Assembly: GCF_003046475.1 (NCBI RefSeq)
Contig: NZ_PZZZ01000002.1
Coordinates: 62,001-126,000 of the forward strand
Origin: Mycoplana dimorpha
Lineage (GTDB): Bacteria > Pseudomonadota > Alphaproteobacteria > Rhizobiales > Rhizobiaceae
Direction of reading: 5' to 3'
DNA length: 64,000 bases
Below are positions 1 to 64,000 of this stretch, piece after piece (the first letter of the stretch is position 1; each line of letters opens with the position of its first letter). Below the pieces are notes generated by a model that saw only the letters and a program-made list of their open reading frames with translations, searched no databases and was not told where the DNA came from. Both the position numbers and the translations under genes were made by a program.

Positions 1-1
1 G

Positions 2-208
2 GCCGAGGTCGTCGAAGCATTGCGGCGCGGCAAGGCCAACAAGATCATAGCCTACGAACTCAACCTGCGGGAAAGCACCGTCAAGGTTCACATCCGCAAC
101 ATCATGAAGAAGGTCAAGGCCACCAACCGGACCGAAGTTGCCTACAAGATCAATGATCTGCTGCCGGCCGACATTCCCTCCGATACGTCAAGCCGACTGG
201 AGCACTGA
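2..208 (+). CDS. LuxR-family regulator, C-terminal HTH (5' truncated by window)
   Basis: The reading frame is open to the window edge, so the N-terminus lies upstream; only about 68 residues are visible. They form a GerE/LuxR-type DNA-binding domain: the segment around LRESTVKVHIRNIMKK matches the recognition-helix pattern (xSTVKVHxxNIxxKL) and is followed by the usual NRTEVAYK helix. This domain binds DNA as a dimer and controls transcription; the missing N-terminal part would tell whether it is a response regulator. It sits next to an exopolysaccharide locus and resembles the LuxR protein at the other end of that locus (16034-16798), so a role in polysaccharide control is inferred. A TTG at 20 is only an internal codon. 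A hairpin terminator follows. Confidence 0.85.
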   Translation, partial: AEVVEALRRGKANKIIAYELNLRESTVKVHIRNIMKKVKATNRTEVAYKINDLLPADIPSDTSSRLEH

Positions 209-234
209 GCAAAGCATCCAGCCCTCATGTCTTT

Positions 235-268
235 AGGCTCCACATTTTCGTGGAGCCTGAACTTTTTT
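235..268 (+). terminator. Rho-independent terminator after LuxR gene
   Basis: A 9-bp perfect stem (AGGCTCCAC at 235-243 with GTGGAGCCT at 250-258) with a six-base loop is followed by GAAC and a run of six T (to about 268). It sits 27 bases after the stop codon at 208. Confidence 0.8.
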
Positions 269-341
269 GAGGTTGCCATCGGCGAGTTTCCCGGCAGCTC
301 GCTCTCCACCCGCAACCTTCATCCTCCTCCCGGCACGTCAG

Positions 342-1019
342 TCATAAGCCAGTACCGCGCAGCACGACGAGCGGTGTCCGCGACAGGATCCACATGTCGG
401 TGCTGAGCGACATCATGCGATAATAGCGTGTGTCATGCACGGCCCGCTCGGCGAAGGAGCAGGCGTTCCGGTCGCTGATCTGCCACAGACCGGTCAGGCC
501 CGGGCGCATGGCGAAGTAGGCGGTTCCGGGATATTCGGCGCGCTGTTCGGGCAACATCGGCCGCGGTCCGACCAGGCTCATTTCGCCGCGCAGCACGTTC
601 CAGAACTGTGGCAGCTCGTCGAGCGAGTATTTGCGCAGATATTTCCCCACGCGCGTTATCCGGGGGTCGTGCTCAAGCTTCTGCTTGCGCTCCCATTCAA
701 GTCGCGCCGCAGGGTCGCTGTCCAAGTGCGCCCGCAGCTTCTCGTCTGCACGAGGCACCATGGTCCGAAGCTTCCAAAGCTGGAATATGCGGCCGTTCTT
801 GCCGAGACGCGGCTGACAGAAGAAGGCCGATTCCCCGTCCATCCGCACCAGCAGCGCGAGCAGCCCGACGACGGGCAGGACCATCGGGCTGATCATCAGC
901 ACGAAGAGAACATCGATCAGACGCTTGGAGGGGAGATAGAGCGATCGCGAACCAATCGCCGGGATCAGATCTGGCCTGGAAGCAAGCCGATGGGAATGCG
1001 GCACGTGGTCTCTCGACAT
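342..1019 (-). CDS. Undecaprenyl-phosphate sugar phosphotransferase (ExoY-like)
   Basis: Predicted inner-membrane priming enzyme of exopolysaccharide synthesis: it transfers a sugar-1-phosphate from a UDP-sugar to undecaprenyl phosphate. The 225-residue product has one N-terminal hydrophobic segment (about residues 26-48) and then the bacterial sugar transferase core: KLRTM, DPRITRVGKYLRKYSLDELPQ and a DLV-type motif seen here as MSLVGPRP, then RPGLTGLWQ. Length fits the short ExoY class rather than the long WbaP/CpsE class. The start at 1019 (MSRDHV) is preferred over 1052 because GGAGG lies five bases upstream. It is divergent from the Wzz-type gene. The sugar added cannot be read from sequence; galactose is the ExoY precedent. 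Confidence 0.9.
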   Translation of the reverse strand: MSRDHVPHSHRLASRPDLIPAIGSRSLYLPSKRLIDVLFVLMISPMVLPVVGLLALLVRMDGESAFFCQPRLGKNGRIFQLWKLRTMVPRADEKLRAHLDSDPAARLEWERKQKLEHDPRITRVGKYLRKYSLDELPQFWNVLRGEMSLVGPRPMLPEQRAEYPGTAYFAMRPGLTGLWQISDRNACSFAERAVHDTRYYRMMSLSTDMWILSRTPLVVLRGTGL

Positions 1020-1577
1020 TACAGCCTCCGCATACGCTGAACAAAGCTGCAAGCGGCGACGTCACGGCGGCCCAGTAAAATGGCGTCGGCAAGCCAACGG
1101 CACTCAACGTCGTTGGCGGACGGCGTCTTGAATTCGGTCTCGCTTGAGCAACCTTATATTAACCTTATGAAATGGTGTCACAATAAATCGCTGATTAGAC
1201 AATTCGATCTAGCCTGCGGGCCGTGCCGCGCTCCTCCAGGGGGGGAACTGCTGCGTGGGTGTGTGCTGCCGGCCGTGACCGGCAGACCGCCGCGTGCGGT
1301 CAGTTGGCGGCGTGATCCGTCCCGGCCGGCCTACTCTGGTCGTTTCTTTGCTGCGATGCCGCTCCTGCTACGGGAGACGGCGCAAAATGAGGCTGGCTCT
1401 GTTAGCGCCACAAAGGTTCGCTTGCGCCGGCAGCAGCCCTTGATAAGGCATTGGTCGGACAGTGCTACCCAAATGGATTAGCAGTGGTCGGATGCGGCTC
1501 ACCCACCATTGACGATCTATCCTGCTTTGCAAGCGCCCTCGAAAATGGCCGCCATCTTGCACCGCAAGGAATGCTTT
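1020..1577. promoter_or_regulatory. Divergent intergenic region of the polysaccharide locus
   Basis: 558 bases without a convincing gene separate the divergent ExoY-like and Wzz-like genes and must hold promoters for both. An AT-rich island at about 1148-1210 stands out from the GC-rich surroundings and contains two direct copies of AACCTTAT. No clear terminator was seen. Open frames here have no recognisable protein features. Confidence 0.5.
1150..1168. repeat. Direct repeat AACCTTAT x2, 11-bp period
   Basis: AACCTTAT occurs at 1150-1157 and again at 1161-1168, so the copies are offset by 11 bases, about one helical turn. This puts both on the same DNA face, as is usual for tandem sites of an activator. 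The binding protein is unknown; the flanking LuxR regulators are candidates by position only. Confidence 0.45.
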
Positions 1578-3209
1578 ATGATCAGCAGCGCGGATTTGCG
1601 ATTTTATCGATCTCTCCTGGTGAGACGGCTACCGCTGATTATCCTGAGTGCGCTGGTCGTGTTCGGCCTGGCGCTGGTCGCGGCGAATGTGATGTCGGAA
1701 AAATACAAGGCGGTCGCCAAGGTCTTGGTCGAGGCGCCGCAGATTCCCTCGGAGCTGGCGCGCTCGTCCGTGGCCATCGGCGCCATCGAGGAGATGCAGA
1801 TCCTGCAGCAGGCGATCATCACGCGCGAAAACCTTCTCGACCTGGCACAGCGATATGGTCTTTACGCCGGAAGCGAGGTGAAGCCCGCGGACGAGGACAT
1901 CGTGGCGGATCTGCGCTCACGAATATCGTTCGAGGAGCTGATCCAGGATTCTTCGGCACGGAGTCAGGGCACGACCATCGTGCAGGTCTCTGTTACCGGA
2001 CGAGATCCGCAGCTTGCGGCTCAAATTACGAATGAAGTCGCCAGGATGCTCGTCGCCAAGAACCAGCAGCGGCGGACCGACCGTGCGGGCAATACCCTGC
2101 AGTTCTTCAACCAGGAGGTGGCGCGCCTTGGCACCGAGTTGAGCAGGGTCGAGGCGGATATCCTGAAGTTCAAGACGGACAACAAGGATACCTTGCCCGA
2201 CAGCATCGAATTCCGTCGAACCCAGCAGAACAGTCTTCAGGAAAGAATAGTGGCGCTCGAGCGAGAAGAGGCCGAGTTGCGCTCAAGGCGAAGCAGCCTC
2301 ATTGCTACCTACACCAACACCGGCCGCCTGTCGGACGCGTTGCCCCTCACCCCCGAGCAGCAGATGTTGGCGGACCTCAACAGGGCGCTCGTCGAGCAGC
2401 TGTCGATTTTCTCCGACAACAGCCCGAGCGTCGCCTCTCTGAAATCGCGTATCGCCGCTCTGCAGAGCAGGGTGCTCGAGCGCCAGCCACGGCAGGCGGA
2501 ATTGCGCGACAAGGCGCAGCGCGATGCAACGGAGCAGGCCTCCTTTGGCCTTGATCTGCAATTGTCCGACATCGACGAGCGGTTGAAGGCCATCGATGGG
2601 GAGCGGGTGGAGGCTACCAAGCGCATCGACCAATTGACGCGTTCAATTGCTGCCACTCCGGCAAGCGAAACCGTCCTGAACGCTCTGGAGCGGAACCACG
2701 CCAACATCCAGACCCAGTACAACGCGGCAATTGCACGCCGTGCGGAAGCGTCCACCGGCGAGCAGATCGAGATGCGCTCGGAAGGGGGCCGTCTGACCCT
2801 GATAGAAGCGGCCATTCCCCCCCGTGACCCGGCAAACCTGCAAAAGGCGCGTATCGTCAGGCTGATGGGCGCGCCCGCCGGGCTGGCATTCGGAATTGGG
2901 CTGGTCATTCTGCTGGAGATACTCAACCGCAAGGTCCGTCGTCCAGCCGACGTCGAAAGGCTTCTCCAGGTCCAACCACTCGCCGTCATCCCCGAAATCG
3001 GCGCGAAGCGGCAGAAGGCCGGCGGCACGCGCGGCGGCTTCGCCTTCAGAACCGTGTCGGTCGGTGCCGTGCTGTTCGGATTGCTGCTGGCTGCTGCTCC
3101 GCTCGATACCAACCAAGCCGGCGTCAAGCCGCCGGAGAACGGCGTTTCCTTGAGCGCCACTCCCGCGGGCGACCAAGGTCGCGCCCTGCCAATCAGGATT
3201 GGACGATAA
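1578..3209 (+). CDS. Wzz-type polysaccharide co-polymerase (chain-length/export)
   Basis: Inner-membrane protein of the Wzz/GumC family that controls polymer length and links synthesis to export. The 543-residue product has an N-terminal membrane segment (about residues 16-38), a long periplasmic region with strongly helical, probable coiled-coil stretches (roughly 160-400), a second membrane segment (about 437-456, followed by EILNRKVRRPADVE, a typical Wzz boundary) and an extra C-terminal hydrophobic stretch (near 500-515). It lacks the cytoplasmic ATPase domain present in one-piece ExoP proteins; the next gene supplies it, 4 bases downstream. The start at 1578 (MISSADLRF) has AAGGA at a suitable distance; an ATG at 1509 in the same frame has no good ribosome site. 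Confidence 0.88.
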   Translation: MISSADLRFYRSLLVRRLPLIILSALVVFGLALVAANVMSEKYKAVAKVLVEAPQIPSELARSSVAIGAIEEMQILQQAIITRENLLDLAQRYGLYAGSEVKPADEDIVADLRSRISFEELIQDSSARSQGTTIVQVSVTGRDPQLAAQITNEVARMLVAKNQQRRTDRAGNTLQFFNQEVARLGTELSRVEADILKFKTDNKDTLPDSIEFRRTQQNSLQERIVALEREEAELRSRRSSLIATYTNTGRLSDALPLTPEQQMLADLNRALVEQLSIFSDNSPSVASLKSRIAALQSRVLERQPRQAELRDKAQRDATEQASFGLDLQLSDIDERLKAIDGERVEATKRIDQLTRSIAATPASETVLNALERNHANIQTQYNAAIARRAEASTGEQIEMRSEGGRLTLIEAAIPPRDPANLQKARIVRLMGAPAGLAFGIGLVILLEILNRKVRRPADVERLLQVQPLAVIPEIGAKRQKAGGTRGGFAFRTVSVGAVLFGLLLAAAPLDTNQAGVKPPENGVSLSATPAGDQGRALPIRIGR

Positions 3210-3213
3210 GCCC

Positions 3214-3996
3214 ATGGAGCAAATCCCAGCACCACTGCAGGAGGCGATGCGATTTCGCAGCGGCGACCGTCTCGTTGAACAGGCCGTGGAAGTCTGCGCG
3301 CGCTTCGACCGCGAAATTGCCTGGGACGCCCTGCCGAATTTGACGCTCGACCCGAAATGGGCCGAGCAGAACCGGATAGTGACCTTGAATCACTCCGACC
3401 CCGCCCATGCGGCCTTCGACCTGCTTCGGACGAGACTGCTGCGGTGCCTGCAGCAGAACGGCTGGACGTCGGTGGCCATCACCTCCCCGAGCCCATCTTG
3501 CGGCAAGTCGCTCGTGGCGCTGAACCTGGCGTTCAGCCTCGCCAACCAGACGGATCGCCGTACCATCCTGATGGATATGAACCTCAAGCAGCCGCATCTA
3601 GAAGACCTGCTTGGGAGCCCGAGCGAAGCGTCGATGGAGGACTTCCTCGCCGGCAGGTGCCCGCCCGACGATGTGCTGCGCAGATTTGGAGACAATCTCG
3701 CGATCGGCACCAATAGCCGGCCGGTGAAATGCTCCGCCGAGCTGCTTCAGAGCCGGAGCGCAGCGGCGGCGTTGCAGAGCCTGCGCAAGCGGATGAAGCC
3801 GGACGTTCTTCTTTTTGATCTTTCGTCGATGCTGCCCAACGACGATGTCATCGCGTTCCTGGGAAATGTGGATTGCGTACTTCTGGTGGTGGCTGCCGAA
3901 CAAAGCACGCTTGACGACCTGGATGCCTGCGAGCGTGAGCTGTCGGAGCAGTCGAACGTGGTCGGCGTGGTCCTCAACAGATGCCACTATGGCTAG
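3214..3996 (+). CDS. CpsD/CapB-like polysaccharide ATPase (BY-kinase family)
   Basis: Cytoplasmic P-loop ATPase partner of the preceding Wzz protein. The 260-residue product shows a Walker A in the form SPSPSCGKS (about residues 91-99), a Walker A' region (ILMDMNLKQPH) and a Walker B (VLLFDLSS), in the order expected of bacterial tyrosine kinases. The C-terminus ends NRCHYG and has no tyrosine cluster, so autophosphorylation of the usual tail is not supported and it may act only as an ATPase. The start at 3214 is chosen over a TTG at 3199, which would overlap the upstream gene. The two genes together correspond to a split ExoP. Confidence 0.8.
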   Translation: MEQIPAPLQEAMRFRSGDRLVEQAVEVCARFDREIAWDALPNLTLDPKWAEQNRIVTLNHSDPAHAAFDLLRTRLLRCLQQNGWTSVAITSPSPSCGKSLVALNLAFSLANQTDRRTILMDMNLKQPHLEDLLGSPSEASMEDFLAGRCPPDDVLRRFGDNLAIGTNSRPVKCSAELLQSRSAAAALQSLRKRMKPDVLLFDLSSMLPNDDVIAFLGNVDCVLLVVAAEQSTLDDLDACERELSEQSNVVGVVLNRCHYG

Positions 3997-4520
3997 CGGG
4001 TTCGGCCCACCCGACTTCATATCGCTGATCGGCGTGGATTGCGCGGCGCGCTGTTGTCGAATGGCGATAGGTGATCGCGACATAAAGGCATGATGAGTGC
4101 CGCCTCCGTCGCACAATTCCTGCCCTACCCGGGCGCACGAGAAAGGCTTTTGCTCGCAAAGCGCTGCCAGGTGTCCCGAGGGGAAGCGGACGCCGGGCTG
4201 GGGCTGCGAAGCCATTGCGGTTCGGCGCACCCCGATCAGGCGCGGCTTTTGGCAGTGCGAGTCGGCATCCATGAAGGTCGCTAAAAGATGTCCTCATGCC
4301 TACCTTTGAGCAGGGCGTTGACGTCTGAGCGCGGCTCGGCCTCCGCGACGCCGCGCCCGCTACACCTTTCGACGAGCCAGCTACTGCAATTTGTTTTCTT
4401 TACTCGCTGGCAGGAAAGAACTCTCCTGATCGGCGGAGAAGTCACCGGGGATGGTGTCAGGCCGGTTCAGTATCGCGTCTAGCTCGCGCCATCGCACACT
4501 AGCACAGGGGCCGTTGCTGC
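3997..4520. other. Intergenic region before sugar operon
   Basis: 524 bases with no convincing gene. Short open frames on both strands lack recognisable domains and ribosome sites. It presumably carries the promoter of the six-gene nucleotide-sugar operon starting at 4521; an AT-richer stretch at about 4385-4420 is the most promoter-like part, but no motif is certain. Confidence 0.4.
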
Positions 4521-5027
4521 ATGATCGCATCATCTGTTGCCTTGGATGACGGCGTGGTCATTCATCATCCCGATCTGGTCAATCTCTATGGCTGCACGGT
4601 CGGAGCCGGCAGCCGGATCGGAACGTTCGTCGAAATCCAGAAGAATGCTTCCGTCGGCCGCAACTGCAAGATTTCCAGCCATACGTTCATTTGCGAGGGG
4701 GTCACCATCGAGGACGGTGTCTTTGTCGGCCACGGCGTGATGTTCACCAACGATCTCCACCCGCGCGCGGTCAACCCCGACGGCAGCCTGCAGACGGACA
4801 CGGACTGGGAGATGGTTCCGACGCTCGTCCGGCGACACGCCTCCATCGGCAGCAATGCGACCATTCTTGCCGGCGTGACCATCGGCGAAGGCGCGCTGGT
4901 CGGTGCCGGCGCGGTCGTCACGAAGGACGTGCCCGCCGAGGCGATCGTAGCCGGCGTACCGGCCAGGATCACCGGCCACGTCAAGGACGCGCAGTCCGGG
5001 TCTGTATCCGCCAGGAGAGCACGATGA
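4521..5027 (+). CDS. Left-handed beta-helix N-acyltransferase (WbpD/WlbB-like)
   Basis: A 168-residue protein made mostly of hexapeptide repeats (for example VGAGSRIG, VSIGRN-type turns and the C-terminal IGEGALVGAGAVVTKDVPAEAIVAGVPA block), the fold of trimeric acyl-CoA or acetyl-CoA dependent sugar N-acyltransferases. A conserved insertion with FTNDLHPRA supplies the probable catalytic His. In the Pseudomonas WbpD and Bordetella WlbB pathways such enzymes acetylate the 3-amino group of a UDP-3-amino uronic acid. The neighbours (a Gfo/Idh dehydrogenase and a DegT aminotransferase) are the other two steps of that pathway. The stop overlaps the next start by four bases (ATGA), implying translational coupling. 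The acyl group is not determined. Confidence 0.85.
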   Translation: MIASSVALDDGVVIHHPDLVNLYGCTVGAGSRIGTFVEIQKNASVGRNCKISSHTFICEGVTIEDGVFVGHGVMFTNDLHPRAVNPDGSLQTDTDWEMVPTLVRRHASIGSNATILAGVTIGEGALVGAGAVVTKDVPAEAIVAGVPARITGHVKDAQSGSVSARRAR

Positions 5028-6061
5028 TCGGCATTGCGGTCGTGGGATATGGCTATTGGGGTCCCAACCTGGTCCGCAATCTCGCAGAGATTCCGGAAGC
5101 CCGCCTCACCCATGTGTGCGATCTCGACAAGGGACGGCTGAGGGCGGTGCAGGCGCGATACCCCACCGTGCAAATCACCGATAATCTGGAGGAAGTGCTG
5201 CGCGATCCCCGCGTCGACGCGATCGCGATTGCGACGCCGGTGTCGACCCATTTCAAGATCGCCATGCAGGCGCTGATGTCGGGCAAGCACGTGTTCGTGG
5301 AGAAGCCGATGACGGCGACCTCGGAGGAGGGTCGAAGGCTGGTCGAGGAGGCCGCCCGACGCAATCTCGTGCTGGCGGTCGATCACACGTTCATACACAC
5401 CGGGGCAGTCCGGAAGATGCGCGAGATCGTCGATGATGGGCTCGGCGAGATGTACTACTACGATTCCGTCAGGGTGAATCTCGGGCTGTTTCAGCACGAC
5501 GTCAGCGTGATTTGGGACCTGGCGGTCCACGACCTTTCGATCCTCGACTACCTGCTGCGGGAGAGGCCGGTGGCCGTCTCGGCGACCGGCATGAGCCACG
5601 TCCTCGGCGAGCCGGAGAACATTGCCTACCTCAACCTGTTCTTCGAAAGCCGGCTGATCGCTCACATCCACGTCAACTGGCTGGCACCGGTAAAGGTACG
5701 CCGCACCCTTGTCGGCGGCAGCAGCAAGATGATCGTCTATGACGACCTCGAGCCCAGCGAGAAGATCAAGGTCTACGACAAGGGCATTACGTTGAGCGAC
5801 AACCCTCGCAACGAAGGGGAGAGGGTCTACGACATGCTGGTCGGCTATCGGACCGGCGACATGTATGCCCCGCAACTGGACATGACCGAAGCCTTGACCC
5901 GCGAACTCCGGCAGTTCGTGTCCTGCATCGAGCACGACGAGCAGCCCATTGCCGATGGCGCTGCAGGCCTCCGGGTCGTGCGGATCCTGGAGGCTGCAAC
6001 CCAGTCATTGGCCCAGCGCGGCCGCGTCGTGGACCTCGGTCTGGCAAGGATGATCGCATGA
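5024..6061 (+). CDS. Gfo/Idh/MocA sugar dehydrogenase (WbpB/WlbA-like)
   Basis: NAD(P)-dependent oxidoreductase predicted to oxidise C3 of a UDP-sugar so that the following aminotransferase can act. The 345-residue product begins with a Rossmann motif (VVGYGYWGPNLVRNL), has the family EKP motif (HVFVEKPMT, about residue 93) that carries the catalytic Lys, and a DHTFIHTGAVRK segment typical of polysaccharide-cluster members. It starts inside the upstream stop (ATGA) and ends in another ATGA overlap with the aminotransferase. A UDP-N-acetylglucosamine 6-dehydrogenase (WbpA), which would make the substrate in the known pathway, is not present in this window. Family is certain, exact substrate inferred. 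Confidence 0.87.
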   Translation: MIGIAVVGYGYWGPNLVRNLAEIPEARLTHVCDLDKGRLRAVQARYPTVQITDNLEEVLRDPRVDAIAIATPVSTHFKIAMQALMSGKHVFVEKPMTATSEEGRRLVEEAARRNLVLAVDHTFIHTGAVRKMREIVDDGLGEMYYYDSVRVNLGLFQHDVSVIWDLAVHDLSILDYLLRERPVAVSATGMSHVLGEPENIAYLNLFFESRLIAHIHVNWLAPVKVRRTLVGGSSKMIVYDDLEPSEKIKVYDKGITLSDNPRNEGERVYDMLVGYRTGDMYAPQLDMTEALTRELRQFVSCIEHDEQPIADGAAGLRVVRILEAATQSLAQRGRVVDLGLARMIA

Positions 6062-7164
6062 TTCCCTTTCTCGACCTGAAGGCGCAGTATGCGTCGATCA
6101 AGGACGAAGTCGACGCAGCCGTCCTGAATGTCCTCGCTTCCGCCCAGTATATTCTGGGCGACGAGGTGGCCGCCCTCGAGGAGGAGTTCGCCGACTATTG
6201 CGGCGTCGACCATGCCGTGGCGGTGAACACCGGCACCAGCGCGCTGCACCTGTCGCTGCTGGCGGCCGGCATCGGCCCCGGAGACGAGGTCCTGACGGTG
6301 CCGTTCACCTTCGTCGCCACCGCGTCGGCGATCTGCTACACCGGCGCAAGGCCGGTGTTCGTCGACGTCGAGCCGGTCACGCTGACGATGGATCCGGCAA
6401 AGCTCGAGGCCGCGGTTACCCCGCGGACAAAGGCGATCGTGCCGGTTCATCTCTATGGGCAGATGGCGGACATGGATGCCATCTGCGCGATCGCCGAGCG
6501 CCATGGGCTGGTGGTGATCGAGGACGCCTGCCAGGCGCACGGAGCAGAGTACAAGGGGCGACGCGCCGGCAGCATCGGTCTGTCCGGCAGTTTCAGCTTC
6601 TATCCCGGCAAGAACCTGGGCGCTTGCGGTGAGGGCGGCATGGTCGTCACCAACGACAGCCAACAAGCCGAAACGATCCGCATGCTTCGCGACTGGGGCC
6701 AGAGCCAGCGCTATCATCATGTCCTGAAGGGCTACAACTATCGCATGGATGGCATCCAGGGGGCGATCCTGCGCGTCAAACTCAGGCATCTCGACGCCTG
6801 GACGGCCGCCCGCCGCACGCATGCGGCGCAATACTCGTCGCTGCTTGACGGGTCGGCCGCCGTCACGCCCCCGATCGAGGTCACCGGTCGGCGCCATGTC
6901 TACCATGTCTATGCCGTAAGAAGTCACCAGCGCGCCGATCTGCAGCACCGCCTTCAGGCACAAGGCATCCAGTCGGGATTGCATTACCCCATACCGGTGC
7001 ATCTGCAGGAAGCGCACCTGGATCTTGGCTACGCCGAGGGCGATTTCCCGGTGTCCGAAGCCGCCGCGCGCGAAGTTCTTTCCCTGCCGATCTATCCCGA
7101 AATGACGCCCAGGCAGGTCGCGGAGGTGGTTTCCGCGGTGGAGCAGGATAGCTATGTCTGTTGA
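6058..7164 (+). CDS. DegT/DnrJ/EryC1/StrS sugar aminotransferase (WbpE-like)
   Basis: PLP-dependent aminotransferase that converts a keto-sugar nucleotide into an amino-sugar nucleotide, usually with glutamate as donor. The 368-residue product has the family layout: NTGTSALHLSLLAAGIGPGDEV near residues 58-80, EDACQAHGAEYKG, and the PLP lysine in SFYPGKNLGACGEGG, which is Lys185 by count. It starts in a four-base ATGA overlap with the dehydrogenase. Together, the acyltransferase, dehydrogenase and aminotransferase reproduce a WbpB-WbpE-WbpD type 3-amino-sugar module, pointing to a 2,3-diamino or 3-amino sugar in the polysaccharide. Confidence 0.9.
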   Translation: MIPFLDLKAQYASIKDEVDAAVLNVLASAQYILGDEVAALEEEFADYCGVDHAVAVNTGTSALHLSLLAAGIGPGDEVLTVPFTFVATASAICYTGARPVFVDVEPVTLTMDPAKLEAAVTPRTKAIVPVHLYGQMADMDAICAIAERHGLVVIEDACQAHGAEYKGRRAGSIGLSGSFSFYPGKNLGACGEGGMVVTNDSQQAETIRMLRDWGQSQRYHHVLKGYNYRMDGIQGAILRVKLRHLDAWTAARRTHAAQYSSLLDGSAAVTPPIEVTGRRHVYHVYAVRSHQRADLQHRLQAQGIQSGLHYPIPVHLQEAHLDLGYAEGDFPVSEAAAREVLSLPIYPEMTPRQVAEVVSAVEQDSYVC

Positions 7165-7858
7165 ACCGGAGCCGATGGTGAGGCTGGTGAAGGCGGTGCA
7201 TGGACAGCGCGACATGGCTGCCGACCCATCTTACGAGCTGCAGCTGGCGGAAGAGCTGAGAAAGACTTACGGACCGGCCGGTCTGAGCGAGCTCTATGGG
7301 CGCTTTTCCTCTGGAACCGGTTTCATCGACGACCTCATGCGCCGGGTGATCTGTCGCGCGCTGGTGCGCAAATGTGGCTCGGGCCTCCGGATCGCCAGCG
7401 GCGTCGTCTTCAGGCATCCAGAGACATTCGAAATCGGTGACGGCGTACGCATCGAGTCGGGGGCCCACATCCAGGGGCGACATGATGGATCCTGCGTCAT
7501 CGGCCACAAGGTGTGGATAGGTCCGCAGGCCTTTTTGGATGCACGTGATCTGGTCCTTGGGGACTATGTGGGATGGGGACCGGGCGCGAAGATCCTCGGG
7601 TCCACGCATACGGGCATGCCGCATGACGTGCCGATTATCGCGACCGATCTGCAGATCCGCCCGGTTCGCGTCGAGGCGTGGGCCGATATCGGCACCAATG
7701 CGACCATCCTGCCGGGCGTCACGATCGGAAAGGGCGCCATGGTCGGTGCCGGCGCCGTTGTCGTCACCGATGTTCCGCCGTTCTCGATCGTTGCCGGTGT
7801 TCCCGCGCGCTTCGTCCGCTGGCGAAAAGAAACTGACCCGGAGCCGACTTCATCATAG
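7154..7858 (+). CDS. Hexapeptide-repeat acyltransferase with N-terminal helical extension
   Basis: 234 residues. The first 65 or so residues are predicted helical and lack repeats; from about residue 75 there are left-handed beta-helix repeats (FEIGDGVRIESGAHIQ, CVIGHKVWIGPQAFLD, ATILPGVTIGKGAMVGAGAVVVTDVPPFSIVAGVPARFVR). The block around GSTHTGMPHD contains the His expected for catalysis. It is probably an O- or N-acetyltransferase acting on a sugar nucleotide or a polysaccharide residue. The start overlaps the upstream aminotransferase by 11 bases, consistent with coupled translation. It is distinct in size and N-terminus from the acyltransferase at 4521-5027, so the operon makes two acylations. 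Confidence 0.82.
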   Translation: MSVEPEPMVRLVKAVHGQRDMAADPSYELQLAEELRKTYGPAGLSELYGRFSSGTGFIDDLMRRVICRALVRKCGSGLRIASGVVFRHPETFEIGDGVRIESGAHIQGRHDGSCVIGHKVWIGPQAFLDARDLVLGDYVGWGPGAKILGSTHTGMPHDVPIIATDLQIRPVRVEAWADIGTNATILPGVTIGKGAMVGAGAVVVTDVPPFSIVAGVPARFVRWRKETDPEPTSS

Positions 7859-7868
7859 GGAGCATGTC

Positions 7869-8846
7869 ATGAAGGATAAGCGGATCTTGATTACGGGCGG
7901 CGCCGGCCTGATCGGCTCGCACATCGCCGACCTGGTTTCCCTGGAAGGTCCGCGGGAGATCCTGATTCTCGACAATTTCGTCCGTGGTCGGCGGGAGAAC
8001 CTGGCGCGAGCCGCGTCGATCCTGCCGTTGACGATTGTCGACGGCGACATCCGCGATCGCGACCTGCTGGCAAAGCTCGTCGAGGGCGTGGACGTGGTGT
8101 TCCACCAGGCGGCTATCCGCATCACCCAGTGCGCCGAGGAGCCGAGGCTCGCCTTCGATGTGCTGGCCGCGGGCACGTTCGACGTGCTCGAAGCTGCCGT
8201 GAAGGCGGGCGTATCGAAGGTGGTGGCTGCCTCGTCTGCGTCGGTCCTGGGGCTTGCCGAAGAGTTTCCCACCCGGGAATCGCACCATCCCTACAACAAT
8301 CGGACGCTCTACGGGGCGGCGAAGGCCTTCAACGAGGGGCTGCTTCGCAGTTTCGCCGAGATGTACGGCCTGCGCTATGTCGCCCTGCGGTACTTCAACG
8401 TGTACGGACCGCGAATGGATGCCTATGGCGCCTATACCGAGGTGATGATCCGCTGGATGGAACGGATCGCGGCGGGGTTGCCGCCGATCATTCACGGCGA
8501 CGGCCTGCAGACGATGGATTTCGTTCATGTCGCCGACATTGCCCGCGCCAACCTGCTGGCGGCCAAGGCGGACGTGACCGACGAGGTGTTCAACGTGGCA
8601 AGCGGCAGCGAGACCAGCCTGCGAGAGCTGGCCCAGATGCTGACACGCATCATGGGGGCGTCGTTCGAACCGCAATACCAGCCGGCGCGCAAGGTGAATG
8701 CGGTGTCGCGCCGGCTTGCGGACACGCGCAAGGCGGAACGGCGGCTTGGGTTTCGCACCGAGATATCACTGGAGGATGGCCTGCGCGATCTCGTCGACTG
8801 GTGGCGACACGAGGTCAAGCGGCAGGCCGGAGGAGAGGCCGCATGA
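7869..8846 (+). CDS. Extended SDR NAD-dependent epimerase/dehydratase
   Basis: Sugar-nucleotide modifying SDR of 325 residues. It has the NAD motif GGAGLIG (Gly10, Gly13, Gly16) and the catalytic YxxxK as Tyr148-Lys152 (YGAAK), with SSAS as the Ser element. RYFNVYGPRM and the DFVHVADIARA motif mark the extended SDR class (UDP-hexose epimerases and dehydratases). The STDEVYG signature of RmlB is absent, so it should not be taken as the missing dTDP-glucose dehydratase. The start at 7869 has GGGAG upstream; an out-of-frame ATG lies five bases earlier. It ends in an ATGA overlap with the second aminotransferase. Reaction (epimerase or dehydratase) is not settled. Confidence 0.85.
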   Translation: MKDKRILITGGAGLIGSHIADLVSLEGPREILILDNFVRGRRENLARAASILPLTIVDGDIRDRDLLAKLVEGVDVVFHQAAIRITQCAEEPRLAFDVLAAGTFDVLEAAVKAGVSKVVAASSASVLGLAEEFPTRESHHPYNNRTLYGAAKAFNEGLLRSFAEMYGLRYVALRYFNVYGPRMDAYGAYTEVMIRWMERIAAGLPPIIHGDGLQTMDFVHVADIARANLLAAKADVTDEVFNVASGSETSLRELAQMLTRIMGASFEPQYQPARKVNAVSRRLADTRKAERRLGFRTEISLEDGLRDLVDWWRHEVKRQAGGEAA

Positions 8847-10045
8847 GCGCGACCGGCACACAAATCCCGGTCGCAAGGCCGCTTCTCGGCGAATGGGAAA
8901 TCGAGGCGGTCCGACGCGTGGTGCAGTCCGGATGGATCACCCAGGGTCCGGAGGTCGCCGCTTTCGAAGCGGAGTTCGCCGCGTTTGTCGGCGCCGGCCA
9001 TGCCTGTGCGGTGTCGAACTGCACGACCGGGCTTCACCTGGCGTTGAAGGTCGTCGGCGTCGGGCCGGGCGACGAGGTGATCACCGTCAGCCATTCCTTC
9101 ATCGCGACGGCGAATGCCATCCGGTACTGCGGCGCGGTGCCGGTCTTCGTCGACATCGAACCTGAAGGCTTCAACATCGATCCCGGCCTGGTGGCCGCGG
9201 CAATCACGCCGAAAACGAAGGCCATCCTGTGCGTGCATCAGCTCGGAATGCCGTGCGATCTAGCACGGATTGTCGCTCTCGGTCGCGATCATGGAATCCC
9301 GGTCGTCGAGGATGCCGCCTGCGCTTCGGGGAGCGAAATCCTGTGGGACGGCCGGTGGGAGAGGATCGGCAAGCCGCATGCGGATATCGCCTGTTTTTCG
9401 TTTCACCCCAGGAAGTTGCTGACGACCGGCGACGGCGGCATGTTGACGACCAACGTCGCTGAGTTCGATGCAAAGCTCCGCCTTTGGCGGCAGCATGGAA
9501 TGGGCGTCTCCGACGTCGTGCGCCATGGCTCCCCGCGCGTGATCTTCGAAAGCTACCCGGAGCTTGGCTACAATTATCGTATGACGGATCTCCAGGCCGC
9601 CATCGGGCGCGTACAACTGGCCCGATTGCCAGGTCTCATCTCGGAACGGCGTCGGCTTGCGGATCTCTACAGGGATGGATTGAGCCAGATCGACGGGGTG
9701 ACGGCACCTGCCGAGAAGCCTTGGACGCGGAGCAACTGGCAAAGTTATTGCATAACACTCCCGGAGCGGCTCGATCAGGCAAGTATCATGCAGACCCTTC
9801 TGGATCGCGGCATTTCAACCCGCCGTGGCGTGATGAACGCCCATCGTGAGGCGGCCTATGGCGAGCAGGGTTCGCACCGGGTCTCCGGCGACCTGTCGCG
9901 AAGCATCGCTGCGCAGGAAAAATCGATCATCCTGCCGCTTTTCGCGCAGATGACCGAGGCCCAACTGGCCTTTGTCGTGGAGAGCCTGCAACAGGCATGC
10001 AGCGCCTCGTCCACGCCGGCATCTCGTCTCCTCAGCGCATCCTGA
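8843..10045 (+). CDS. Second DegT/DnrJ/EryC1/StrS sugar aminotransferase
   Basis: A 400-residue PLP aminotransferase, last gene of the plus-strand sugar operon. Diagnostic parts are SNCTTGLHLALKVVGVGPGDEV, VEDAACASGSE and the PLP lysine in FHPRKLLTTGDGG (Lys191 by count). The HPRK form is typical of the PseC/PglE/ArnB side of the family, which act on 4-keto sugars. The preceding SDR, coupled by ATGA, could provide such a 4-keto sugar. This suggests a second amino sugar beside the one made by the WbpE-like enzyme. No gene follows on this strand; the flippase block runs toward it. Confidence 0.88.
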   Translation: MSATGTQIPVARPLLGEWEIEAVRRVVQSGWITQGPEVAAFEAEFAAFVGAGHACAVSNCTTGLHLALKVVGVGPGDEVITVSHSFIATANAIRYCGAVPVFVDIEPEGFNIDPGLVAAAITPKTKAILCVHQLGMPCDLARIVALGRDHGIPVVEDAACASGSEILWDGRWERIGKPHADIACFSFHPRKLLTTGDGGMLTTNVAEFDAKLRLWRQHGMGVSDVVRHGSPRVIFESYPELGYNYRMTDLQAAIGRVQLARLPGLISERRRLADLYRDGLSQIDGVTAPAEKPWTRSNWQSYCITLPERLDQASIMQTLLDRGISTRRGVMNAHREAAYGEQGSHRVSGDLSRSIAAQEKSIILPLFAQMTEAQLAFVVESLQQACSASSTPASRLLSAS

Positions 10046-10174
10046 CGGCAGGGCCGATAATCTGGTCGAATGCTTGCAGCCGCGTCTTGCAACGAGCCTC
10101 TTTCGCCCAAGGCGGAGATTTGCGCTTTGAGCGGCCGAGCGGTCATTGACCAGCCGCTACCTGGACATCCTTGA

Positions 10175-11701
10175 TCATTCGGACTTCGGGGCCAAGGCCC
10201 GGATCGGTGCCGGAAGCGCTTCCTTTGGCAGGATGGCAATCAGGCGCCATAATGAAAAGAGGCCGCTCGCGACCGTGGCCAGGGACCCGACGAAGACCGA
10301 CTGCCACAGGGGCAGCCAAAGCGTCAGGCTGAAAATCGCGCCGCTGCCGGCGATGAAGACCGCTCCGAGCCCAAGATTGGCCTTGGACCAGCGGAATCCC
10401 GTCAGCCGGTTTGTAATGGCGTAAATCAAGCCACCGTGCCAAACGTAGAGACCGAAGAAGGCGATACCCGCTCCGACGGATCCGAACGTGCCGACCAGCA
10501 TCCACGCCAGCCCGACATGAACGATGGTGGAGGCAAGTTCGGTCCAGAAGAACAGAGAGCGCGACCCTTTGGCCAGGAGGATGTAGCCGAGCGGCCAGGC
10601 AACGATCCGCAACATCATGCCCAGGCAGATCCAGCGCAGGATCACCGCCGCGGGGTGGAACTCGGGCGAGTAGAAAAGCCACATCGCGACCGGTGCAAGC
10701 GTCAATGTGGCAAGCACACCGGGTCCCGCCAGCAGCAGGCTGATATAGGTCTGATCATTGACGAGCTGGTTGCAGGCCTCATGGTCGAACGCGACTGCCG
10801 TCAGGCGCGGGTAGAAGTCAGTGCCCATCGCCTGCAGGATGAAGCCGGCGTATATTCCCCCGAGCGCCCACGCGGCCTGATAGAGCCCGGCCTCGGCAAC
10901 GCCGCCATCGTGCAGGATGATGAGGCGGATCACGTAGGCCGAGCCGGCTGTCAGCAGGCCGCTGAACATGAAGACGATCCCGAGTTTCAGCAGCGGACTG
11001 ACCTCGTCGGCAAGCTGGCGGGGGGACATGGCCGTCTGGCTGATGCGCACCTTCTGGCTGCAAGAGCGGGCAATCAGGAACATCGCGGCCGCCGACGCCA
11101 CGATCGAGGGCGCTATACCGTTGATCCCAAAAAAGAAGACAAGCACCACCGTGATGACGGTCGAACAGAGGCCGGTGAGAATGCTGACTCGGGCGAGGCT
11201 TGCGATGTCTCGCACGCCCTGGAGTAGAGCGAGCTGTCCTCCCGCGACAAGTTGCAGGAGGACAGCAAGGGAAAGTAGGGCGACGCCGGCAGTGTGCTGT
11301 CCGTCGCCGAATGTAAAGTGGGCGACGGGCCGCGACAGGGTGGCAAGGAGAAACGCACCGATGACGCCCAGCAGAATAGATGTTCGCCGCAATGCCGTCG
11401 CGGTGTGTGCCATCCGATCGACGTCGCCTTTGCCGGTTGCCTCGGCAATCTGCCTTACCCCGCTGGATTGGACCCCCAGGCCGGCGATGACCTGGGTGAG
11501 GTCGACGATTGACGCGTAAAGCCCCATTTGCCCGACGCCGGTCGGGCCGAGCAGCACGGCCATTGCCTTGCTTCGCACGATGGAGAACATCACGTTGACC
11601 AGCGACGAGCCGCCGATCATGGCCATCGCCTTGAGGATCTGGAAATAGCTCTGTTCTGATGCCGCTGTGTCTTCTGTCGCCATCGACTTGCTCGCTGTCA
11701 T
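10175..11701 (-). CDS. Wzx-type lipid-linked oligosaccharide flippase
   Basis: Polytopic membrane protein of 508 residues with about 12-14 hydrophobic segments, no charged domain, and the layout of the MATE/MOP polysaccharide exporter superfamily (N-terminal SIVRSKAMAVLLGPTGVGQMGLYASI is typical of O-antigen/ECA flippases). It would move undecaprenyl-linked repeat units across the inner membrane in a Wzx/Wzy-dependent system. Its ATG overlaps the stop of rmlD by four bases, so it is translated with the rhamnose genes. A Wzy polymerase partner was not found in the window. A signal-free cytoplasmic N-terminus of about 20 residues precedes the first segment. Confidence 0.87.
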   Translation of the reverse strand: MTASKSMATEDTAASEQSYFQILKAMAMIGGSSLVNVMFSIVRSKAMAVLLGPTGVGQMGLYASIVDLTQVIAGLGVQSSGVRQIAEATGKGDVDRMAHTATALRRTSILLGVIGAFLLATLSRPVAHFTFGDGQHTAGVALLSLAVLLQLVAGGQLALLQGVRDIASLARVSILTGLCSTVITVVLVFFFGINGIAPSIVASAAAMFLIARSCSQKVRISQTAMSPRQLADEVSPLLKLGIVFMFSGLLTAGSAYVIRLIILHDGGVAEAGLYQAAWALGGIYAGFILQAMGTDFYPRLTAVAFDHEACNQLVNDQTYISLLLAGPGVLATLTLAPVAMWLFYSPEFHPAAVILRWICLGMMLRIVAWPLGYILLAKGSRSLFFWTELASTIVHVGLAWMLVGTFGSVGAGIAFFGLYVWHGGLIYAITNRLTGFRWSKANLGLGAVFIAGSGAIFSLTLWLPLWQSVFVGSLATVASGLFSLWRLIAILPKEALPAPIRALAPKSE

Positions 11702-12606
11702 TCAGAGGCCTGCATCATGAAGCCGCGATAGTCTGCCTCGACGATCCGCCGCACGACGGCGTCGGTGCTGGCTTGCCAGGCTGGCGCGCGCCATCCGAAT
11801 GTCCGTTCGAACTTGTCGCACGAAAGCCGGGAGTTCGGCGGGCGCCTGGCCTTCGCCTTGTAGTCGGCGCTGGTAATGTCGCAGACGTCGGCGGCGGGAC
11901 CACCCATCGCCCGGCTCGCCTGAAAAATATGTCGCGCAAAGCCGGCCCAGTTCGTTTCACCCGTCCCGGTGACATGGAAGACGCCAGTCGGCCGGTCTCT
12001 GGCGGAGTGGGTCGCCACATGTATGATGGCGCGAGCAAGGTCGAGTGCGTTGGTCGGATTGCCCCACTGGTCCGCCACGACATTGACGGTGCGGCGTTCG
12101 GCGGCCAGCCGCAGCATGGTCCTGACGAAGTTGGTTCCAAAGGGGCTGTAGACCCAGCTCGTGCGCAGGATGACATGTTTCGGATTGGCACTCGCGACGG
12201 CATGCTCCCCCCTTAGTTTCGTGTAGCCGTAGACGGTTCTGGGTTCCGCCTCGTCGTCTTCCAGGTAGGGGTCGGGCGCGTCGCCGGAGAAAACGTAATC
12301 CGTGGACACATGAATGATCGGCAGATGCAGTTGGGTTGCGGCTTCGGCAACGCCGGCGGCGCCGACCACATTGATGCGATAGGCAAGGTCCTGTTCGTCC
12401 TCGGCCCGGTCGACCGCCGTGTAGGCGGCGGCCGAGACGACGACGTCCGGCTTCGCAGCGGCTATGGCGTCCGGGATGGACGACGGGTCCGCAAGGTCGA
12501 GTTCCGGGCGCCCGGCCCTGATCAGCGTGACGTGGGGCATGCCATCGGCCACCTCCGCCAGGCTGGTGGCGAGCTGCCCATGTTTGCCTGTGACGAGGAT
12601 CTTCAT
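11698..12606 (-). CDS. rmlD: dTDP-4-dehydrorhamnose reductase
   Basis: Last step of dTDP-L-rhamnose synthesis: NAD(P)H reduction of dTDP-6-deoxy-L-lyxo-4-hexulose. The 302-residue product shows the cofactor loop GKHGQLA near residue 7, the STDYVFSG motif and the catalytic YGYTK (Tyr and Lys of YxxxK), all standard for RmlD/RfbD. Length matches the family. It follows rmlC after 142 bases without a gene, and its stop overlaps the start of the flippase gene. Rhamnose is therefore a likely component of the polymer. Confidence 0.93.
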   Translation of the reverse strand: MKILVTGKHGQLATSLAEVADGMPHVTLIRAGRPELDLADPSSIPDAIAAAKPDVVVSAAAYTAVDRAEDEQDLAYRINVVGAAGVAEAATQLHLPIIHVSTDYVFSGDAPDPYLEDDEAEPRTVYGYTKLRGEHAVASANPKHVILRTSWVYSPFGTNFVRTMLRLAAERRTVNVVADQWGNPTNALDLARAIIHVATHSARDRPTGVFHVTGTGETNWAGFARHIFQASRAMGGPAADVCDITSADYKAKARRPPNSRLSCDKFERTFGWRAPAWQASTDAVVRRIVEADYRGFMMQASE

Positions 12607-12748
12607 CGTGATCCAACCAGTCTGGCGCCGCAGTCGTCGTCATGCGAGGCTTTGCGTAGCGTGGCCACGGCCAAAACGTGCCGAGCTGCAGCCAGGCATG
12701 GCCGACGGGATAACCGGTATGTGCGGTTGACGCCGCTGACCCGAATTC

Positions 12749-13327
12749 TCAAGGCGTGACCTCCCGCGGGGCAGCAAAGACTTCCGAATCCGCCAATGAT
12801 GGAGCGTTGCGATCCTTTTCCGAGAGCTGCAACAGGGACGGATCAATCGGCCAGGCGATGCCGATGTCCTTGTCGTCGAAGCGGATGGCTCGCTCATGGG
12901 ACGGAGAATAGGGAGCGGTCACCTTGTAGATCACCTCCGTGTCGGGCTCGAGCGTCAGGAAGCCATGCGCGAAGCCCTTCGGGACGAGCATCTGATTCCA
13001 TTCGGCCGCGGAGACGCGGACCGCGCACCATTGTCCGAAGGTGGGCGAGTCGCTGCGGACATCAACCGCCACGTCGAAGATCGAGCCCCTGGCCACTCTG
13101 ACAAGCTTGTCCTGCCCATAGGGCGGCAGCTGATAGTGAAGGCCGCGCAGAACACCGCGCGCCGCCGAGTAGGAATGGTTCTCCTGCACGAATTGCAGGT
13201 GCAGCCCGGCCTGTTCGAATGTCTGCGCATTCCAAGTCTCTGAAAAGAACCCGCGATCGTCGTCGATACGCGCCGGCCGGATCTCCAGCACCCCCTCCAG
13301 TTCGAGCGGCCTGATATCAAGACGCAT
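12749..13327 (-). CDS. rmlC: dTDP-4-dehydrorhamnose 3,5-epimerase
   Basis: Cupin-fold epimerase acting on dTDP-4-keto-6-deoxy-D-glucose. The 192-residue product contains FxEtwn-type N-terminal GFFSETW, the catalytic-His motif RGLHYQLPP, and [19 protein letters not shown], hallmark RmlC segments. Its start overlaps the end of rmlA by 11 bases, so the two are coupled. The residues match the true epimerase rather than 3-epimerase-only homologues as far as motif inspection allows. Confidence 0.93.
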
Positions 13328-14201
13328 TGGATGTTTCCTCGACCAGTCTCAGGAGGTAGTCGGCATAGGCGGTCTTGCCGAGCAAACTGGCGCGGCGGCG
13401 GACCTCTTCCGGCCGCAGCCATCCTTTCTCGAGGGCGATCTCCTCCGGGCAAGCGATCTGAACGCCCTGCCGCCGTTCAACCGTCCGCACGAATGACGAG
13501 GCATCCTGCAGGCTGTCATAGGTGCCGGTGTCGAGCCAGGCGTGGCCGCGACCCAGCACGTAGACCTGCAGATCGCCTCGCGACAGATAGATGTTGTTGA
13601 CGGTTGTAATCTCCAGTTCGCCGCGAGCCGACGGCTCGATCGAACGGGCGATGTCGACCACGTCATTGTCGTAGAAATACAAGCCGGTCACAGCCCAGTT
13701 GGACTGCGGCGCAACCGGCTTTTCCTCGATCGCGGTGGCCTTGCCGGTCTCCTTGTCGAAGGTGATCACGCCGTAGCGTTCTGGATCATCCACGTGATAG
13801 GCGAAGACCGAAGCGCCCTTCTCACGAGCCGCCGCCTTGCGGCACAAGTCAGGCAGGCCGTGGCCGAAGAAGATGTTGTCGCCGAGGATCATTGCCACGT
13901 TGTCCCGGCCGATGAAGTTTCGCCCGATGATGAAGGCCTCTGCCAAACCGTTCGGATGCGGTTGCTCCGCATAGCTGATGGCAAGGCCGAACTCCGATCC
14001 GTCCCCCAGAAGGGCCTGAAAGCAGGGAAGGTCGCGCGGGGTCGAGATGATCAGGATATCGCGAATACCCGTGAGCATCAGAACGCTGAGCGGATAGTAG
14101 ATCATCGGCTTGTCGTAGATGGGGAGAATCTGCTTCGACACCGCGATGGTCAGCGGGTAGAGGCGCGTGCCGCTGCCACCCGCCAGGATGATCCCTTTCA
14201 T
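13317..14201 (-). CDS. rmlA: Glucose-1-phosphate thymidylyltransferase
   Basis: First step of dTDP-rhamnose synthesis: dTTP plus glucose-1-phosphate to dTDP-glucose. The 294-residue product opens with [16 protein letters not shown] (nucleotide-binding loop), then [24 protein letters not shown] and [20 protein letters not shown], all family signatures. The start at 14201 is fixed by AAGGAG about nine bases upstream and by homologous length; the same frame stays open upstream into the ExoF-like gene but that extension has no family similarity. Order on this strand is exoF-like, rmlA, rmlC, rmlD, flippase. Confidence 0.95.
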
Positions 14202-14253
14202 CGCGACCGCTCCTTGTTTGTGGTCCGCCCCGTTGATCTTCTCCGCCGTCCGG

Positions 14254-15558
14254 TCATTGGCTCGCTTGTTCCGGCTCGCCGTCCTTGGTCTCGACGGCGG
14301 CGGCAGGCGCGTCGGAGGGTGCGTTTGGACGCCGGATCCGCGTGACGCGGACAACGTCGCCCGGCTGCAGGGCTGTTGTCTCCTCTGCGACGAATTCCTC
14401 GGTCTTGCCGTTCGTGCGCCGGGAGATTTTGAAGGTGGGCGCGGTCGAGGCCGCGCCTGACGCCTGGTTGCCATCGAGCATGTCCAGCAGCTGTTTCTGC
14501 CGCGTGGCGCGTCGCACCTGCAGCTGTTTCAGCGCTGCAGTCTCCCTCTGGATCTGGTCGGTGACTTCGACGCGGCGATTATCATCCAGACCTTCGAGAT
14601 TGCGGGTCGCTTCCGAAATATTCTGCTGCGCCCTCATGATGGCGGTGACCATGTCGAGCCGCGCCGCCTCGTAGCTTCGGAGCGCTCGCTCCAGGTCCGT
14701 CTGGCGCGTCGGCAGCATGACACCCTTGTCCACCATGGTCTTGACCGTCGACAGTTCCTTGCGGACCGAGTTCACGTCCTCGTCGTTGTTGGCGATCTTC
14801 TTGTTCAATGTCTCGATCTCGCGCCCCATGAGTTCGCGCAGCTCCGAATAGGATCGTGATTGCCGTTCGGTGGCCGCAGCGCGGGCGGCGAAGATCTGCT
14901 TTTCCTGATTGTAGACCGTGGCCGCCAGGACGCTGTCCTGATCCGGCGCCGGTTCGAAGCGAAACTCGTTTGCACCCGCCATCTCGGTTTGCAGTCGGGC
15001 CAGCCTGATCGTGCTCCGCAGGATGGAGTCGTCGAGCTCGCGCAGTTCGCCGGTAACCTCGGTCGAGCCGCGACCGGACCCGTCGATCTGCCGGTAGGTG
15101 CCCCCGGCCATCGCCAGCGCCTGGATTACGGTCAGGCCTTCACGGAACTTGTACTCCCCCTGTGTGGTCACGTCGCCCAGGACATAGACAGGTGGATACT
15201 CGACGATCGCGACGGAGGCCTCTGGCCTCTCGCGCAGTCCTATCCTGGCCTTCAACTCATCGGCCACCTTGGCGGCGAAGGCCGATTCATCAAGGTCGCC
15301 CACCATGACTGTTCCCAGGATCGGCAGCGAAACCGTGCCGTCCTCGGCGACGATAAATTCCCCGCCAAGCGGCTCCCATCGCTCGTAGGTCCCTTTGGTC
15401 GGCATCCACTGGACGACGCTGAGGCGGATCTTGGTCTGCGGCAAGAGCTTGCCCGCTTCCGCAGTGGCGGGCGCGGCGGTGCCGCCCAGTGCGAGTGCCG
15501 CGGAAAGCATCAATGCAGTTCGAACGGGGCGACCGCAATCTCGGAAGACAGCCAGCAT
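14254..15558 (-). CDS. Polysaccharide export protein, ExoF-like (OPX family)
   Basis: Secreted or outer-membrane protein for polysaccharide export. The 434-residue product has a signal peptide (hydrophobic core at about 14-30, probable cleavage after ATA or AEA), a Poly_export domain ([29 protein letters not shown]) and a SLBB-like segment ([29 protein letters not shown]), then a long helical coiled-coil region (about residues 200-370). This matches ExoF of rhizobia in length and layout rather than the short lipoprotein Wza. No lipobox Cys is present. GGAG six bases before the ATG supports the start. rmlA follows after 52 bases. Confidence 0.85.
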
Positions 15559-16033
15559 CGACTTCTCCAGCCTTCATCGTCGGATGCGCATGGTCCATGC
15601 GGCTGAGGGCCGCCCGTCCCGTCCGACCTGGCTCCAATCACGCGGTTCAGTGTGCAAATTATTGAAATATTGAGAAGGGGAAGCAGGTGGGCTTTGCATC
15701 ATCAATTTGGTGAACTGCGGCAAAGGCGGTTTACCCGGGGATCGGTTCCACCCGCCCTTCTGCCGCCGCGCGTCCTTGGTTTTGCAGATGTGAAGGGCGA
15801 CCGGCGGCTGCTTCGATAGATGGGGGGTGCGGTCGCGTCTTTCCTAGTTCGTTTGGATGAGAACGCGTGCGCGACACGCCCCAGTGCTTTGCCCTTCGGC
15901 GCCTTTCTCAGCCCTTTTGCCCCGTCGCGGTCGTTCCCGGGCTGAGCTAAGGTTCACACAGGTGATGCGCAGAACGCATCTGCTCCGCCAGCAGTGACGC
16001 CTGTTGGTCGTTCGAGCCCCGCGGGTGAAGGAT
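15559..16033. other. Divergent intergenic region (ExoF-like / LuxR)
   Basis: 475 bases without a convincing gene. An AT-rich patch at about 15652-15676, roughly 100 bases upstream of the ExoF-like start, is the likeliest promoter area for the minus-strand export/rhamnose operon. The remainder is GC-rich with no motif that can be named. Confidence 0.4.
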
Positions 16034-16798
16034 ATGGTGCTTTTGGACGGGAACGAGTATGCCGCCATGCGATCGGGCGCAGCGGGCGTTCGGGGAGGTG
16101 CCGAACCGCAGAGGGTCCTTCTGATCCTTACGAATACCGGCAGCGTCTCGAAACGGCTGATCGATGCCGTTGAACGAGAGTTTCCCTGGGTTGTCGTCGA
16201 GGAGGTCGATCACGTCCGTGCGGCCTGCCGCTCGTTCTCCCACCCGGTCGCCCTGATCCTCGTCGACATCGCCCTGGTGAAGGAGGCCGAGGCCGCCGCG
16301 GCGATCCTGACGCGCATCCATCCCAATGCGCTTGCCGCCATCATCGAGCCGTGCGACAGCCTCCAGGTCACCTCGCTGTCCGCCCTTGCCGATTCCCCGC
16401 TGATCCGCAGCGTCCTGCCGATGGATCTGCGTCTCGATGTCTGGCTCTCGATCATCCGGCTGATGCTGTGCGGCGGCGAATATGTTCCACCCGGCTCGAT
16501 CATGCAGACGCGGTCGGACGGCACCGGACTCCCCGCTCTCGTCCAGGGCGGCAGGAAGCCGATCGCCTGGCGCAAGGCCGAGAGCGACGTTGCCGAATTG
16601 ACCGCCCGGGAGATGCAGATCCTCGAAATGGTCTCGCGTGGCCTGCAGAACAAATTGATCGCTGCGGGGCTCGGCCTGTCCGAACATACGGTGAAGATTC
16701 ACCTCCACAACATCATCCGCAAGCTCGGGGTTCACAACCGCACCGAGGCGGCGGCGCGGTTCCGCAATTCGCGGCAGGCCAGTTCGCTGTACGACTGA
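16034..16798 (+). CDS. LuxR-family regulator with degenerate receiver-like domain
   Basis: 254 residues. The C-terminal part (about 190-245) is a GerE/LuxR HTH: ELTAREMQILEMVSRGLQNKLIA then LSEHTVKIHLHNIIRKLGVHNRTEA. The N-terminal part (about 25-150) has the alternating strand/helix rhythm of a receiver (RVLLILTN, VALILVDIAL, LAAIIEP), but the acidic pair after strand 1 is replaced by Thr-Asn, so metal-dependent phosphorylation is doubtful although an Asp is present at the strand 3 end. It probably controls the adjacent polysaccharide genes. The HTH resembles the truncated regulator at the window start. The start at 16034 follows GAAGGA closely; 16067 is an alternative. Confidence 0.82.
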   Translation: MVLLDGNEYAAMRSGAAGVRGGAEPQRVLLILTNTGSVSKRLIDAVEREFPWVVVEEVDHVRAACRSFSHPVALILVDIALVKEAEAAAAILTRIHPNALAAIIEPCDSLQVTSLSALADSPLIRSVLPMDLRLDVWLSIIRLMLCGGEYVPPGSIMQTRSDGTGLPALVQGGRKPIAWRKAESDVAELTAREMQILEMVSRGLQNKLIAAGLGLSEHTVKIHLHNIIRKLGVHNRTEAAARFRNSRQASSLYD

Positions 16799-16882
16799 AC
16801 TCGACATCGAACCTGTGCCGATCTTGCTCCATCGCCGCCGTATCTCGACGGCATTTCACCCGCCATGCGGCCGCCCCGCCGG

Positions 16883-18238
16883 CTACTCGGCGAAACCGCC
16901 TCGGGCAAACCGTTCGATGTGGCGGGCCGTCCATTCTTCCCAGTAATCGAGGCGCTCGCGATTGATCTCGCCGCGCGCGATTCCGGTTCCAGCGTCGGTC
17001 ATCAGCGATCCGGGGCGGTGAGCGCCGAAGGAGAGGGGCCGATGCAGACGCCGCCATCCGCGCCAACCGAAGATCAGCTTGAGCCTTGCGATGTATTCGC
17101 TGTCGGCGCCCGTCCTGACTTCCTCGTAAAGCCCGGCGCGGGCCAGCACTGCCTCGCGCCGGAACAGCGGCGATGCCGGATTGAGGCGGGTCAGCGGATA
17201 GATTTGCCGCGCGTAGAACTGGCCCTCGTCCCCCAGTCGCACCCAGCTGGATAGCGTGAAGACGAGGCCCCCGTCCTTCAGGAGCGGCCGTACCTGTCGG
17301 GCGATCTTCTCGGGATGGGCCCAGTCGTCGGAGTCCTGGCAGGTGACGAAGCTGCCGCGTGCATGGGCGAGCGCCAGGTTGCGGGCGGCGTACGGGCCGC
17401 CATTGCGGTCGCGCCTCATCAGCCGGACGCGGTCATCGCGGGCGGCGAGCCGCTTGACGACCTCGAAAGTGCCGTCGGTGCTCGCGTCATCCACGACGAG
17501 CACCTCGATGTCGCGATAGGTCTGAGCCAGCAGGGATTCGATGGAGCGGCTGATCCGTGTCTCGGTATTGTAGGCCGGCATTGTGATGGTGACGAGCGGA
17601 CCGCGCACGCTGCCGGCTGCGAGCCGCGAGGTCAGGTTGGCGGCTGACAACGGCCGGGCCGCGTCGATCGGTGCGACCTCTGCCAGCTGGTGCGCGGCCA
17701 GGAAGGTGTTCACCAGCCGAAGCCGGTCGCCAGGAGCGGCGGTGGCGTTGGCGAGCAGGAGGTAGAGGTCTGGCTCTTCCGCCGCCTTCCCCTTCGCGAT
17801 CGCTGCCCTTGCTGCGCAGCGGGCCTCCTCCTCGCGCCCTTCGGCCAGTAGCAGCGCCACGCGCAGGCCGGTGCTTGCGGGCGAAATGGCTTCGGAAAGC
17901 GAGTGCGCCGCGGCCGGATTGAATGCAGCGATCGCCGTGGCGGCCTGAACCAGGTTTCTGCCGCGCAACAGCCGGTTACGCCGGGCCCGTTCCAGAAGAC
18001 GGGTGCCTTCCTCGGTCCGACCCGAGGCGACGAGTGACACGCCGAGGGCCAGCGCTTCGCGACCGGTGGCGGGCGAGCGCAGAAGCGCGCTGGCCGACCT
18101 GTAGCACCCGAGCCGATAGAGCGCCCATGCCCGCTCGGATCGCAGCGTCTCGCAGGCAGCTTCAGGCATGGCCAGGGCTTGCGCGAACCGATGGGTCAAT
18201 ATGCGGTAGCGAAACAGAAGACGAGGGAAATGCAGCAC
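16883..18238 (-). CDS. Family 2 glycosyltransferase with N-terminal helical repeat region
   Basis: About 451 residues. The C-terminal half holds a GT-A domain: VTITMPAYNTETRISRSIESLLAQTYRDIEVLVVDDASTDGT, then NGGPYAARNLAL and the DXD-like QDSDDW, which binds the nucleotide-sugar metal. The N-terminal half (to about residue 210) is Ala/Leu-rich helix, resembling TPR-like repeats seen in large rhizobial GT2 proteins. The frame stays open to 18736, but that part overlaps the MarR gene and looks non-coding. A GTG at 18238 (VLHFPRLLFRYR) is my choice; ATG at 18169 is the alternative. It lies convergent to the LuxR gene and may serve the polysaccharide locus. Substrate unknown. Confidence 0.75.
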   Translation of the reverse strand: MLHFPRLLFRYRILTHRFAQALAMPEAACETLRSERAWALYRLGCYRSASALLRSPATGREALALGVSLVASGRTEEGTRLLERARRNRLLRGRNLVQAATAIAAFNPAAAHSLSEAISPASTGLRVALLLAEGREEEARCAARAAIAKGKAAEEPDLYLLLANATAAPGDRLRLVNTFLAAHQLAEVAPIDAARPLSAANLTSRLAAGSVRGPLVTITMPAYNTETRISRSIESLLAQTYRDIEVLVVDDASTDGTFEVVKRLAARDDRVRLMRRDRNGGPYAARNLALAHARGSFVTCQDSDDWAHPEKIARQVRPLLKDGGLVFTLSSWVRLGDEGQFYARQIYPLTRLNPASPLFRREAVLARAGLYEEVRTGADSEYIARLKLIFGWRGWRRLHRPLSFGAHRPGSLMTDAGTGIARGEINRERLDYWEEWTARHIERFARGGFAE

Positions 18239-18435
18239 CGAGCACCCGTCTGAAAAAGCCGCTTCGGAGAGCCGATGTCCGACTGCGGTCCACTGTTGAC
18301 AGGCATTATAGCCCCGTGAAGACAGGTGGCCATTCGCCTTCGCCTCATGCGATCGGCGTAGCCGTCTCAAAGGTCGCGAGACCCGAGGAGTCTTCCTGAG
18401 TCGCCGGATCGTCGGGGCGCCCGCTTGCCGCCGGC

Positions 18436-18891
18436 CTATGCCAGCCGCGACAGCAGTTCGGCGAGCGTGGCAGCCTCCGCATCGTCGAGCTTTGCGCCGA
18501 TATGCGCCTGTATCGATTTTGCGTAGACCTCCCACATGCCGGCACGGGCAGCACGACCTTTTTCGGTGATCACCACCCAGCGGCCGCGGCCGTCCTGGTC
18601 GAAGCTCTCCCGCATGACCAGCCCTTCCTTCTCGAGTCGATCGATCAGGCGTGAGAGATTGTACTGCGCCAGCAAGGTGCGTTCCTCGATCTCGTAGGGA
18701 CGCAGTCGCCCGTCCGGGGCGCGATCGAGCTCCCAAAGAACATCATACCAGCCAAGCGGCGGCTGGTGCGCAGACCGCAAGTCGCGCTCGATGGCCGAAA
18801 GCAGACTGTGCTGCGCCCGCATGAGCTGGATCCAGGCACGTGTGACGCTGGCGGAGGGGACGGCGGGTGATGGTACGGTCTTGTTCGACAT
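18436..18891 (-). CDS. MarR-family transcriptional regulator
   Basis: A 151-residue winged-helix regulator. LGWYDVLWELDRAPDGRLRPYEIEERTLLAQYNLSRLIDRLEKEGLV is the MarR recognition region and DQDGRGRWVVITEKGRA is the wing. It is divergent from a DoxX/GST pair, so it likely represses those genes and itself in response to an electrophile or oxidant. The start MSNKTV at 18891 is likely; in-frame ATGs at 18909 and 18948 are possible, the last lying inside the palindrome at 18937-18948 and thus less likely. Confidence 0.85.
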   Translation of the reverse strand: MSNKTVPSPAVPSASVTRAWIQLMRAQHSLLSAIERDLRSAHQPPLGWYDVLWELDRAPDGRLRPYEIEERTLLAQYNLSRLIDRLEKEGLVMRESFDQDGRGRWVVITEKGRAARAGMWEVYAKSIQAHIGAKLDDAEAATLAELLSRLA

Positions 18892-18936
18892 AGATGCAGT
18901 TACATCCATCTTGACGAAATTCGCAACCGGATTTAT

Positions 18937-18948
18937 ATGCATATGCAT
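18937..18948. promoter_or_regulatory. 12-bp palindrome, candidate MarR operator
   Basis: ATGCATATGCAT is a perfect 12-bp palindrome in the short region between the divergent MarR and DoxX genes, inside an AT-rich stretch (about 18931-18954). Position suits an operator that controls both directions. Whether MarR binds it is inferred. Confidence 0.45.
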
Positions 18949-18969
18949 CTATTAACCGGAGATACCGGC

Positions 18970-19395
18970 ATGCGACAGGAAACGCTCACCGCTTATGGTG
19001 CAACAGTGCTGCGCCTAAGCCTCGGAACCATGTACCTCTCCCACAGCGTCGTGCTGAAATTGCTGACCTACGGTTTGGGCGGCACCGCCGGCTATTTCGT
19101 CTCCATCGGCCTGCCGGCATGGCTGGCCTATGTCACTTTCGCGGCGGAGGCCGTGGGCGGCGCGCTGTTGGTGCTCGGCATCCACACCCGGATCGTGGCG
19201 TTGAGCCTGACACCTGCCTTGGTCGGCGCCATCATATGGGCGCATGGCGGCAACGGATGGGTCTTCACGGCACCTGGCGGCGGCTGGGAATATCCGCTTT
19301 TCCTCGTTGCCGCATCCATCGCACAGGCTCTGCTCGGCGACGGTGCATTTGCGCTGCGGCCGTCCCGCGCCCCTGCGGCCGTTCACGCGCAGTGA
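18970..19395 (+). CDS. DoxX-family membrane protein
   Basis: A 141-residue protein with four predicted membrane segments (about 11-33, 48-70, 76-94, 108-125) and the DoxX layout RLSLGTMYLSHSVVLKL at the N-terminus. Family members are small inner-membrane proteins, some linked to redox or thiol stress; biochemical role is uncertain. The start at 18970 (MRQETL) is chosen because GGAG lies nine bases upstream; the upstream ATG at 18937 falls in the palindrome. A GST gene follows after 21 bases, suggesting an operon under the divergent MarR regulator. Confidence 0.82.
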   Translation: MRQETLTAYGATVLRLSLGTMYLSHSVVLKLLTYGLGGTAGYFVSIGLPAWLAYVTFAAEAVGGALLVLGIHTRIVALSLTPALVGAIIWAHGGNGWVFTAPGGGWEYPLFLVAASIAQALLGDGAFALRPSRAPAAVHAQ

Positions 19396-19416
19396 CCGCT
19401 TGATGGAGACACCTCG

Positions 19417-20106
19417 ATGACAGAGCGAACATTCACCCTCGTCAGCCATCATCTCTGCCCCTATGTCCAGCGCGCCGCCATCGTGCTTGCCGAAAAGGCA
19501 ATCGCCTTCGAGCGCATCTATATCGACCTTGCGGCCAAGCCCGACTGGTTCCTCGCGGTTTCTCCACTTGGCAAGGTGCCGCTGCTGCAGGTCCGCGACG
19601 GAAACGGCGAGCATGTGCTGTTCGAAAGCGCGGCGATCTGTGAATTTATCGATGAAGCGCTGCCGGGAACGCGGCTGCATCCGGCAGATCCGCTGCTGCG
19701 GGCCCGCCATCGCGGCTGGATGGAGTTCGGCTCCTCCGTGCTTGCCGACATTTGGGTTCTGGAGACAACCCAGGATGCAGGCGCGTTTGCGGCCAAGCGC
19801 CAGGCACTCGCCTCGAAGTTCGCCCACATCGAAGCGGAACTGGGCGAGGGGCCGTATTCCGGCGGACCGGATTTTACCCTCGTCGACGCCGTTTTCGCGC
19901 CGGTCTTTCGCTATTTCGACGTCTTCGACGCGATTGCGGATCACGGTATTTTCCAAGGGCTGACGCGAACTCCGGCATGGCGCCGCCAGCTCGCGGCAAG
20001 GCCGAGTGTCCGCAACGCGGTCACCGGCGACTATCACGAACGGCTCATGGCTTTCCTTAGAAGGCACGATGCGATCCTGCTCAGGGGCGGTGCCATCGCC
20101 GCCTGA
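19417..20106 (+). CDS. Glutathione S-transferase family protein
   Basis: 229 residues with a thioredoxin-fold N-terminal domain (LVSHHLCPYVQRAAIVLAEK, in which Cys14 is the probable catalytic residue, as in omega/zeta and DHAR-like classes; then GKVPLLQ with the cis-Pro and ESAAICEFIDE, the glutathione-binding motif) and an all-helical C-terminal domain (about 90-225). It probably conjugates or reduces with glutathione in the cytoplasm. Its position after a DoxX gene and divergent MarR regulator suggests a role in response to electrophiles or oxidants. Confidence 0.88.
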   Translation: MTERTFTLVSHHLCPYVQRAAIVLAEKAIAFERIYIDLAAKPDWFLAVSPLGKVPLLQVRDGNGEHVLFESAAICEFIDEALPGTRLHPADPLLRARHRGWMEFGSSVLADIWVLETTQDAGAFAAKRQALASKFAHIEAELGEGPYSGGPDFTLVDAVFAPVFRYFDVFDAIADHGIFQGLTRTPAWRRQLAARPSVRNAVTGDYHERLMAFLRRHDAILLRGGAIAA

Positions 20107-20183
20107 ATCTTGCCCGCCATCTTCTGTTTTCCGCGGTTCCGTCTTAAAACAGGACGATGCAATCAACGACAGCAGGAAAAGCG

Positions 20184-21434
20184 ATGAACGCACCCCCCGC
20201 CAGTGCCCCGGTCGATCCCGTCAGGCTGGATAAGCTCGCCCAAGTCGCCGTCCATGTCGGCCTGCAGCTTCAGAAGGGCCAGGACCTGGTTATGACGGCG
20301 CCGATTGCCGCCCTGCCGCTCGCCCGCCTGATCACCAAGCACGCCTACATGGCCGGCGCGGGCCTCGTCAGCACCTTCTATGCCGACGAGGAGGCAACAT
20401 TGGCTCGCTATCGCCACGCGCCGGACGAGAGCTTCGACCGAGCGACCGACTGGCTCTACGAAGGGATGGCGAAGGCCTATGCCAACGGAGCCGCCCGCCT
20501 CGCCATCGCCGGCGACAACCCCATGCTGCTGTCCGGCGAGGATCCGGCCAAGGTGGCCCGCGCCAACAAGGCCAACTCGAAGGCCTACAAGCCCGCCCTT
20601 GAGAAGATCGCCAACTTCGACATCAACTGGAACATCGTCTCCTACCCGAACCCGTCCTGGGCGAAGCAGGTATTCCCGAACGATGCCGAGGACGTCGCGG
20701 TCGAAAAGCTCGCCAATGCGATCTTCGCCGCCTCCCGTGTCGATTGCGACGATCCGGTGGGCGCATGGCAGGCGCACAATGCCGGCCTCCACCGCCGGTC
20801 GGCCTGGCTGAACGGCCAGCGCTTTGCCGCCCTGCATTTCAAGGGTCCGGGCACCGACCTGACCGTCGGCCTGGCCGACGGCCATGAATGGCATGGCGGC
20901 GCGTCGGTCGCGAAGAACGGCGTCACCTGCAACCCGAACATCCCCACCGAAGAGGTCTTCACGACGCCGCATGCACTCCGGGTCGAGGGCCATGTCGCCA
21001 GCACCAAGCCTCTTTCCCACCTGGGCACGCTGATCGACGACATCCGCGTCCGCTTCGAAGGCGGCCGCATCGTCGAGGCGCACGCTTCCAGGGGCGAGGC
21101 GGTGCTCAACAAGGTGCTGGACACCGACGAAGGGGCCCGGCGGCTGGGGGAGGTGGCGCTGGTGCCGCATTCCTCGCCGATCTCGGCGAGTGGACTGCTG
21201 TTCTACAACACTCTCTTCGACGAGAACGCCGCCTGCCACATTGCGCTCGGCCAGTGCTATTCGAAGTGCTTCCTCGACGGCGCAAGCCTGACGCCGGAGC
21301 AGATCAAGGCGCAGGGCGGCAATTCCAGCCTGATCCACATCGACTGGATGATCGGCTCTGGACAGATCGACATTGACGGTGTCGCCGCCGATGGCGGGCG
21401 CGTGCCGGTGATGCGCGCCGGCGAATGGGCTTGA
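20184..21434 (+). CDS. M29-family aminopeptidase
   Basis: Metallo-aminopeptidase of the AmpS/PepS (thermophilic metalloprotease) family, 416 residues, which matches the usual 410-420. Visible metal-binding and active-site segments are NIPTEEVFTTPH, VALVPHSSPIS (with nearby Glu), LLFYNTLFDENAACHIALG and LIHIDWMIGSG, equivalent to the Glu-Glu-His-Tyr-His-Asp set of AmpS. It removes N-terminal residues from peptides in the cytoplasm. The start at 20184 has AGGAAAAG upstream; an ATG at 20157 has none. The ProC-like gene begins five bases after its stop. Confidence 0.92.
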   Translation: MNAPPASAPVDPVRLDKLAQVAVHVGLQLQKGQDLVMTAPIAALPLARLITKHAYMAGAGLVSTFYADEEATLARYRHAPDESFDRATDWLYEGMAKAYANGAARLAIAGDNPMLLSGEDPAKVARANKANSKAYKPALEKIANFDINWNIVSYPNPSWAKQVFPNDAEDVAVEKLANAIFAASRVDCDDPVGAWQAHNAGLHRRSAWLNGQRFAALHFKGPGTDLTVGLADGHEWHGGASVAKNGVTCNPNIPTEEVFTTPHALRVEGHVASTKPLSHLGTLIDDIRVRFEGGRIVEAHASRGEAVLNKVLDTDEGARRLGEVALVPHSSPISASGLLFYNTLFDENAACHIALGQCYSKCFLDGASLTPEQIKAQGGNSSLIHIDWMIGSGQIDIDGVAADGGRVPVMRAGEWA

Positions 21435-21438
21435 TGCG

Positions 21439-22233
21439 ATGCGCACGATCGGGGTTATCGGTGGTGGCGGCTGGTTGGCGGGGGCGCTGCTGCGCCCCGC
21501 GCTCGCCGACGGCGTCGTCCGGCCGGGGCACCTGATCCTCTCGTCGCGCTCCGGCCATGTGTCCGGCTTCGATGCCTGGCCGGATATCGGCATTACCAGA
21601 GACAATGTGGAACTTGCCCGGTCATCCGAAGTCGTCATGCTCTGCGTACGGCCACACGATCTGTCGGCAATCGATGTCGATCTCACCGACAAGCTGGTCG
21701 TGTCGGTGGTCGCCGGTGTCACGGTGGAGGTGCTAGCGCGCGAGTTCGGTGCCCGGCGGATCGTGCGCGCGATGCCCAATGCCTGCGCCGAGCAGGGACT
21801 GTCTTTTACGCCGTGGTTTGCCACCGACAGCGTGACCGACGACGAAACCGATTTCATCTTCCGGTTCTTCTCGGCTTCCGGCCGCGCGCACGGCATTAAC
21901 GACGAGGCGCAACTCGACTATTTTACAGCGTTGACCGGCTCAGGCCCGGCCTTCCCGGCCCTGTTTGCCGACGCGATGATCCGGCATGCGATCAAGGCCG
22001 GCATCGACCCGGAGACCGCGGAGGCGGCGGTGCGCCAGCTCTTTCTCGGCGCAGGCGTGTTCATGGCGGGTTCGCAGGCGACCCCCTCGGAGCTCGTCGA
22101 CACGTTCCTGGAATATCGGGGCACGACCGCAGCGGGTCTGGCTGCGATGATCGAGGCAGACGTGGCCTCCTCGATCTTCCGCGGCCTGTCGGCCGCCTGC
22201 CGCCAGGCTTCGAAAGGGCTGCCCTTGTCCTGA
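21439..22233 (+). CDS. Pyrroline-5-carboxylate reductase-like protein
   Basis: 264 residues with an N-terminal Rossmann motif (GVIGGGGWLAG) and the P5CR dimerisation domain (ALTGSGPAFPALFADAMIRHAIKAGI, then GTTAAGLAAM), diagnostic of ProC. The family reduces pyrroline-5-carboxylate to proline with NAD(P)H. The sequence departs from housekeeping ProC (for example SSRSGHV in the NADP region and FTPWFATD), so it may be a paralogue. Close coupling to the M29 aminopeptidase suggests a role in peptide or proline turnover. Whether another proC exists elsewhere cannot be seen. Confidence 0.85.
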   Translation: MRTIGVIGGGGWLAGALLRPALADGVVRPGHLILSSRSGHVSGFDAWPDIGITRDNVELARSSEVVMLCVRPHDLSAIDVDLTDKLVVSVVAGVTVEVLAREFGARRIVRAMPNACAEQGLSFTPWFATDSVTDDETDFIFRFFSASGRAHGINDEAQLDYFTALTGSGPAFPALFADAMIRHAIKAGIDPETAEAAVRQLFLGAGVFMAGSQATPSELVDTFLEYRGTTAAGLAAMIEADVASSIFRGLSAACRQASKGLPLS

Positions 22234-22290
22234 TCGACGTCGCGATGAGACGCGATTGCCGCCTTGACCGCCGCATGGCCGGGTTCTATT

Positions 22291-22307
22291 TTTAGAATTA
22301 TTCTAAA
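22291..22307. promoter_or_regulatory. ICE box (Irr operator) upstream of mbfA
   Basis: TTTAGAATTATTCTAAA is a perfect inverted repeat (TTTAGAA / TTCTAAA, three-base spacer) ending 13 bases before the mbfA start. It matches the iron control element bound by Irr in rhizobia and Bradyrhizobium. Irr is known to repress mbfA in low iron in related bacteria. The overlap with the 5' region of the gene fits repression. Confidence 0.8.
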
Positions 22308-22320
22308 CATAGGATCCCCG

Positions 22321-23304
22321 ATGCTTCCCCACCTTTTCGGTCAGTCCAAACGATCTCTTGAGTCGCTCAGCGAGCAGGAAATCCTGGCGCTTGCCATTTC
22401 ATCCGAAGAAGACGACGCGCGGATCTATCTCGCATATGCGGACGCACTTCGTGAAACCTCCCCGCATACCGCGCAAATGTTCGAGGAGATGGCCCGCGAG
22501 GAGAACGAGCATCGGAGGCTGTTGATCGACCTGCATGTCAGGCGCTTCGGTGAGCGCATTCCGCTGGTCAGGCGCGAGTATGTGCGCGATTTCCCAGAGC
22601 GCAAGCCTGACTGGCTGATCGCGAGGATGCCGGTCGAGACGGCGCGCGCGCAGGCGAAGACAATGGAGGAGGCGGCCCACCGCTTCTATCTGGAGGCGGC
22701 GGCGCGCGCGACGGATGCCTCGACCCGCAAGCTTCTCGGCGATCTGGCGCTTGCCGAGAAAAGCCATGAGGCCAAGGCGCGACAAATGAATGAAGGCGAT
22801 GAGGGCAGGGCCGCCCGCGCCGAAGAGGACCAGGTGGAGCGGCGCCAGTTCATCCTCACCTACGTGCAGCCGGGCCTGGCCGGGCTGATGGACGGCTCGG
22901 TCTCGACGCTCGCACCGATCTTCGCTGCGGCGTTTGCCACCCAGGATACCTGGCAAACGTTCCTCGTCGGCCTGTCGGCCTCCGTCGGCGCCGGCATCTC
23001 GATGGGCTTCACGGAAGCCGCCCATGACGACGGCAAGATCTCCGGGCGCGGCTCGCCGCTGAAACGGGGCCTTGCCTCCGGCATCATGACGGCGATCGGC
23101 GGGCTCGGCCACGCGCTGCCCTACTTGATCCCGCACTTTGCGCTCGCGACGGCGATTGCCGCTGCAGTGGTGTTCGTGGAGCTGTGGGCGATCGCTTTCA
23201 TCCAGAACCGCTTCATGGAGACGCCGTTCTGGCGGGCCGCTTTCCAGGTCGTGCTCGGCGGCGGCCTGGTCTTCGCCTGCGGCGTGCTGATCGGCAATGC
23301 CTGA
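22321..23304 (+). CDS. mbfA: Membrane-bound ferritin / iron exporter
   Basis: 327 residues combining an N-terminal ferritin-like (rubrerythrin) domain and a C-terminal VIT1/CCC1-type membrane domain. Iron ligands are visible in EEDDARIYLAYAD, FEEMAREENEHRRL, ETARAQAKTMEEAAHRFY and LALAEKSHEAKA. The membrane half starts at about residue 180 (FILTYVQPGLAGLMDGSVSTLAPIFAAAFA) and has about five membrane segments ending IGNA. In Agrobacterium and Bradyrhizobium MbfA exports ferrous iron and protects against hydrogen peroxide. The start at 22321 (MLPHLF) follows the ICE box; the in-frame ATG at 22264 lies upstream of it. A terminator follows the stop. Confidence 0.92.
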   Translation: MLPHLFGQSKRSLESLSEQEILALAISSEEDDARIYLAYADALRETSPHTAQMFEEMAREENEHRRLLIDLHVRRFGERIPLVRREYVRDFPERKPDWLIARMPVETARAQAKTMEEAAHRFYLEAAARATDASTRKLLGDLALAEKSHEAKARQMNEGDEGRAARAEEDQVERRQFILTYVQPGLAGLMDGSVSTLAPIFAAAFATQDTWQTFLVGLSASVGAGISMGFTEAAHDDGKISGRGSPLKRGLASGIMTAIGGLGHALPYLIPHFALATAIAAAVVFVELWAIAFIQNRFMETPFWRAAFQVVLGGGLVFACGVLIGNA

Positions 23305-23310
23305 AGCAAA

Positions 23311-23338
23311 AAAGCGACCGCCCTCTCGCGGTCGCTTT
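23311..23338. terminator. Bidirectional hairpin terminator after mbfA
   Basis: Ten-bp perfect stem AAAGCGACCG (23311-23320) with CGGTCGCTTT (23329-23338), loop of eight, flanked by an A-run upstream. It lies between convergent mbfA and the transglutaminase-like gene and can serve both. Confidence 0.8.
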
Positions 23339-23360
23339 ACCGTCAAACCGGCGCCCTGGC

Positions 23361-23978
23361 TTACTTGCCGACCGACGACACCATCACGGCGTCGCCATTC
23401 TCGATCGAAACCCACCGTCCGGGATTGAACGACGCCTGGCGTTTCAGGTAGCGGTAGGGCGTCTCGGTCCAGAGCCGCACGTCACGCTCGAGATTGTCGA
23501 GCACGAAGTCGCCCTCGGTGGTGCGAACGGTCAGCACGGCATGGCCTTCGCCGTCCGGCTTGCGCACGACGGTGATCAGCAGATCGGCCGGCGAGAAGCC
23601 GTTCTCGATCAGCTTGCGGCGCTTCAGCAGCACGTAGTCCTCGCAGTCTCCTGCGCCATCCGGATAGGCCCAGTGCTCGTCCTTGCCGAAGAGTTCCTTG
23701 TCGGTCATCGGCAGGATGGCGTTGTTGACTGCGTCGTTCACGGCCCGGATCGTTTGCCAGCCGAAGCTCGTTACCTTGGCGGCGCCGGTGTCGCGGCCGT
23801 TCGGAGCGCACTCCGCACGATGCGTTTGGCAGAACTCGTAATGGCCGATCGGCTGCGAGGTCACGGGGCCAGTGGCCATCGACAGCGGCGAAGCCGGGGC
23901 GGTCAATGCGGCTGACGACGATACGAACAAGGCTGTCATCGCCACAAAGATAGCCTTAGCACCGGTCATGCGCGCCAT
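23361..23978 (-). CDS. Transglutaminase-like cysteine peptidase (BTLCP family), secreted
   Basis: 205 residues with a signal peptide (MARMTGAKAIFVAMTALFVS, cleavage near ALTAPA). The mature part has the BTLCP catalytic Cys in AGDCEDYVLLKR, the His in GEGHAVLTVRT and the Asp in LDNLERDV, in proper order. Proteins of this family are predicted periplasmic proteases; those of the LapG type cut adhesins under c-di-GMP control, but no LapD or large adhesin is nearby, so the role here is open. GAGGGGA upstream of the ATG supports the start. Confidence 0.87.
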   Translation of the reverse strand: MARMTGAKAIFVAMTALFVSSSAALTAPASPLSMATGPVTSQPIGHYEFCQTHRAECAPNGRDTGAAKVTSFGWQTIRAVNDAVNNAILPMTDKELFGKDEHWAYPDGAGDCEDYVLLKRRKLIENGFSPADLLITVVRKPDGEGHAVLTVRTTEGDFVLDNLERDVRLWTETPYRYLKRQASFNPGRWVSIENGDAVMVSSVGK

Positions 23979-24088
23979 GGGGGTCCCCTCGAAAAGTTAA
24001 CGAAACGTAAATTTCCGAGGGGGCCAAAGTCAATCAGGATGTTCCGCTATGCGACAACATGGTTAAAACGCGCCGCCTGGCGTGACGT

Positions 24089-24907
24089 TTATGACGCATC
24101 GATGATGTGCGACACCGCCTCGAGCAGCTTGTCGATATCTTCCGGTCGCGACAGCCGGTGGTCGCCGCCGCGGATCAGGGTCAGCACGGCGTCGTCGCAG
24201 GAAAGGTGCTCCATCAGCCGGATCGCATGGCTGTAGGGCACGTCCGGGTCTTCCATGCCCTGCAGCACATGGATCGGGCAGCCGGCGTCGATGACGCTGC
24301 CGAGCACCCGGTTGCGGCGGCCGTCCTCGATCAGCTTCAGGGTATAGATGTTCGGATCCGGCCCATAGGGCGTCGGCTCCTCGAAAAAGCCGCGTTCTGC
24401 GAGCGACGCGCGCTGCTCCGCCGTGAGATTGGGTTCAATGAGTTCGACGGTGAAGTCCGGAGCTGGCGCGATCAAAACCATGCCGGCGAGGTCACCACCG
24501 TGGCCACGCCGCTGCAGTTCCTGCGCCGCAAGAAGCGCCAGCCAGCCCCCCATCGACGAGCCGACGAGAAGCATGCGCCGCGTCCCGAGCCGGGAGCGGG
24601 CATGATCGACGACGGCGAGCGCCTCCTCCAGCCAACGCGAGATCGTGCCGTCGACGAAGGCGCCGCCCGAGGCCCCGTGGCCGGAATAGTCGAAGCGGAT
24701 GCAGCCCGTGCCGAGCCGCTCGGCGAAGCGCGCCAGTTCAACGGCCTTCGTGCCGCTCATGTCCGAGCGGTAGCCGCCCAGCCAGACGAGGTGCGGCAGG
24801 GCGTTGCCCTGACGTTCCGGCAAGAGGATCATGGCGATGTCGCGGGCTTCCGTGTCGGTGCCGACCGTCAATCGCTCGGTGGCGCCGTTCGTTTCGTTCT
24901 GGCTCAT
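24089..24907 (-). CDS. Alpha/beta hydrolase (thioesterase/peptidase-like)
   Basis: A 272-residue cytoplasmic alpha/beta hydrolase. The nucleophile elbow is GSSMGG (about residue 117), the acid is likely the Asp of GMEDPDVPY, and the His is in RGGDHRLS near the end, giving a full Ser-Asp-His triad. The RFDYSGHGASGG motif is typical of ABHD10/ YpfH-like enzymes that cleave thioesters or small esters. It is divergent from infC. No substrate can be named. Confidence 0.85.
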   Translation of the reverse strand: MSQNETNGATERLTVGTDTEARDIAMILLPERQGNALPHLVWLGGYRSDMSGTKAVELARFAERLGTGCIRFDYSGHGASGGAFVDGTISRWLEEALAVVDHARSRLGTRRMLLVGSSMGGWLALLAAQELQRRGHGGDLAGMVLIAPAPDFTVELIEPNLTAEQRASLAERGFFEEPTPYGPDPNIYTLKLIEDGRRNRVLGSVIDAGCPIHVLQGMEDPDVPYSHAIRLMEHLSCDDAVLTLIRGGDHRLSRPEDIDKLLEAVSHIIDAS

Positions 24908-25140
24908 GCGATGCTCCTGATTGTCGCGGTTCCCGGCCTTTCGGCCGGCTCGTTCCGCCCGTTTGCTGCCCGATCTAGACGATTTGCCGACAGCTGCGAC
25001 AGGTGGTGATTTTTTCCGCGGGACGTGCTATTGACTTCGGCTCGGTGATTGACACATTGCCGCGAGTGGCGCCAGCGCAGCCCGCGGACGTCAATTCGCC
25101 TTGCTCACCCCATCGGAAACTATTCGAGGAGAATACGACC
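24908..25140. promoter_or_regulatory. Promoter and 5' leader of infC
   Basis: 233 bases between divergent genes. TTGACT near 25032 and TTGACA near 25050 are possible -35 elements for infC. The leader ends with GAGGAG at 25126-25131, the ribosome site for the ATT start at 25141. The open frame through this area would add about 46 residues to IF-3 but has no similarity to the family. Confidence 0.5.
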
Positions 25141-25677
25141 ATTCGCAGACCCTTCAAAGCGGACGCCCCGGTCAAGGACGGCCCCCGCTCAAACCGAGAA
25201 ATCCGGGTACCCCGGGTTCAGCTCATCGATGCCGACGGAACGAACCACGGCGCCGTTCCAACCGATCAGGCCCTCCGCATGGCGGAAGAAGCCGGCCTCG
25301 ATCTGGTGGAGATTTCCCCGAACAACGATCCGCCGGTATGCAAGATCCTCGATCTCGGCAAGCTGAAATACGCCAACCAGAAGAAGGCGGCCGAAGCGCG
25401 CAAGAAGCAGAAGATCGTCGAGGTCAAGGAAATCAAGATGCGCCCCAACATCGACACGCACGACTACGACGTGAAGATGAAGGCGATGAGCCGGTTCTTC
25501 GAGGACGGCGACAAGGTCAAGGTGACGCTGAAGTTCCGCGGTCGCGAGATGGCGCACCAGGAGCTCGGCATGAAGCTCCTGATGCAGGTCAAGGAAGACA
25601 CGACCGAGATCGCCAAGGTCGAGGCGGAACCCAAGCTCGAAGGCCGCCAGATGATGATGGTGCTTGCTCCGAAGTGA
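25141..25677 (+). CDS. infC: Translation initiation factor IF-3 (ATT start)
   Basis: 178 residues, the usual IF-3 size. It binds the 30S subunit and discriminates against wrong start codons. [16 protein letters not shown] and the N-domain, then the Lys-rich linker [15 protein letters not shown], and the C-domain ([32 protein letters not shown]) are all conserved. The start is ATT at 25141 ([15 protein letters not shown]), with GAGGAG 9 bases upstream; the only ATG/GTG-type start in frame (25003) would give a long non-conserved extension. An ATT start lets IF-3 repress its own synthesis, as known in E. coli. A terminator follows, so rpmI may have its own promoter. Confidence 0.93.
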
Positions 25678-25705
25678 GGCCCGCCTCACCCGGCAGGCGT
25701 GGGAT

Positions 25706-25730
25706 AAGCCGCCTTCGGGCGGCTTTCTTC
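25706..25730 (+). terminator. Rho-independent terminator after infC
   Basis: Stem AAGCCGCC (25706-25713) and GGCGGCTT (25718-25725) with a TTCG tetraloop, followed by TCTTC. It is 28 bases after the infC stop and separates it from rpmI. Confidence 0.8.
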
Positions 25731-25947
25731 GTTTCGGCGACGATCTCCGTGGCAAAAGGCAGGCGGTGCCCCCTGAACGCCCGGCTGAGCCGCCCGCGCG
25801 CCGCTGGCGGATTCCGATTGCGCTTTTCGGCATGTTCGGCTACAAGCCCCCCGTCCGAACGGTCCGGCAGGGCATGCCGTGGCCGTTCTTTACGCTGGAG
25901 ATGCGCCTCGTCAGCCGTCTCGAAACCAAGAAGAATGGAGTAGCAAA

Positions 25948-26151
25948 ATGCCCAAGATGAAGACGAAATCGTCTGCCAAGAAGCGGTTCAAGATCACCGC
26001 GACCGGCAAGGTCGTCGCCGCTGCCGCTGGCAAGCGCCATGGCATGATCAAGCGTACCAACAAGTTCATTCGCGACGCGCGCGGCACGATGGTGCTGGCC
26101 GAAGCAGATGGCAAGAAGGTCATCAAGAACTACCTGCCGAACGGTCTCTAA
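25948..26151 (+). CDS. rpmI: 50S ribosomal protein L35
   Basis: 67 residues, very basic: [22 protein letters not shown] at the start and [16 protein letters not shown] in the middle are invariant L35 features. The start is set by GGAG eight bases upstream at 25937-25940; the frame is open further up but without family similarity. rplT follows after 40 bases, the standard bacterial order. Confidence 0.97.
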
Positions 26152-26191
26152 GACTTATCTGGCACATTGGACACGTTAAGGAGATCATGAC

Positions 26192-26593
26192 ATGCGCGTA
26201 AAAAGAGGCACTGTCGGCCACGCCAAGCACAAGAAGGTCCTCAAGGCCGCTAAGGGTTTCTACGGCCGCCGCAAGAACACCATCCGCGCCGCCAAGGCCG
26301 CGGTTGACCGTTCCAAGCAGTACGCCTACCGCGACCGCAAGGTTAACAAGCGCAATTTCCGCGCGCTCTGGATCCAGCGCATCAACGCTGCCGTCCGCGA
26401 GTTCGGCCTGACCTACGGCCGCTTCATCGACGGCCTGAACAAGGCCGGCATCGAAGTCGACCGCAAGGTGCTGTCCGACATGGCGATCCATGAGCCGGCG
26501 GCATTCAGCGCCCTCGTCGAGGCTTCCAAGAAGGCACTTGAGTACCTCAAGGACGCCGGCACGGCGAACGAGTTTGAAAGCGCGGTTCGTTAA
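26192..26593 (+). CDS. rplT: 50S ribosomal protein L20
   Basis: 133 residues. The N-terminal basic extension ([29 protein letters not shown]) and the globular domain ([29 protein letters not shown]) are those of L20, an early 23S rRNA assembly protein. It lies directly after rpmI, with AAGGAG ahead of the start. In other bacteria L20 represses its own operon by binding the mRNA; no pseudoknot was tested here. Confidence 0.97.
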
Positions 26594-26631
26594 GACCAGC
26601 GCTTCCCAAGCCTTTTGTACCTAAAGTTGGG

Positions 26632-26665
26632 AAACCCGCGCTGGCAGGCTGGCGCGGGTTTTTCT
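26632..26665 (+). terminator. Hairpin terminator/attenuator between rplT and pheS
   Basis: Stem AAACCCGCGC (26632-26641) with GCGCGGGTTT (26652-26661), loop of 10, then TTCTTT. It lies 22 bases before the pheS start, so it could end the ribosomal transcript or act as a pheST attenuator. No Phe-rich leader peptide was seen. Confidence 0.75.
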
Positions 26666-26686
26666 TTGAGCCAATGGATTTGAACG

Positions 26687-27772
26687 ATGTCCGATCTCGA
26701 TTCCCTGAAAAACTCCCTGCTGGCGGACGTCGCGGCCGCCGGCGATGAAGCGGCCATCGAAGCCGTGCGCGTCGCCGCGCTCGGCAAGAAGGGCTCCGTC
26801 TCCGAACTCCTCAAGACGCTCGGCACGATGACGCCGGAAGAGCGCCAGACGCGGGGCGCGGCGATCAATGCGCTGAAGACCGAACTGACGGACGCGATTG
26901 GAGCACGAAAGAACGAACTGCGCGACGCGGCGATCGCCGCCCGGCTTGCAGCCGAGACCGTCGACGTCAGCCTTCCGGTTCGCCAATCGCCGGCGGAGCG
27001 GGGCCGCATCCATCCGATCAGCCAGGTGGTCGACGAGATCACCGCGATCTTCGCCGACATGGGCTTCTCCATCGCCGAAGGCCCGGACATCGAGACCGAC
27101 TATTACAACTTCACGGCGCTGAACTTCCCCGAAGGCCATCCGGCGCGCGAGATGCACGACACCTTCTTCTTCCCGCCGGATCAGAACGGCGAGCGCAAGG
27201 TGCTGCGCACGCACACCTCGCCGGTGCAGGTCCGCACCATGGAGGCCCAGCAGCCGCCGATCCGCATCATCATTCCCGGCAAGACCTACCGGCAGGATTC
27301 GGACGCGACCCACTCGCCGATGTTCCACCAGGTCGAGGGTCTCGTCATCGACAAGACGGCCAACGTCGCCAACATGCGCTGGGTGCTGGAGGAGTTCTGC
27401 AAGGCCTTCTTCGAGGTCGACAGCGTGACGATGCGCTTCCGCCCGTCCTTCTTCCCGTTCACTGAGCCCTCCTTCGAGGTCGACATCCAGTGCGATCGTT
27501 CCTCCGGCCCGATCGTCAAGTTCGGCGAGGGCAGCGACTGGATGGAGATTCTCGGCTGCGGCATGGTGCATCCGAACGTGCTGCGCGCCGGCGGGCTCGA
27601 CCCCGACGAGTACCAGGGCTTTGCCTGGGGCATGGGCCTCGACCGCATCGCCATGCTGAAATACGGCATGCCGGACCTGCGCGACTTCTTCAATGCCGAC
27701 GTCCGCTGGATGAACCACTACGGCTTCCGCCCCCTCGACATGCCGACCCTGTTCGGCGGTTTGAGTGCGTAA
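26687..27772 (+). CDS. pheS: Phenylalanyl-tRNA synthetase alpha subunit
   Basis: 361 residues. Catalytic subunit of the alpha2-beta2 PheRS. The N-terminal coiled-coil (about 1-90) is followed by the class II core: motif 1 region [19 protein letters not shown], motif 2 ([31 protein letters not shown]) and motif 3 ([17 protein letters not shown]). [10 protein letters not shown] is diagnostic of PheS. pheT starts 25 bases later. Confidence 0.98.
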
Positions 27773-27797
27773 GCGGTGCGCGTAAGGATCTAGAACG

Positions 27798-30224
27798 ATG
27801 AAATTCACACTCTCCTGGCTGAAAGAGCATCTGGAAACGGACGCCACGCTCGAACAGATCTGCGAACGCCTGACCTCGATCGGGCTGGAAGTCGAAGAGG
27901 TCGATGACAAGGCTTCATTCAAGCCCTTCGTGATCGCCAAGGTCGTTTCCGCCGAGCAGCACCCGAACGCCGACAAGCTGCGCGTGCTGATGGTCGACAC
28001 CGGCGCGGGTGCACCCGTGCAGGTCGTCTGCGGCGCGCCGAATGCCCGCGAGGGTCTCATTGGCGCCTTTGCCGCGCCCGGCACCTACGTCCCCGGCATC
28101 GATGTGACCCTTTCGGTCGGCAACATCCGCGGTGTCGAGAGCCGCGGCATGATGTGCTCCGAACGCGAATTGGAGATGTCGGACAATCACGACGGCATCA
28201 TCGAATTGCCGGCCGATGCGCCGGTGGGCGCGAGCTTTGCCGCCTATGCCGGCCTCGACGATCCGGTCATAGAGATCAACCTGACGCCGAACCGCCCCGA
28301 CTGCACCAGCGTGTTCGGCATCGCCCGCGACCTCGCCGCTTCCGGCCTGGGCACCCTGAAGTTGCCCAAGCCGCCTTCGTTCCGCACGGAAGGCGAAACC
28401 CCGGTAAAGGTGACGCTCGACCTTGGCGCGGACACGCATCTGTGCCCCGGCTTCGCGCTGCGCCTCGTGCGCGGGGTGAAGAACGGCCCCAGCCCCCGCT
28501 GGATGCAGCAGCGGCTGCTGGCGATCGGCCTTCGCCCGATCAACGCGCTCGTCGACATCACCAACTACATGACCTTCGACCAGGGTCGGCCGATGCACGT
28601 CTTCGCCGCCGCCAAGGTGAAGGGTAACCTGACGGTACGCCGCGCCAGGGAAGGCGAAACGGTGCTGGCGCTCGACCAGCGCGAATACACGCTGTCGCCC
28701 GCCAACGTGGTGATCGCCGACGACAACGGGATCGAGTCGATCGGCGGCGTCATGGGCGGAGAGCATTCCGGTTGCGACGAGAACACGACCGACGTGCTGA
28801 TCGAATCGGCGCTGTGGGACCCGATCAACATCGCCAGGACCGGGCGTATGCTCGGCATCATCACCGATGCGCGCTACCGCTTCGAGCGTGGCGTCGATCC
28901 GGAATACATGCTTCCGGGTCTCGAGCGCACCACCGAGCTGGTTCTGGAGCTCTGCGGCGGCACCGCCGCCAGCGCGAACGTGGTCGGTTACAAGGCCTAC
29001 CAGCCGAAGGTGATCGATTTCCCGGTCTCCGAGGTCAAGCGCCTGACGGGCCTTGAAGTCTCCTCGGAGGAGAGCCGCGACATCCTGACGAAGCTCGGCT
29101 TCGGCGTGTCGGGCACCGGCGAGCGGCTGTCCGTCTCCGTCCCCTCCTGGCGCCCCGACGTCGACGGCAAGGCCGACCTCGTCGAGGAAGTCATGCGCAT
29201 CCACGGCGTCGACAACATCCATGCGGTGCCGCTTCCAAGCCATAACAGCGTCAACGGCAAGATACTCACAACGCTGCAGATCCGCTCGCGCCTGGCGAAG
29301 CGGGCGCTCGCCGCGCGGGGCATGATGGAAGCCGTCACCTGGTCGTTCATTCCAAAGGCGCAGGCCGAGCTCTTCGGCGGCGGCGCGCCGGAACTGGCGT
29401 TGTCGAACCCGATCGCGGCCGACATGTCGGACATGCGGCCCTCGCTGCTGCCGGGTCTCCTGACGGCGGCCCAGCGCAATGCCGACAAGGGTTATGGCGA
29501 CGTGGCGATCTTCGAGGTCTCCGGCACCTATGAGAACGACCGGCCGGAAGGCCAGCGCCGGGTCGCCGGCGGTGTTCGCCGCGGCACGGCGTCATTGGCC
29601 GGTGCCGGCCGACTGTGGTCGAATGCCGCAAAGGGCGGCGGCAAGCCGGTCGACGTCTTCGACGCCAAGGCCGATGCGCTCGCGGTGATCGAGGCCTGCG
29701 GGCTGCCGATGGGCAATGTGCAGATCGAGCCGGGCGGTCCCGCCTGGTATCACCCCGGCCGCTCCGGCACCATCAGGATGGGGCCGAAGATCGTGCTCGG
29801 CTATTTCGGCGAATTCCATCCAAAGACGCTGTCCGCGCTCGACGTTTCCGGCGCGCTATGCGGGTTCGAGGTCTTCCTGGATGCCATGCCGGAACCGAAG
29901 AAGAAGGCGACCCGCACCAAGCCGGCGCTCGAGCTGTCGCCCTTCCAGGCGGTCAAGCGTGACTTCGCCTTCGTGGTCGACAAGCAGGTCGAGGCGGGCG
30001 CGGTGCAGCGGGCTGCCCTCGGTGCCGACCGCAAGCTGATCACCGCCGTCACCGTCTTCGATGTCTTCGAAGGCGCGTCGCTCGGAGAGGGGAAGAAGTC
30101 CATCGCGATCGAAGTCGTCATCCAGCCCACCGACAAGACCCTGACGGAGGAGGACTTCGAGGCGCTTACGGCAAGGATCGTCGGCAACGTCGCCAAGGCG
30201 ACCGGTGGCGTTCTTCGCGCCTGA
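27798..30224 (+). CDS. pheT: Phenylalanyl-tRNA synthetase beta subunit
   Basis: 808 residues, the usual size. Visible domains: EMAP/tRNA-binding domain at about 40-150 ([21 protein letters not shown]), the B3/B4 editing domain (about 215-390, with [24 protein letters not shown]), B5 (about 400-480), the inactive class II-like core, and a C-terminal ferredoxin-fold anticodon-binding domain ([17 protein letters not shown], about 715-808). It forms the active enzyme with pheS, which is just upstream. A perfect hairpin terminator follows. Confidence 0.98.
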
Positions 30225-30242
30225 TATCTTAGAAGATTGGAA

Positions 30243-30272
30243 AAAGGGGATCGGTGTCGACCGATCCCCTTT
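30243..30272. terminator. Perfect 13-bp hairpin terminator after pheT
   Basis: Left arm 30243-30255 (AAAGGGGATCGGT) pairs fully with 30260-30272, loop GTCG. It lies between convergent pheT and the DUF892 gene; A- and T-rich ends suit termination in both directions. Confidence 0.85.
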
Positions 30273-30277
30273 GCGCG

Positions 30278-30778
30278 TCAGGCCACCTTGGTGGCCTTGA
30301 CGTTGGAATTGGCGACCGCAAGCTTGGTGAGATCCTTGTCGGTCTGCTCCTCTTCCTTCAGCGTCATTTCGAGCAGCTGCACCACGTCCTTGTGGCCAAG
30401 CTGTTCGGCCCAGGTGCGCAGGGTGCCGTAGCGGGCGATCTCATAGTGCTCGACCGCCTGGGCGGCCGAAATCAGGCCGGCGTCGATCGCGGGCCCCGAC
30501 TTGAAGGAGTCCATGATTTCCTCGCCCTCGGCGATGATGCCTTCGATCGCCTCGCAGGTCTTGCCCTGCGCCCGCCTGCCGAGCGACTCGAAGACCTGCT
30601 GCAGGCGCTCCACGTGGCCTTCGGTCTGTTCCCGGTGCTTTTCGAAAGCCGCCTTCAGTTCGGGCGACTGAGCACCGCGCGCCATCTTCGGCAATGCCTT
30701 CAGGATCTGCCGCTCGGCATAGTAGATGTCCTTCAGCGTGTCGTAGAAGAGATCGTCCAACGTCTTGTCTTTGGCCAT
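30278..30778 (-). CDS. Ferritin-like YciE/YciF (DUF892) protein
   Basis: 166 residues, all-helical. The DUF892 pattern is clear: LDDLFYDTLKDIYYAERQILKALPKMA, then HREQTEGHVERLQQVFESLG, AEGEEIMDS and VEHYEIARYGTLRTWAEQLG, which give the Glu/His pairs of a four-helix ferritin-like bundle. Members are stress-induced in several bacteria; their biochemical role is not established. The start at 30778 (MAKDKT) has AGGAGG about nine bases upstream, whereas the longer frame from 30820 has none. Confidence 0.9.
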   Translation of the reverse strand: MAKDKTLDDLFYDTLKDIYYAERQILKALPKMARGAQSPELKAAFEKHREQTEGHVERLQQVFESLGRRAQGKTCEAIEGIIAEGEEIMDSFKSGPAIDAGLISAAQAVEHYEIARYGTLRTWAEQLGHKDVVQLLEMTLKEEEQTDKDLTKLAVANSNVKATKVA

Positions 30779-30973
30779 CTGTCTGGTCCTCCTGGGGATG
30801 GGATGATCCGGGTGACCCATCTCAACGAAACGATTGGCCAGTTGTTCCTAGCCTCTCGGGCTGTTTTTGAATTGAGGGGCTTTGGACGATATCGGTTCGT
30901 GCTGCCACCCGGGCCCAGTCATATTTGGCGCCGGATGGCTCGCACTCTTCGGTGTGGCGCACCAGCGGCCGCG

Positions 30974-31924
30974 TCAGGTTCCGGCGGCGTCGAGATCGGC
31001 CATCTGCTCCGGCGACAGCGACACGTTTGCCGACTTTATCAGGCTATCGAGCTGATCCAGCGTTGTGGCACTTGCGATCGGCGCGGTCACGGCCGGCTTT
31101 GCCATGAGCCAGGCAAGCGCAATCTCCGCCGGCCTCGCGCCCGTCTCTGCGCTGACCCTGTCGAGGGCGGCGAGGATCCGCATGCCCTTCTCGTCGAGAT
31201 ACTTCGCAACGCCCTCGCCGCGCGCCTTGCCCTTCGTGTCGGCAAGCGACCGGTACTTTCCGCTGAGGAAACCGCGCGCAAGGCTGAAATAGGTGATGAC
31301 GCTAATCTGCTCGCGCTGGCACAGCGCGGCGAGCGGCCCTTCGAAGCTCGCGCGGTCGTACAGATTGTATTCCGGCTGAAGTGCCGCGTAGCGCGGCAGT
31401 CCCGCCTTGTCGGCGGCATCGAACGAGGCCTGCAGTTGCGCCGCGTCGAGGTTGGAGGCGCCGAAGGCGCGCACCTTGCCGGCCTTGACGAGGGCGGCAT
31501 GGGCCTCCAGGGTCTCTTGGTAGGGGGTGCGCTCATCCGGCCAATGCGAGAGATAGAGATCGATGTGGTCGGTCTGGAGCCGCTTCAGCGAAGCTTCCAC
31601 TTCCTGCAGGATCCATTGCTTCGACAGGTCCCGATGCCCCTGTCCCATGTCTGAACCGACCTTGGTGATCAGCACGACACTGTCGCGCGATCGTCCCGAC
31701 CGCCTCAGCCAGTTGCCGATGATGGTCTCCGATTCACCGCCCTTGTGGCCCGGCACCCAGGAGGAATAGACGTCGGCGGTGTCGATGGCGTTGAAGCCGG
31801 CGCCGGTAAAGGCGTCGAGCAAGGCAAATGATGTCTTCTCGTCTGCCGTCCAGCCGAAAACGTTGCCGCCGAAGACAAGCGGCGCGATGTCGAGGCCGGT
31901 GCGGCCGAGGGAGCGTTTCTGCAT
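30974..31924 (-). CDS. Aldo/keto reductase
   Basis: 316-residue NADPH-dependent (beta/alpha)8 oxidoreductase. The catalytic tetrad is visible: Asp and Tyr in NAIDTADVYSSW, Lys in LITKVGSDMG and His in DLYLSHWPDE. FGASNLDAAQL and PIASATTLDQL are cofactor-binding segments typical of the YajO/IolS-like group. It probably reduces aldehydes or ketones; no substrate can be assigned. It is divergent from the following Gfo/Idh gene. Confidence 0.92.
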   Translation of the reverse strand: MQKRSLGRTGLDIAPLVFGGNVFGWTADEKTSFALLDAFTGAGFNAIDTADVYSSWVPGHKGGESETIIGNWLRRSGRSRDSVVLITKVGSDMGQGHRDLSKQWILQEVEASLKRLQTDHIDLYLSHWPDERTPYQETLEAHAALVKAGKVRAFGASNLDAAQLQASFDAADKAGLPRYAALQPEYNLYDRASFEGPLAALCQREQISVITYFSLARGFLSGKYRSLADTKGKARGEGVAKYLDEKGMRILAALDRVSAETGARPAEIALAWLMAKPAVTAPIASATTLDQLDSLIKSANVSLSPEQMADLDAAGT

Positions 31925-32076
31925 GGACGATCTCCGGGAGTTGGTGAGAAAGACCGGAGCATAGGATGACGGCGGGCCGATTGCACGCGTGAACCTGACC
32001 GATCTTTGCCGGTCGCCGCTCTTGCTCGCTGCCGGGCACGGGGCTAGGCTTCGCCAAAACTACGGGAGGTTCCTGC

Positions 32077-33063
32077 ATGCTGCGCTTCGGTATTCTGTCC
32101 ACGGCGAAGATCGGCCGCGAACTGGTGGTGCCCGCCATCCAGGACGCGGAGAATTGCGTCGTGACGGCGATCGCCAGCCGCGACCTTTCCAAGGCGCAGG
32201 CGATGGCGGAGCGGTTTTCGGTGCCACATGCCTTCGGCTCGTACGAGGAGATGCTCGCCTCCGACCTGATCGATGCCGTCTACATCCCGCTGCCCACCGC
32301 CCAGCATGTCGAATGGACGATCAAGGCGGCCGATGCCGGCAAGCATGTCCTCTGCGAGAAGCCGATCGCGTTGAAGGCCTCGGAGATCGAGGCGCTGATT
32401 GCCGCCCGCGACCGTAACAGGGTGCTGGTGTCGGAAGCCTACATGGTGACCTACAGCCCCGTCTGGCGGAAGGTGCGCGAGCTCCTGAGAGATGGTGCCA
32501 TCGGGCGGCTGCGCCACGTTCAAGGCGCGTTCACCTATTTCAACCGCGATCCCGCCAACATGCGCAACATCCCTGCGCTCGGCGGCGGCGGCCTGCCCGA
32601 CATCGGCGTCTATCCGACGATCACGACCCGCTTTACCACGGGCAAGGAGCCGCTCCGCGTGCAGGCGACGACCGAGCGGGACCCGGATTTCGGCACCGAC
32701 ATCTATTCCAGCGTCCGCGCCGATTTCGGCGACTTCGAACTGAGTTTCTACATCTCGACGCAGCTCGCCGCCCGCCAGGTCATGGTCTTCCACGGCGACA
32801 AGGGCTTCATCGAGGTCAAGTCACCCTTCAACGCCGATCGCTACGGCGCCGAGGAACTCGAACTGACCAACCAGAACCACGCCCAGTCCCAGCTTTTCCG
32901 CTTCCAGGATTCGCGCCAGTACAAGCTCGAGGTGGAGGCCTTCGCGCGGGCAGCGAAGGGCGAACCGGAGGAAGTGGTGACGCTCGAAAGCTCGGTAAAC
33001 AACCAGAAATTCATCGATGCCATCTACCGCGCCAGCGAAGCCGACGGATGGGAGCCCGTCTGA
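32077..33063 (+). CDS. Gfo/Idh/MocA-family oxidoreductase
   Basis: 328 residues: Rossmann N-terminus ([20 protein letters not shown]), the EKP motif in [14 protein letters not shown], and a C-terminal sheet domain with [12 protein letters not shown] (the catalytic Asp/His region of the glucose-fructose oxidoreductase and dihydrodiol-dehydrogenase branch). It probably oxidises a free sugar or sugar derivative. It differs from the WbpB-like member at 5024-6061 and is not in a polysaccharide operon. It stands alone, before xseA. Confidence 0.9.
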
Positions 33064-33271
33064 GGATCGCCATCGGCCTCTACCCCGCTGGCACCGGACG
33101 CCCACGCGGCGCGCGGGCTCTTCGCGTCTTAGGCCGCCTGCCACGCTGGCCAACGCCCCAGCCGAGGAGGAACGGCTCCGCGCAAAAAAATGACCTGCGG
33201 CCGGGGGCGCCTTCCGGGGACGACAGCAGCGACCCTCTGGCCACAGGCCGCACCGCGGGCCAAAATAGGCC

Positions 33272-34882
33272 ATGAGCATGTTCCCGGATAATGATTCGCC
33301 CACCAACCTTGCCGAATACTCGGTCTCCGAGCTGTCCGGATCGATCAAGCGCACGGTCGAGCAGGCCTTCGAACAGGTGCGGGTCCGCGGCGAGATCTCC
33401 GGCTACCGCGGTCCGCATTCCTCCGGTCATGCCTATTTCTGCCTGAAGGACGACCGGGCCCGCATCGATGCGGTCATCTGGAAGTCCAGCTTCTCCAGGC
33501 TGCGCTTCCGTCCCGAGGAGGGGATGGAGGTGATCGCCACTGGCAAGGTCACAACCTTTCCGGGCTCCTCCAAGTACCAGATCGTCATCGAGACGCTGGA
33601 GCCGGCCGGCGCCGGCGCGCTGATGGCGCTGCTCGAGGAGCGCCGGCGCAAGCTCGCTGCCGAGGGGCTTTTCGACGCCGCCCGCAAGCGGCCGCTGCCT
33701 TTCCTGCCGCGTGTGATCGGGGTGGTCACCTCGCCGACCGGCGCCGTCATTCGCGACATCCTCCACCGCATCGCCGACCGCTTTCCGGTCCACGTCCTCG
33801 TATGGCCCGTCAAAGTGCAGGGCGACGGTTCCGGCGAAGAAGTGGCAGCGGCGATCCGCGGCTTCAATGCCTTGGAGCAGGAAGGCGCGATCCCGCGCCC
33901 GGACGTGCTGATCGTGGCGCGCGGCGGCGGCAGCCTCGAGGATCTTTGGAGCTTCAACGACGAGGCGGTCGTCCGCGCCGCAGCCGATTCGCAAATCCCG
34001 CTGATTTCCGCAGTCGGCCACGAGACGGACACCACGCTGATCGACCATGCCGCCGACCGGCGCGCGCCGACGCCGACCGGAGCCGCGGAGATGGCCGTTC
34101 CCGTCAAGGCCGACCTCGACGCCGCCCTTGCGGCGCTTTCGGCCCGCCTCAAGGGCGCTGCGACGCGACAGATGGACGGCCGCCGCCAGGCCCTGCGCGC
34201 GCTGGCGCGGGCACTGCCCTCGCTCGACCAGCTCCTGGCCTTGCCGCGCCGGCGCTTCGACGAGGCGGCCGCCGGCCTCGGACGCGGGCTGCAGATGAAC
34301 ACGCTCAACAAGCGGCGGACGTTCGAGCGGGCGGCGGCGCATCTTCGGCCTGAGCTTCTTGCCGGGCGTATCATCGAGCGCCGGCAGCGGCTTGCCGACG
34401 CCCTGCAACGGGCCGAGCGGGTCATCGAACGCCGGATCGATCGGAGCAGGGCCCGGATCGGCACCCTCGATGCGGCTTTGGGTGCGGTGCCCTCGCGCAT
34501 CGCCGCGAGGGCCGAACGCGCCCGCGACCGGCTGAGCGGCCTCGTCCGCCGCGCCGATACCGCGCTCGCCGGTGACGTGTCGCGCCGCAAGGCGCTGCTT
34601 GCCGCCCATGACCGCATGCTGCAGTCGCTGTCCTACATGAAAGTTCTCGAGCGCGGCTACGCGCTGGTGCGCGACGAGGAGGGCCACGCGGTGAAGCAGG
34701 CGGCGGGGCTCGGCCCGGGGGCGGCTGTCACCATCACCTTCGCCGACGGCACCGTCGATGCCGTCACCGGCCCGCCTCAGGCCGGCGGCGCCGTCCCACC
34801 GGCGGCTGCGGAACCGAAGCGGAAGATCGCTAAACCGGCGGCGACCGCAGACGGCCCGCCCAAGCAGGGATCGCTGTTCTGA
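33272..34882 (+). CDS. xseA: Exodeoxyribonuclease VII large subunit
   Basis: 536 residues. With XseB it degrades single-stranded DNA to oligonucleotides. The N-terminal OB domain (about 10-110: [43 protein letters not shown]) is followed by the catalytic domain ([52 protein letters not shown]) and a long coiled-coil tail. The tail is longer than in E. coli (456 residues), as is common in rhizobia. The small subunit gene is not in the window. The start could also be the ATG six bases downstream. Confidence 0.95.
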
Positions 34883-35077
34883 GCCGCCGCTTGGCGCGGC
34901 AGCGGCCGCTCGGCGATGCCGCTTGACCGCGCGAAGGACGCCAAGCAGGGCAACCTGTCGATCGCGTGCGCCGTCCGGCGTCGTCGTGCAGCATGATGAT
35001 TATGTCGTAGACAGGCTCAAGTCGGGTCGCTTCAGCCACTAATATCCGGCGCCAGAGCTAAACCAGGGTCGCAATCA

Positions 35078-37639
35078 ATGGCAGAGTTTCCGCAACAGGC
35101 GAAGGTCGTAATCATCGGTCTCGGGGGCATTGTGGGGGCGTCCGTCGCCCATCACCTGATCGAGCGCGGATGGGACAATATCGTCGGCCTCGACAAGTCC
35201 GGCATTCCGACCGATATCGGTTCGACCGCCCATGCCTCCGACTTCTGCTACACGACCAGCCATGACTACCTGTCGGTCTGGACCACCCAGTACTCGATCG
35301 ATTTCTTCGAGAAGATGGGCCATTACGCCCGCATCGGCGGCCTGGAAGTGGCCCGCACCGGCGACGATGCCTGGATGGAGGAGATAAAGCGCAAGCTGAC
35401 CTCGGCCAAGGCGTTCGGCACCCGCGCCCATTACGTTTCGCCGGCCGAAATCAAGAAGCTGTTCCCGCTGATCGAGGAAGACAAGGTCCAGGGCGGCCTG
35501 TTCGATCCCGACGCCGGCCTCGTCATTCCGCGCTCGCAGACGGTTGCCGGCAAGCTCGTCGATGCCGCCGAAAAGACCGGCAAGCTGCAGGCCTTCGCCA
35601 ATACTCCCGCCCAGTCGCTGATCGTCGAGAACGGCCGCATCAAGGGCGTCGTCACCCATCGCGGCACGATCATGGCCGACCATGTCGTCGTCTGCGCCGG
35701 CATCTGGGGCCGCCTGATTGCCGAGATGGTTGGAGAAGACCTGCCGGTCATGCCGGTCGACCACCCGTTGACCTTCTTCGGCCCGTACAACGAGTTCGAA
35801 GGCACCGGCAAGGAGATCGGCTATCCGCTGCTGCGCGACCAGGGCAACTCCGCCTACATGCGCGACACCGGCGACCCGAAGACCACCGAGGGCGGCCAGA
35901 TTGAGTGGGGCTACTACGAGACTGATAATCCGCGCCTCTGCCACCCGCGCGACATCCTTGAAAAGCACGAGGCGCGCTTGTCGCCCTCGCAGCGCGACCT
36001 CGAGATGGAGCAGATCCTCGAGCCGCTGGAAAAGGCCATCGAACTGACGCCGATCCTCGGTGAGCTCGGCTACAACGAAGGTCACTCCTTCAACGGCCTC
36101 TTGCAGGTTTCGGCCGCCGGCGGCCCGTCGTGCGGCGAGAGCCAGAAGGTGCGCGGCCTGTGGTACTGCGTCGCCATCTGGGTGAAGGACGGTCCGGGCT
36201 ACGGCAAGCTGATCGCCGACTGGATGACCGACGGCCGCACCGTGATCGATCACAACGGCATCGACTACGCCCGCTTCTACCCGCATCAGCTGGAAGAAAA
36301 GTACATCGAGGGCCGCTGCTACGAGTCCGCCCAGAAGATCTACTTCCCCGCCGTGCATCCGCGCGAGCCTTTTGCCAATGGCCGAAACGTCAAGCGCTCG
36401 CCCTTCTATGAGCGTGAGGTCGAGCTCGGCGGCTATTTCATGGAACTCGGCGGCTGGGAGCGTGCGCATGGCTACAAGGCCAACGAGCATCTCCTGGAGA
36501 AGTACGGCGATCGCGTGCCGGTCCGCGAGAACGAGTGGGACAACCGCCACTTCTGGCGCGTCTCCAACGCCGAGCATCTGGCGCTGAGCGAGGATTGCGG
36601 CATCATCAACCTCTCGCATTTCCACATGGTGGACATCGAAGGTCCGGACCATGTCGAGCTTCTCGAATGGCTCTGCGCCGCCAAGATTGGCGGCGATGCA
36701 AACATTGGCAAGGGCATCTACACCCACTTCCTCGACGACGAGGGCATGGTTCGCGCCGACTTCACGGTCTTCCGCATGGCCGATCGCTGCCGCCTCGTGA
36801 ACGGTGCCGATGCCGGCCCGCGCGACTTGCACTACATGCGTCGCGTCGCGGAGGATCGCGGCCTCGACGTCACCATCACCGACGTTTCGGAAAAATTCAT
36901 CACCATCGGCATCTGGGGCCCGAATGCGCGCACCACGCTGAAGAAGGTGGTTGCCGATCCGGCCGGCCTTGATGTCGAAAACTTCCCCTTCGCCGCGATC
37001 AAGCCGATCGAGATCGCCGGCAAGACGGTCAGCGCCTTCCGCATCTCCTATGTCGGCGAGCAGGGCTGGGAACTGCACATGAAATACGAGGACGGCCTTG
37101 CCGTTTGGGATGCGCTGCGCTCCACGGGCGTCATGGCGGTCGGCGTCGAGACCTATGCAAACTCGCGCCGCATGGAAAAGAGCCTGCGTCTGCAGAACGC
37201 CGACCTTCTCACCCAGTACAACCTCATCGAGGCCGACCTTGCCCGCCCGAAGGTCAAGGAGGCCGACTTCCGCGGCAAGGCGAAGCACCTGGAATACAAG
37301 GCGCGCGACCACCAGCCCGCCATGCTCTGCACGCTGGTGATGACGGAGAATACCGACCGGAACGGCGTGAAGCGCTATCCGCTCGGCAACCTGCCTGTCA
37401 TGGATCCGGAAACCGGCGAGGTTCTGGTCGATGAGCTCGGCCGCCGCTCCTACACGACGTCGATCGCCTTTGGCCCGACGATCGGCAAGAATATTGCGCT
37501 CGCCTACCTGCCGCACGCCTATTGCCAGGAAGGCCGCAAGCTCAACATTCAGTACTTCGCCGAGACTTACCCCGTCGAGGTTGTCGGGATCGGCTACAAG
37601 CCGCTCTACGACCCGGAGAACCTGAAGCCCCGCACCTGA
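35078..37639 (+). CDS. Sarcosine/dimethylglycine dehydrogenase-like FAD enzyme with GcvT domain
   Basis: 853 residues in two halves. The N-terminal half (to about 440) is a DAO-type FAD oxidoreductase: VVIIGLGGIVGASVAHHLIERG at residue 9 and a STAHASDF segment whose His sits where covalent FAD attachment occurs in relatives. The C-terminal half is a GcvT-like tetrahydrofolate domain (SNAEHLALSEDCGIINLSHFHMVDIEGPDHVELL, then GEQGWELHM). Such enzymes demethylate sarcosine or dimethylglycine and pass the one-carbon unit to tetrahydrofolate. Substrate (sarcosine, dimethylglycine or a related N-methyl compound) is not decided by motifs. A strong terminator follows. Confidence 0.87.
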   Translation: MAEFPQQAKVVIIGLGGIVGASVAHHLIERGWDNIVGLDKSGIPTDIGSTAHASDFCYTTSHDYLSVWTTQYSIDFFEKMGHYARIGGLEVARTGDDAWMEEIKRKLTSAKAFGTRAHYVSPAEIKKLFPLIEEDKVQGGLFDPDAGLVIPRSQTVAGKLVDAAEKTGKLQAFANTPAQSLIVENGRIKGVVTHRGTIMADHVVVCAGIWGRLIAEMVGEDLPVMPVDHPLTFFGPYNEFEGTGKEIGYPLLRDQGNSAYMRDTGDPKTTEGGQIEWGYYETDNPRLCHPRDILEKHEARLSPSQRDLEMEQILEPLEKAIELTPILGELGYNEGHSFNGLLQVSAAGGPSCGESQKVRGLWYCVAIWVKDGPGYGKLIADWMTDGRTVIDHNGIDYARFYPHQLEEKYIEGRCYESAQKIYFPAVHPREPFANGRNVKRSPFYEREVELGGYFMELGGWERAHGYKANEHLLEKYGDRVPVRENEWDNRHFWRVSNAEHLALSEDCGIINLSHFHMVDIEGPDHVELLEWLCAAKIGGDANIGKGIYTHFLDDEGMVRADFTVFRMADRCRLVNGADAGPRDLHYMRRVAEDRGLDVTITDVSEKFITIGIWGPNARTTLKKVVADPAGLDVENFPFAAIKPIEIAGKTVSAFRISYVGEQGWELHMKYEDGLAVWDALRSTGVMAVGVETYANSRRMEKSLRLQNADLLTQYNLIEADLARPKVKEADFRGKAKHLEYKARDHQPAMLCTLVMTENTDRNGVKRYPLGNLPVMDPETGEVLVDELGRRSYTTSIAFGPTIGKNIALAYLPHAYCQEGRKLNIQYFAETYPVEVVGIGYKPLYDPENLKPRT

Positions 37640-37677
37640 TTGCGGTGCCGCTGCGGCGGCGAGGTCCTGTCTCTTGA

Positions 37678-37717
37678 CGAAAGGCGTGCCGGTTCATAGC
37701 GGCGCGCCTTTCGCATT
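37678..37717 (+). terminator. Hairpin terminator after the GcvT-domain dehydrogenase
   Basis: Stem CGAAAGGCG (37678-37686) with CGCCTTTCG (37705-37713), extended inward by about five pairs including one G-T, followed by CATTTTG. It is 39 bases after the stop. Confidence 0.75.
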
Positions 37718-37785
37718 TTGGGAAGGCTTGCGCGGCCGCTGCAGGGGCCCAGCCCGCGATGCGACTCCACGTTATAGGTGCGCCG

Positions 37786-38268
37786 TCATTCGAAGGTGGC
37801 CAGCAGCTTTCGCAAAAGTGAGTCGAGCTCCTGGCGTTCTGCGGGGCTCAGTGCTTCCACGAGCCGGTGCTGATTCTCGACATGGGCGGTCACCGCCTCT
37901 TCGACCGCCGCCAGTCCCTTCGGCGTCAGGCCGACCAGCACGCTGCGCCCGTCGCCCGGGTTCTGGACTCGCTCGACCATACCGGTCTTCTCCAGCTGGT
38001 CGATGCGGTTGGTCATCGTGCCCGAGGTCACCATCGTCGCGGCGAGAAGATCCCCCGGCGAAAGCCGATAGGGCGCACCCGAGCGGCGCAGCGTCGCCAG
38101 CACGTCGAAGCTGGCGCGGGAAAGCCCGTGCTCGGCCAGCACGCGTTCGATTTCACGCGCCAGATGGGCCCGCAGGCGGCCGAAGCGCCCGAGCAGCCCC
38201 ATCGGCGCTACGTCGAGGTCCGGCCGTTCCCGACTCCATTGGGCGAGGATTCTGTCCACGTGATCCAT
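37786..38268 (-). CDS. MarR-family transcriptional regulator
   Basis: 160 residues. The winged helix is at about 55-120: SRASFDVLATLRRSGAPYRLSPGDLLAATMVTSGTMTNRIDQLEKTGMVERVQNPGDGRSVLVGLT. The 'DRDxR' wing motif is present as DGRS. It is divergent from an EamA exporter, and two palindromes lie in the shared promoter region, so it probably represses itself and the exporter and is released by a small ligand. Confidence 0.9.
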   Translation of the reverse strand: MDHVDRILAQWSRERPDLDVAPMGLLGRFGRLRAHLAREIERVLAEHGLSRASFDVLATLRRSGAPYRLSPGDLLAATMVTSGTMTNRIDQLEKTGMVERVQNPGDGRSVLVGLTPKGLAAVEEAVTAHVENQHRLVEALSPAERQELDSLLRKLLATFE

Positions 38269-38287
38269 GGCAGGACTATCAGCAGGA

Positions 38288-38309
38288 TTTCTCTTGACGT
38301 CAAGAGAAA
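38288..38309. promoter_or_regulatory. 22-bp perfect palindrome, MarR operator 1
   Basis: A perfect 22-bp palindrome whose core is TCTCTTGACGTCAAGAGA (38290-38307). It starts 20 bases from the MarR start codon, and the half-site TCTTGA matches the second palindrome at 38316. Strong candidate for autorepression. Confidence 0.75.
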
Positions 38310-38315
38310 CTGAGA

Positions 38316-38333
38316 TATCTTGAGGTCAAGATA
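38316..38333. promoter_or_regulatory. Palindrome TATCTTGA-GG-TCAAGATA, MarR operator 2
   Basis: An 8+8-bp inverted repeat separated by GG, ending 17 bases before the EamA gene start. It shares TCTTGAxGTCAAGA with operator 1, and centre-to-centre spacing is about 26 bases. The position would block transcription or translation of the exporter gene. Confidence 0.75.
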
Positions 38334-38350
38334 AAAAGGAGAGTCCCAGT

Positions 38351-39265
38351 ATGAGCAGATGGCACGATGTCCTCATCACCGCGATCGCACCAACGATCTG
38401 GGGCAGCACCTATATCGTCACGACGGAACTGCTGCCGCCGGGCTATCCCTTGACGGTTTCCCTCCTCCGGGCATTGCCGGCCGGGCTCCTTCTGCTCCTG
38501 CTCGTGCGCCGCCTTCCGGAGGGGATCTGGTGGGCGCGCACCGTCCTGCTCGGTGCTCTCAACTTCTCGTTCTTCTGGGCCATGCTGTTCGTCTCGGCCT
38601 ATCGCCTGCCCGGCGGCGTCGCGGCGACGGTCGGGGCGATACAGCCGCTGATCGTCATCGTTCTGTCGCGGTTCGTCATCGGCACGCCGATCCGCGCCCT
38701 CTCCGTGGTGGCTGGGATCGGCGGCATTGCCGGAGTCGCCCTTCTCGTCCTGACGCCGCATGCGACGCTCGATCCGCTCGGCATCACGGCCGGCCTCGCA
38801 GGTGCCGTCTCGATGGCGTTCGGGACCGTCCTGTCGCGCCATTGGCAGCCCCCCGTTTCGCCGCTTACCTTCACGGCCTGGCAGTTGACGGCCGGAGGCA
38901 TCCTGCTGATCCCGGTCGTCCTGCTGCTCGAACCGCCGCTGCCGCCGCTGACCGGCACCAACCTTCTCGGCTTCGCCTATCTTGGCCTGATCGGCGCCGC
39001 GCTTACCTATATCCTGTGGTTCCGGGGCCTTTCGCGGCTCGGGCCGCCGGCCGTCGCCCCGCTCGGCTTCCTCAGTCCGCTGATGGCGGTCCTGCTCGGC
39101 TGGGCGATCCTGGACCAAACCCTCACGCTGCTGCAGGCAGCCGGCATGGCGGTGGTGCTGGCAAGCGTCTGGCTCAGCCAGTGGGTCCAGACCACGGTGC
39201 GTCGAACCGACCAATTGCCAGGCGACGGCGGCCTTCCTATTTTCAAGGCATGGAACAAGCCGTAG
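38351..39265 (+). CDS. EamA/DMT-family exporter
   Basis: 304 residues with ten predicted membrane segments in two EamA repeats (about 7-135 and 150-285). TIWGSTYIVTTELLPPGYPLTVSLLRALPAGLLLL is the typical start. DMT proteins of this type export amino acids or metabolites. GGAGAG precedes the ATG. The haemoglobin gene begins 16 bases before this stop, so the two are translationally linked. Regulation by the divergent MarR is likely. Confidence 0.9.
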   Translation: MSRWHDVLITAIAPTIWGSTYIVTTELLPPGYPLTVSLLRALPAGLLLLLLVRRLPEGIWWARTVLLGALNFSFFWAMLFVSAYRLPGGVAATVGAIQPLIVIVLSRFVIGTPIRALSVVAGIGGIAGVALLVLTPHATLDPLGITAGLAGAVSMAFGTVLSRHWQPPVSPLTFTAWQLTAGGILLIPVVLLLEPPLPPLTGTNLLGFAYLGLIGAALTYILWFRGLSRLGPPAVAPLGFLSPLMAVLLGWAILDQTLTLLQAAGMAVVLASVWLSQWVQTTVRRTDQLPGDGGLPIFKAWNKP

Positions 39266-39717
39266 AGAGCCGCCGCTCGCACTTCGAGGACATCCGCGCC
39301 AGGGCGCGCGACGAGATGGCCGCGATCGGCATCGGCGCCGAGTTCATTCCGATTCTCGTCGAAACCTTCTATGGCCGGGTGCGCGCGCATCCGGAGCTCG
39401 GGCCGGTATTCGACGCGCGCCTGTCCGGCCGCTGGCCGGAGCACATGGAGAGGATGAAGCGGTTCTGGTCGGCGGTGGCGTTCAAGGACGGTGGCTATGA
39501 CGGCAAGCCGGTGATGGCGCATCAGGGGGTCGCCAACATCAACCCGCCGCTGTTCCAGGTCTGGCTCGGCCTCTTTTCCGCAACGCTCGACGACCTCGCG
39601 CCGACGCAGGAAGCAAAGACCTGGTTCATGGCGACCGCAGAGCGGATTGCCCGCAGCCTGGTGCTGTCGCTGTTCTACAATCCCGCCGACGACGATCCGG
39701 GCCGCGGCCGTGCCTGA
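39250..39717 (+). CDS. Group III truncated haemoglobin
   Basis: 155 residues. The class III truncated globin pattern is visible: LVETFYGRVRAHPELGPVFDARL, WPEHMERMKRFWSAVAFKDGGYDGKP then MAHQGV, in which the His is the likely proximal haem ligand, and ERIARSLVLSLF at the C-terminus. Such globins bind oxygen or nitric oxide; the physiological task in most species is not fixed. It overlaps the exporter gene by 16 bases in another frame. The N-terminus is about 20 residues longer than usual. Confidence 0.85.
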   Translation: MEQAVESRRSHFEDIRARARDEMAAIGIGAEFIPILVETFYGRVRAHPELGPVFDARLSGRWPEHMERMKRFWSAVAFKDGGYDGKPVMAHQGVANINPPLFQVWLGLFSATLDDLAPTQEAKTWFMATAERIARSLVLSLFYNPADDDPGRGRA

Positions 39718-39744
39718 AGCGGATGCGCCGCCCGGGCGCGCTCG

Positions 39745-40653
39745 TCAGGCCTCCGGCCGCACAGCCGCCGTGACGCCGGCGCTTGCCGCCACCACCAGCG
39801 CCGTTCCAAGCATCTGCAGCGCCGTCATCGCCTGGCCGAGGATCACAAAGCCGGCCAGCGCACCAATGGCCGGCTCGAGGCTCATCAGGATGCCGAAGGC
39901 CGCTGTCGGCATGCGCCTCAGCGCAATCATCTCCAGCACATAGGGAAGCAGCGGCATCAGCACGGCAAGGCCGAGCATCGTCGACAGCACGCCCGGCAAC
40001 ATCATCTGCGGCAATTGTGCTACTGCTGCCGGAGCGCAAACGCCAGCCGCGACGAGCAGCGCTATCGCCAGCCCTTCCAGTCCCGGAAGCAGCCGGCCCG
40101 TCTTCTTCATCAGGACGATGTAGGCGCCCCAGCCGATGGCGGCGCCGGCGGCCAGCAGCAGTCCTGCCGGGTCGCCCGTCCAGCTTTCACCGTCGTGGCT
40201 GAGGAGGACGACACCAGCCAGGGCCGCGATGGGCCAGGCGAGCCGCCGGCCGGTCAGGCCGCCAAAGGTCGCGACTGCGAGCGGCCCAAGGAACTCGATG
40301 GCAACTGTTAGGCCCAGGGGGATGCGCAGGATCGCTGCATAGAAGCAGACCGTCACCGCCGCGATCGCTATGCCGAGCAGTATCGCGCTCTTCCATTGGG
40401 CGCGGCTATAGGTGCGCACCGGCGGCCGCAGGATCGCCAGCAGAATGAGGGCGGCGAACAGCAGGCGCAGGAAGCTCGTCGCGAACGTGCCGAACGCGCC
40501 GACGACGCCGGTCGAGAGAGCCGATCCGATCTGCATGCCCGACATCGACAGGAGGCAGAAGACGACGCCGGTGAACAAGGCGGCGCGCCACGCCGGGCGG
40601 ACCGGGCCGACGCCGGTCTCATCGGGAACGTCCGTCGCTGCGCTCGGATCCAC
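39745..40653 (-). CDS. RhtA-like EamA/DMT exporter
   Basis: 302 residues, ten predicted membrane segments in two repeats. IPLGLTVAIEFLGPLAVATF and LPYVLEMIALRRMPTAAFGILMSLEPAIGALAGFVILGQ are close to RhtA, a threonine/homoserine exporter, so amino-acid efflux is likely. A GTG start at 40653 is preferred, with GGAGGAG eight bases upstream; a GTG at 40677 in the same frame precedes that ribosome site. It is convergent with the globin gene. Confidence 0.87.
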   Translation of the reverse strand: MDPSAATDVPDETGVGPVRPAWRAALFTGVVFCLLSMSGMQIGSALSTGVVGAFGTFATSFLRLLFAALILLAILRPPVRTYSRAQWKSAILLGIAIAAVTVCFYAAILRIPLGLTVAIEFLGPLAVATFGGLTGRRLAWPIAALAGVVLLSHDGESWTGDPAGLLLAAGAAIGWGAYIVLMKKTGRLLPGLEGLAIALLVAAGVCAPAAVAQLPQMMLPGVLSTMLGLAVLMPLLPYVLEMIALRRMPTAAFGILMSLEPAIGALAGFVILGQAMTALQMLGTALVVAASAGVTAAVRPEA

Positions 40654-40783
40654 GATACGATCTCCTCCGGGTATCACTCGTAACGGAAGAGTTGCCGTGC
40701 TTCAATTGATAGTGGTGGTGCTAAGTTTCAGCAGCTTGATGGCGGGCCGTCGCGGTCCGGCATCGCAGTGCCGGCGGGCGGAG

Positions 40784-40812
40784 GCGGAGCCGGGCGGGCT
40801 GCCCGGCTCCGC
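40784..40812. terminator. Strong hairpin without T-run, downstream of OmpA lipoprotein gene
   Basis: 12-bp perfect stem (GCGGAGCCGGGC at 40784-40795 with 40801-40812), five-base loop. It follows the OmpA stop on the minus strand by about 14 bases. No T-run follows, so it may act as a 3' stability hairpin or a weak terminator. Confidence 0.5.
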
Positions 40813-40826
40813 AGAAGTTCGGACGA

Positions 40827-41492
40827 TCAGGCCTGGCGCAGCGGCGAGATCGAGATTTCCACACGGCGGTTCTGCGCACGTCCGGCCTCGGTGGCGTTCG
40901 ACGCGATCGGCCGGTCCTTGCCGTAGCCCATTGCCGAGATCCGACGCTGGTCGACGCCGCGCGAGCCGAGATAGTTTGCGACCGAATAGGCGCGCCGCTC
41001 CGAAAGCCCCTGGTTGTACCCTGCCGAGCCGGTGGAGTCGGTATGCCCGTCGACGTCGATCAGCGACTTGTCGAACTTGCGGAGCACGATCGCCACCGAA
41101 TCGAGCGTCGAATAGAAGCCCGGAACGATCTGGTCCTGATCCGTGGCGAAGGTGATGTTGGAGGGCATGTTGAGGATGATCCGGTCGCCGGCGCGGGTCA
41201 CCGATACGCCGGTGCCCTGCAGCTGCGCGCGGAGTTCGGCTTCCTGGTTGTCCATGTAGTTGCCGATCGCGCCGCCTGCGAGCGCCCCGACGCCGGCGCC
41301 GATCAGCGCGGCGTTGCGGCGTTGCACCGGATTGTTGCCGACGAGAAGCCCGGTCGCGGCGCCGAGACCGGCACCGATCAGCGCGCCGCCGGCGGTGTTC
41401 GACATCTTCTGTTCACCCGTATAGGGATCGGTGGTCGTGCATGCGGAAAGATAGATTGCGGAGAGCGAGAGAATGGCGATTTTCTTGAACAT
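40827..41492 (-). CDS. OmpA-family lipoprotein with glycine-zipper
   Basis: 221 residues. A lipoprotein signal peptide (MFKKIAILSLSAIYLSAC) with lipobox LSAC at residue 18; then a glycine-zipper segment (GGALIGAGLGAATGLLVG and GAGVGALAGGAIGNYM) and a C-terminal OmpA domain (DVDGHTDSTGSAGYNQGLSERRAYSVANYL, residues about 145-215) with the Asp and Arg that bind diaminopimelate of peptidoglycan. It would anchor the outer membrane to the wall (Pal/YiaD-like). The start at 41492 is chosen for the signal peptide. The gene appears monocistronic. Confidence 0.92.
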   Translation of the reverse strand: MFKKIAILSLSAIYLSACTTTDPYTGEQKMSNTAGGALIGAGLGAATGLLVGNNPVQRRNAALIGAGVGALAGGAIGNYMDNQEAELRAQLQGTGVSVTRAGDRIILNMPSNITFATDQDQIVPGFYSTLDSVAIVLRKFDKSLIDVDGHTDSTGSAGYNQGLSERRAYSVANYLGSRGVDQRRISAMGYGKDRPIASNATEAGRAQNRRVEISISPLRQA

Positions 41493-41589
41493 GGAGACCG
41501 TTTCCGAGCGTTTGTCGTGATTCTGTTTCAATCTATGGATTACGGCAGGAACATGAACGGCGAGCGTCTGTCCCCAGCCTGCAAAATCT

Positions 41590-42615
41590 TCAGTCTTCGA
41601 TGCCCTTGAGCACGTTGGCGACGTTCAGTCCGATTTCCGGAACGCCGTAGCCGCCTTCCATGACCACCAGCAGCGGTACCTTGCTGGCGGCGACCGTCCG
41701 GCCCATCGCGATGTAGTCGGGGGAGGTCAGCTTGAAGAAGGAGATCGGGTCCTTTTCGAACGTGTCGACGCCAAGCGAAACGACGATGGCCTCGGCCCCG
41801 AATTCGCCGATGCGTTTGAGTGATTCCGCGAGCGCCGCGCCCCAAATGCTGTAGGGCGTGCCACGACCCATCGGATAGTTCTGCGTCGTGCCCGTGCCCG
41901 CGCCCTTGCCGGTCTCTTCCGCATAGCCAAGGAAATGCGGGAAGGCCTCGGCGGGGTCGCCGTGCAGCGAGGCGAAGAAGACGTCGCCGCGTTCGTAGAA
42001 GATGTCCTGCGTGCCGTTGCCATGGTGAAAGTCGACGTCGAGCACCGCAACCTTCTTGGCGCCCTTATCGAGAAGGCGCTGTGCGGCGACGGCCGCGTTG
42101 TTGATGAAGCAATAGCCGCCGAACATGTCGATGCCGGCATGGTGGCCCGGCGGACGGCACAGCGAGAAGGCCGCCTTGTGGCCGGAAGCGACGAGATCGG
42201 CCCCGTCGATCGCCGACGACATCGACGACAGCGCCGCCTCCCAGGTTCCGGGCGAAATCGCCGTCTCGGCGGCGTTGCAGTAGTAGCCGAGTTGTCCTTC
42301 GATGTCGGTCGGGATGCGTGGCGAGGTCCGGCGCACGGGGAATGACGTGGCGATTGCCTCGCCCTGGTAGCCGGCCGCCTTCCAGCGCTCCCAGGCTCCT
42401 TCCAGGAACGTCAGGTAGCCGGCGTCGTGGACCTTGAGCGCCGTCTCGAGGCCGTGTCTGGCCGGGGCGACGACGTCGGTGAAACCGGCTTCCTTCACTG
42501 CCGCAAGAATCCATTCCGCACGGAAGGGTGCCTCGAAGGGCTGCACGAGTTCACCGCCGTGGAGTTCGGTCCTAGCGTTCCTGAGCTTGTGATCTTCCGA
42601 GAATACGACTCGCAT
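41590..42615 (-). CDS. Histone-deacetylase-family / acetylpolyamine amidohydrolase
   Basis: 341-residue Zn-dependent deacetylase. The active site is visible: PPGHHAGIDMFGGYCFINN (His pair), VLDVDFHHGNGTQD (Asp and His metal ligands) and SLGVDTFEKDP (third metal ligand Asp). The L1-like insert and length fit bacterial acetylpolyamine amidohydrolases (AphA), which remove acetyl groups from acetylated polyamines. It stands alone between the OmpA lipoprotein and the peptide ABC operon. Substrate is inferred from family only. Confidence 0.87.
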   Translation of the reverse strand: MRVVFSEDHKLRNARTELHGGELVQPFEAPFRAEWILAAVKEAGFTDVVAPARHGLETALKVHDAGYLTFLEGAWERWKAAGYQGEAIATSFPVRRTSPRIPTDIEGQLGYYCNAAETAISPGTWEAALSSMSSAIDGADLVASGHKAAFSLCRPPGHHAGIDMFGGYCFINNAAVAAQRLLDKGAKKVAVLDVDFHHGNGTQDIFYERGDVFFASLHGDPAEAFPHFLGYAEETGKGAGTGTTQNYPMGRGTPYSIWGAALAESLKRIGEFGAEAIVVSLGVDTFEKDPISFFKLTSPDYIAMGRTVAASKVPLLVVMEGGYGVPEIGLNVANVLKGIED

Positions 42616-43090
42616 GCAAGATTCCCCCGTTTCGGTGCGCGGACGTTATCCTCTAAGCGCCTCGTGAGGCAAGGCACCCCGAGCGGCCATCCAGCATCGC
42701 TGTGCGGTTGTGGCCCTCGTGGCCGGCCAGCCGATGTCGCTCAACCGGAGGGAGCAACCCCTTGAAGGGCGAGCGGCGCCAATCCGCCTGCGTCGAGCGC
42801 CTCGTCCGGTTTTCCACCCGCCAGACGCAGCGCCACAATTGGGGTGCTTGATCGATCGTGCCGAAGGCGATCTTCGACTTGTGTCGGCTGGGGCGGAGGC
42901 GCTTGCGCGAGGCGATTTCTCGCGGCCCGGTAAGGTCCGAACCGCATGAGGGGCAATGCAATCCTGACGTTCAGTATGCGACTTTGTCAGGCGCAATTGG
43001 CGAAATATGGCGTAAAACTCCTTGCTTTCGCGAAATAACTGGCATTCACTTCGCCATATCGATGCAAAACAACAAGGGGAAGGATACAAC
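42616..43090. other. Intergenic region before the peptide-transport operon
   Basis: 475 bases with no gene I can support. The last 120 bases are AT-richer and hold ATATGGCG (43005-43012) and its inverted copy CGCCATAT (43052-43059), 39 bases apart, in the likely promoter area of the ABC operon. AAGGA at about 43079-43084 is the ribosome site for the gene at 43091. Confidence 0.4.
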
Positions 43091-44689
43091 ATGGCATCTC
43101 GGCTCCTCAACCTGCGTGCGGCACTGGTGCTCGGAGCAGTGCTCCTCGGTAGCAGCCCGGCGCTCGCCGAAGCGGTCCTGCATCGCGGCAATGCCGGCGA
43201 GCCGCAGACGCTCGATCAGGCGCACACCTCCATCAACATCGAGGAGTTCATCCTCAAGGACCTCTATGAGGGGCTGACGATCTATGACGCGGCGGGCAAG
43301 ATCATCCCCGGCGCCGCCGAGACCTGGGACCTGTCTGACGACGGCCTGACCTACACGTTCAAGCTGCGCTCTGACGCCAAGTGGTCGGACGGTTCGCCGG
43401 TCACGGCGGAGGACTTCGTCTTCTCGTTCCAGCGGGTCGAAGACCCGGCGACCGCCGCCGGCTACGCCAATATCCTCTACCCGATCAAGAATGCCGAAAA
43501 GGTCAACAAGGGCGAGATGAAGCCGGAGGATCTCGGCATCAAGGCGATTGACGACAAGACCGTCGAGATAACGCTCGAGCGTCCGACGCCCTTCTTCCTC
43601 GAGCTTTTGGCACACCAGACCGCCCTGCCGATTTCAAAGGCGAGCTTCGAGAAGAACGGTACCGAATTCGTCAAGCCCGGCGTCATGGTGTCGAACGGTG
43701 CATTCAAGCTCGTCAGCCACGTTCCCAACGACAATCTCGTCGTCGAAAAGAACCCGAGCTACTGGGACGCCGCCAACGTCAAGCTGGACAAGGTGGTGTT
43801 CTACCCGATCGACGACCAGGCCGCCTCGGTCCGTCGCTTCGAGGCCAAGGAAATGGACCTCGTCTACAACTTCTCCGCCGACCAGATCGACCGCCTGCGC
43901 GGCGCCTATGGCGACCAGGTCCACGTGTCGCCGACGCTTGCCACCTACTACTATGCCTTCGACACCCGCCAGGAGCCCTATAGCGACGTGCGGGTGCGCC
44001 GGGCGCTCTCCATGGCGGTGGACCGCGACTTCCTGGCCAAGGAAATCTACAGTGGATCGCAGATCCCGGCCTACTCCATGGTTCCCCCGGGCATCGAGAC
44101 CTACGGCGATCCGGCCAAGGCGGACTTTGCCACGCTCTCCCAGCTGGACCGCGAGGACAAGGCGACCGAGCTGATGAAGGAGGCCGGCTACGGCCAAGGC
44201 GGCAAGCCGCTGGACATCGAGATCCGCTACAACACCAACCCGAACCACGAGCGCGTAGCCACCGCCGTCGCCGACATGTGGAAGAACACCTTCGGCGCCA
44301 AGGTCTCGCTGGTAAACCTGGACGTGTCCTCGCACTACGCCTACCTGCAGGAGGGCGGCAAGTTCAACGTCGCGCGTGCCGGTTGGGTGGCCGATTATGC
44401 CGATGCGGAGAACTTCCTGGCACTCAACCTGAGCTCCAACAAGACGTTCAACTACGGCCATTATGAAAATCCGGAGTTCGACGCGCTGATGAAGAAGTCT
44501 TATGAGGAGACGGACCCCGCCGCCCGCTCCAAGATTCTTCACGAGGCCGAAGCGCTGCTGATGCGCGATCAGCCGATTGCACCCTTGCTGGCCCAGGCCG
44601 ATCTCTGGCTCGTCTCCGGCCGTGTGCAGGGCTGGCAGGACAATGCCGCCAACCAGCATCTGAGCCGGTTCCTGAGCGTTTCCGAATAA
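43091..44689 (+). CDS. Peptide ABC transporter, periplasmic substrate-binding protein
   Basis: 532 residues, SBP family 5 (OppA/DppA). It has a signal peptide (MASRLLNLRAALVLGAVLLGSSPALA, cut before EAVLHRG) and the family signature DLYEGLTIYDAAGKIIPGAAETWDLSDDGLTYTFKLR. It binds peptides in the periplasm. The start is moved from 43022 to 43091 because the signal peptide and GGGAAGGA fit there. First gene of a four-gene operon; the permease gene begins 58 bases after its stop. Confidence 0.93.
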   Translation: MASRLLNLRAALVLGAVLLGSSPALAEAVLHRGNAGEPQTLDQAHTSINIEEFILKDLYEGLTIYDAAGKIIPGAAETWDLSDDGLTYTFKLRSDAKWSDGSPVTAEDFVFSFQRVEDPATAAGYANILYPIKNAEKVNKGEMKPEDLGIKAIDDKTVEITLERPTPFFLELLAHQTALPISKASFEKNGTEFVKPGVMVSNGAFKLVSHVPNDNLVVEKNPSYWDAANVKLDKVVFYPIDDQAASVRRFEAKEMDLVYNFSADQIDRLRGAYGDQVHVSPTLATYYYAFDTRQEPYSDVRVRRALSMAVDRDFLAKEIYSGSQIPAYSMVPPGIETYGDPAKADFATLSQLDREDKATELMKEAGYGQGGKPLDIEIRYNTNPNHERVATAVADMWKNTFGAKVSLVNLDVSSHYAYLQEGGKFNVARAGWVADYADAENFLALNLSSNKTFNYGHYENPEFDALMKKSYEETDPAARSKILHEAEALLMRDQPIAPLLAQADLWLVSGRVQGWQDNAANQHLSRFLSVSE

Positions 44690-44747
44690 CGACAGGAGGC
44701 GGCGCGCGGGGACGTCTTCCCGCGCGCCGTTTCACGGGAGAACGGGC

Positions 44748-45671
44748 ATGATGTCCTTCGTATTGCGCCGCCTTGCGAGCGCGGTGCCGACGCTTTTCAT
44801 CGTCGTCACCATTTCCTTCTTCCTAATGCGGTTTGCCCCCGGTGGGCCCTTCAATCTCGAGCGTCCGCTGCCTCCCCAGACGATGGCGAACCTGATGCGG
44901 ACCTACCAGCTCGACCAGCCGCTCTGGCGCCAGTACGTCACCTATATCGGCAACGCAGTCACCGGCGATTTCGGCCCGAGCTACGTCTACAAGGACAACA
45001 CCGTTGCCGAACTCATCGGCAAGGGCCTGCCCTATTCAATGGAACTCGGGTTCTACGCGCTGCTGCTGGCGTTGATCGGCGGAGTGCTGATGGGCACGGT
45101 TGCGGCACTGCGCCAGAACAGCGCGCTCGACTTCTCGGTCATGTCGCTGGCTACGATCGGCACGACGGTGCCGAACTTCGTCGTTGGGCCCGTTCTGACC
45201 CTGGTTTTCGCCATCAGTCTGTCGCTGCTGCCGGCCGGCGGGTGGGGCGATGGCTCGCTGCGCTTTCTGATCCTGCCGATGATCGCGCTGGCGCTGCCGC
45301 AACTGGCGGTCTTCGCACGGCTTACACGCGGCTCGATGATCGAGGCGCTGCACGCCGATCACATCCGAACGGCGAGGGCCTACGGGCTTCCCGGGCGCGT
45401 CGTCGTCGTGACGCATGCGATGCGCGGCGCCCTGCTGCCGGTGGTGTCTTATCTGGCACCCTGCGCCGCTGCCCTGCTCACCGGCTCGGCCGTGGTCGAG
45501 ACGATCTTCACCATCCCCGGCGTCGGCCGGTACTTCGTGCTCGGCGCCATCAACCGCGATTACACCCTGGTGATGGGCACGGTCATCCTGATCGCCATCT
45601 TCGTCATCGTCTTCAACCTGGTGGTCGATATCCTCTATGGCCTTCTCGACCCCAGGGTCCGCCATGACTGA
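44748..45671 (+). CDS. Peptide ABC transporter permease (OppB-like)
   Basis: 307 residues, about six membrane segments. FVLRRLASAVPTLFIVVTISFFLMRFAPGGPF is the typical OppB N-terminus and the EAA loop is ADHIRTARAYGLPGRVVVVTHAMRGALLPV. It forms the membrane channel with OppC. The ATG at 44751 is nearly as likely. It overlaps oppC by eight bases. Confidence 0.95.
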   Translation: MMSFVLRRLASAVPTLFIVVTISFFLMRFAPGGPFNLERPLPPQTMANLMRTYQLDQPLWRQYVTYIGNAVTGDFGPSYVYKDNTVAELIGKGLPYSMELGFYALLLALIGGVLMGTVAALRQNSALDFSVMSLATIGTTVPNFVVGPVLTLVFAISLSLLPAGGWGDGSLRFLILPMIALALPQLAVFARLTRGSMIEALHADHIRTARAYGLPGRVVVVTHAMRGALLPVVSYLAPCAAALLTGSAVVETIFTIPGVGRYFVLGAINRDYTLVMGTVILIAIFVIVFNLVVDILYGLLDPRVRHD

Positions 45672-46797
45672 CATCACCGCCCCCCCGCTGCAGGGAACTC
45701 CGAAAACACGAAGCCGCAGCCTCTTCCAGTTGGCGCTCATCCGCTTCCGCCGCAACAGGGCGGCGATGGCCGGCTGCGTGATTCTGCTGCTGATCGCAAT
45801 GTTCTCGTTCCTCGGGCCCCTGTTCGTGCCGCACACCTACGATCAGGTATTCCCGTCCTATGTGACGATCCCGCCGAGCCTCGAGCCGCGCCCCGACGCG
45901 TCGAAGCTGCAGGACGCGATCGAGGGCGTCGCCGCCCGGGCACGGGTGCGCCTCGACAGCTTTGCCGTGGAGGGCCAGAGCTTTACCGCGACGATCAGTG
46001 CCGACGAGCCGATTGATCCGCGTGCGACGCGCTATTTCGACCGTGCCAACGAATTCCGCGACACCAAGGTGGACAGCAGCCGCGACAACGGCCGAACGTT
46101 GATGCTCACCGGCAAGGTCGATCGAGACTATTTCGTCTTCGGCACGGACACCAACGGCCGCGACCTGCTGGTGAGGGTCATGCTCGGCGGCCAGATATCG
46201 ATCGCCGTCGGCCTGCTGGCGAGCCTCGTCTCGCTCGGCATCGGCGTTCTCTACGGTGCGACCTCGGGCTACGTCGGCGGGCGCATCGACAACGTCATGA
46301 TGCGGCTGGTCGAGATCCTCTATTCGCTTCCCTTCGTGTTCCTGGTGGTTGTGCTCGTCGTGTTCTTCGGCCGCAGCTTCATCCTGATCTTCCTCGTCAT
46401 CGGCGCGGTCGAGTGGCTCGACATGGCCCGCATCGTGCGCGGCCAGACGCTGGCGCTGAAGCGGCGCGAATTCGTCGGCGCGGCAGAGGCGCTGGGGTTG
46501 ACCGACTGGCAGATCATCCGCCGCCACATCATTCCGAACACGATCGGACCCGTGATCGTCTTTGTCACCGTGGTGGTGCCGAAGGTGATCCTGCTGGAAA
46601 GTTTCCTTTCCTTCCTCGGGCTCGGCGTGCAAGCGCCGTTGACGAGCTGGGGGGCGCTGATTTCGGAAGGTGCAAACAACATCCAGTCGGCGCCCTGGCT
46701 GCTGATCTTCCCGTCGATTTTCTTCGTCACGACCCTGTTCTCGCTGAACTTCGTCGGTGACGGCCTGCGCGACGCGCTCGACCCGAAGGACCGCTGA
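45664..46797 (+). CDS. Peptide ABC transporter permease (OppC-like)
   Basis: 377 residues, somewhat longer than usual OppC (about 300) because of a periplasmic insertion after the first membrane segment (about residues 65-160). The rest is the OppC core: LGTDTNGRDLLVRVMLGGQISIAVGLLA, EAA loop KRREFVGAAEALGLTDWQIIRRHIIPN. The start at 45664 (MTDITA) lies inside the OppB end; an earlier ATG at 45637 is less likely. The next ATG follows the stop by one base. Confidence 0.95.
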   Translation: MTDITAPPLQGTPKTRSRSLFQLALIRFRRNRAAMAGCVILLLIAMFSFLGPLFVPHTYDQVFPSYVTIPPSLEPRPDASKLQDAIEGVAARARVRLDSFAVEGQSFTATISADEPIDPRATRYFDRANEFRDTKVDSSRDNGRTLMLTGKVDRDYFVFGTDTNGRDLLVRVMLGGQISIAVGLLASLVSLGIGVLYGATSGYVGGRIDNVMMRLVEILYSLPFVFLVVVLVVFFGRSFILIFLVIGAVEWLDMARIVRGQTLALKRREFVGAAEALGLTDWQIIRRHIIPNTIGPVIVFVTVVVPKVILLESFLSFLGLGVQAPLTSWGALISEGANNIQSAPWLLIFPSIFFVTTLFSLNFVGDGLRDALDPKDR

Positions 46798-46798
46798 A

Positions 46799-48400
46799 AT
46801 GGCAGAGACGAGCGACACGATCCTGGCGATCCGCGGCCTGAAGGTCGACTTCACGACGCCGGACGGCGTGGTCAACGCCGTCAAGGGGATCGATCTCGAC
46901 GTCCGTGCCGGCGAAACGCTCGCCGTGGTCGGCGAATCCGGCTCGGGTAAGAGCCAGACCATGATGGGCATCATGGGGCTGCTCGCCAGGAACGGCACCG
47001 TCGGCGGCTCCGCCGCGTATCGGGGCAGGGAACTGATCGGGCTGCCGCCTTCGGAGCTGAACAAGATCCGCGGCGCCAAGGTGACCATGATCTTCCAGGA
47101 GCCGATGACGTCGCTCGATCCGCTCTATCCGATCGGCCGGCAGATTGCCGAGCCGATCGTCCACCACCGCGGCGGCAGCTACCGGGATGCCCGCAAGCGT
47201 GTGCTCGACCTTCTCGAACTGGTCGGCATTCCCGAGCCCGAACGGCGGATCGACAGCTATCCGCACGAGCTGTCCGGCGGCCAGCGCCAGCGTGTCATGA
47301 TCGCCATGGCCCTGGCAAACGAGCCGGACATCCTGATCGCCGACGAGCCGACCACGGCGCTCGACGTCACCATTCAGGCGCAGATCCTCTCCCTCTTGCG
47401 CATGCTGCAACAGCGCTTCGGCATGGCAATCGTGCTGATCACCCACGACCTCGGGATCGTACGGCATTTCGCCGATCGCGTGGCGGTGATGCGGCGCGGC
47501 GAGGTGGTGGAGCAGGGGAGCACCGCTGCGATCTTCGAGCGGCCGTCGTCGGACTACACGAAGATGCTCCTGGCGGCCGAGCCGCGCGGCCATAAGGCGC
47601 CCCCGCTCGACTCTGCACCGATCGTGCTCGAAGGGCGCGACGTGAGCGTGGACTACCAGATCGGTGGAGGTTTGTTCTCCGGCGGGCACAGGATGTTCCG
47701 GGCTGTCGACCGGGTCACGGTCCGACTGCGGGAGGGCCAGACGATCGGCATCGTCGGCGAATCCGGTTCCGGGAAGTCGACGCTGGGACGGGCGCTCCTG
47801 CGGCTGATCCCCGGAGCCGGCTACTACCGTTTCGGTTCCACCGACATCTCCGGTTTCGACCGGGCGCGCATGCGCCCGCTGCGCCGGGAAATGCAGCTCG
47901 TCTTCCAGGACCCATACGGTTCGCTGTCGCCGCGGCAGACGGTCGGCGAGATCGTCACGGAAGGGCTGTTCGTGCATGAGCCGAGCCTGAGCAAGGCCGA
48001 GCGGGATCGCAGGGCGGTGGCAGCACTCACCGAAGTCGGCCTCGATCCCGAGGCGCGCAACCGCTACCCGCACGAGTTCTCCGGTGGCCAGCGGCAGCGC
48101 ATCGCGATCGCCAGGGCGATGATCCTGAAGCCCCACCTCGTCATCCTGGACGAACCCACCTCGGCCTTGGACCGTTCGGTGCAGGGCCAGGTGATCGAAC
48201 TGCTGCGCAGGCTGCAGGATAGCCACAGGCTGTCCTACATCTTCATCAGCCACGATCTGTCGGTGGTAAAGGCGATGTCGGACTACGTGGTGGTCATGAA
48301 GGACGGCCGGATCGTCGAGGAAGGCGAAACGGCTGCGATCTTCGAATCACCCCGCGAGGCCTATACGACATCGCTGATCAACGCCGCTTTCAATGTCTGA
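46799..48400 (+). CDS. Fused double ABC ATPase (OppD-OppF type)
   Basis: 533 residues with two complete ATPase domains. Domain 1 (about 8-270): Walker A GESGSGKS, signature LSGGQRQR, Walker [13 protein letters not shown]. Domain 2 (about 285-530): Walker [10 protein letters not shown], signature [20 protein letters not shown]. Each has the oligopeptide/dipeptide C-terminal motif. The fusion of OppD and OppF in one chain is common in rhizobia. It supplies energy for the preceding permeases. A single base separates it from the upstream stop. Confidence 0.96.
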
Positions 48401-48494
48401 GCTCGAATAGCCCGGACGATCACGCACGGCGAGATCGCACTCCGTTTCTCGCCCGTATCCCTCTACCCAGAAGCCTCGGAAGGCCTTGGCGCGC

Positions 48495-48731
48495 TTACTT
48501 GTCGTTGCTGGCCGGCTCCGGATAGGTGTAGGGCTGCCGTGGCGGCGGCTCGTCGCTCTGGTAGAGCTTGAAGCTGAACGTCGAGCCGGAGCGCATGGCC
48601 CGGTGCATGCTGGTCTTCCCATGGACGATCGGCGGCAGCTTGTACGACGGTTTGTCGTCCGATTCGCGGGATTGGGCGTGAGCGTTGCCGGCTGCCGCAA
48701 GGATCAGGACGGTTCGCAACAGGAGTTTCAT
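48495..48731 (-). CDS. Small secreted protein, unknown function
   Basis: 78 residues. A signal peptide (MKLLLRTVLILAAAGNAHAQ, cut after AHA) leads to a short mature chain rich in Pro, Ser and charged residues (YKLPPIVHGKTSMHRAM, then FKLYQSDEPPPRQPYTY). No domain is recognised. GAGGGG upstream of the ATG and the signal peptide argue that it is real. It lies convergent with the ABC operon. Confidence 0.65.
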   Translation of the reverse strand: MKLLLRTVLILAAAGNAHAQSRESDDKPSYKLPPIVHGKTSMHRAMRSGSTFSFKLYQSDEPPPRQPYTYPEPASNDK

Positions 48732-48912
48732 CTCGCACCCCTCGGCAAGAGCCCTTCAATCAAGGCATCATGCCAAAGATAGGCCCCGCGACGGCACCGC
48801 ACTAGAGATTGCTCGTTGAATGGACTGTTTCCTGTCCCGGCGGTTGCGCCGTGCCCGAGCCGCCGGGCTGCGGCTTTCATGCGATCGCCAAATCCGTGTC
48901 GGGCGATCTTTC

Positions 48913-50046
48913 TCAGCCCTCGAAGAATTCCTTCATGCGCGCGAAGAAGCCGCTCGACTCCGGGTTGTTCTCCTTGGACGAGATTTCCTCGAACTCCTTC
49001 AGCAGTTCGCGCTGCCGCTTGGTCAGCTTCTGCGGCGTCTCGACCTGCACCTGGATGTACAGGTCACCGACCTGGCTGGAGCGCAGCACCGGCATGCCCT
49101 TGCCCTTCAGGCGGAACTGTCGACCGTTCTGCGTGCCCTCGGGCACGGTGACGCGCGACTTGGTGCCGTCCAGCGTTGTGACGTCGAAGGTGCCGCCGAG
49201 CGCCGCCGTCGTCATCGAGATCGGCACCCCGCAGTGCAGGTCGGCGCCGTCGCGCTGGAACAGTTCGTGCGGTTTCACCGAAAGGAAGATATAGAGGTCG
49301 CCCGCCGGCCCGCCACGAAGGCCCGCCTCGCCTTCGCCGGCCAGCCGAATGCGTGTGCCGTCCTCGATGCCTGCGGGAATATTGACGGACAGCGCGCGCT
49401 CCTCGGTGACCCGCCCGTGGCCGTGGCACTTGGTGCAGGGGTCGGGAATGATCGTGCCGCGACCGTGGCAGGTCGGACAGGTGCGCTCGATCGAGAAGAA
49501 GCCCTGCGCCGCGCGCACGCGGCCGGCACCCTGGCAGGTGCCGCAGGTCTGCGGCTTGGTGCCGGGCTTGGCGCCGGAGCCGGAACAGACTTCGCAGGTG
49601 ATCGAGGTCGGCACCCGGATCTGCGCAGTCTTGCCGTTGTAGGCCTCTTCGAGCGAGATCTCCATGTTGTAGCGCAGGTCGCCGCCGCGCTCGCGACCGC
49701 CGGAGGAGCGCCGCTGACGCCCGCCGCCCATCATCTCGCCGAAGATGTCCTCGAAGATGTCGGAAAAGCCGCCCGCGCCGAAACCGCCGCCGCCAAAGCC
49801 GCCGCCGCCCATGCCGCCATGCTCGAAGGCCGCGTGGCCGTAACGGTCGTAGGCGGCCCGCTTCTGCGGATCCTTCAGGACTTCGTAGGCTTCGTTGACT
49901 TCCTTGAACCGGACCTCGGCCGCGGCATCGCCGGGGTTCTTGTCGGGATGATACTTCATCGCCATCTTGCGGAAGGCGCTTTTCAGTTCCTTCTCGTCGG
50001 CGCCCCTGGACACACCCAACGTTTCGTAGAAGTCAGTTTTAGCCAT
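48913..50046 (-). CDS. dnaJ: Chaperone DnaJ
   Basis: 377 residues. The J domain (about 1-70) has the HPD motif in [11 protein letters not shown]; a Gly/Phe region follows (about 77-105); then four CxxCxGxG zinc motifs ([32 protein letters not shown]) and the C-terminal substrate domain. It stimulates DnaK ATPase and delivers substrates. It lies 244 bases after dnaK, on the same strand, the usual rhizobial order. Confidence 0.98.
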
Positions 50047-50290
50047 ATCACTTCCGCGCCCGTCTCATGGACGGAGTCTCATTCGTTGAAAGGGAAACTG
50101 CCAGCCGTGCACTGATGTATCCGGCATCACGGCGAAAAGGCAAGATGGCGGGCCGCCGGCGGGCAAGGAAAGCCATGACATCGTCGCCGCCTTGAACGGG
50201 AAACATCATGGCCGTGTCCTTGTTCGTCGTCCGCCTCTTCTGCACCGGAAAGGCCGGCCGCGCGGGTCGCGGCCGGGTGATGGTCGTCAA

Positions 50291-52207
50291 TCAGGAGGCC
50301 GACCGCTTGCGGTCGTCGTCGTCCTTGACTTCCTCGTAATCGGCGTCGACGACATTGTCGCCGCCCTCGGATGCCGAAGACGCGCCGGCTTCCGCCTGCT
50401 GGGCCTCGTAGATCGCCTGGCCGAGCTTCATGGAGACTTCCATCAGCGTGTTGGTCTTGGCCTTGATGTCCTCGGCGTCCGGCTCGGAGGCCTCGATGGC
50501 CGTCTTCAGAGCGGCGATAGCATCCTCGATGGCCTTGCGGTCATCGGCGGAGACCTTGTCGCCGTATTCCTTGAGCGACTTTTCGGACGAATGAACAAGG
50601 CTCTCGGCCTGGTTCTTGGCCTCGACCGCCTCGCGGCGCTTCTTGTCGCTCTCGGCGTTGGCCTCGGCGTCCTTGACCATCTTCTCGATGTCGGCGTCGG
50701 ACAGGCCGCCCGATGCCTGGATGCGGATCTGGTGCTCCTTGCCGGTCCCCTTGTCCTTGGCCGAAACCTGGACGATGCCGTTGGCGTCGATGTCGAAAGT
50801 CACCTCGATCTGCGGCACGCCGCGCGGCGCCGGCGGAATGCCGACGAGGTCGAACTGGCCGAGCAGCTTGTTGTCGGCAGCCATTTCGCGCTCGCCCTGG
50901 CTGACGCGGATCGTCACGGCGGACTGATTGTCCTCGGCGGTCGAGAAGGTCTGGCTCTTCTTCGTCGGGATCGTCGTGTTGCGCTCGATCAGACGGGTAA
51001 AGACGCCGCCGAGCGTTTCGATGCCCAGCGACAGGGGGGTGACGTCGAGCAGCAGAACGTCCTTGACGTCGCCCTGCAGCACGCCTGCCTGGATGGCGGC
51101 GCCCATGGCAACCACTTCATCCGGGTTGACGCCCTTGTGCGGCTCCTTGCCGAACAGTTGCTTGACGGTCTCCTGGACCTTCGGCATGCGGGTCATGCCG
51201 CCGACGAGGACGACCTCGTCGATCTCGGCAGCCGAGACGCCGGCATCCTTGAGCGCGGCCTTGCAGGGGGCCATCGTCTTCTGGATCAGGTCGTCGACCA
51301 GCGCCTCGAACTTGGCGCGCGTCAGCTTCATCGTCAGGTGCTTCGGACCGGATGCGTCGGCGGTGATGAACGGCAGGTTGATCTCGGTCTGCTGCGACGA
51401 GGAGAGCTCGATCTTGGCCTTCTCAGCAGCTTCCTTGAGACGCTGCAGGGCCAGCTTGTCGTTCGTCAGGTCGATGCCCTGGTCCTTCTTGAACTCGCCA
51501 GCCAGGTACTCGACGAGGCGCATATCGAAGTCTTCACCGCCGAGGAAGGTATCGCCGTTGGTGGACTTCACCTCGAACACGCCGTCGCCGATCTCGAGAA
51601 CCGAGATGTCGAAGGTGCCGCCGCCAAGGTCGTAGACGGCGATCGTCTTGCCGTCCTTTTTGTCCAGGCCGTAGGCGAGGGCAGCCGCGGTCGGCTCGTT
51701 GATGATGCGGAGCACTTCGAGGCCGGCGATCTTGCCGGCGTCCTTTGTGGCCTGGCGCTGGGCGTCGTTGAAGTAGGCCGGAACGGTGATGACGGCCTTC
51801 TCGACCTTTTCACCGAGGTAGGACTCGGCGGTCTCCTTCATCTTCTGAAGGATCATGGCGGAGATCTGCGAGGGGGAGTAATCGGTGCCGTGTGCCTCGA
51901 CCCAGGCATCGCCGTTGCCCGCCTTGACGATCTTGTAGGGCACCATGCCCTTGTCCTTCTGGGTGGTCGGGTCGTCGAAGGTGCGGCCGATCAGGCGCTT
52001 GATCGCAAAAAGGGTGTTTTCCGGATTCGTCACCGCCTGGCGCTTGGCCGGCTGGCCGACGAGACGTTCGCCATCTTCCGTGAAGGCAACCATGGAGGGC
52101 GTCGTGCGGGCGCCTTCGGCGTTCTCAATGACTTTCGCGTCCTTGCCATCCATGACGGCGACGCAGGAATTTGTCGTTCCGAGGTCGATACCGATAACTT
52201 TTGCCAT
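50291..52207 (-). CDS. dnaK: Chaperone DnaK (Hsp70)
   Basis: 638 residues. ATPase domain with [17 protein letters not shown] and [21 protein letters not shown]; linker [17 protein letters not shown]; substrate domain and helical lid ending in a Gly/Ser-rich and acidic tail ([13 protein letters not shown]). The start at 52207 (MAKVIGID) has AAGGAGAG upstream; the longer frame to 52252 is not conserved. A heat-shock type promoter candidate lies about 110-140 bases upstream. Confidence 0.98.
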
Positions 52208-52316
52208 GTCATTCTCTCCTTGAAGCGAACTGCCCGGAACCCGATCAGGCATTCGTCTGGCAGCCCCTAGTGGGATGGTATTGCAGGAATTCGCGACGGA
52301 ACGCCGCGGTTTCCGG

Positions 52317-52347
52317 CTATATAAGGATCAGCCTAGGTGACTGCAAG
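52317..52347 (-). promoter_or_regulatory. Candidate RpoH (sigma-32) promoter of dnaK
   Basis: On the minus strand CTTGCA (52347-52342) is followed after 16-17 bases by CCTTATATAG (52326-52317). This is close to the alphaproteobacterial heat-shock consensus CTTG-N17-CyTATnT. The predicted transcript would have a leader of about 100 bases. Confidence 0.6.
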
Positions 52348-52486
52348 GCGTCAATCGTCTGGAAAACACGAGAGATCAAGGCGCTTCAGCCTCCGCAAAT
52401 CGCCATCGCCAACTAGATGTGGGAGGGCGGCTTAGCTCCGTCAAGATCGGCCGGGCGGACGAAATGAAGAGGGGAATGGGCCGGCC

Positions 52487-54715
52487 TCAGCCGCCGATCA
52501 GCACATCGAGCAGAGTGGAGCGCCGCTTCGGCTGCTGCCCCACATCGGCGGGCGGGATTGGCAGTCCGCCCGCGTCGCCGTTGACCGGCCTGGGCGGAAT
52601 GACCGCCTCCTCTATGGCGGTTTTGCGGCTGCTGGTGCCGAGGGCGCGCGCGACCATTTCGGCCAGCGTTTCGGCACCATCTTCCGTCGGCGCCGCGTTG
52701 ATTCCCGCGACAGGAAGATCAGCGCCGCCCGAGGTGCCGAACAGCGGCGAGGGCGACAAACCCTCGTGCGCGGCGACCATGAACCGGCTCCAGGCCTTGG
52801 CTGGCAGTCCGCCGCCGGTCACCTTCTTCATCGACTTTCCGTCGTCATTGCCGAACCACACGCCGGTCGTGAGGTTTGCCGTATAGCCCACGAACAGTGC
52901 GTCGCGGAAAGACTGCGTCGTGCCGGTCTTGCCGCCAGCCTGCCAACCCGGCAGGCTGGCCCGCTTGCCGGTGCCTTCGGTCATGACCCGCAGCATCATG
53001 CCGTTCATCATCGAGACGATCTCCGGCGCGAGAACGCGGGGCGGGTTGTCGTACGCGTTCTCGTAAAGCACCTCGCCCCTTGCCGTCGAGATGCGCCGGA
53101 TGATGTGCGGCGTGGCCTTGTAGCCGCCGTTCATGAAAGGCGCGTAGGCAGAGGTCAGTTCGAGCAGGGTCACCTCCGAGGTGCCGAGCGCGATCGACGC
53201 GTTGGCCTGCATCTCGGATTCGATCCCCAGCCGGTGGGCGAGCTTGACCACCTGGTCCGGGCCGACCTCCATGACAAGCTGGGCGGCGATGGTGTTCAGA
53301 GAGCTGGCGAGTGCCGAGCTGAGCGTTACCTGGCCGCGGTACTTTTGATCGTAGTTCTCCGGTGTCCACTTCCCGATCCGCACCGGCGCGTCGTTTCGGA
53401 CAGAGAGCGGCGAGCGTCCCATCTCCAGCGCCGCGGCAAAGACGAACGGCTTGAAGGCCGAGCCGGGCTGGCGCTTCGCCTTCGCGGCGCGGTCGAACTG
53501 GCTCGTGGCATAGTCGCGCCCGCCGACCAGTGCGCGGATCGCGCCGGTGCCGTCCACCGAGACCAGGGCCGCCTGCGAGGCGTTGAGTTTTGCCCCCTCG
53601 GTATCGAGGACGGCGGTGATCGCCTCGTCCGCCTTCTTTTCGAGGTCGAGGTCGATGGTCGTTTCGACGACAAGGTCCTCGGTGATGTCGCCGACGAGCT
53701 TCGGCACCTGGTCCATCACCAGGTCGGCGGCGTAGTGCTCGGCGCCGGACCAGTAACTCTTGGCGCGCGTCGGCGGCTGCGACATCGCGGTGGTGATTTC
53801 CCGGTCGGTGACGAAGCCCTCGTCGCGCATGGCGGCAAGGACGACCTGCGCCCGCTCTTCGGCCGCTTCCGGATCGCGGGCCGGCGACAGCCGGGACGGC
53901 GCCTTCAGCAGTCCTGCCAGCACCGCCGCCTCGCCGAGGTTCACGTCGCGTGCCGATTTGTGGAAGTAGCGGCGGGACGCCGCCTCGACGCCGTAGGCGT
54001 TAGAGCCGAAGAACACCCGGTTCAGGTACATCGCAAGGATCTCGTCCTTCGAGTACTTGTGCTCGAGCCAGAAGGCGAGAAGCACCTCCTGGACCTTGCG
54101 CTCCAGGGTGCGCTCGGGCGAGAGGAACAGGTTCTTGGCAAGCTGCTGGGTGAGCGTGGAGCCGCCCTGCACCATGCGGCCGGTCGCCACGTTGGTGATC
54201 ATCGCGCGGGCCAGGCCGAGCGGGTCGATGCCGAAATGCGAATAGAAGCGGCGATCCTCGATCGCGATCACCGCCTGGGGAATGTAGGGCGACATCTGCT
54301 CGAGCGACAGCGCCTCGCCGCCCGTGGTGCCGCGGTTCGCGATCGGGCTGCCGTCGCGAGCGACGATCTTGACGTTCGGCGGGCGGGCGGGAATGGACCA
54401 GGTCCGGGCGCTCGGCATCTGCGCGCCGTAATAGAGCACCAGGGCCCCGATTCCCATGCCGCCCCAGATGCCCAGCACGATGCACCAGTAGCCGACAAAA
54501 CGGACCAGCCCGAAGAAGCCGCCCCCTTGGGACCGCCGGCGCGACGGTGTCTTTCTGCGGGGTGCCGCCTTCGTTTTCCGCGCGGCGGAATTCGCCTTGC
54601 GCTTGGCCGGCCGGGTCACGCGATCATCCTCGTCGAGGCGCAGGTCATCGTCGTCGTAATCGTCGTCGCCTTCGAACGAGGGCTCGATCCGCTGTGATTT
54701 GCGCCGTCCTGCCAT
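52487..54715 (-). CDS. Class A penicillin-binding protein (PBP1A family)
   Basis: 742 residues. A long basic/acidic cytoplasmic N-terminus (about 1-65), one membrane anchor (about 68-95), a GT51 glycosyltransferase domain (AIEDRRFYSHFGIDPLGLARA, GGSTLTQQLAKNLFLS, EVLLAFWLEHKYSKDEILAMYLN) and a transpeptidase domain with active-site Ser in QPGSAFKPF, SSLN and GGKTGTTQSFRDALFVG. It polymerises and cross-links peptidoglycan in the periplasm. It is a complete bifunctional enzyme by motifs. The ORF begins after a GC-rich repeat-free region; no operon partner. Confidence 0.95.
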   Translation of the reverse strand: MAGRRKSQRIEPSFEGDDDYDDDDLRLDEDDRVTRPAKRKANSAARKTKAAPRRKTPSRRRSQGGGFFGLVRFVGYWCIVLGIWGGMGIGALVLYYGAQMPSARTWSIPARPPNVKIVARDGSPIANRGTTGGEALSLEQMSPYIPQAVIAIEDRRFYSHFGIDPLGLARAMITNVATGRMVQGGSTLTQQLAKNLFLSPERTLERKVQEVLLAFWLEHKYSKDEILAMYLNRVFFGSNAYGVEAASRRYFHKSARDVNLGEAAVLAGLLKAPSRLSPARDPEAAEERAQVVLAAMRDEGFVTDREITTAMSQPPTRAKSYWSGAEHYAADLVMDQVPKLVGDITEDLVVETTIDLDLEKKADEAITAVLDTEGAKLNASQAALVSVDGTGAIRALVGGRDYATSQFDRAAKAKRQPGSAFKPFVFAAALEMGRSPLSVRNDAPVRIGKWTPENYDQKYRGQVTLSSALASSLNTIAAQLVMEVGPDQVVKLAHRLGIESEMQANASIALGTSEVTLLELTSAYAPFMNGGYKATPHIIRRISTARGEVLYENAYDNPPRVLAPEIVSMMNGMMLRVMTEGTGKRASLPGWQAGGKTGTTQSFRDALFVGYTANLTTGVWFGNDDGKSMKKVTGGGLPAKAWSRFMVAAHEGLSPSPLFGTSGGADLPVAGINAAPTEDGAETLAEMVARALGTSSRKTAIEEAVIPPRPVNGDAGGLPIPPADVGQQPKRRSTLLDVLIGG

Positions 54716-55022
54716 ACCTTCGGGAATGTGCCTTGTGTGAGCGTCGCCGAGGTGGACTGTAAATACGGCGATTTAAGGGGGCGTTAAGAGGTGGCCAGAT
54801 GAAGTTACGGGTTTTCAAGAGGTTAGACCGCCCGTACTCGGTCCAAAGCTGCTGATCGGGCCTGACTGTCTTTCCGGGCAAAACCGTTCACACGCCTCTC
54901 CAGCCGCCGATGCAACAATCCCGATGTCGCTATGACAGCAGTCACATCAAGAGCTCATTTGCGGCTGCCGTGTGCATCTTCGGAACGGCTGCAGGACCGA
55001 GCCGCCTGATTCATGGTGGAAC
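54716..55022. other. Intergenic region, PBP to acyltransferase
   Basis: 307 bases between two minus-strand genes. It must hold the PBP promoter. No motif, repeat or RNA gene was recognised. Base composition shifts toward AT near the acyltransferase end. Confidence 0.4.
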
Positions 55023-56057
55023 TCACTGCACACGTTGAGAACGCCGTTGGCGGAGATCTGCATACCAATCGCGAATGGCGGCGCGGCAGGGGTTTTCAAT
55101 CTTGTTGTTGGCAAGCCATGCTGCAAGCATCGTTGATGAAAACAGGAGTATCGTCAGCGGGATGCCTTTCAATCCGAGGTATCCAGCTTGCTGCCATAAA
55201 AACATTACGATTCTGTGTAGCAAGTATATGCCAAACGACATCTCACCAAGCTGATGCGCAATTTTGCTCGACAATATCTTTCCGGTCGTTGAGGTGGGAT
55301 TTGCTACCGAAGTTAAAACTAGAACTCCGCAAACCAAGCACAATAAAAGGTCCTCGTATACATCATTTTGATCGTATAGGATAGGAATAAAAAAGTATGA
55401 GGCTATGAAGTAGGAAATTGATACCGGCAGCGCAACGCTTGATGCCGTCGCAACAACGGTCGGGTAACGTCTCCAGGCGATGGATGCTATAACGCCGATT
55501 AGAAATATATGAGCGTACCGCAAGAATGCTATTCGCCCATCTGGATAACCGGCTGCAATTACATAAATTGTACAGGCTGCAAATAGAGAAAGGATTATTT
55601 GGTCAGCCCAGTCCGGCACACGTGAGACTGCCCACCAAACCAAAACAAAAGCCGCGTAAAACTGGAACTCGACACTTATGGTCCAGATCGTCGCGCCAGA
55701 TCCGGCCATCAAGAAATGTTCGGGCACGCGTTCAAAAGTCATTCCAAATGGTCCAACTCCCTTCTTGGCAAGAAGCGAAAGTATGGCCGCCAAGCAAACG
55801 ACGAATATGAACAGCGGATATATTCTTGCAATCCGCGCAATCGCGTACATCAGTCCGCGCTCAACCGTGAAGCGTTCCCGTAGGTAGATGTGCCCCATCA
55901 AAAAGCCGCTGAGCACAAAGAAGAGCACCACACCTATCGAGGTCGCCAGTTGCGGGTCTGGAAATTTCGTTTGACCGCGAAAATGGCCGAACAATACAGC
56001 AAGCGCAGCGAGCCCCCGCAATCCGTGCAGCGGGGCAATGTGGACATGATCGCGCAT
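55023..56057 (-). CDS. Acyltransferase 3 family membrane protein
   Basis: 344 residues with about ten membrane segments. The N-terminus (HIAPLHGLRGLAALAVLFGHF) holds the family's conserved His and Arg; FFVLSGFLMGHIYLRE and TISVEFQFY are other family marks. Such proteins O-acetylate cell-surface polysaccharides or modify macrolides and peptides. Codon use and base composition are clearly richer in A/T than in neighbours, suggesting recent transfer. The start at 56057 (MRDHVHIAPL) follows GGAAAG; a longer frame from 56123 would add an out-of-family hydrophobic segment. Confidence 0.85.
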   Translation of the reverse strand: MRDHVHIAPLHGLRGLAALAVLFGHFRGQTKFPDPQLATSIGVVLFFVLSGFLMGHIYLRERFTVERGLMYAIARIARIYPLFIFVVCLAAILSLLAKKGVGPFGMTFERVPEHFLMAGSGATIWTISVEFQFYAAFVLVWWAVSRVPDWADQIILSLFAACTIYVIAAGYPDGRIAFLRYAHIFLIGVIASIAWRRYPTVVATASSVALPVSISYFIASYFFIPILYDQNDVYEDLLLCLVCGVLVLTSVANPTSTTGKILSSKIAHQLGEMSFGIYLLHRIVMFLWQQAGYLGLKGIPLTILLFSSTMLAAWLANNKIENPCRAAIRDWYADLRQRRSQRVQ

Positions 56058-56299
56058 TTTACTTTCCGATTTCACTGCGACGGGCGCTAACATATGCGCC
56101 ACGATAAGTGCAACAAGGCACATCCGTTCGTCTTGAAATCGCTGGTCAAACCTGTGAACCGGAATCGCCGTTCAGGCCAAGGCAGGTCAGCAAATGCGAA
56201 CGCCAGTCGCTCAGCCTACGAGCGGAAGACGGGTTCTTCCCGCACGCGCTGAGCGTGTGCCGACGTTGCGAGCTTTTGCAAACGGTCACGGAGACGATC

Positions 56300-56434
56300 A
56301 TGAAGCGCACTCTCGTAGTCGCCTGCGCGCTTGGCCTGTCCGCTCCGATGGAATTCGCCGATTGCGCCTATCACCAGGCCAGTTCGATAGGTTGCCAGAA
56401 TTCCGCCGGCGCCAGCACCACCTCACCGGCTTGA
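56300..56434 (+). CDS. Small secreted Cys-containing peptide (candidate)
   Basis: 44 residues: a likely signal peptide (MKRTLVVACALGLSAPMEFA) then a short tail with two Cys (DCAYHQASSIGCQNS). GGAG seven bases upstream and a perfect terminator just after the stop favour a real gene, but it is short and has no recognised relatives. Confidence 0.4.
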   Translation: MKRTLVVACALGLSAPMEFADCAYHQASSIGCQNSAGASTTSPA

Positions 56435-56445
56435 CGGCTGCAGCG

Positions 56446-56471
56446 AAGGGGCGGCCGCGAGGCCGCCCCTT
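56446..56471. terminator. Hairpin terminator between convergent genes
   Basis: 11-bp perfect stem AAGGGGCGGCC (56446-56456) with 56461-56471, loop GCGA. It lies between the small peptide frame and the BA14K gene and can serve both. Confidence 0.75.
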
Positions 56472-56476
56472 GCATC

Positions 56477-56941
56477 TCAGTAGTACGGCGACAGGCACTG
56501 CTGGCGCGGCCCGCTATAGGGCTGGAACGTGTTGTCGAAGGCCCGGTACGAGCGGTATCGTGCCGCGCACCAATCGAAATGGCGCGGATTAACGGCGCTG
56601 TTGGAATAGCGCGGCGGCGGGGGCGCGGCGATTGCGCCGCCGATGATCGCGCCGGCGGTGAAGGCTGCCAGCGGATACCAGTAGCCGTCGCTATAGCGCC
56701 GATAGCCATCGCGATAGTGAAGAGAGCCACGATAGCCGCGATAGTACCCGCGGCCGTGAGAGTGGCGGTCTCTACCGCGGTAGTGGCGGCGGCCGTCACG
56801 ATAGTCGACGTTCTCGATGTTGCTGGGAGCGGTAACGCCGGCACGCGGCATCGCGGATGCCTCGGCAGCCGGCAGCATGCCGGTGGTGAGCGTGGCTGCG
56901 GTCAAAGTGGCCGCCATGAGACCGCGGACGATCTTTTTCAT
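56477..56941 (-). CDS. BA14K-family protein
   Basis: 154 residues: signal peptide (MKKIVRGLMAATLTAATLTTGMLPAAEASA), a low-complexity stretch rich in Arg, Tyr, Gly and His (RRHYRGRDRHSHGRGYYRGYR, about 50-80), a hydrophobic Gly/Ala segment (FTAGAIIGGAIAAPPPP) and a C-terminal BA14K domain (HFDWCAARYRSYRAFDNTF then CLSPYY). BA14K is a Brucella antigen family of unknown function confined to Hyphomicrobiales. Two Cys in the BA14K domain may form a disulfide. Confidence 0.9.
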   Translation of the reverse strand: MKKIVRGLMAATLTAATLTTGMLPAAEASAMPRAGVTAPSNIENVDYRDGRRHYRGRDRHSHGRGYYRGYRGSLHYRDGYRRYSDGYWYPLAAFTAGAIIGGAIAAPPPPRYSNSAVNPRHFDWCAARYRSYRAFDNTFQPYSGPRQQCLSPYY

Positions 56942-57024
56942 CTGTCTACTCCATTCTGACTACTCGGAACACGATGCGGATCATGAACCATCGAGACTGA
57001 ACGGACGATGAACCATTTCGTACA

Positions 57025-57972
57025 CTACCCCTGGTCGTCCTTGCCGGTGCTTGCCTCTACATAGCGCGAGTGCTCGAACACGAGCACGGCGCCCAGTCCG
57101 AGCACGAACGGCACAAGCAGGTAGAACACACGGAAGACGGCGAGCGCCGCAAGGACGTCAGCGGGATCGAGCTCGGGCAGGGCGGCGATGAAGATGAGTT
57201 CGAGCACGCCGATTCCGCCCGGCGCATGCGAAAGAAGGGCGGCCGTAAACGAGGCCAGGAAAATGCCGAGCACGACAAGATAGCCCGGATTTTCCGCCGG
57301 CAGCACGAAATAGATGATTGCGGCGGCGGCAAGCAGTTCGACGGGAGCAATGAGCAACTGCCGCAGGGCGACTGACGGGCGCGGATATTCCAGATTCAGC
57401 CAGCGGGTGCGAATCGGCCGGAAGCCGACGAGGCTGCCGATTACATAAAGTGCGACCAGCAAGAGGATGACGATGCCGGTGGAAAAGGCCGCCTCGATCG
57501 GCAGGAAGCTGGCGAACCGCTCGATGATTTCCGGCTCGATGATCAGCACAAATCCGAACAGGACTGCGGTGCCGAGCGCGAAAGTGAAGGAGCAGAAGGC
57601 GACGAGTATGCCCACCTCGGTTGCCGACAATCCCTTTGACGTATAGGCGCGATAACGCACCACCGCTCCGGAAAAAACCGACGCGCCGATATTGTGCGCC
57701 AGGGCGTAGGCGGTGAACGAGGCAACGGTGATGAACCACAGCGAGACGCGGCGGCCCAGGTGCTCGAGCGCGAGGTGATCGTAGGCGGCGAGCGCGGCAT
57801 AGGCGGCGATCGTTGCGGCTCCGGACAGCAGCCAGCCCGAGGGCGGGATCGCAAGCAGGCTTTGCCGGAATTCGTGGAAGGACATGCCCCTCAGTTCGTG
57901 ATACAGGATCCAGAGGGAAAAGATGATCGCCGCAGCGCCAATCAGCGGCCAGACAAGGTTGTGAAGCTTCAT
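57025..57972 (-). CDS. LPG-synthase-like flippase domain membrane protein (UPF0104)
   Basis: 315 residues with about eight membrane segments and no cytoplasmic catalytic domain. SVFSGAVVRYRAYTSKGLSATEVG and SHAPGGIGVLELIFIAALP are signatures of the lysylphosphatidylglycerol synthase membrane domain family. The soluble aminoacyl-transfer domain of MprF is absent, so lipid flipping or another membrane role is more likely than lysyl transfer. The start at 57972 (MKLHNLVW) is chosen; the frame is open to 58065. Confidence 0.85.
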   Translation of the reverse strand: MKLHNLVWPLIGAAAIIFSLWILYHELRGMSFHEFRQSLLAIPPSGWLLSGAATIAAYAALAAYDHLALEHLGRRVSLWFITVASFTAYALAHNIGASVFSGAVVRYRAYTSKGLSATEVGILVAFCSFTFALGTAVLFGFVLIIEPEIIERFASFLPIEAAFSTGIVILLLVALYVIGSLVGFRPIRTRWLNLEYPRPSVALRQLLIAPVELLAAAAIIYFVLPAENPGYLVVLGIFLASFTAALLSHAPGGIGVLELIFIAALPELDPADVLAALAVFRVFYLLVPFVLGLGAVLVFEHSRYVEASTGKDDQG

Positions 57973-58094
57973 GCGTCCGACGTCCGTACGCAGCGGTCCA
58001 GGCAGCTCAAACCCGAACGTAACAGGCATTCCGGACCGTAGTTCATCCGATGGGTCCCACCTCACATTTTCTCAGCCCAACCGTGTCGAACGGG

Positions 58095-58122
58095 CCTTCA
58101 TCCGGCTTGTTTCGGATGAAGG
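58095..58122. repeat. 10-bp inverted repeat, possible terminator of the M20 gene
   Basis: CCTTCATCCG (58095-58104) with CGGATGAAGG (58113-58122), loop of eight. It lies 95 bases after the M20 stop on the minus strand. No T-run follows in that direction, so termination is unproven. Confidence 0.45.
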
Positions 58123-58216
58123 TAACGCCATCGCCTGACCGGGACAATCGCAGCCGTTCCCGCCCGCGCAGGTTTGATCGATCGTGATCGCAGCTGCGCG
58201 GGGCGGGCGGCGTCAT

Positions 58217-59608
58217 TCAGCGCGCCGCAAGCGCGGCCAGGATGCGAACCCAGGAACGGATACCCTTTTCAAAGGAACGCAGCTCGTATTTCTCGTTCGG
58301 CGAATGGATGCGATCGTCCGACAGGCCGAAGCCGACGAGCAGCGATTCCATGCCCAGCATCTTCTGGAAGTCGCCGACGATCGGGATCGAGCCACCCATG
58401 CCGATCATGACGGCCGGATTCGGCCACTCGTCCGACAGCGCTTCCTTCGCCTTGTTGAGCAGCGGCGAATCGTAGGGAAGCTGAATGGCCGGCGAGCCGC
58501 CATGAGCGTGAAACGTCACCGAGCAGTCCGCCGGAATTTTTGAGCGTACATAATCGCGGAACGTGTCGCGGATCTTCGCCGGGTCCTGCTTGCCGACCAG
58601 GCGGAAGGACACCTTGGCGCTGGCCTCCGCGGCAATCACGGTCTTGAAGCCGTCGCCCGTGTAGCCGCCGGTGATGCCATTGACCTCGGCTGTGGGCCGG
58701 GCCCAGGTCAGTTCCAGGACCGAGCGATTCTTCTCGCCCGCGGGGATCGAAAGGCCGATCTCGCCCAAGAATTTGTCCGCCGTCTGGCCGAGCTTGTCCC
58801 AGGTCGCCTTCACGTCGTCCGGGGTCTCCTCGACGCCGTCATAGAAGCCGTCCAGCCTCACGCGGCCGGTCTCGTCGTGCAGGCCGGCGAGGATGTCGGC
58901 GAGGATGTGGATGGGGTTGGCGGCGGCGCCGCCGAAATATCCGGAGTGCAGGTCACGGTCGGCGGCCTTGACGACGATCTCCTCGCCGACCAGACCGCGC
59001 AAGCCCGCCGAAATCGCCGGCGTGTCCGCGTCCCACATGTTCGTATCGCAGACCAGCGCATAATCGGCCTTGAGCTCGGCGGCATTGGCCTCGAGGAAGG
59101 GCTTGAGCGAAGGCGAGCCGGATTCCTCCTCGCCCTCGAACAGGATCGTCACCTTGCAGGGAAGCTCGCCGGCGGTCTCCTTGAAGGCGCGGCAGGCCTC
59201 GACGAAGGTCATCAGCTGGCCTTTGTCGTCCGATGTGCCGCGGCCTGTGATGATCCGCCGCCCGCCGCCGATGTCGCGCACCGCCGGCTCGAACGGGTCG
59301 TTCTCCCAAAGCTCGAGCGGGTCGACCGGCTGGACGTCGTAGTGACCATAGAACAAGACGTGCGGTGCGTCGGCGGTTGCGCCCTCATGGTGGGCGACCA
59401 CCATCGGATGGCCAGCCGTATCGCGCACGGTTGCGTCGAAGCCGAGTGCGCGCAGCTCCGTCACCAGCCATTCCGCGCCGCGCCGAACCTCCGCCTTGTA
59501 GGCAGGGTCGGTGGAGATCGATTTGATGCGGACAAGCTCGAACAGGCGCTCCAGGCTGGCCGGAACGTTGGCGGCGGCGCGATCGAGTACGGGTAACAGA
59601 TTGGTCAT
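58217..59608 (-). CDS. M20-family dipeptidase/peptidase
   Basis: 463 residues. Two-zinc M20 peptidase: GHYDVQPVDP (metal His and catalytic Asp), GTSDDKGQ (bridging Asp), EGEEESGSP (catalytic Glu and metal Glu), DTNMWDAD (metal Asp), and IHSPNEKYELRS (metal His). The dimerisation domain lies at about 200-375. It belongs to the dipeptidase/CPG2 group and cleaves dipeptides or N-acyl amino acids. Length and all metal ligands are intact. Confidence 0.93.
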   Translation of the reverse strand: MTNLLPVLDRAAANVPASLERLFELVRIKSISTDPAYKAEVRRGAEWLVTELRALGFDATVRDTAGHPMVVAHHEGATADAPHVLFYGHYDVQPVDPLELWENDPFEPAVRDIGGGRRIITGRGTSDDKGQLMTFVEACRAFKETAGELPCKVTILFEGEEESGSPSLKPFLEANAAELKADYALVCDTNMWDADTPAISAGLRGLVGEEIVVKAADRDLHSGYFGGAAANPIHILADILAGLHDETGRVRLDGFYDGVEETPDDVKATWDKLGQTADKFLGEIGLSIPAGEKNRSVLELTWARPTAEVNGITGGYTGDGFKTVIAAEASAKVSFRLVGKQDPAKIRDTFRDYVRSKIPADCSVTFHAHGGSPAIQLPYDSPLLNKAKEALSDEWPNPAVMIGMGGSIPIVGDFQKMLGMESLLVGFGLSDDRIHSPNEKYELRSFEKGIRSWVRILAALAAR

Positions 59609-59719
59609 GGTCGAATCCCTCTTTGCCGGCGGACCTTAGCGCATGGCCCCGCAGTTCGGAATCAATTTCGAACAGAACAGCATCGGTACGCAGGCCACGA
59701 CCGCCCTGAAAGGAGATGC

Positions 59720-59806
59720 ATGAGAAAGAGAAAGCCGTTGCGGACGGGAGGCGCGTCCGCAACGGCTTTTGCGAATTGTGGACAAAGGCCCGGAGAGGGG
59801 GGATAA
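59720..59806 (+). CDS. 28-residue candidate small ORF with strong ribosome site
   Basis: ATG at 59720 is preceded by AAAGGAG at the right distance and encodes a basic peptide beginning MRKRKPLRTGG and ending before TAA at 59806. A 16-bp stem lies inside the frame. No family is recognised. The structure may instead be a small RNA or leader. Confidence 0.3.
   Translation: MRKRKPLRTGGASATAFANCGQRPGEGG
59731..59769 (+). terminator. 16-bp perfect hairpin with T-run, no gene upstream
   Basis: Left arm 59731-59746 and right arm 59754-59769 pair fully, loop of seven, then TGCG after the right arm's closing T run. It looks like an intrinsic terminator on the plus strand, yet the only upstream gene runs the other way, so it may end a short unannotated transcript. 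Confidence 0.65.
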
Positions 59807-60042
59807 GGCCTTTGTCCTATAGTCTGGCGCGGCGGGGGACAGGCCGGGATGCCAGACCACGGCTTGATCAGGTGCCGATGGGAAACATTTGGGCCCGGGA
59901 ATATGGCTTTTCAAGGGAGCCCGGACAGGGCCAGAATTACAAATTGGTAACGTTTGTGTGAGGCTTTCAACCCGGTAGAGAGGCAGCGCTAACCGGCAAC
60001 GGACGATGGACGCCGGCACCTCGGCGCGCTATCCATGGCGCC

Positions 60043-63021
60043 ATGAAAAACGGTGATCATCTCTTCCTCGTCGACGGTTCGGGCTTTATCTTTCGCGCCT
60101 TCCATGCGATCCCGCCGCTCAACCGCAAGTCGGACGGCCTGCCCGTCAATGCCGTGTCCGGCTTCTGCAACATGCTGTGGAAGCTGCTCAAGGACGCGCG
60201 CAGCACCGATGTCGGCGTGACGCCCACCCACTTCGCGGTCATCTTCGACTACTCTTCGAAGACCTTCCGCAACGAACTGTACGACCAGTACAAGGCCAAC
60301 CGCACCGCGCCGCCCGACGATCTCATCCCGCAGTTCGGACTGATCCGCCATGCGACGCGTGCCTTCAACCTGCCCTGCATCGAGAAGGAGGGCTACGAGG
60401 CCGACGACCTGATCGCGACCTATGCCCGACTCGCCGAGGAGGCCGGCGCAGACGTCACCATCATCTCTTCCGACAAGGACCTCATGCAGCTCGTGACCTC
60501 AAAGGTCTCGATGTACGACAGCATGAAGGACAAGCAGATCGCCATTCCCGAGGTCGTCGAGAAATGGGGCGTCACCCCGGACAAGATGATCGATCTGCAG
60601 GCGATGACCGGCGATTCGACCGACAATATCCCCGGCATCCCGGGGATCGGACCGAAGACGGCGGCCCAGCTCCTGCAGGAGTTCGGCGACCTCGACACGT
60701 TGCTGGCGCGGGCCGATGAGATCAAGCAGCAGAAGCGTCGCGAAAACATCATTGCCAACCGCGAGCAGGCGCTGCTGTCGCGCCAACTGGTTACGCTGAA
60801 GACCGACACGCCGCTCGACACCCCGCTGGATGAGCTGCAGCTCGAGCCGCAGGACGGCCCGAGGCTGATCGCCTTCCTGAAGGCGATGGAGTTCAATGCG
60901 CTGACCCGGCGCGTCGCCGAGGCGTGCAACTGCGACGCATCGGCGATCGAGCCGGCTTTCGTTCCTGTCGAATGGGGCACCGATGCGCACGGTCCGGATC
61001 TCGACATCGTAGCCGGCCGACCACTCACCGACGACGCGCTGAGCGCAGCGCAAGCGGCCGGGACGTTGTTGCCGGACGCCTCTCCGGACGCGCCGACCCC
61101 GGCCGCCCTGGCAAAGGCGCGCGCCGCTTTCTTCTCCGGCCGGCCGTTCGACCGCTCGGCCTATGTGACGATCCGCGACCTTGCAACCCTCGACCTCTGG
61201 CTCGCCGCTGCGCGTGAAACAGGTCTTGTCGGCTTCGCCGCCGCGACCACGACGGCCGACGCCATGCAGGCAGAACTGTGCGGCTTCTCGCTGGCGATCG
61301 CCGACAACGCCAAGGATCCGGCCGGCGCGTCCATCCGGGCCGCCTACGTTCCAATGCAGCACAGGACCGGCGACGGTGACCTGCTCGGCGGCGGACTTGC
61401 GGAAGGGCAGATCCCCATTGGCGAGTCGCTGGCGCGGCTGAGGCAGCTGGTCGAGGATCCTTCCATCCTGAAGGTCGCACAGAACCTCAAGTTCGATTAC
61501 CTGGTGCTGAAGCGGCACGGGATGGCCATCCAGAGCTTCGACGACGCCATGCTGATCTCCTATGCGCTCGACGCCGGCGCAGCCGCCCATGGCATCGACT
61601 CGCTTTCGGAGCGCTGGCTCGCCCACAAGCCGATCGCCCTGAAGGACGTGGCCGGCAGCGGCAAGGGGGCGCAGAGCTTCGATCTGGTCGACATCGACCG
61701 CGCGACCGCCTTTGTGGCCGAAGACGCCGACATCACGCTGCGCCTCTGGCACGTGCTCAAGCCGCGGCTTGCGGCCGAAGGGCTGACGACCGTCTACGAG
61801 CGGCTGGAGCGGCCGCTGGTGCCCGTGCTCGCCCGCATGGAGGAGCGCGGCATCACGATCGACCGGCAGGTGCTGTCGCGCCTTTCGGGCGAGTTGGGCC
61901 AGGGCGCAGCCGCGCTCGAGGACGAGATCTACCAGTTGGCAGGCGAGCGCTTCACCATCGGCTCGCCCAAGCAGCTCGGTGACATCCTGTTCGGCAAGAT
62001 GGGGCTGCCCGGCGGCGCCAAGACGAAGACCGGCCAGTGGTCGACATCGGCGCAGGTGCTGGAGGATCTCGCCGCCGAAGGCGTGCCGCTGCCGCGCAAG
62101 ATCGTCGACTGGCGCCAGCTGACGAAGCTGAAATCCACCTATACGGACGCGCTGCCCGGCTACGTTCATCCGCAGACCCGGCGCGTTCATACCTGCTATT
62201 CGCTGGCATCGACGACGACGGGACGGCTTTCCTCGACCGAGCCGAACCTTCAGAACATCCCGATCCGCACTGGCGAGGGGCGCAAGATCCGGGCTGCCTT
62301 CATCGCCTCGCCGGGACACAAGCTCGTTTCGGCCGACTACAGCCAGATCGAGTTGCGCGTGCTGGCGCATGTCGCCGACATTCCGCAACTGCGGCAGGCC
62401 TTCGCCGAGGGGATCGACATTCACGCCATGACGGCGTCGGAAATGTTCGGCGTGCCGGTCGAGGGCATGCCGGCGGAGGTGCGCCGCCGCGCCAAGGCCA
62501 TCAACTTCGGCATCATCTACGGCATTTCGGCCTTCGGTCTCGCCAATCAGCTCTCCATCGAGCGCTCCGAGGCGGGCGACTACATCAAGCGCTACTTTGA
62601 GCGTTTCCCCGGCATCCGGGACTACATGGAGTCGACCAAGGCCTTTGCCCGTGAAAACGGCTATGTCGAGACGATCTTCGGCCGCCGCGCCCATTACCCG
62701 GAGATCAGGTCGTCCAATCCCTCCGTTCGGGCCTTCAACGAGCGCGCCGCAATCAACGCCCCCATCCAGGGCTCGGCCGCCGACATCATCCGCCGGGCCA
62801 TGATCAAGATGGAACCGGCGCTCGAGGCCGGAAAGCTCTCCGCCCGCATGCTCCTGCAGGTGCACGACGAACTGGTGTTCGAGGTCGAGGAGACCGAGGT
62901 CGAGCGCACTCTGCCGGTCATCGTCGAAGTGATGGAGAATGCGGCGATGCCCGCACTCGCCATGAAGGTCCCGCTGAAAGTGGATGCGCGGGCGGCCGAC
63001 AACTGGGACGAGGCGCACTGA
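60043..63021 (+). CDS. polA: DNA polymerase I, proofreading motif I altered
   Basis: 992 residues. The 5'-3' exonuclease domain (about 1-300) is intact: LVDGSGFIFRAFHA, EGYEADDLIATYA, SDKDLMQLV, GDSTDNIPGIPGIGPKTA. The polymerase domain (about 600-992) is intact: motif A SADYSQIELRVLAH, motif B RRRAKAINFGIIYG, motif C QVHDELVFE. In the 3'-5' exonuclease domain motif I reads GFAAATTTADAM: residues 399 and 401, normally Asp and Glu, are both Ala. Motif II keeps Asp485 (NLKFDY) and motif III keeps Asp561 but has Phe557 where E. coli has Tyr. Proofreading is therefore expected to be lost or very weak. Confidence 0.96.
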   Translation: MKNGDHLFLVDGSGFIFRAFHAIPPLNRKSDGLPVNAVSGFCNMLWKLLKDARSTDVGVTPTHFAVIFDYSSKTFRNELYDQYKANRTAPPDDLIPQFGLIRHATRAFNLPCIEKEGYEADDLIATYARLAEEAGADVTIISSDKDLMQLVTSKVSMYDSMKDKQIAIPEVVEKWGVTPDKMIDLQAMTGDSTDNIPGIPGIGPKTAAQLLQEFGDLDTLLARADEIKQQKRRENIIANREQALLSRQLVTLKTDTPLDTPLDELQLEPQDGPRLIAFLKAMEFNALTRRVAEACNCDASAIEPAFVPVEWGTDAHGPDLDIVAGRPLTDDALSAAQAAGTLLPDASPDAPTPAALAKARAAFFSGRPFDRSAYVTIRDLATLDLWLAAARETGLVGFAAATTTADAMQAELCGFSLAIADNAKDPAGASIRAAYVPMQHRTGDGDLLGGGLAEGQIPIGESLARLRQLVEDPSILKVAQNLKFDYLVLKRHGMAIQSFDDAMLISYALDAGAAAHGIDSLSERWLAHKPIALKDVAGSGKGAQSFDLVDIDRATAFVAEDADITLRLWHVLKPRLAAEGLTTVYERLERPLVPVLARMEERGITIDRQVLSRLSGELGQGAAALEDEIYQLAGERFTIGSPKQLGDILFGKMGLPGGAKTKTGQWSTSAQVLEDLAAEGVPLPRKIVDWRQLTKLKSTYTDALPGYVHPQTRRVHTCYSLASTTTGRLSSTEPNLQNIPIRTGEGRKIRAAFIASPGHKLVSADYSQIELRVLAHVADIPQLRQAFAEGIDIHAMTASEMFGVPVEGMPAEVRRRAKAINFGIIYGISAFGLANQLSIERSEAGDYIKRYFERFPGIRDYMESTKAFARENGYVETIFGRRAHYPEIRSSNPSVRAFNERAAINAPIQGSAADIIRRAMIKMEPALEAGKLSARMLLQVHDELVFEVEETEVERTLPVIVEVMENAAMPALAMKVPLKVDARAADNWDEAH

Positions 63022-63081
63022 GCCGGCGGCCGCCTTCTCCCGATCCGTTGCGGGACCGTTTACCACGCCGGGACCTTTTGA

Positions 63082-63111
63082 AAGGCGCGATCGTGCGATC
63101 CGTCGCGCCTT
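63082..63111 (+). terminator. Possible terminator after polA
   Basis: AAGGCGCGA (63082-63090) pairs with TCGCGCCTT (63103-63111) around a 12-base loop that can pair internally. It lies 60 bases after the polA stop. No clear T-run follows, so it is tentative. Confidence 0.4.
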
Positions 63112-63230
63112 AACCCGCCCTTAAACCCCTGACTGCCTACCTGCGGGGACGCTTGGGGCGTGCTCTGCCGATCGACGGCCGCGCCTGAAACGATGCGGGT
63201 TTCCCGCGATCAAGCGGCACGGACGATCGC

Positions 63231-64000
63231 ATGGATGCAATTCGACCACTCAGCCCTTCCACCAATACGGCCCGGCGCGCGCCGCTGGTCGTGCAGGTGG
63301 TCCGCCAATACGCCCCCAGCCGGGGCGGGCTGGAGGACGTCGTCGCCAACCTGTCGCGACGGCTCCATCATCACGGCTACCGGGTGCGGGTCGTCACGCT
63401 CGACCGCGTCTTCACGGCACTCGACCGGACCTTGCCGACCAGCGAGACGATCGACGGGATCGAGGTTGTTCGAATACCCTTCAGGGGCAGCACGCGCTAT
63501 CCGCTGGCACCCGCGGTGTTCCAGCATATTCGGGATGCCGACCTCGTGCATGTTCACGCCATCGACTTTTTCTTCGATGCGCTGGCCTGGGGCAAGCTCC
63601 TGCATCGCAAGCCGATGGTCGCGACCACCCATGGCGGCTTCTTTCACACGCCAAGGCACGCGACGGTCAAACTGGCCTGGTTCAACGTGCTGACGCGCCT
63701 GTCGGCCCTTGCCTATCACCGGCTGATCGGCTGCAGCGCGCAGGATGCGCGGCGCTTCCGCAGCATCGCAGGCCGTCGTGTGGTGGAGATCGACAACGGG
63801 GCCAATGTCGAAAAATTCCGGGACGCCGGCTCGAAGAAGCCGCTCCGGCGGATCGTCACGATCGGCCGCTTCTCCTCCAACAAGCGGCTGGAGCGCCTGC
63901 TTGACGCCCTGTCGCGACTTGTCGTGCACGAGCCGGACTGGCGGCTTGCGATCGTCGGCGTGCCCGGCGACCAGTCCGAGGCCGCACTGTATCGGATGAT
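63231..64000 (+). CDS. Family 4 glycosyltransferase (3' truncated by window)
   Basis: About 256 residues are visible and the frame runs off the window end. The N-terminal GT-B acceptor domain starts RRAPLVVQVVRQYAPSRGGLEDVVANLSRRLHHHGYRV; DLVHVHAIDFFFDAL and THGGFFHTPRH are GT4 marks, and the donor domain begins RRIVTIGRFSSNKRLERLLDAL. It probably adds a hexose in surface polysaccharide or glycolipid synthesis. The ATG at 63231 is the first suitable start. It lies 209 bases after polA and is not in the polysaccharide cluster of the window start. Confidence 0.85.
   Translation, partial: MDAIRPLSPSTNTARRAPLVVQVVRQYAPSRGGLEDVVANLSRRLHHHGYRVRVVTLDRVFTALDRTLPTSETIDGIEVVRIPFRGSTRYPLAPAVFQHIRDADLVHVHAIDFFFDALAWGKLLHRKPMVATTHGGFFHTPRHATVKLAWFNVLTRLSALAYHRLIGCSAQDARRFRSIAGRRVVEIDNGANVEKFRDAGSKKPLRRIVTIGRFSSNKRLERLLDALSRLVVHEPDWRLAIVGVPGDQSEAALYRM

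Follow-up and report, generated by a model that had tools for sequence, protein, structure and literature searches.

A naturally substituted proofreading site in the DNA polymerase I of Mycoplana dimorpha, and apparently repeated losses of this site across the Rhizobiaceae

The window analysed here is a stretch of 64,000 nucleotides from Mycoplana dimorpha, a member of the Rhizobiaceae, and near its end lies polA, the gene for DNA polymerase I (Pol I). The features on which the argument draws are listed below in window coordinates, with the corresponding residues of the E. coli enzyme where these are needed.

60043..63021, + strand: polA, DNA polymerase I, 992 amino acids; sole copy found in the genome (NCBIfam TIGR00593)
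60061..60855, + strand: 5'-3' nuclease domain, residues 7-271 (Pfam PF02739 and PF01367); conserved sites intact
61165..61770, + strand: 3'-5' exonuclease domain, residues 375-576 (Pfam PF01612); family recognised, catalytic site degraded
61237..61245, + strand: codons 399-401, Ala-Ala-Ala against E. coli D355-T356-E357; metal ligands gone
61255..61257, + strand: codon 405, Ala at the E. coli L361 position (Klenow alignment)
61492..61497, + strand: codons 484-485, Phe-Asp, equivalent to E. coli Y423 and D424; Tyr replaced, ligand D424 retained
61639..61641, + strand: codon 533, Leu at the E. coli F473 position, placed by the Klenow (PDB phmmer) alignment
61711..61725, + strand: codons 557-561, Phe-Val-Ala-Glu-Asp, equivalent to E. 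coli Y497...D501; motif III Tyr replaced, ligand D501 retained
61867..63012, + strand: polymerase domain, residues 609-990 (Pfam PF00476); conserved sites almost all intact

The protein is a DNA polymerase I (PolA, TIGR00593 / PRK05755): it matches TIGR00593 over its full length with 938.3 bits (cut-off 600) and NF004397 with 1187.3 bits (cut-off 720), it has both the 5' nuclease and the family A polymerase domain, the latter scoring 527.6 bits against PF00476, and its conserved sites are intact in these two domains, with changes at 0 of 139 5' nuclease sites and 2 of 214 polymerase sites, as an earlier note on this DNA had stated for their motifs. The exonuclease domain is recognised by PF01612 with 54.8 bits against a cut-off of 23.6. 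Most of polA is also crossed in antisense by a GTG-started open frame of 855 codons (window 60499-63066, − strand), which is probably a by-product of high-GC codon usage. Elsewhere in the window, a match to the Pfam family NAD-GH (PF10712) lies antisense to dnaK (50192-52267 on the + strand against 50291-52252 on the − strand), and this looks like a spurious family made of reverse-strand frames.

At the centre of the analysis stand the bases 61237-61245, which read GCC GCC GCG and encode the F-A-A-A-T found where F-D-T-E-T is expected; they are in frame, and the frame is open over all 992 codons, which excludes a frameshift at the motif. In the phmmer alignment against the PDB, F-A-A-A-T pairs with the F-A-T-A-T of chain 1d8y, the top match, whose own sequence has Ala at 355 and 357, so that A399 occupies the D355 position and A401 the E357 position. 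The Klenow alignment is free of gaps around the motif, and the idea that an adjacent segment supplies a displaced D-x-E can therefore be discarded; a second PolA supplying the function is likewise excluded, as the genome has a single PolA match. The same alignment places F557 at Y497, D485 at D424 and D561 at D501. The earlier note had read all of these bases and residues correctly, and its description of the protein as a natural counterpart of the exo-minus Klenow double mutant holds for the two alanines, with a loss of activity that would follow by analogy.

Decay of the site extends beyond the ligands. Relative to E. coli, the protein further has Ala at T356, Thr at S360, Ala at L361, Phe at Y423 and Leu at F473, as well as the conserved-site changes T502A, M518I and A558V, while the equivalents of Q419, N420, T358, D424 and D501 are retained. 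Among the 215 relatives with an intact site, the L361 position (codon 405) is L, I or V in all 215 and the F473 position Tyr or Phe in 212; Phe at the Y423 position occurs in 19. F473 has a docking role for the primer, and the E. coli D355A/E357A double mutant is without exonuclease activity and serves as exonuclease-free Klenow. With A, A, D, D and F at the positions of D355, E357, D424, D501 and Y497, the domain falls outside the active DEDDy proofreading exonucleases; since it is kept while ligands 399 and 401 are replaced, the protein would belong with the Pol I type whose 3'-5' exonuclease is inactivated, as in Helicobacter pylori and exo-minus Klenow. Metal-binding roles have been described for D355, D424 and D501 (PMC3121766), L361A reportedly disrupts the binding of DNA at the Klenow exonuclease domain, and D424A has been used to abolish exonuclease activity (both PMC7952088). 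An AlphaFold model built from 36 sequences is weak overall (mean pLDDT 60.1, pTM 0.44; the first 200 residues average about 79), and although Foldseek ranked 1d8y first for it, a TM score of 0.36-0.38 and an rmsd of 19 on such a model give this ranking little weight.

The relatives in the same genus make these changes appear recent. All six other genomes of the genus that we examined (G001-G006) keep F-D-T-E-T, Y497 and all ligands, an alignment with relatives being the check that the earlier note had proposed. Two other fidelity proteins are present throughout: DnaQ scores above its curated cut-off in 7/7 genus genomes and MutS above its cut-off in 7/7, and as judged from their sequences both look intact in this genome, its DnaQ having a DTETTG motif close to the start and its MutS the nucleotide-binding (Walker A) motif GPNMGGKST.

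To resolve constraint by domain, we defined conserved sites as those at least 98% conserved among the 215 intact relatives (PolA proteins with all ligands), within the bounds of residues 10-290 (5' nuclease), 373-580 (exonuclease) and 590-992 (polymerase). Six of 45 such sites are changed in the exonuclease domain (D399A, E401A, T502A, M518I, Y557F and A558V) compared with 2 of 353 in the two other domains (Fisher p 3.6e-5). The excess persists when the five catalytic positions are left out (3/40 against 2/353, p 0.008), and that many exonuclease changes occur in only 1 of the 215 intact proteins (0.5%). The comparison with the sister genome G003 gives a broader picture, with dN ratios (this genome over G003) of 1.92 for the exonuclease, 1.87 for the 5' nuclease and 1.81 for the polymerase domain, and with unique changes of 26 against 5 (p 0.0002), 11 against 3 (p 0.057) and 17 against 4 (p 0.007), respectively. 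An acceleration of the exonuclease only is thus unsupported as stated, all three domains having a dN of ~1.8-1.9 times that of G003, and it is the conserved-site test, rather than the dN ratios, that tells the domains apart. Four control proteins show no excess of unique changes over G003 (DnaK 7 against 6, PBP1 21 against 17, DnaQ 5 against 7, MutS 8 against 14; DnaK was assigned from its sequence and PBP1 by TIGR02074), so that no genome-wide rise in rate is seen in them, and dS in this genome does not exceed that of G003 in any compared protein; with synonymous divergence not raised, no mutator signature is visible. The whole of PolA is under weaker or altered constraint, and it is mainly the exonuclease domain that shows this at otherwise conserved sites. 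The earlier note had proposed relaxed selection on Pol I proofreading in this lineage: the domain-resolved test and the controls bear out relaxation in the exonuclease domain, whereas its confinement to that domain does not hold, dN being raised across PolA, and neither does its being peculiar to the lineage, in view of some 20 ligand-change events on the family tree.

These events emerged from a set of 325 PolA loci in the Rhizobiaceae; after exclusion of L008, whose match is short and weak, and of L214, which has no single open frame, 323 loci with 289 distinct proteins were retained. Among the 289, 74 differ in one or several of the four ligands, a proportion that is not a frequency, because genomes with failed motif patterns were fetched deliberately and the set is enriched for losers. 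The replacement is non-acidic in 65 of the 289 (the strict count), and the other 9 of the 74 show only Asp/Glu exchanges and may, to judge by their residues, keep some activity. Nine lost proteins, that of M. dimorpha included, are found among the 142 fetched of the best 150 places listed from 394 family genomes. Six peptide patterns matched 486 loci, of which the best 80 are the named ones; 10 of these 80 are lost as well, a count that is not free of bias because two of the six patterns sit in the exonuclease domain. Motif scans of the 394 genomes miss motif I in 131, motif II in 89 and motif III in 88, but these misses include codon and residue variants as well as 7 genomes with no PolA match, so that no frequency is drawn from them. 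In the genus Sinorhizobium, ligand changes occur in 25 of the 33 genomes examined (21 of 33 on the strict count); losers known by name include S. americanum CFNEI 156, S. psoraleae CCBAU 65732, Ensifer aridi LMR001 and Ensifer sp. BR816, and the PolA of S. fredii USDA 205 is intact.

On a PolA tree made with FastTree without the exonuclease columns, the ligand states need at least 19 changes (20 on the strict count), and with midpoint rooting the lost proteins form 22 separate clades, so that Pol I proofreading would appear to have been lost separately about 19-22 times in the family; 11 of the 19 loss contrasts fall on well-supported branches. Replacements vary by lineage and include Arg with Gly, Gln with Gly, Ala with Glu, Lys, and Gln with Ala, a variety suggestive of decay that occurred independently. 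Other conserved exonuclease sites are changed at a mean of 3.1 of 40 in lost proteins against 0.26 in intact ones, and conserved polymerase sites at 3.7 of 213 against 0.76. When independent pairs are compared on supported branches, an average of 6.6 of 11 show the exonuclease trait together with loss and 0.0 show the opposite (median p 0.016); for the polymerase trait, the corresponding averages are 3.9 and 0.1 of 11 (median p 0.125). The L361 position is non-aliphatic in 28 of 74 lost proteins against 0 of 215 intact ones, and its independent-pair tally is one-sided; in the independent-pair tests, neither L361 loss (median p 0.25) nor F473 (median p 0.06) reaches significance. Within Sinorhizobium, the exonuclease domain of the 25 lost proteins lies farther from the genus Ensifer than that of the 8 intact ones (p 0.003 without the catalytic sites), and no added distance is found in the 5' nuclease (p 0.11) or the polymerase (p 0.92), these p values ignoring relatedness.

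Several individual cases in the family deserve mention. Isolate R129_A (L074) has Gln at E357 and Ala at D424, while isolate R129_N (L073), which has the same R129 label, keeps all ligands; a recent loss is a possible source of the difference. In the genus g63, of which 7 genomes were seen, a clade of five (L138, L140, L141, L318 and L325) has the conservative change of D424 to Glu with the other ligands kept, and alongside it Ala or Ser at L361. A genome of 1.1 Mb in the same family has a PolA match (G012:C1:542648-545266) in which the 5' nuclease part (query 1-317) is still open and the polymerase part consists of short matched pieces, several with stop codons; this is a reduced genome with the 5' nuclease kept and the polymerase decayed. 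In two further family genomes (G014 and G077, 96 and 99% complete), no match to PolA was obtained at E values up to 0.001 with two candidates per genome scored, where a miss is possible.

Taken together, we consider it highly probable that this is a single-copy Pol I whose proofreading domain is now a structural remnant, with relaxed selection as the most likely cause. The proposed course would start from the changes at two of the four ligands (D355 and E357), at the motif III Tyr and at the docking residues L361 and F473: with ligands and docking altered together, a mismatched primer end should be neither held nor cut, PolA would be without exonuclease activity, mismatches in Okazaki fragments and repair patches would presumably be left to MutS, and the 3'-5' domain may have been kept as a scaffold. 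Relaxed selection would be a natural reason: only short stretches are copied by Pol I, and DnaQ and MutS are still present, so that Pol I proofreading should be cheap to lose, as its repeated loss in the family suggests. The retained D424 and D501 make trace activity possible, and a domain still above the Pfam cut-off speaks against full decay. As polymerase and 5' nuclease are accelerated almost like the exonuclease, a general relaxation or an adaptation of the whole PolA would also be acting.

A sequencing or assembly error at codons 399-401 is another explanation to weigh, the species being represented by one genome, available as assembly sequence only. Such an error is scarcely credible, since it would have to extend from these three codons to 405, 484, 502, 518, 533, 557 and 558, in a frame that stays open through 992 codons and in an assembly that is 100% complete with 0.4% contamination; six conserved-site changes over ~160 codons of open frame themselves make error unlikely. 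A more biological objection is that a one-metal or rebuilt site drawing on D424, D501 and nearby residues might sustain residual exonuclease activity, for which the kept equivalents of D424, D501, N420, Q419 and T358 offer material. We regard this as very unlikely, as the D355 and E357 positions are both Ala, the matching E. coli double mutant is the exonuclease-free Klenow, and the side chains of L361, F473 and Y497 are lost, which should weaken docking too.

The loss could also be adaptive, in that a Pol I free of proofreading extends mismatched or lesion-blocked ends and might be selected for translesion synthesis or mutability. Its recurrence in the family, with some lineages losing primer docking together with catalysis, fits this account, as does the faster polymerase domain of this PolA, which could reflect retuning, and a precedent exists in H. 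pylori Pol I, for which such a role has been argued (PMC3121766). Yet different ligands have changed to many different residues, which resembles decay rather than a selected state, the polymerase domain of the lost Sinorhizobium copies is not accelerated, and the synonymous divergence of the present genome is not raised; we therefore hold adaptive loss to be improbable. A wider version, likewise improbable, is that Pol I proofreading is being lost across the Rhizobiaceae in an ongoing, repeated and convergent way, catalysis going together with L361 docking, because a Pol I free of it is favoured in these soil-dwelling and symbiotic bacteria, for example when gaps are filled across damaged DNA. 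Decay under relaxed selection remains the reading that we prefer. The published survey treats the absence of Pol I proofreading from so many bacteria mostly phylum by phylum (PMC12926913). Some 20 apparent losses beside intact sisters offer matched pairs for the study of mutation rate, strand bias, lesion bypass and fitness, and make the family a natural test of the need for Pol I proofreading; if the activity is truly gone, wild bacteria with replicative proofreading and MutS would be able to do without the 3'-5' domain of a textbook enzyme.

Among known systems, the closest is the exo-minus Klenow D355A/E357A of 1d8y, the top PDB sequence match, with Ala at the same two metal ligands, whereas the present PolA is natural and has in addition Ala at L361 and T356, Leu at F473 and Phe at Y423 and Y497. 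H. pylori belongs to a different phylum, and unlike in its case the congeners of this genome still have the site. Its Pol I (HP1470) has been shown biochemically to be without proofreading and resembles the present protein in an exonuclease fold that is likely preserved with ligands missing; it differs in that D355, D424 and D501 are the missing residues and in that the species is described as having no translesion polymerases (PMC3121766). A survey of 2026 in NAR reports a substituted DEDDy site in about half of PolA1 proteins, the same state as here, with a loss that is largely phylum-specific and most frequent in Firmicutes, Tenericutes and Actinobacteria, whereas the loss described here is at species level and repeated within one proteobacterial family; its main text contains none of the words Rhizobi, Hyphomicrobiales or Alphaproteobacteria (PMC12926913). 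The Pol I enzymes of Bacillus stearothermophilus and Thermus aquaticus are also among the PDB matches of this PolA. Their proofreading domains are vestigial too, but through old losses, whereas in the present case congeners keep the site and PF01612 is still above its cut-off. No paper on the loss of Pol I proofreading in rhizobia was among the matches listed in the open-access literature. A Pol I without proofreading is thus already known, and what is new is its apparently recent, species-level and repeated loss in one proteobacterial family with intact sisters.
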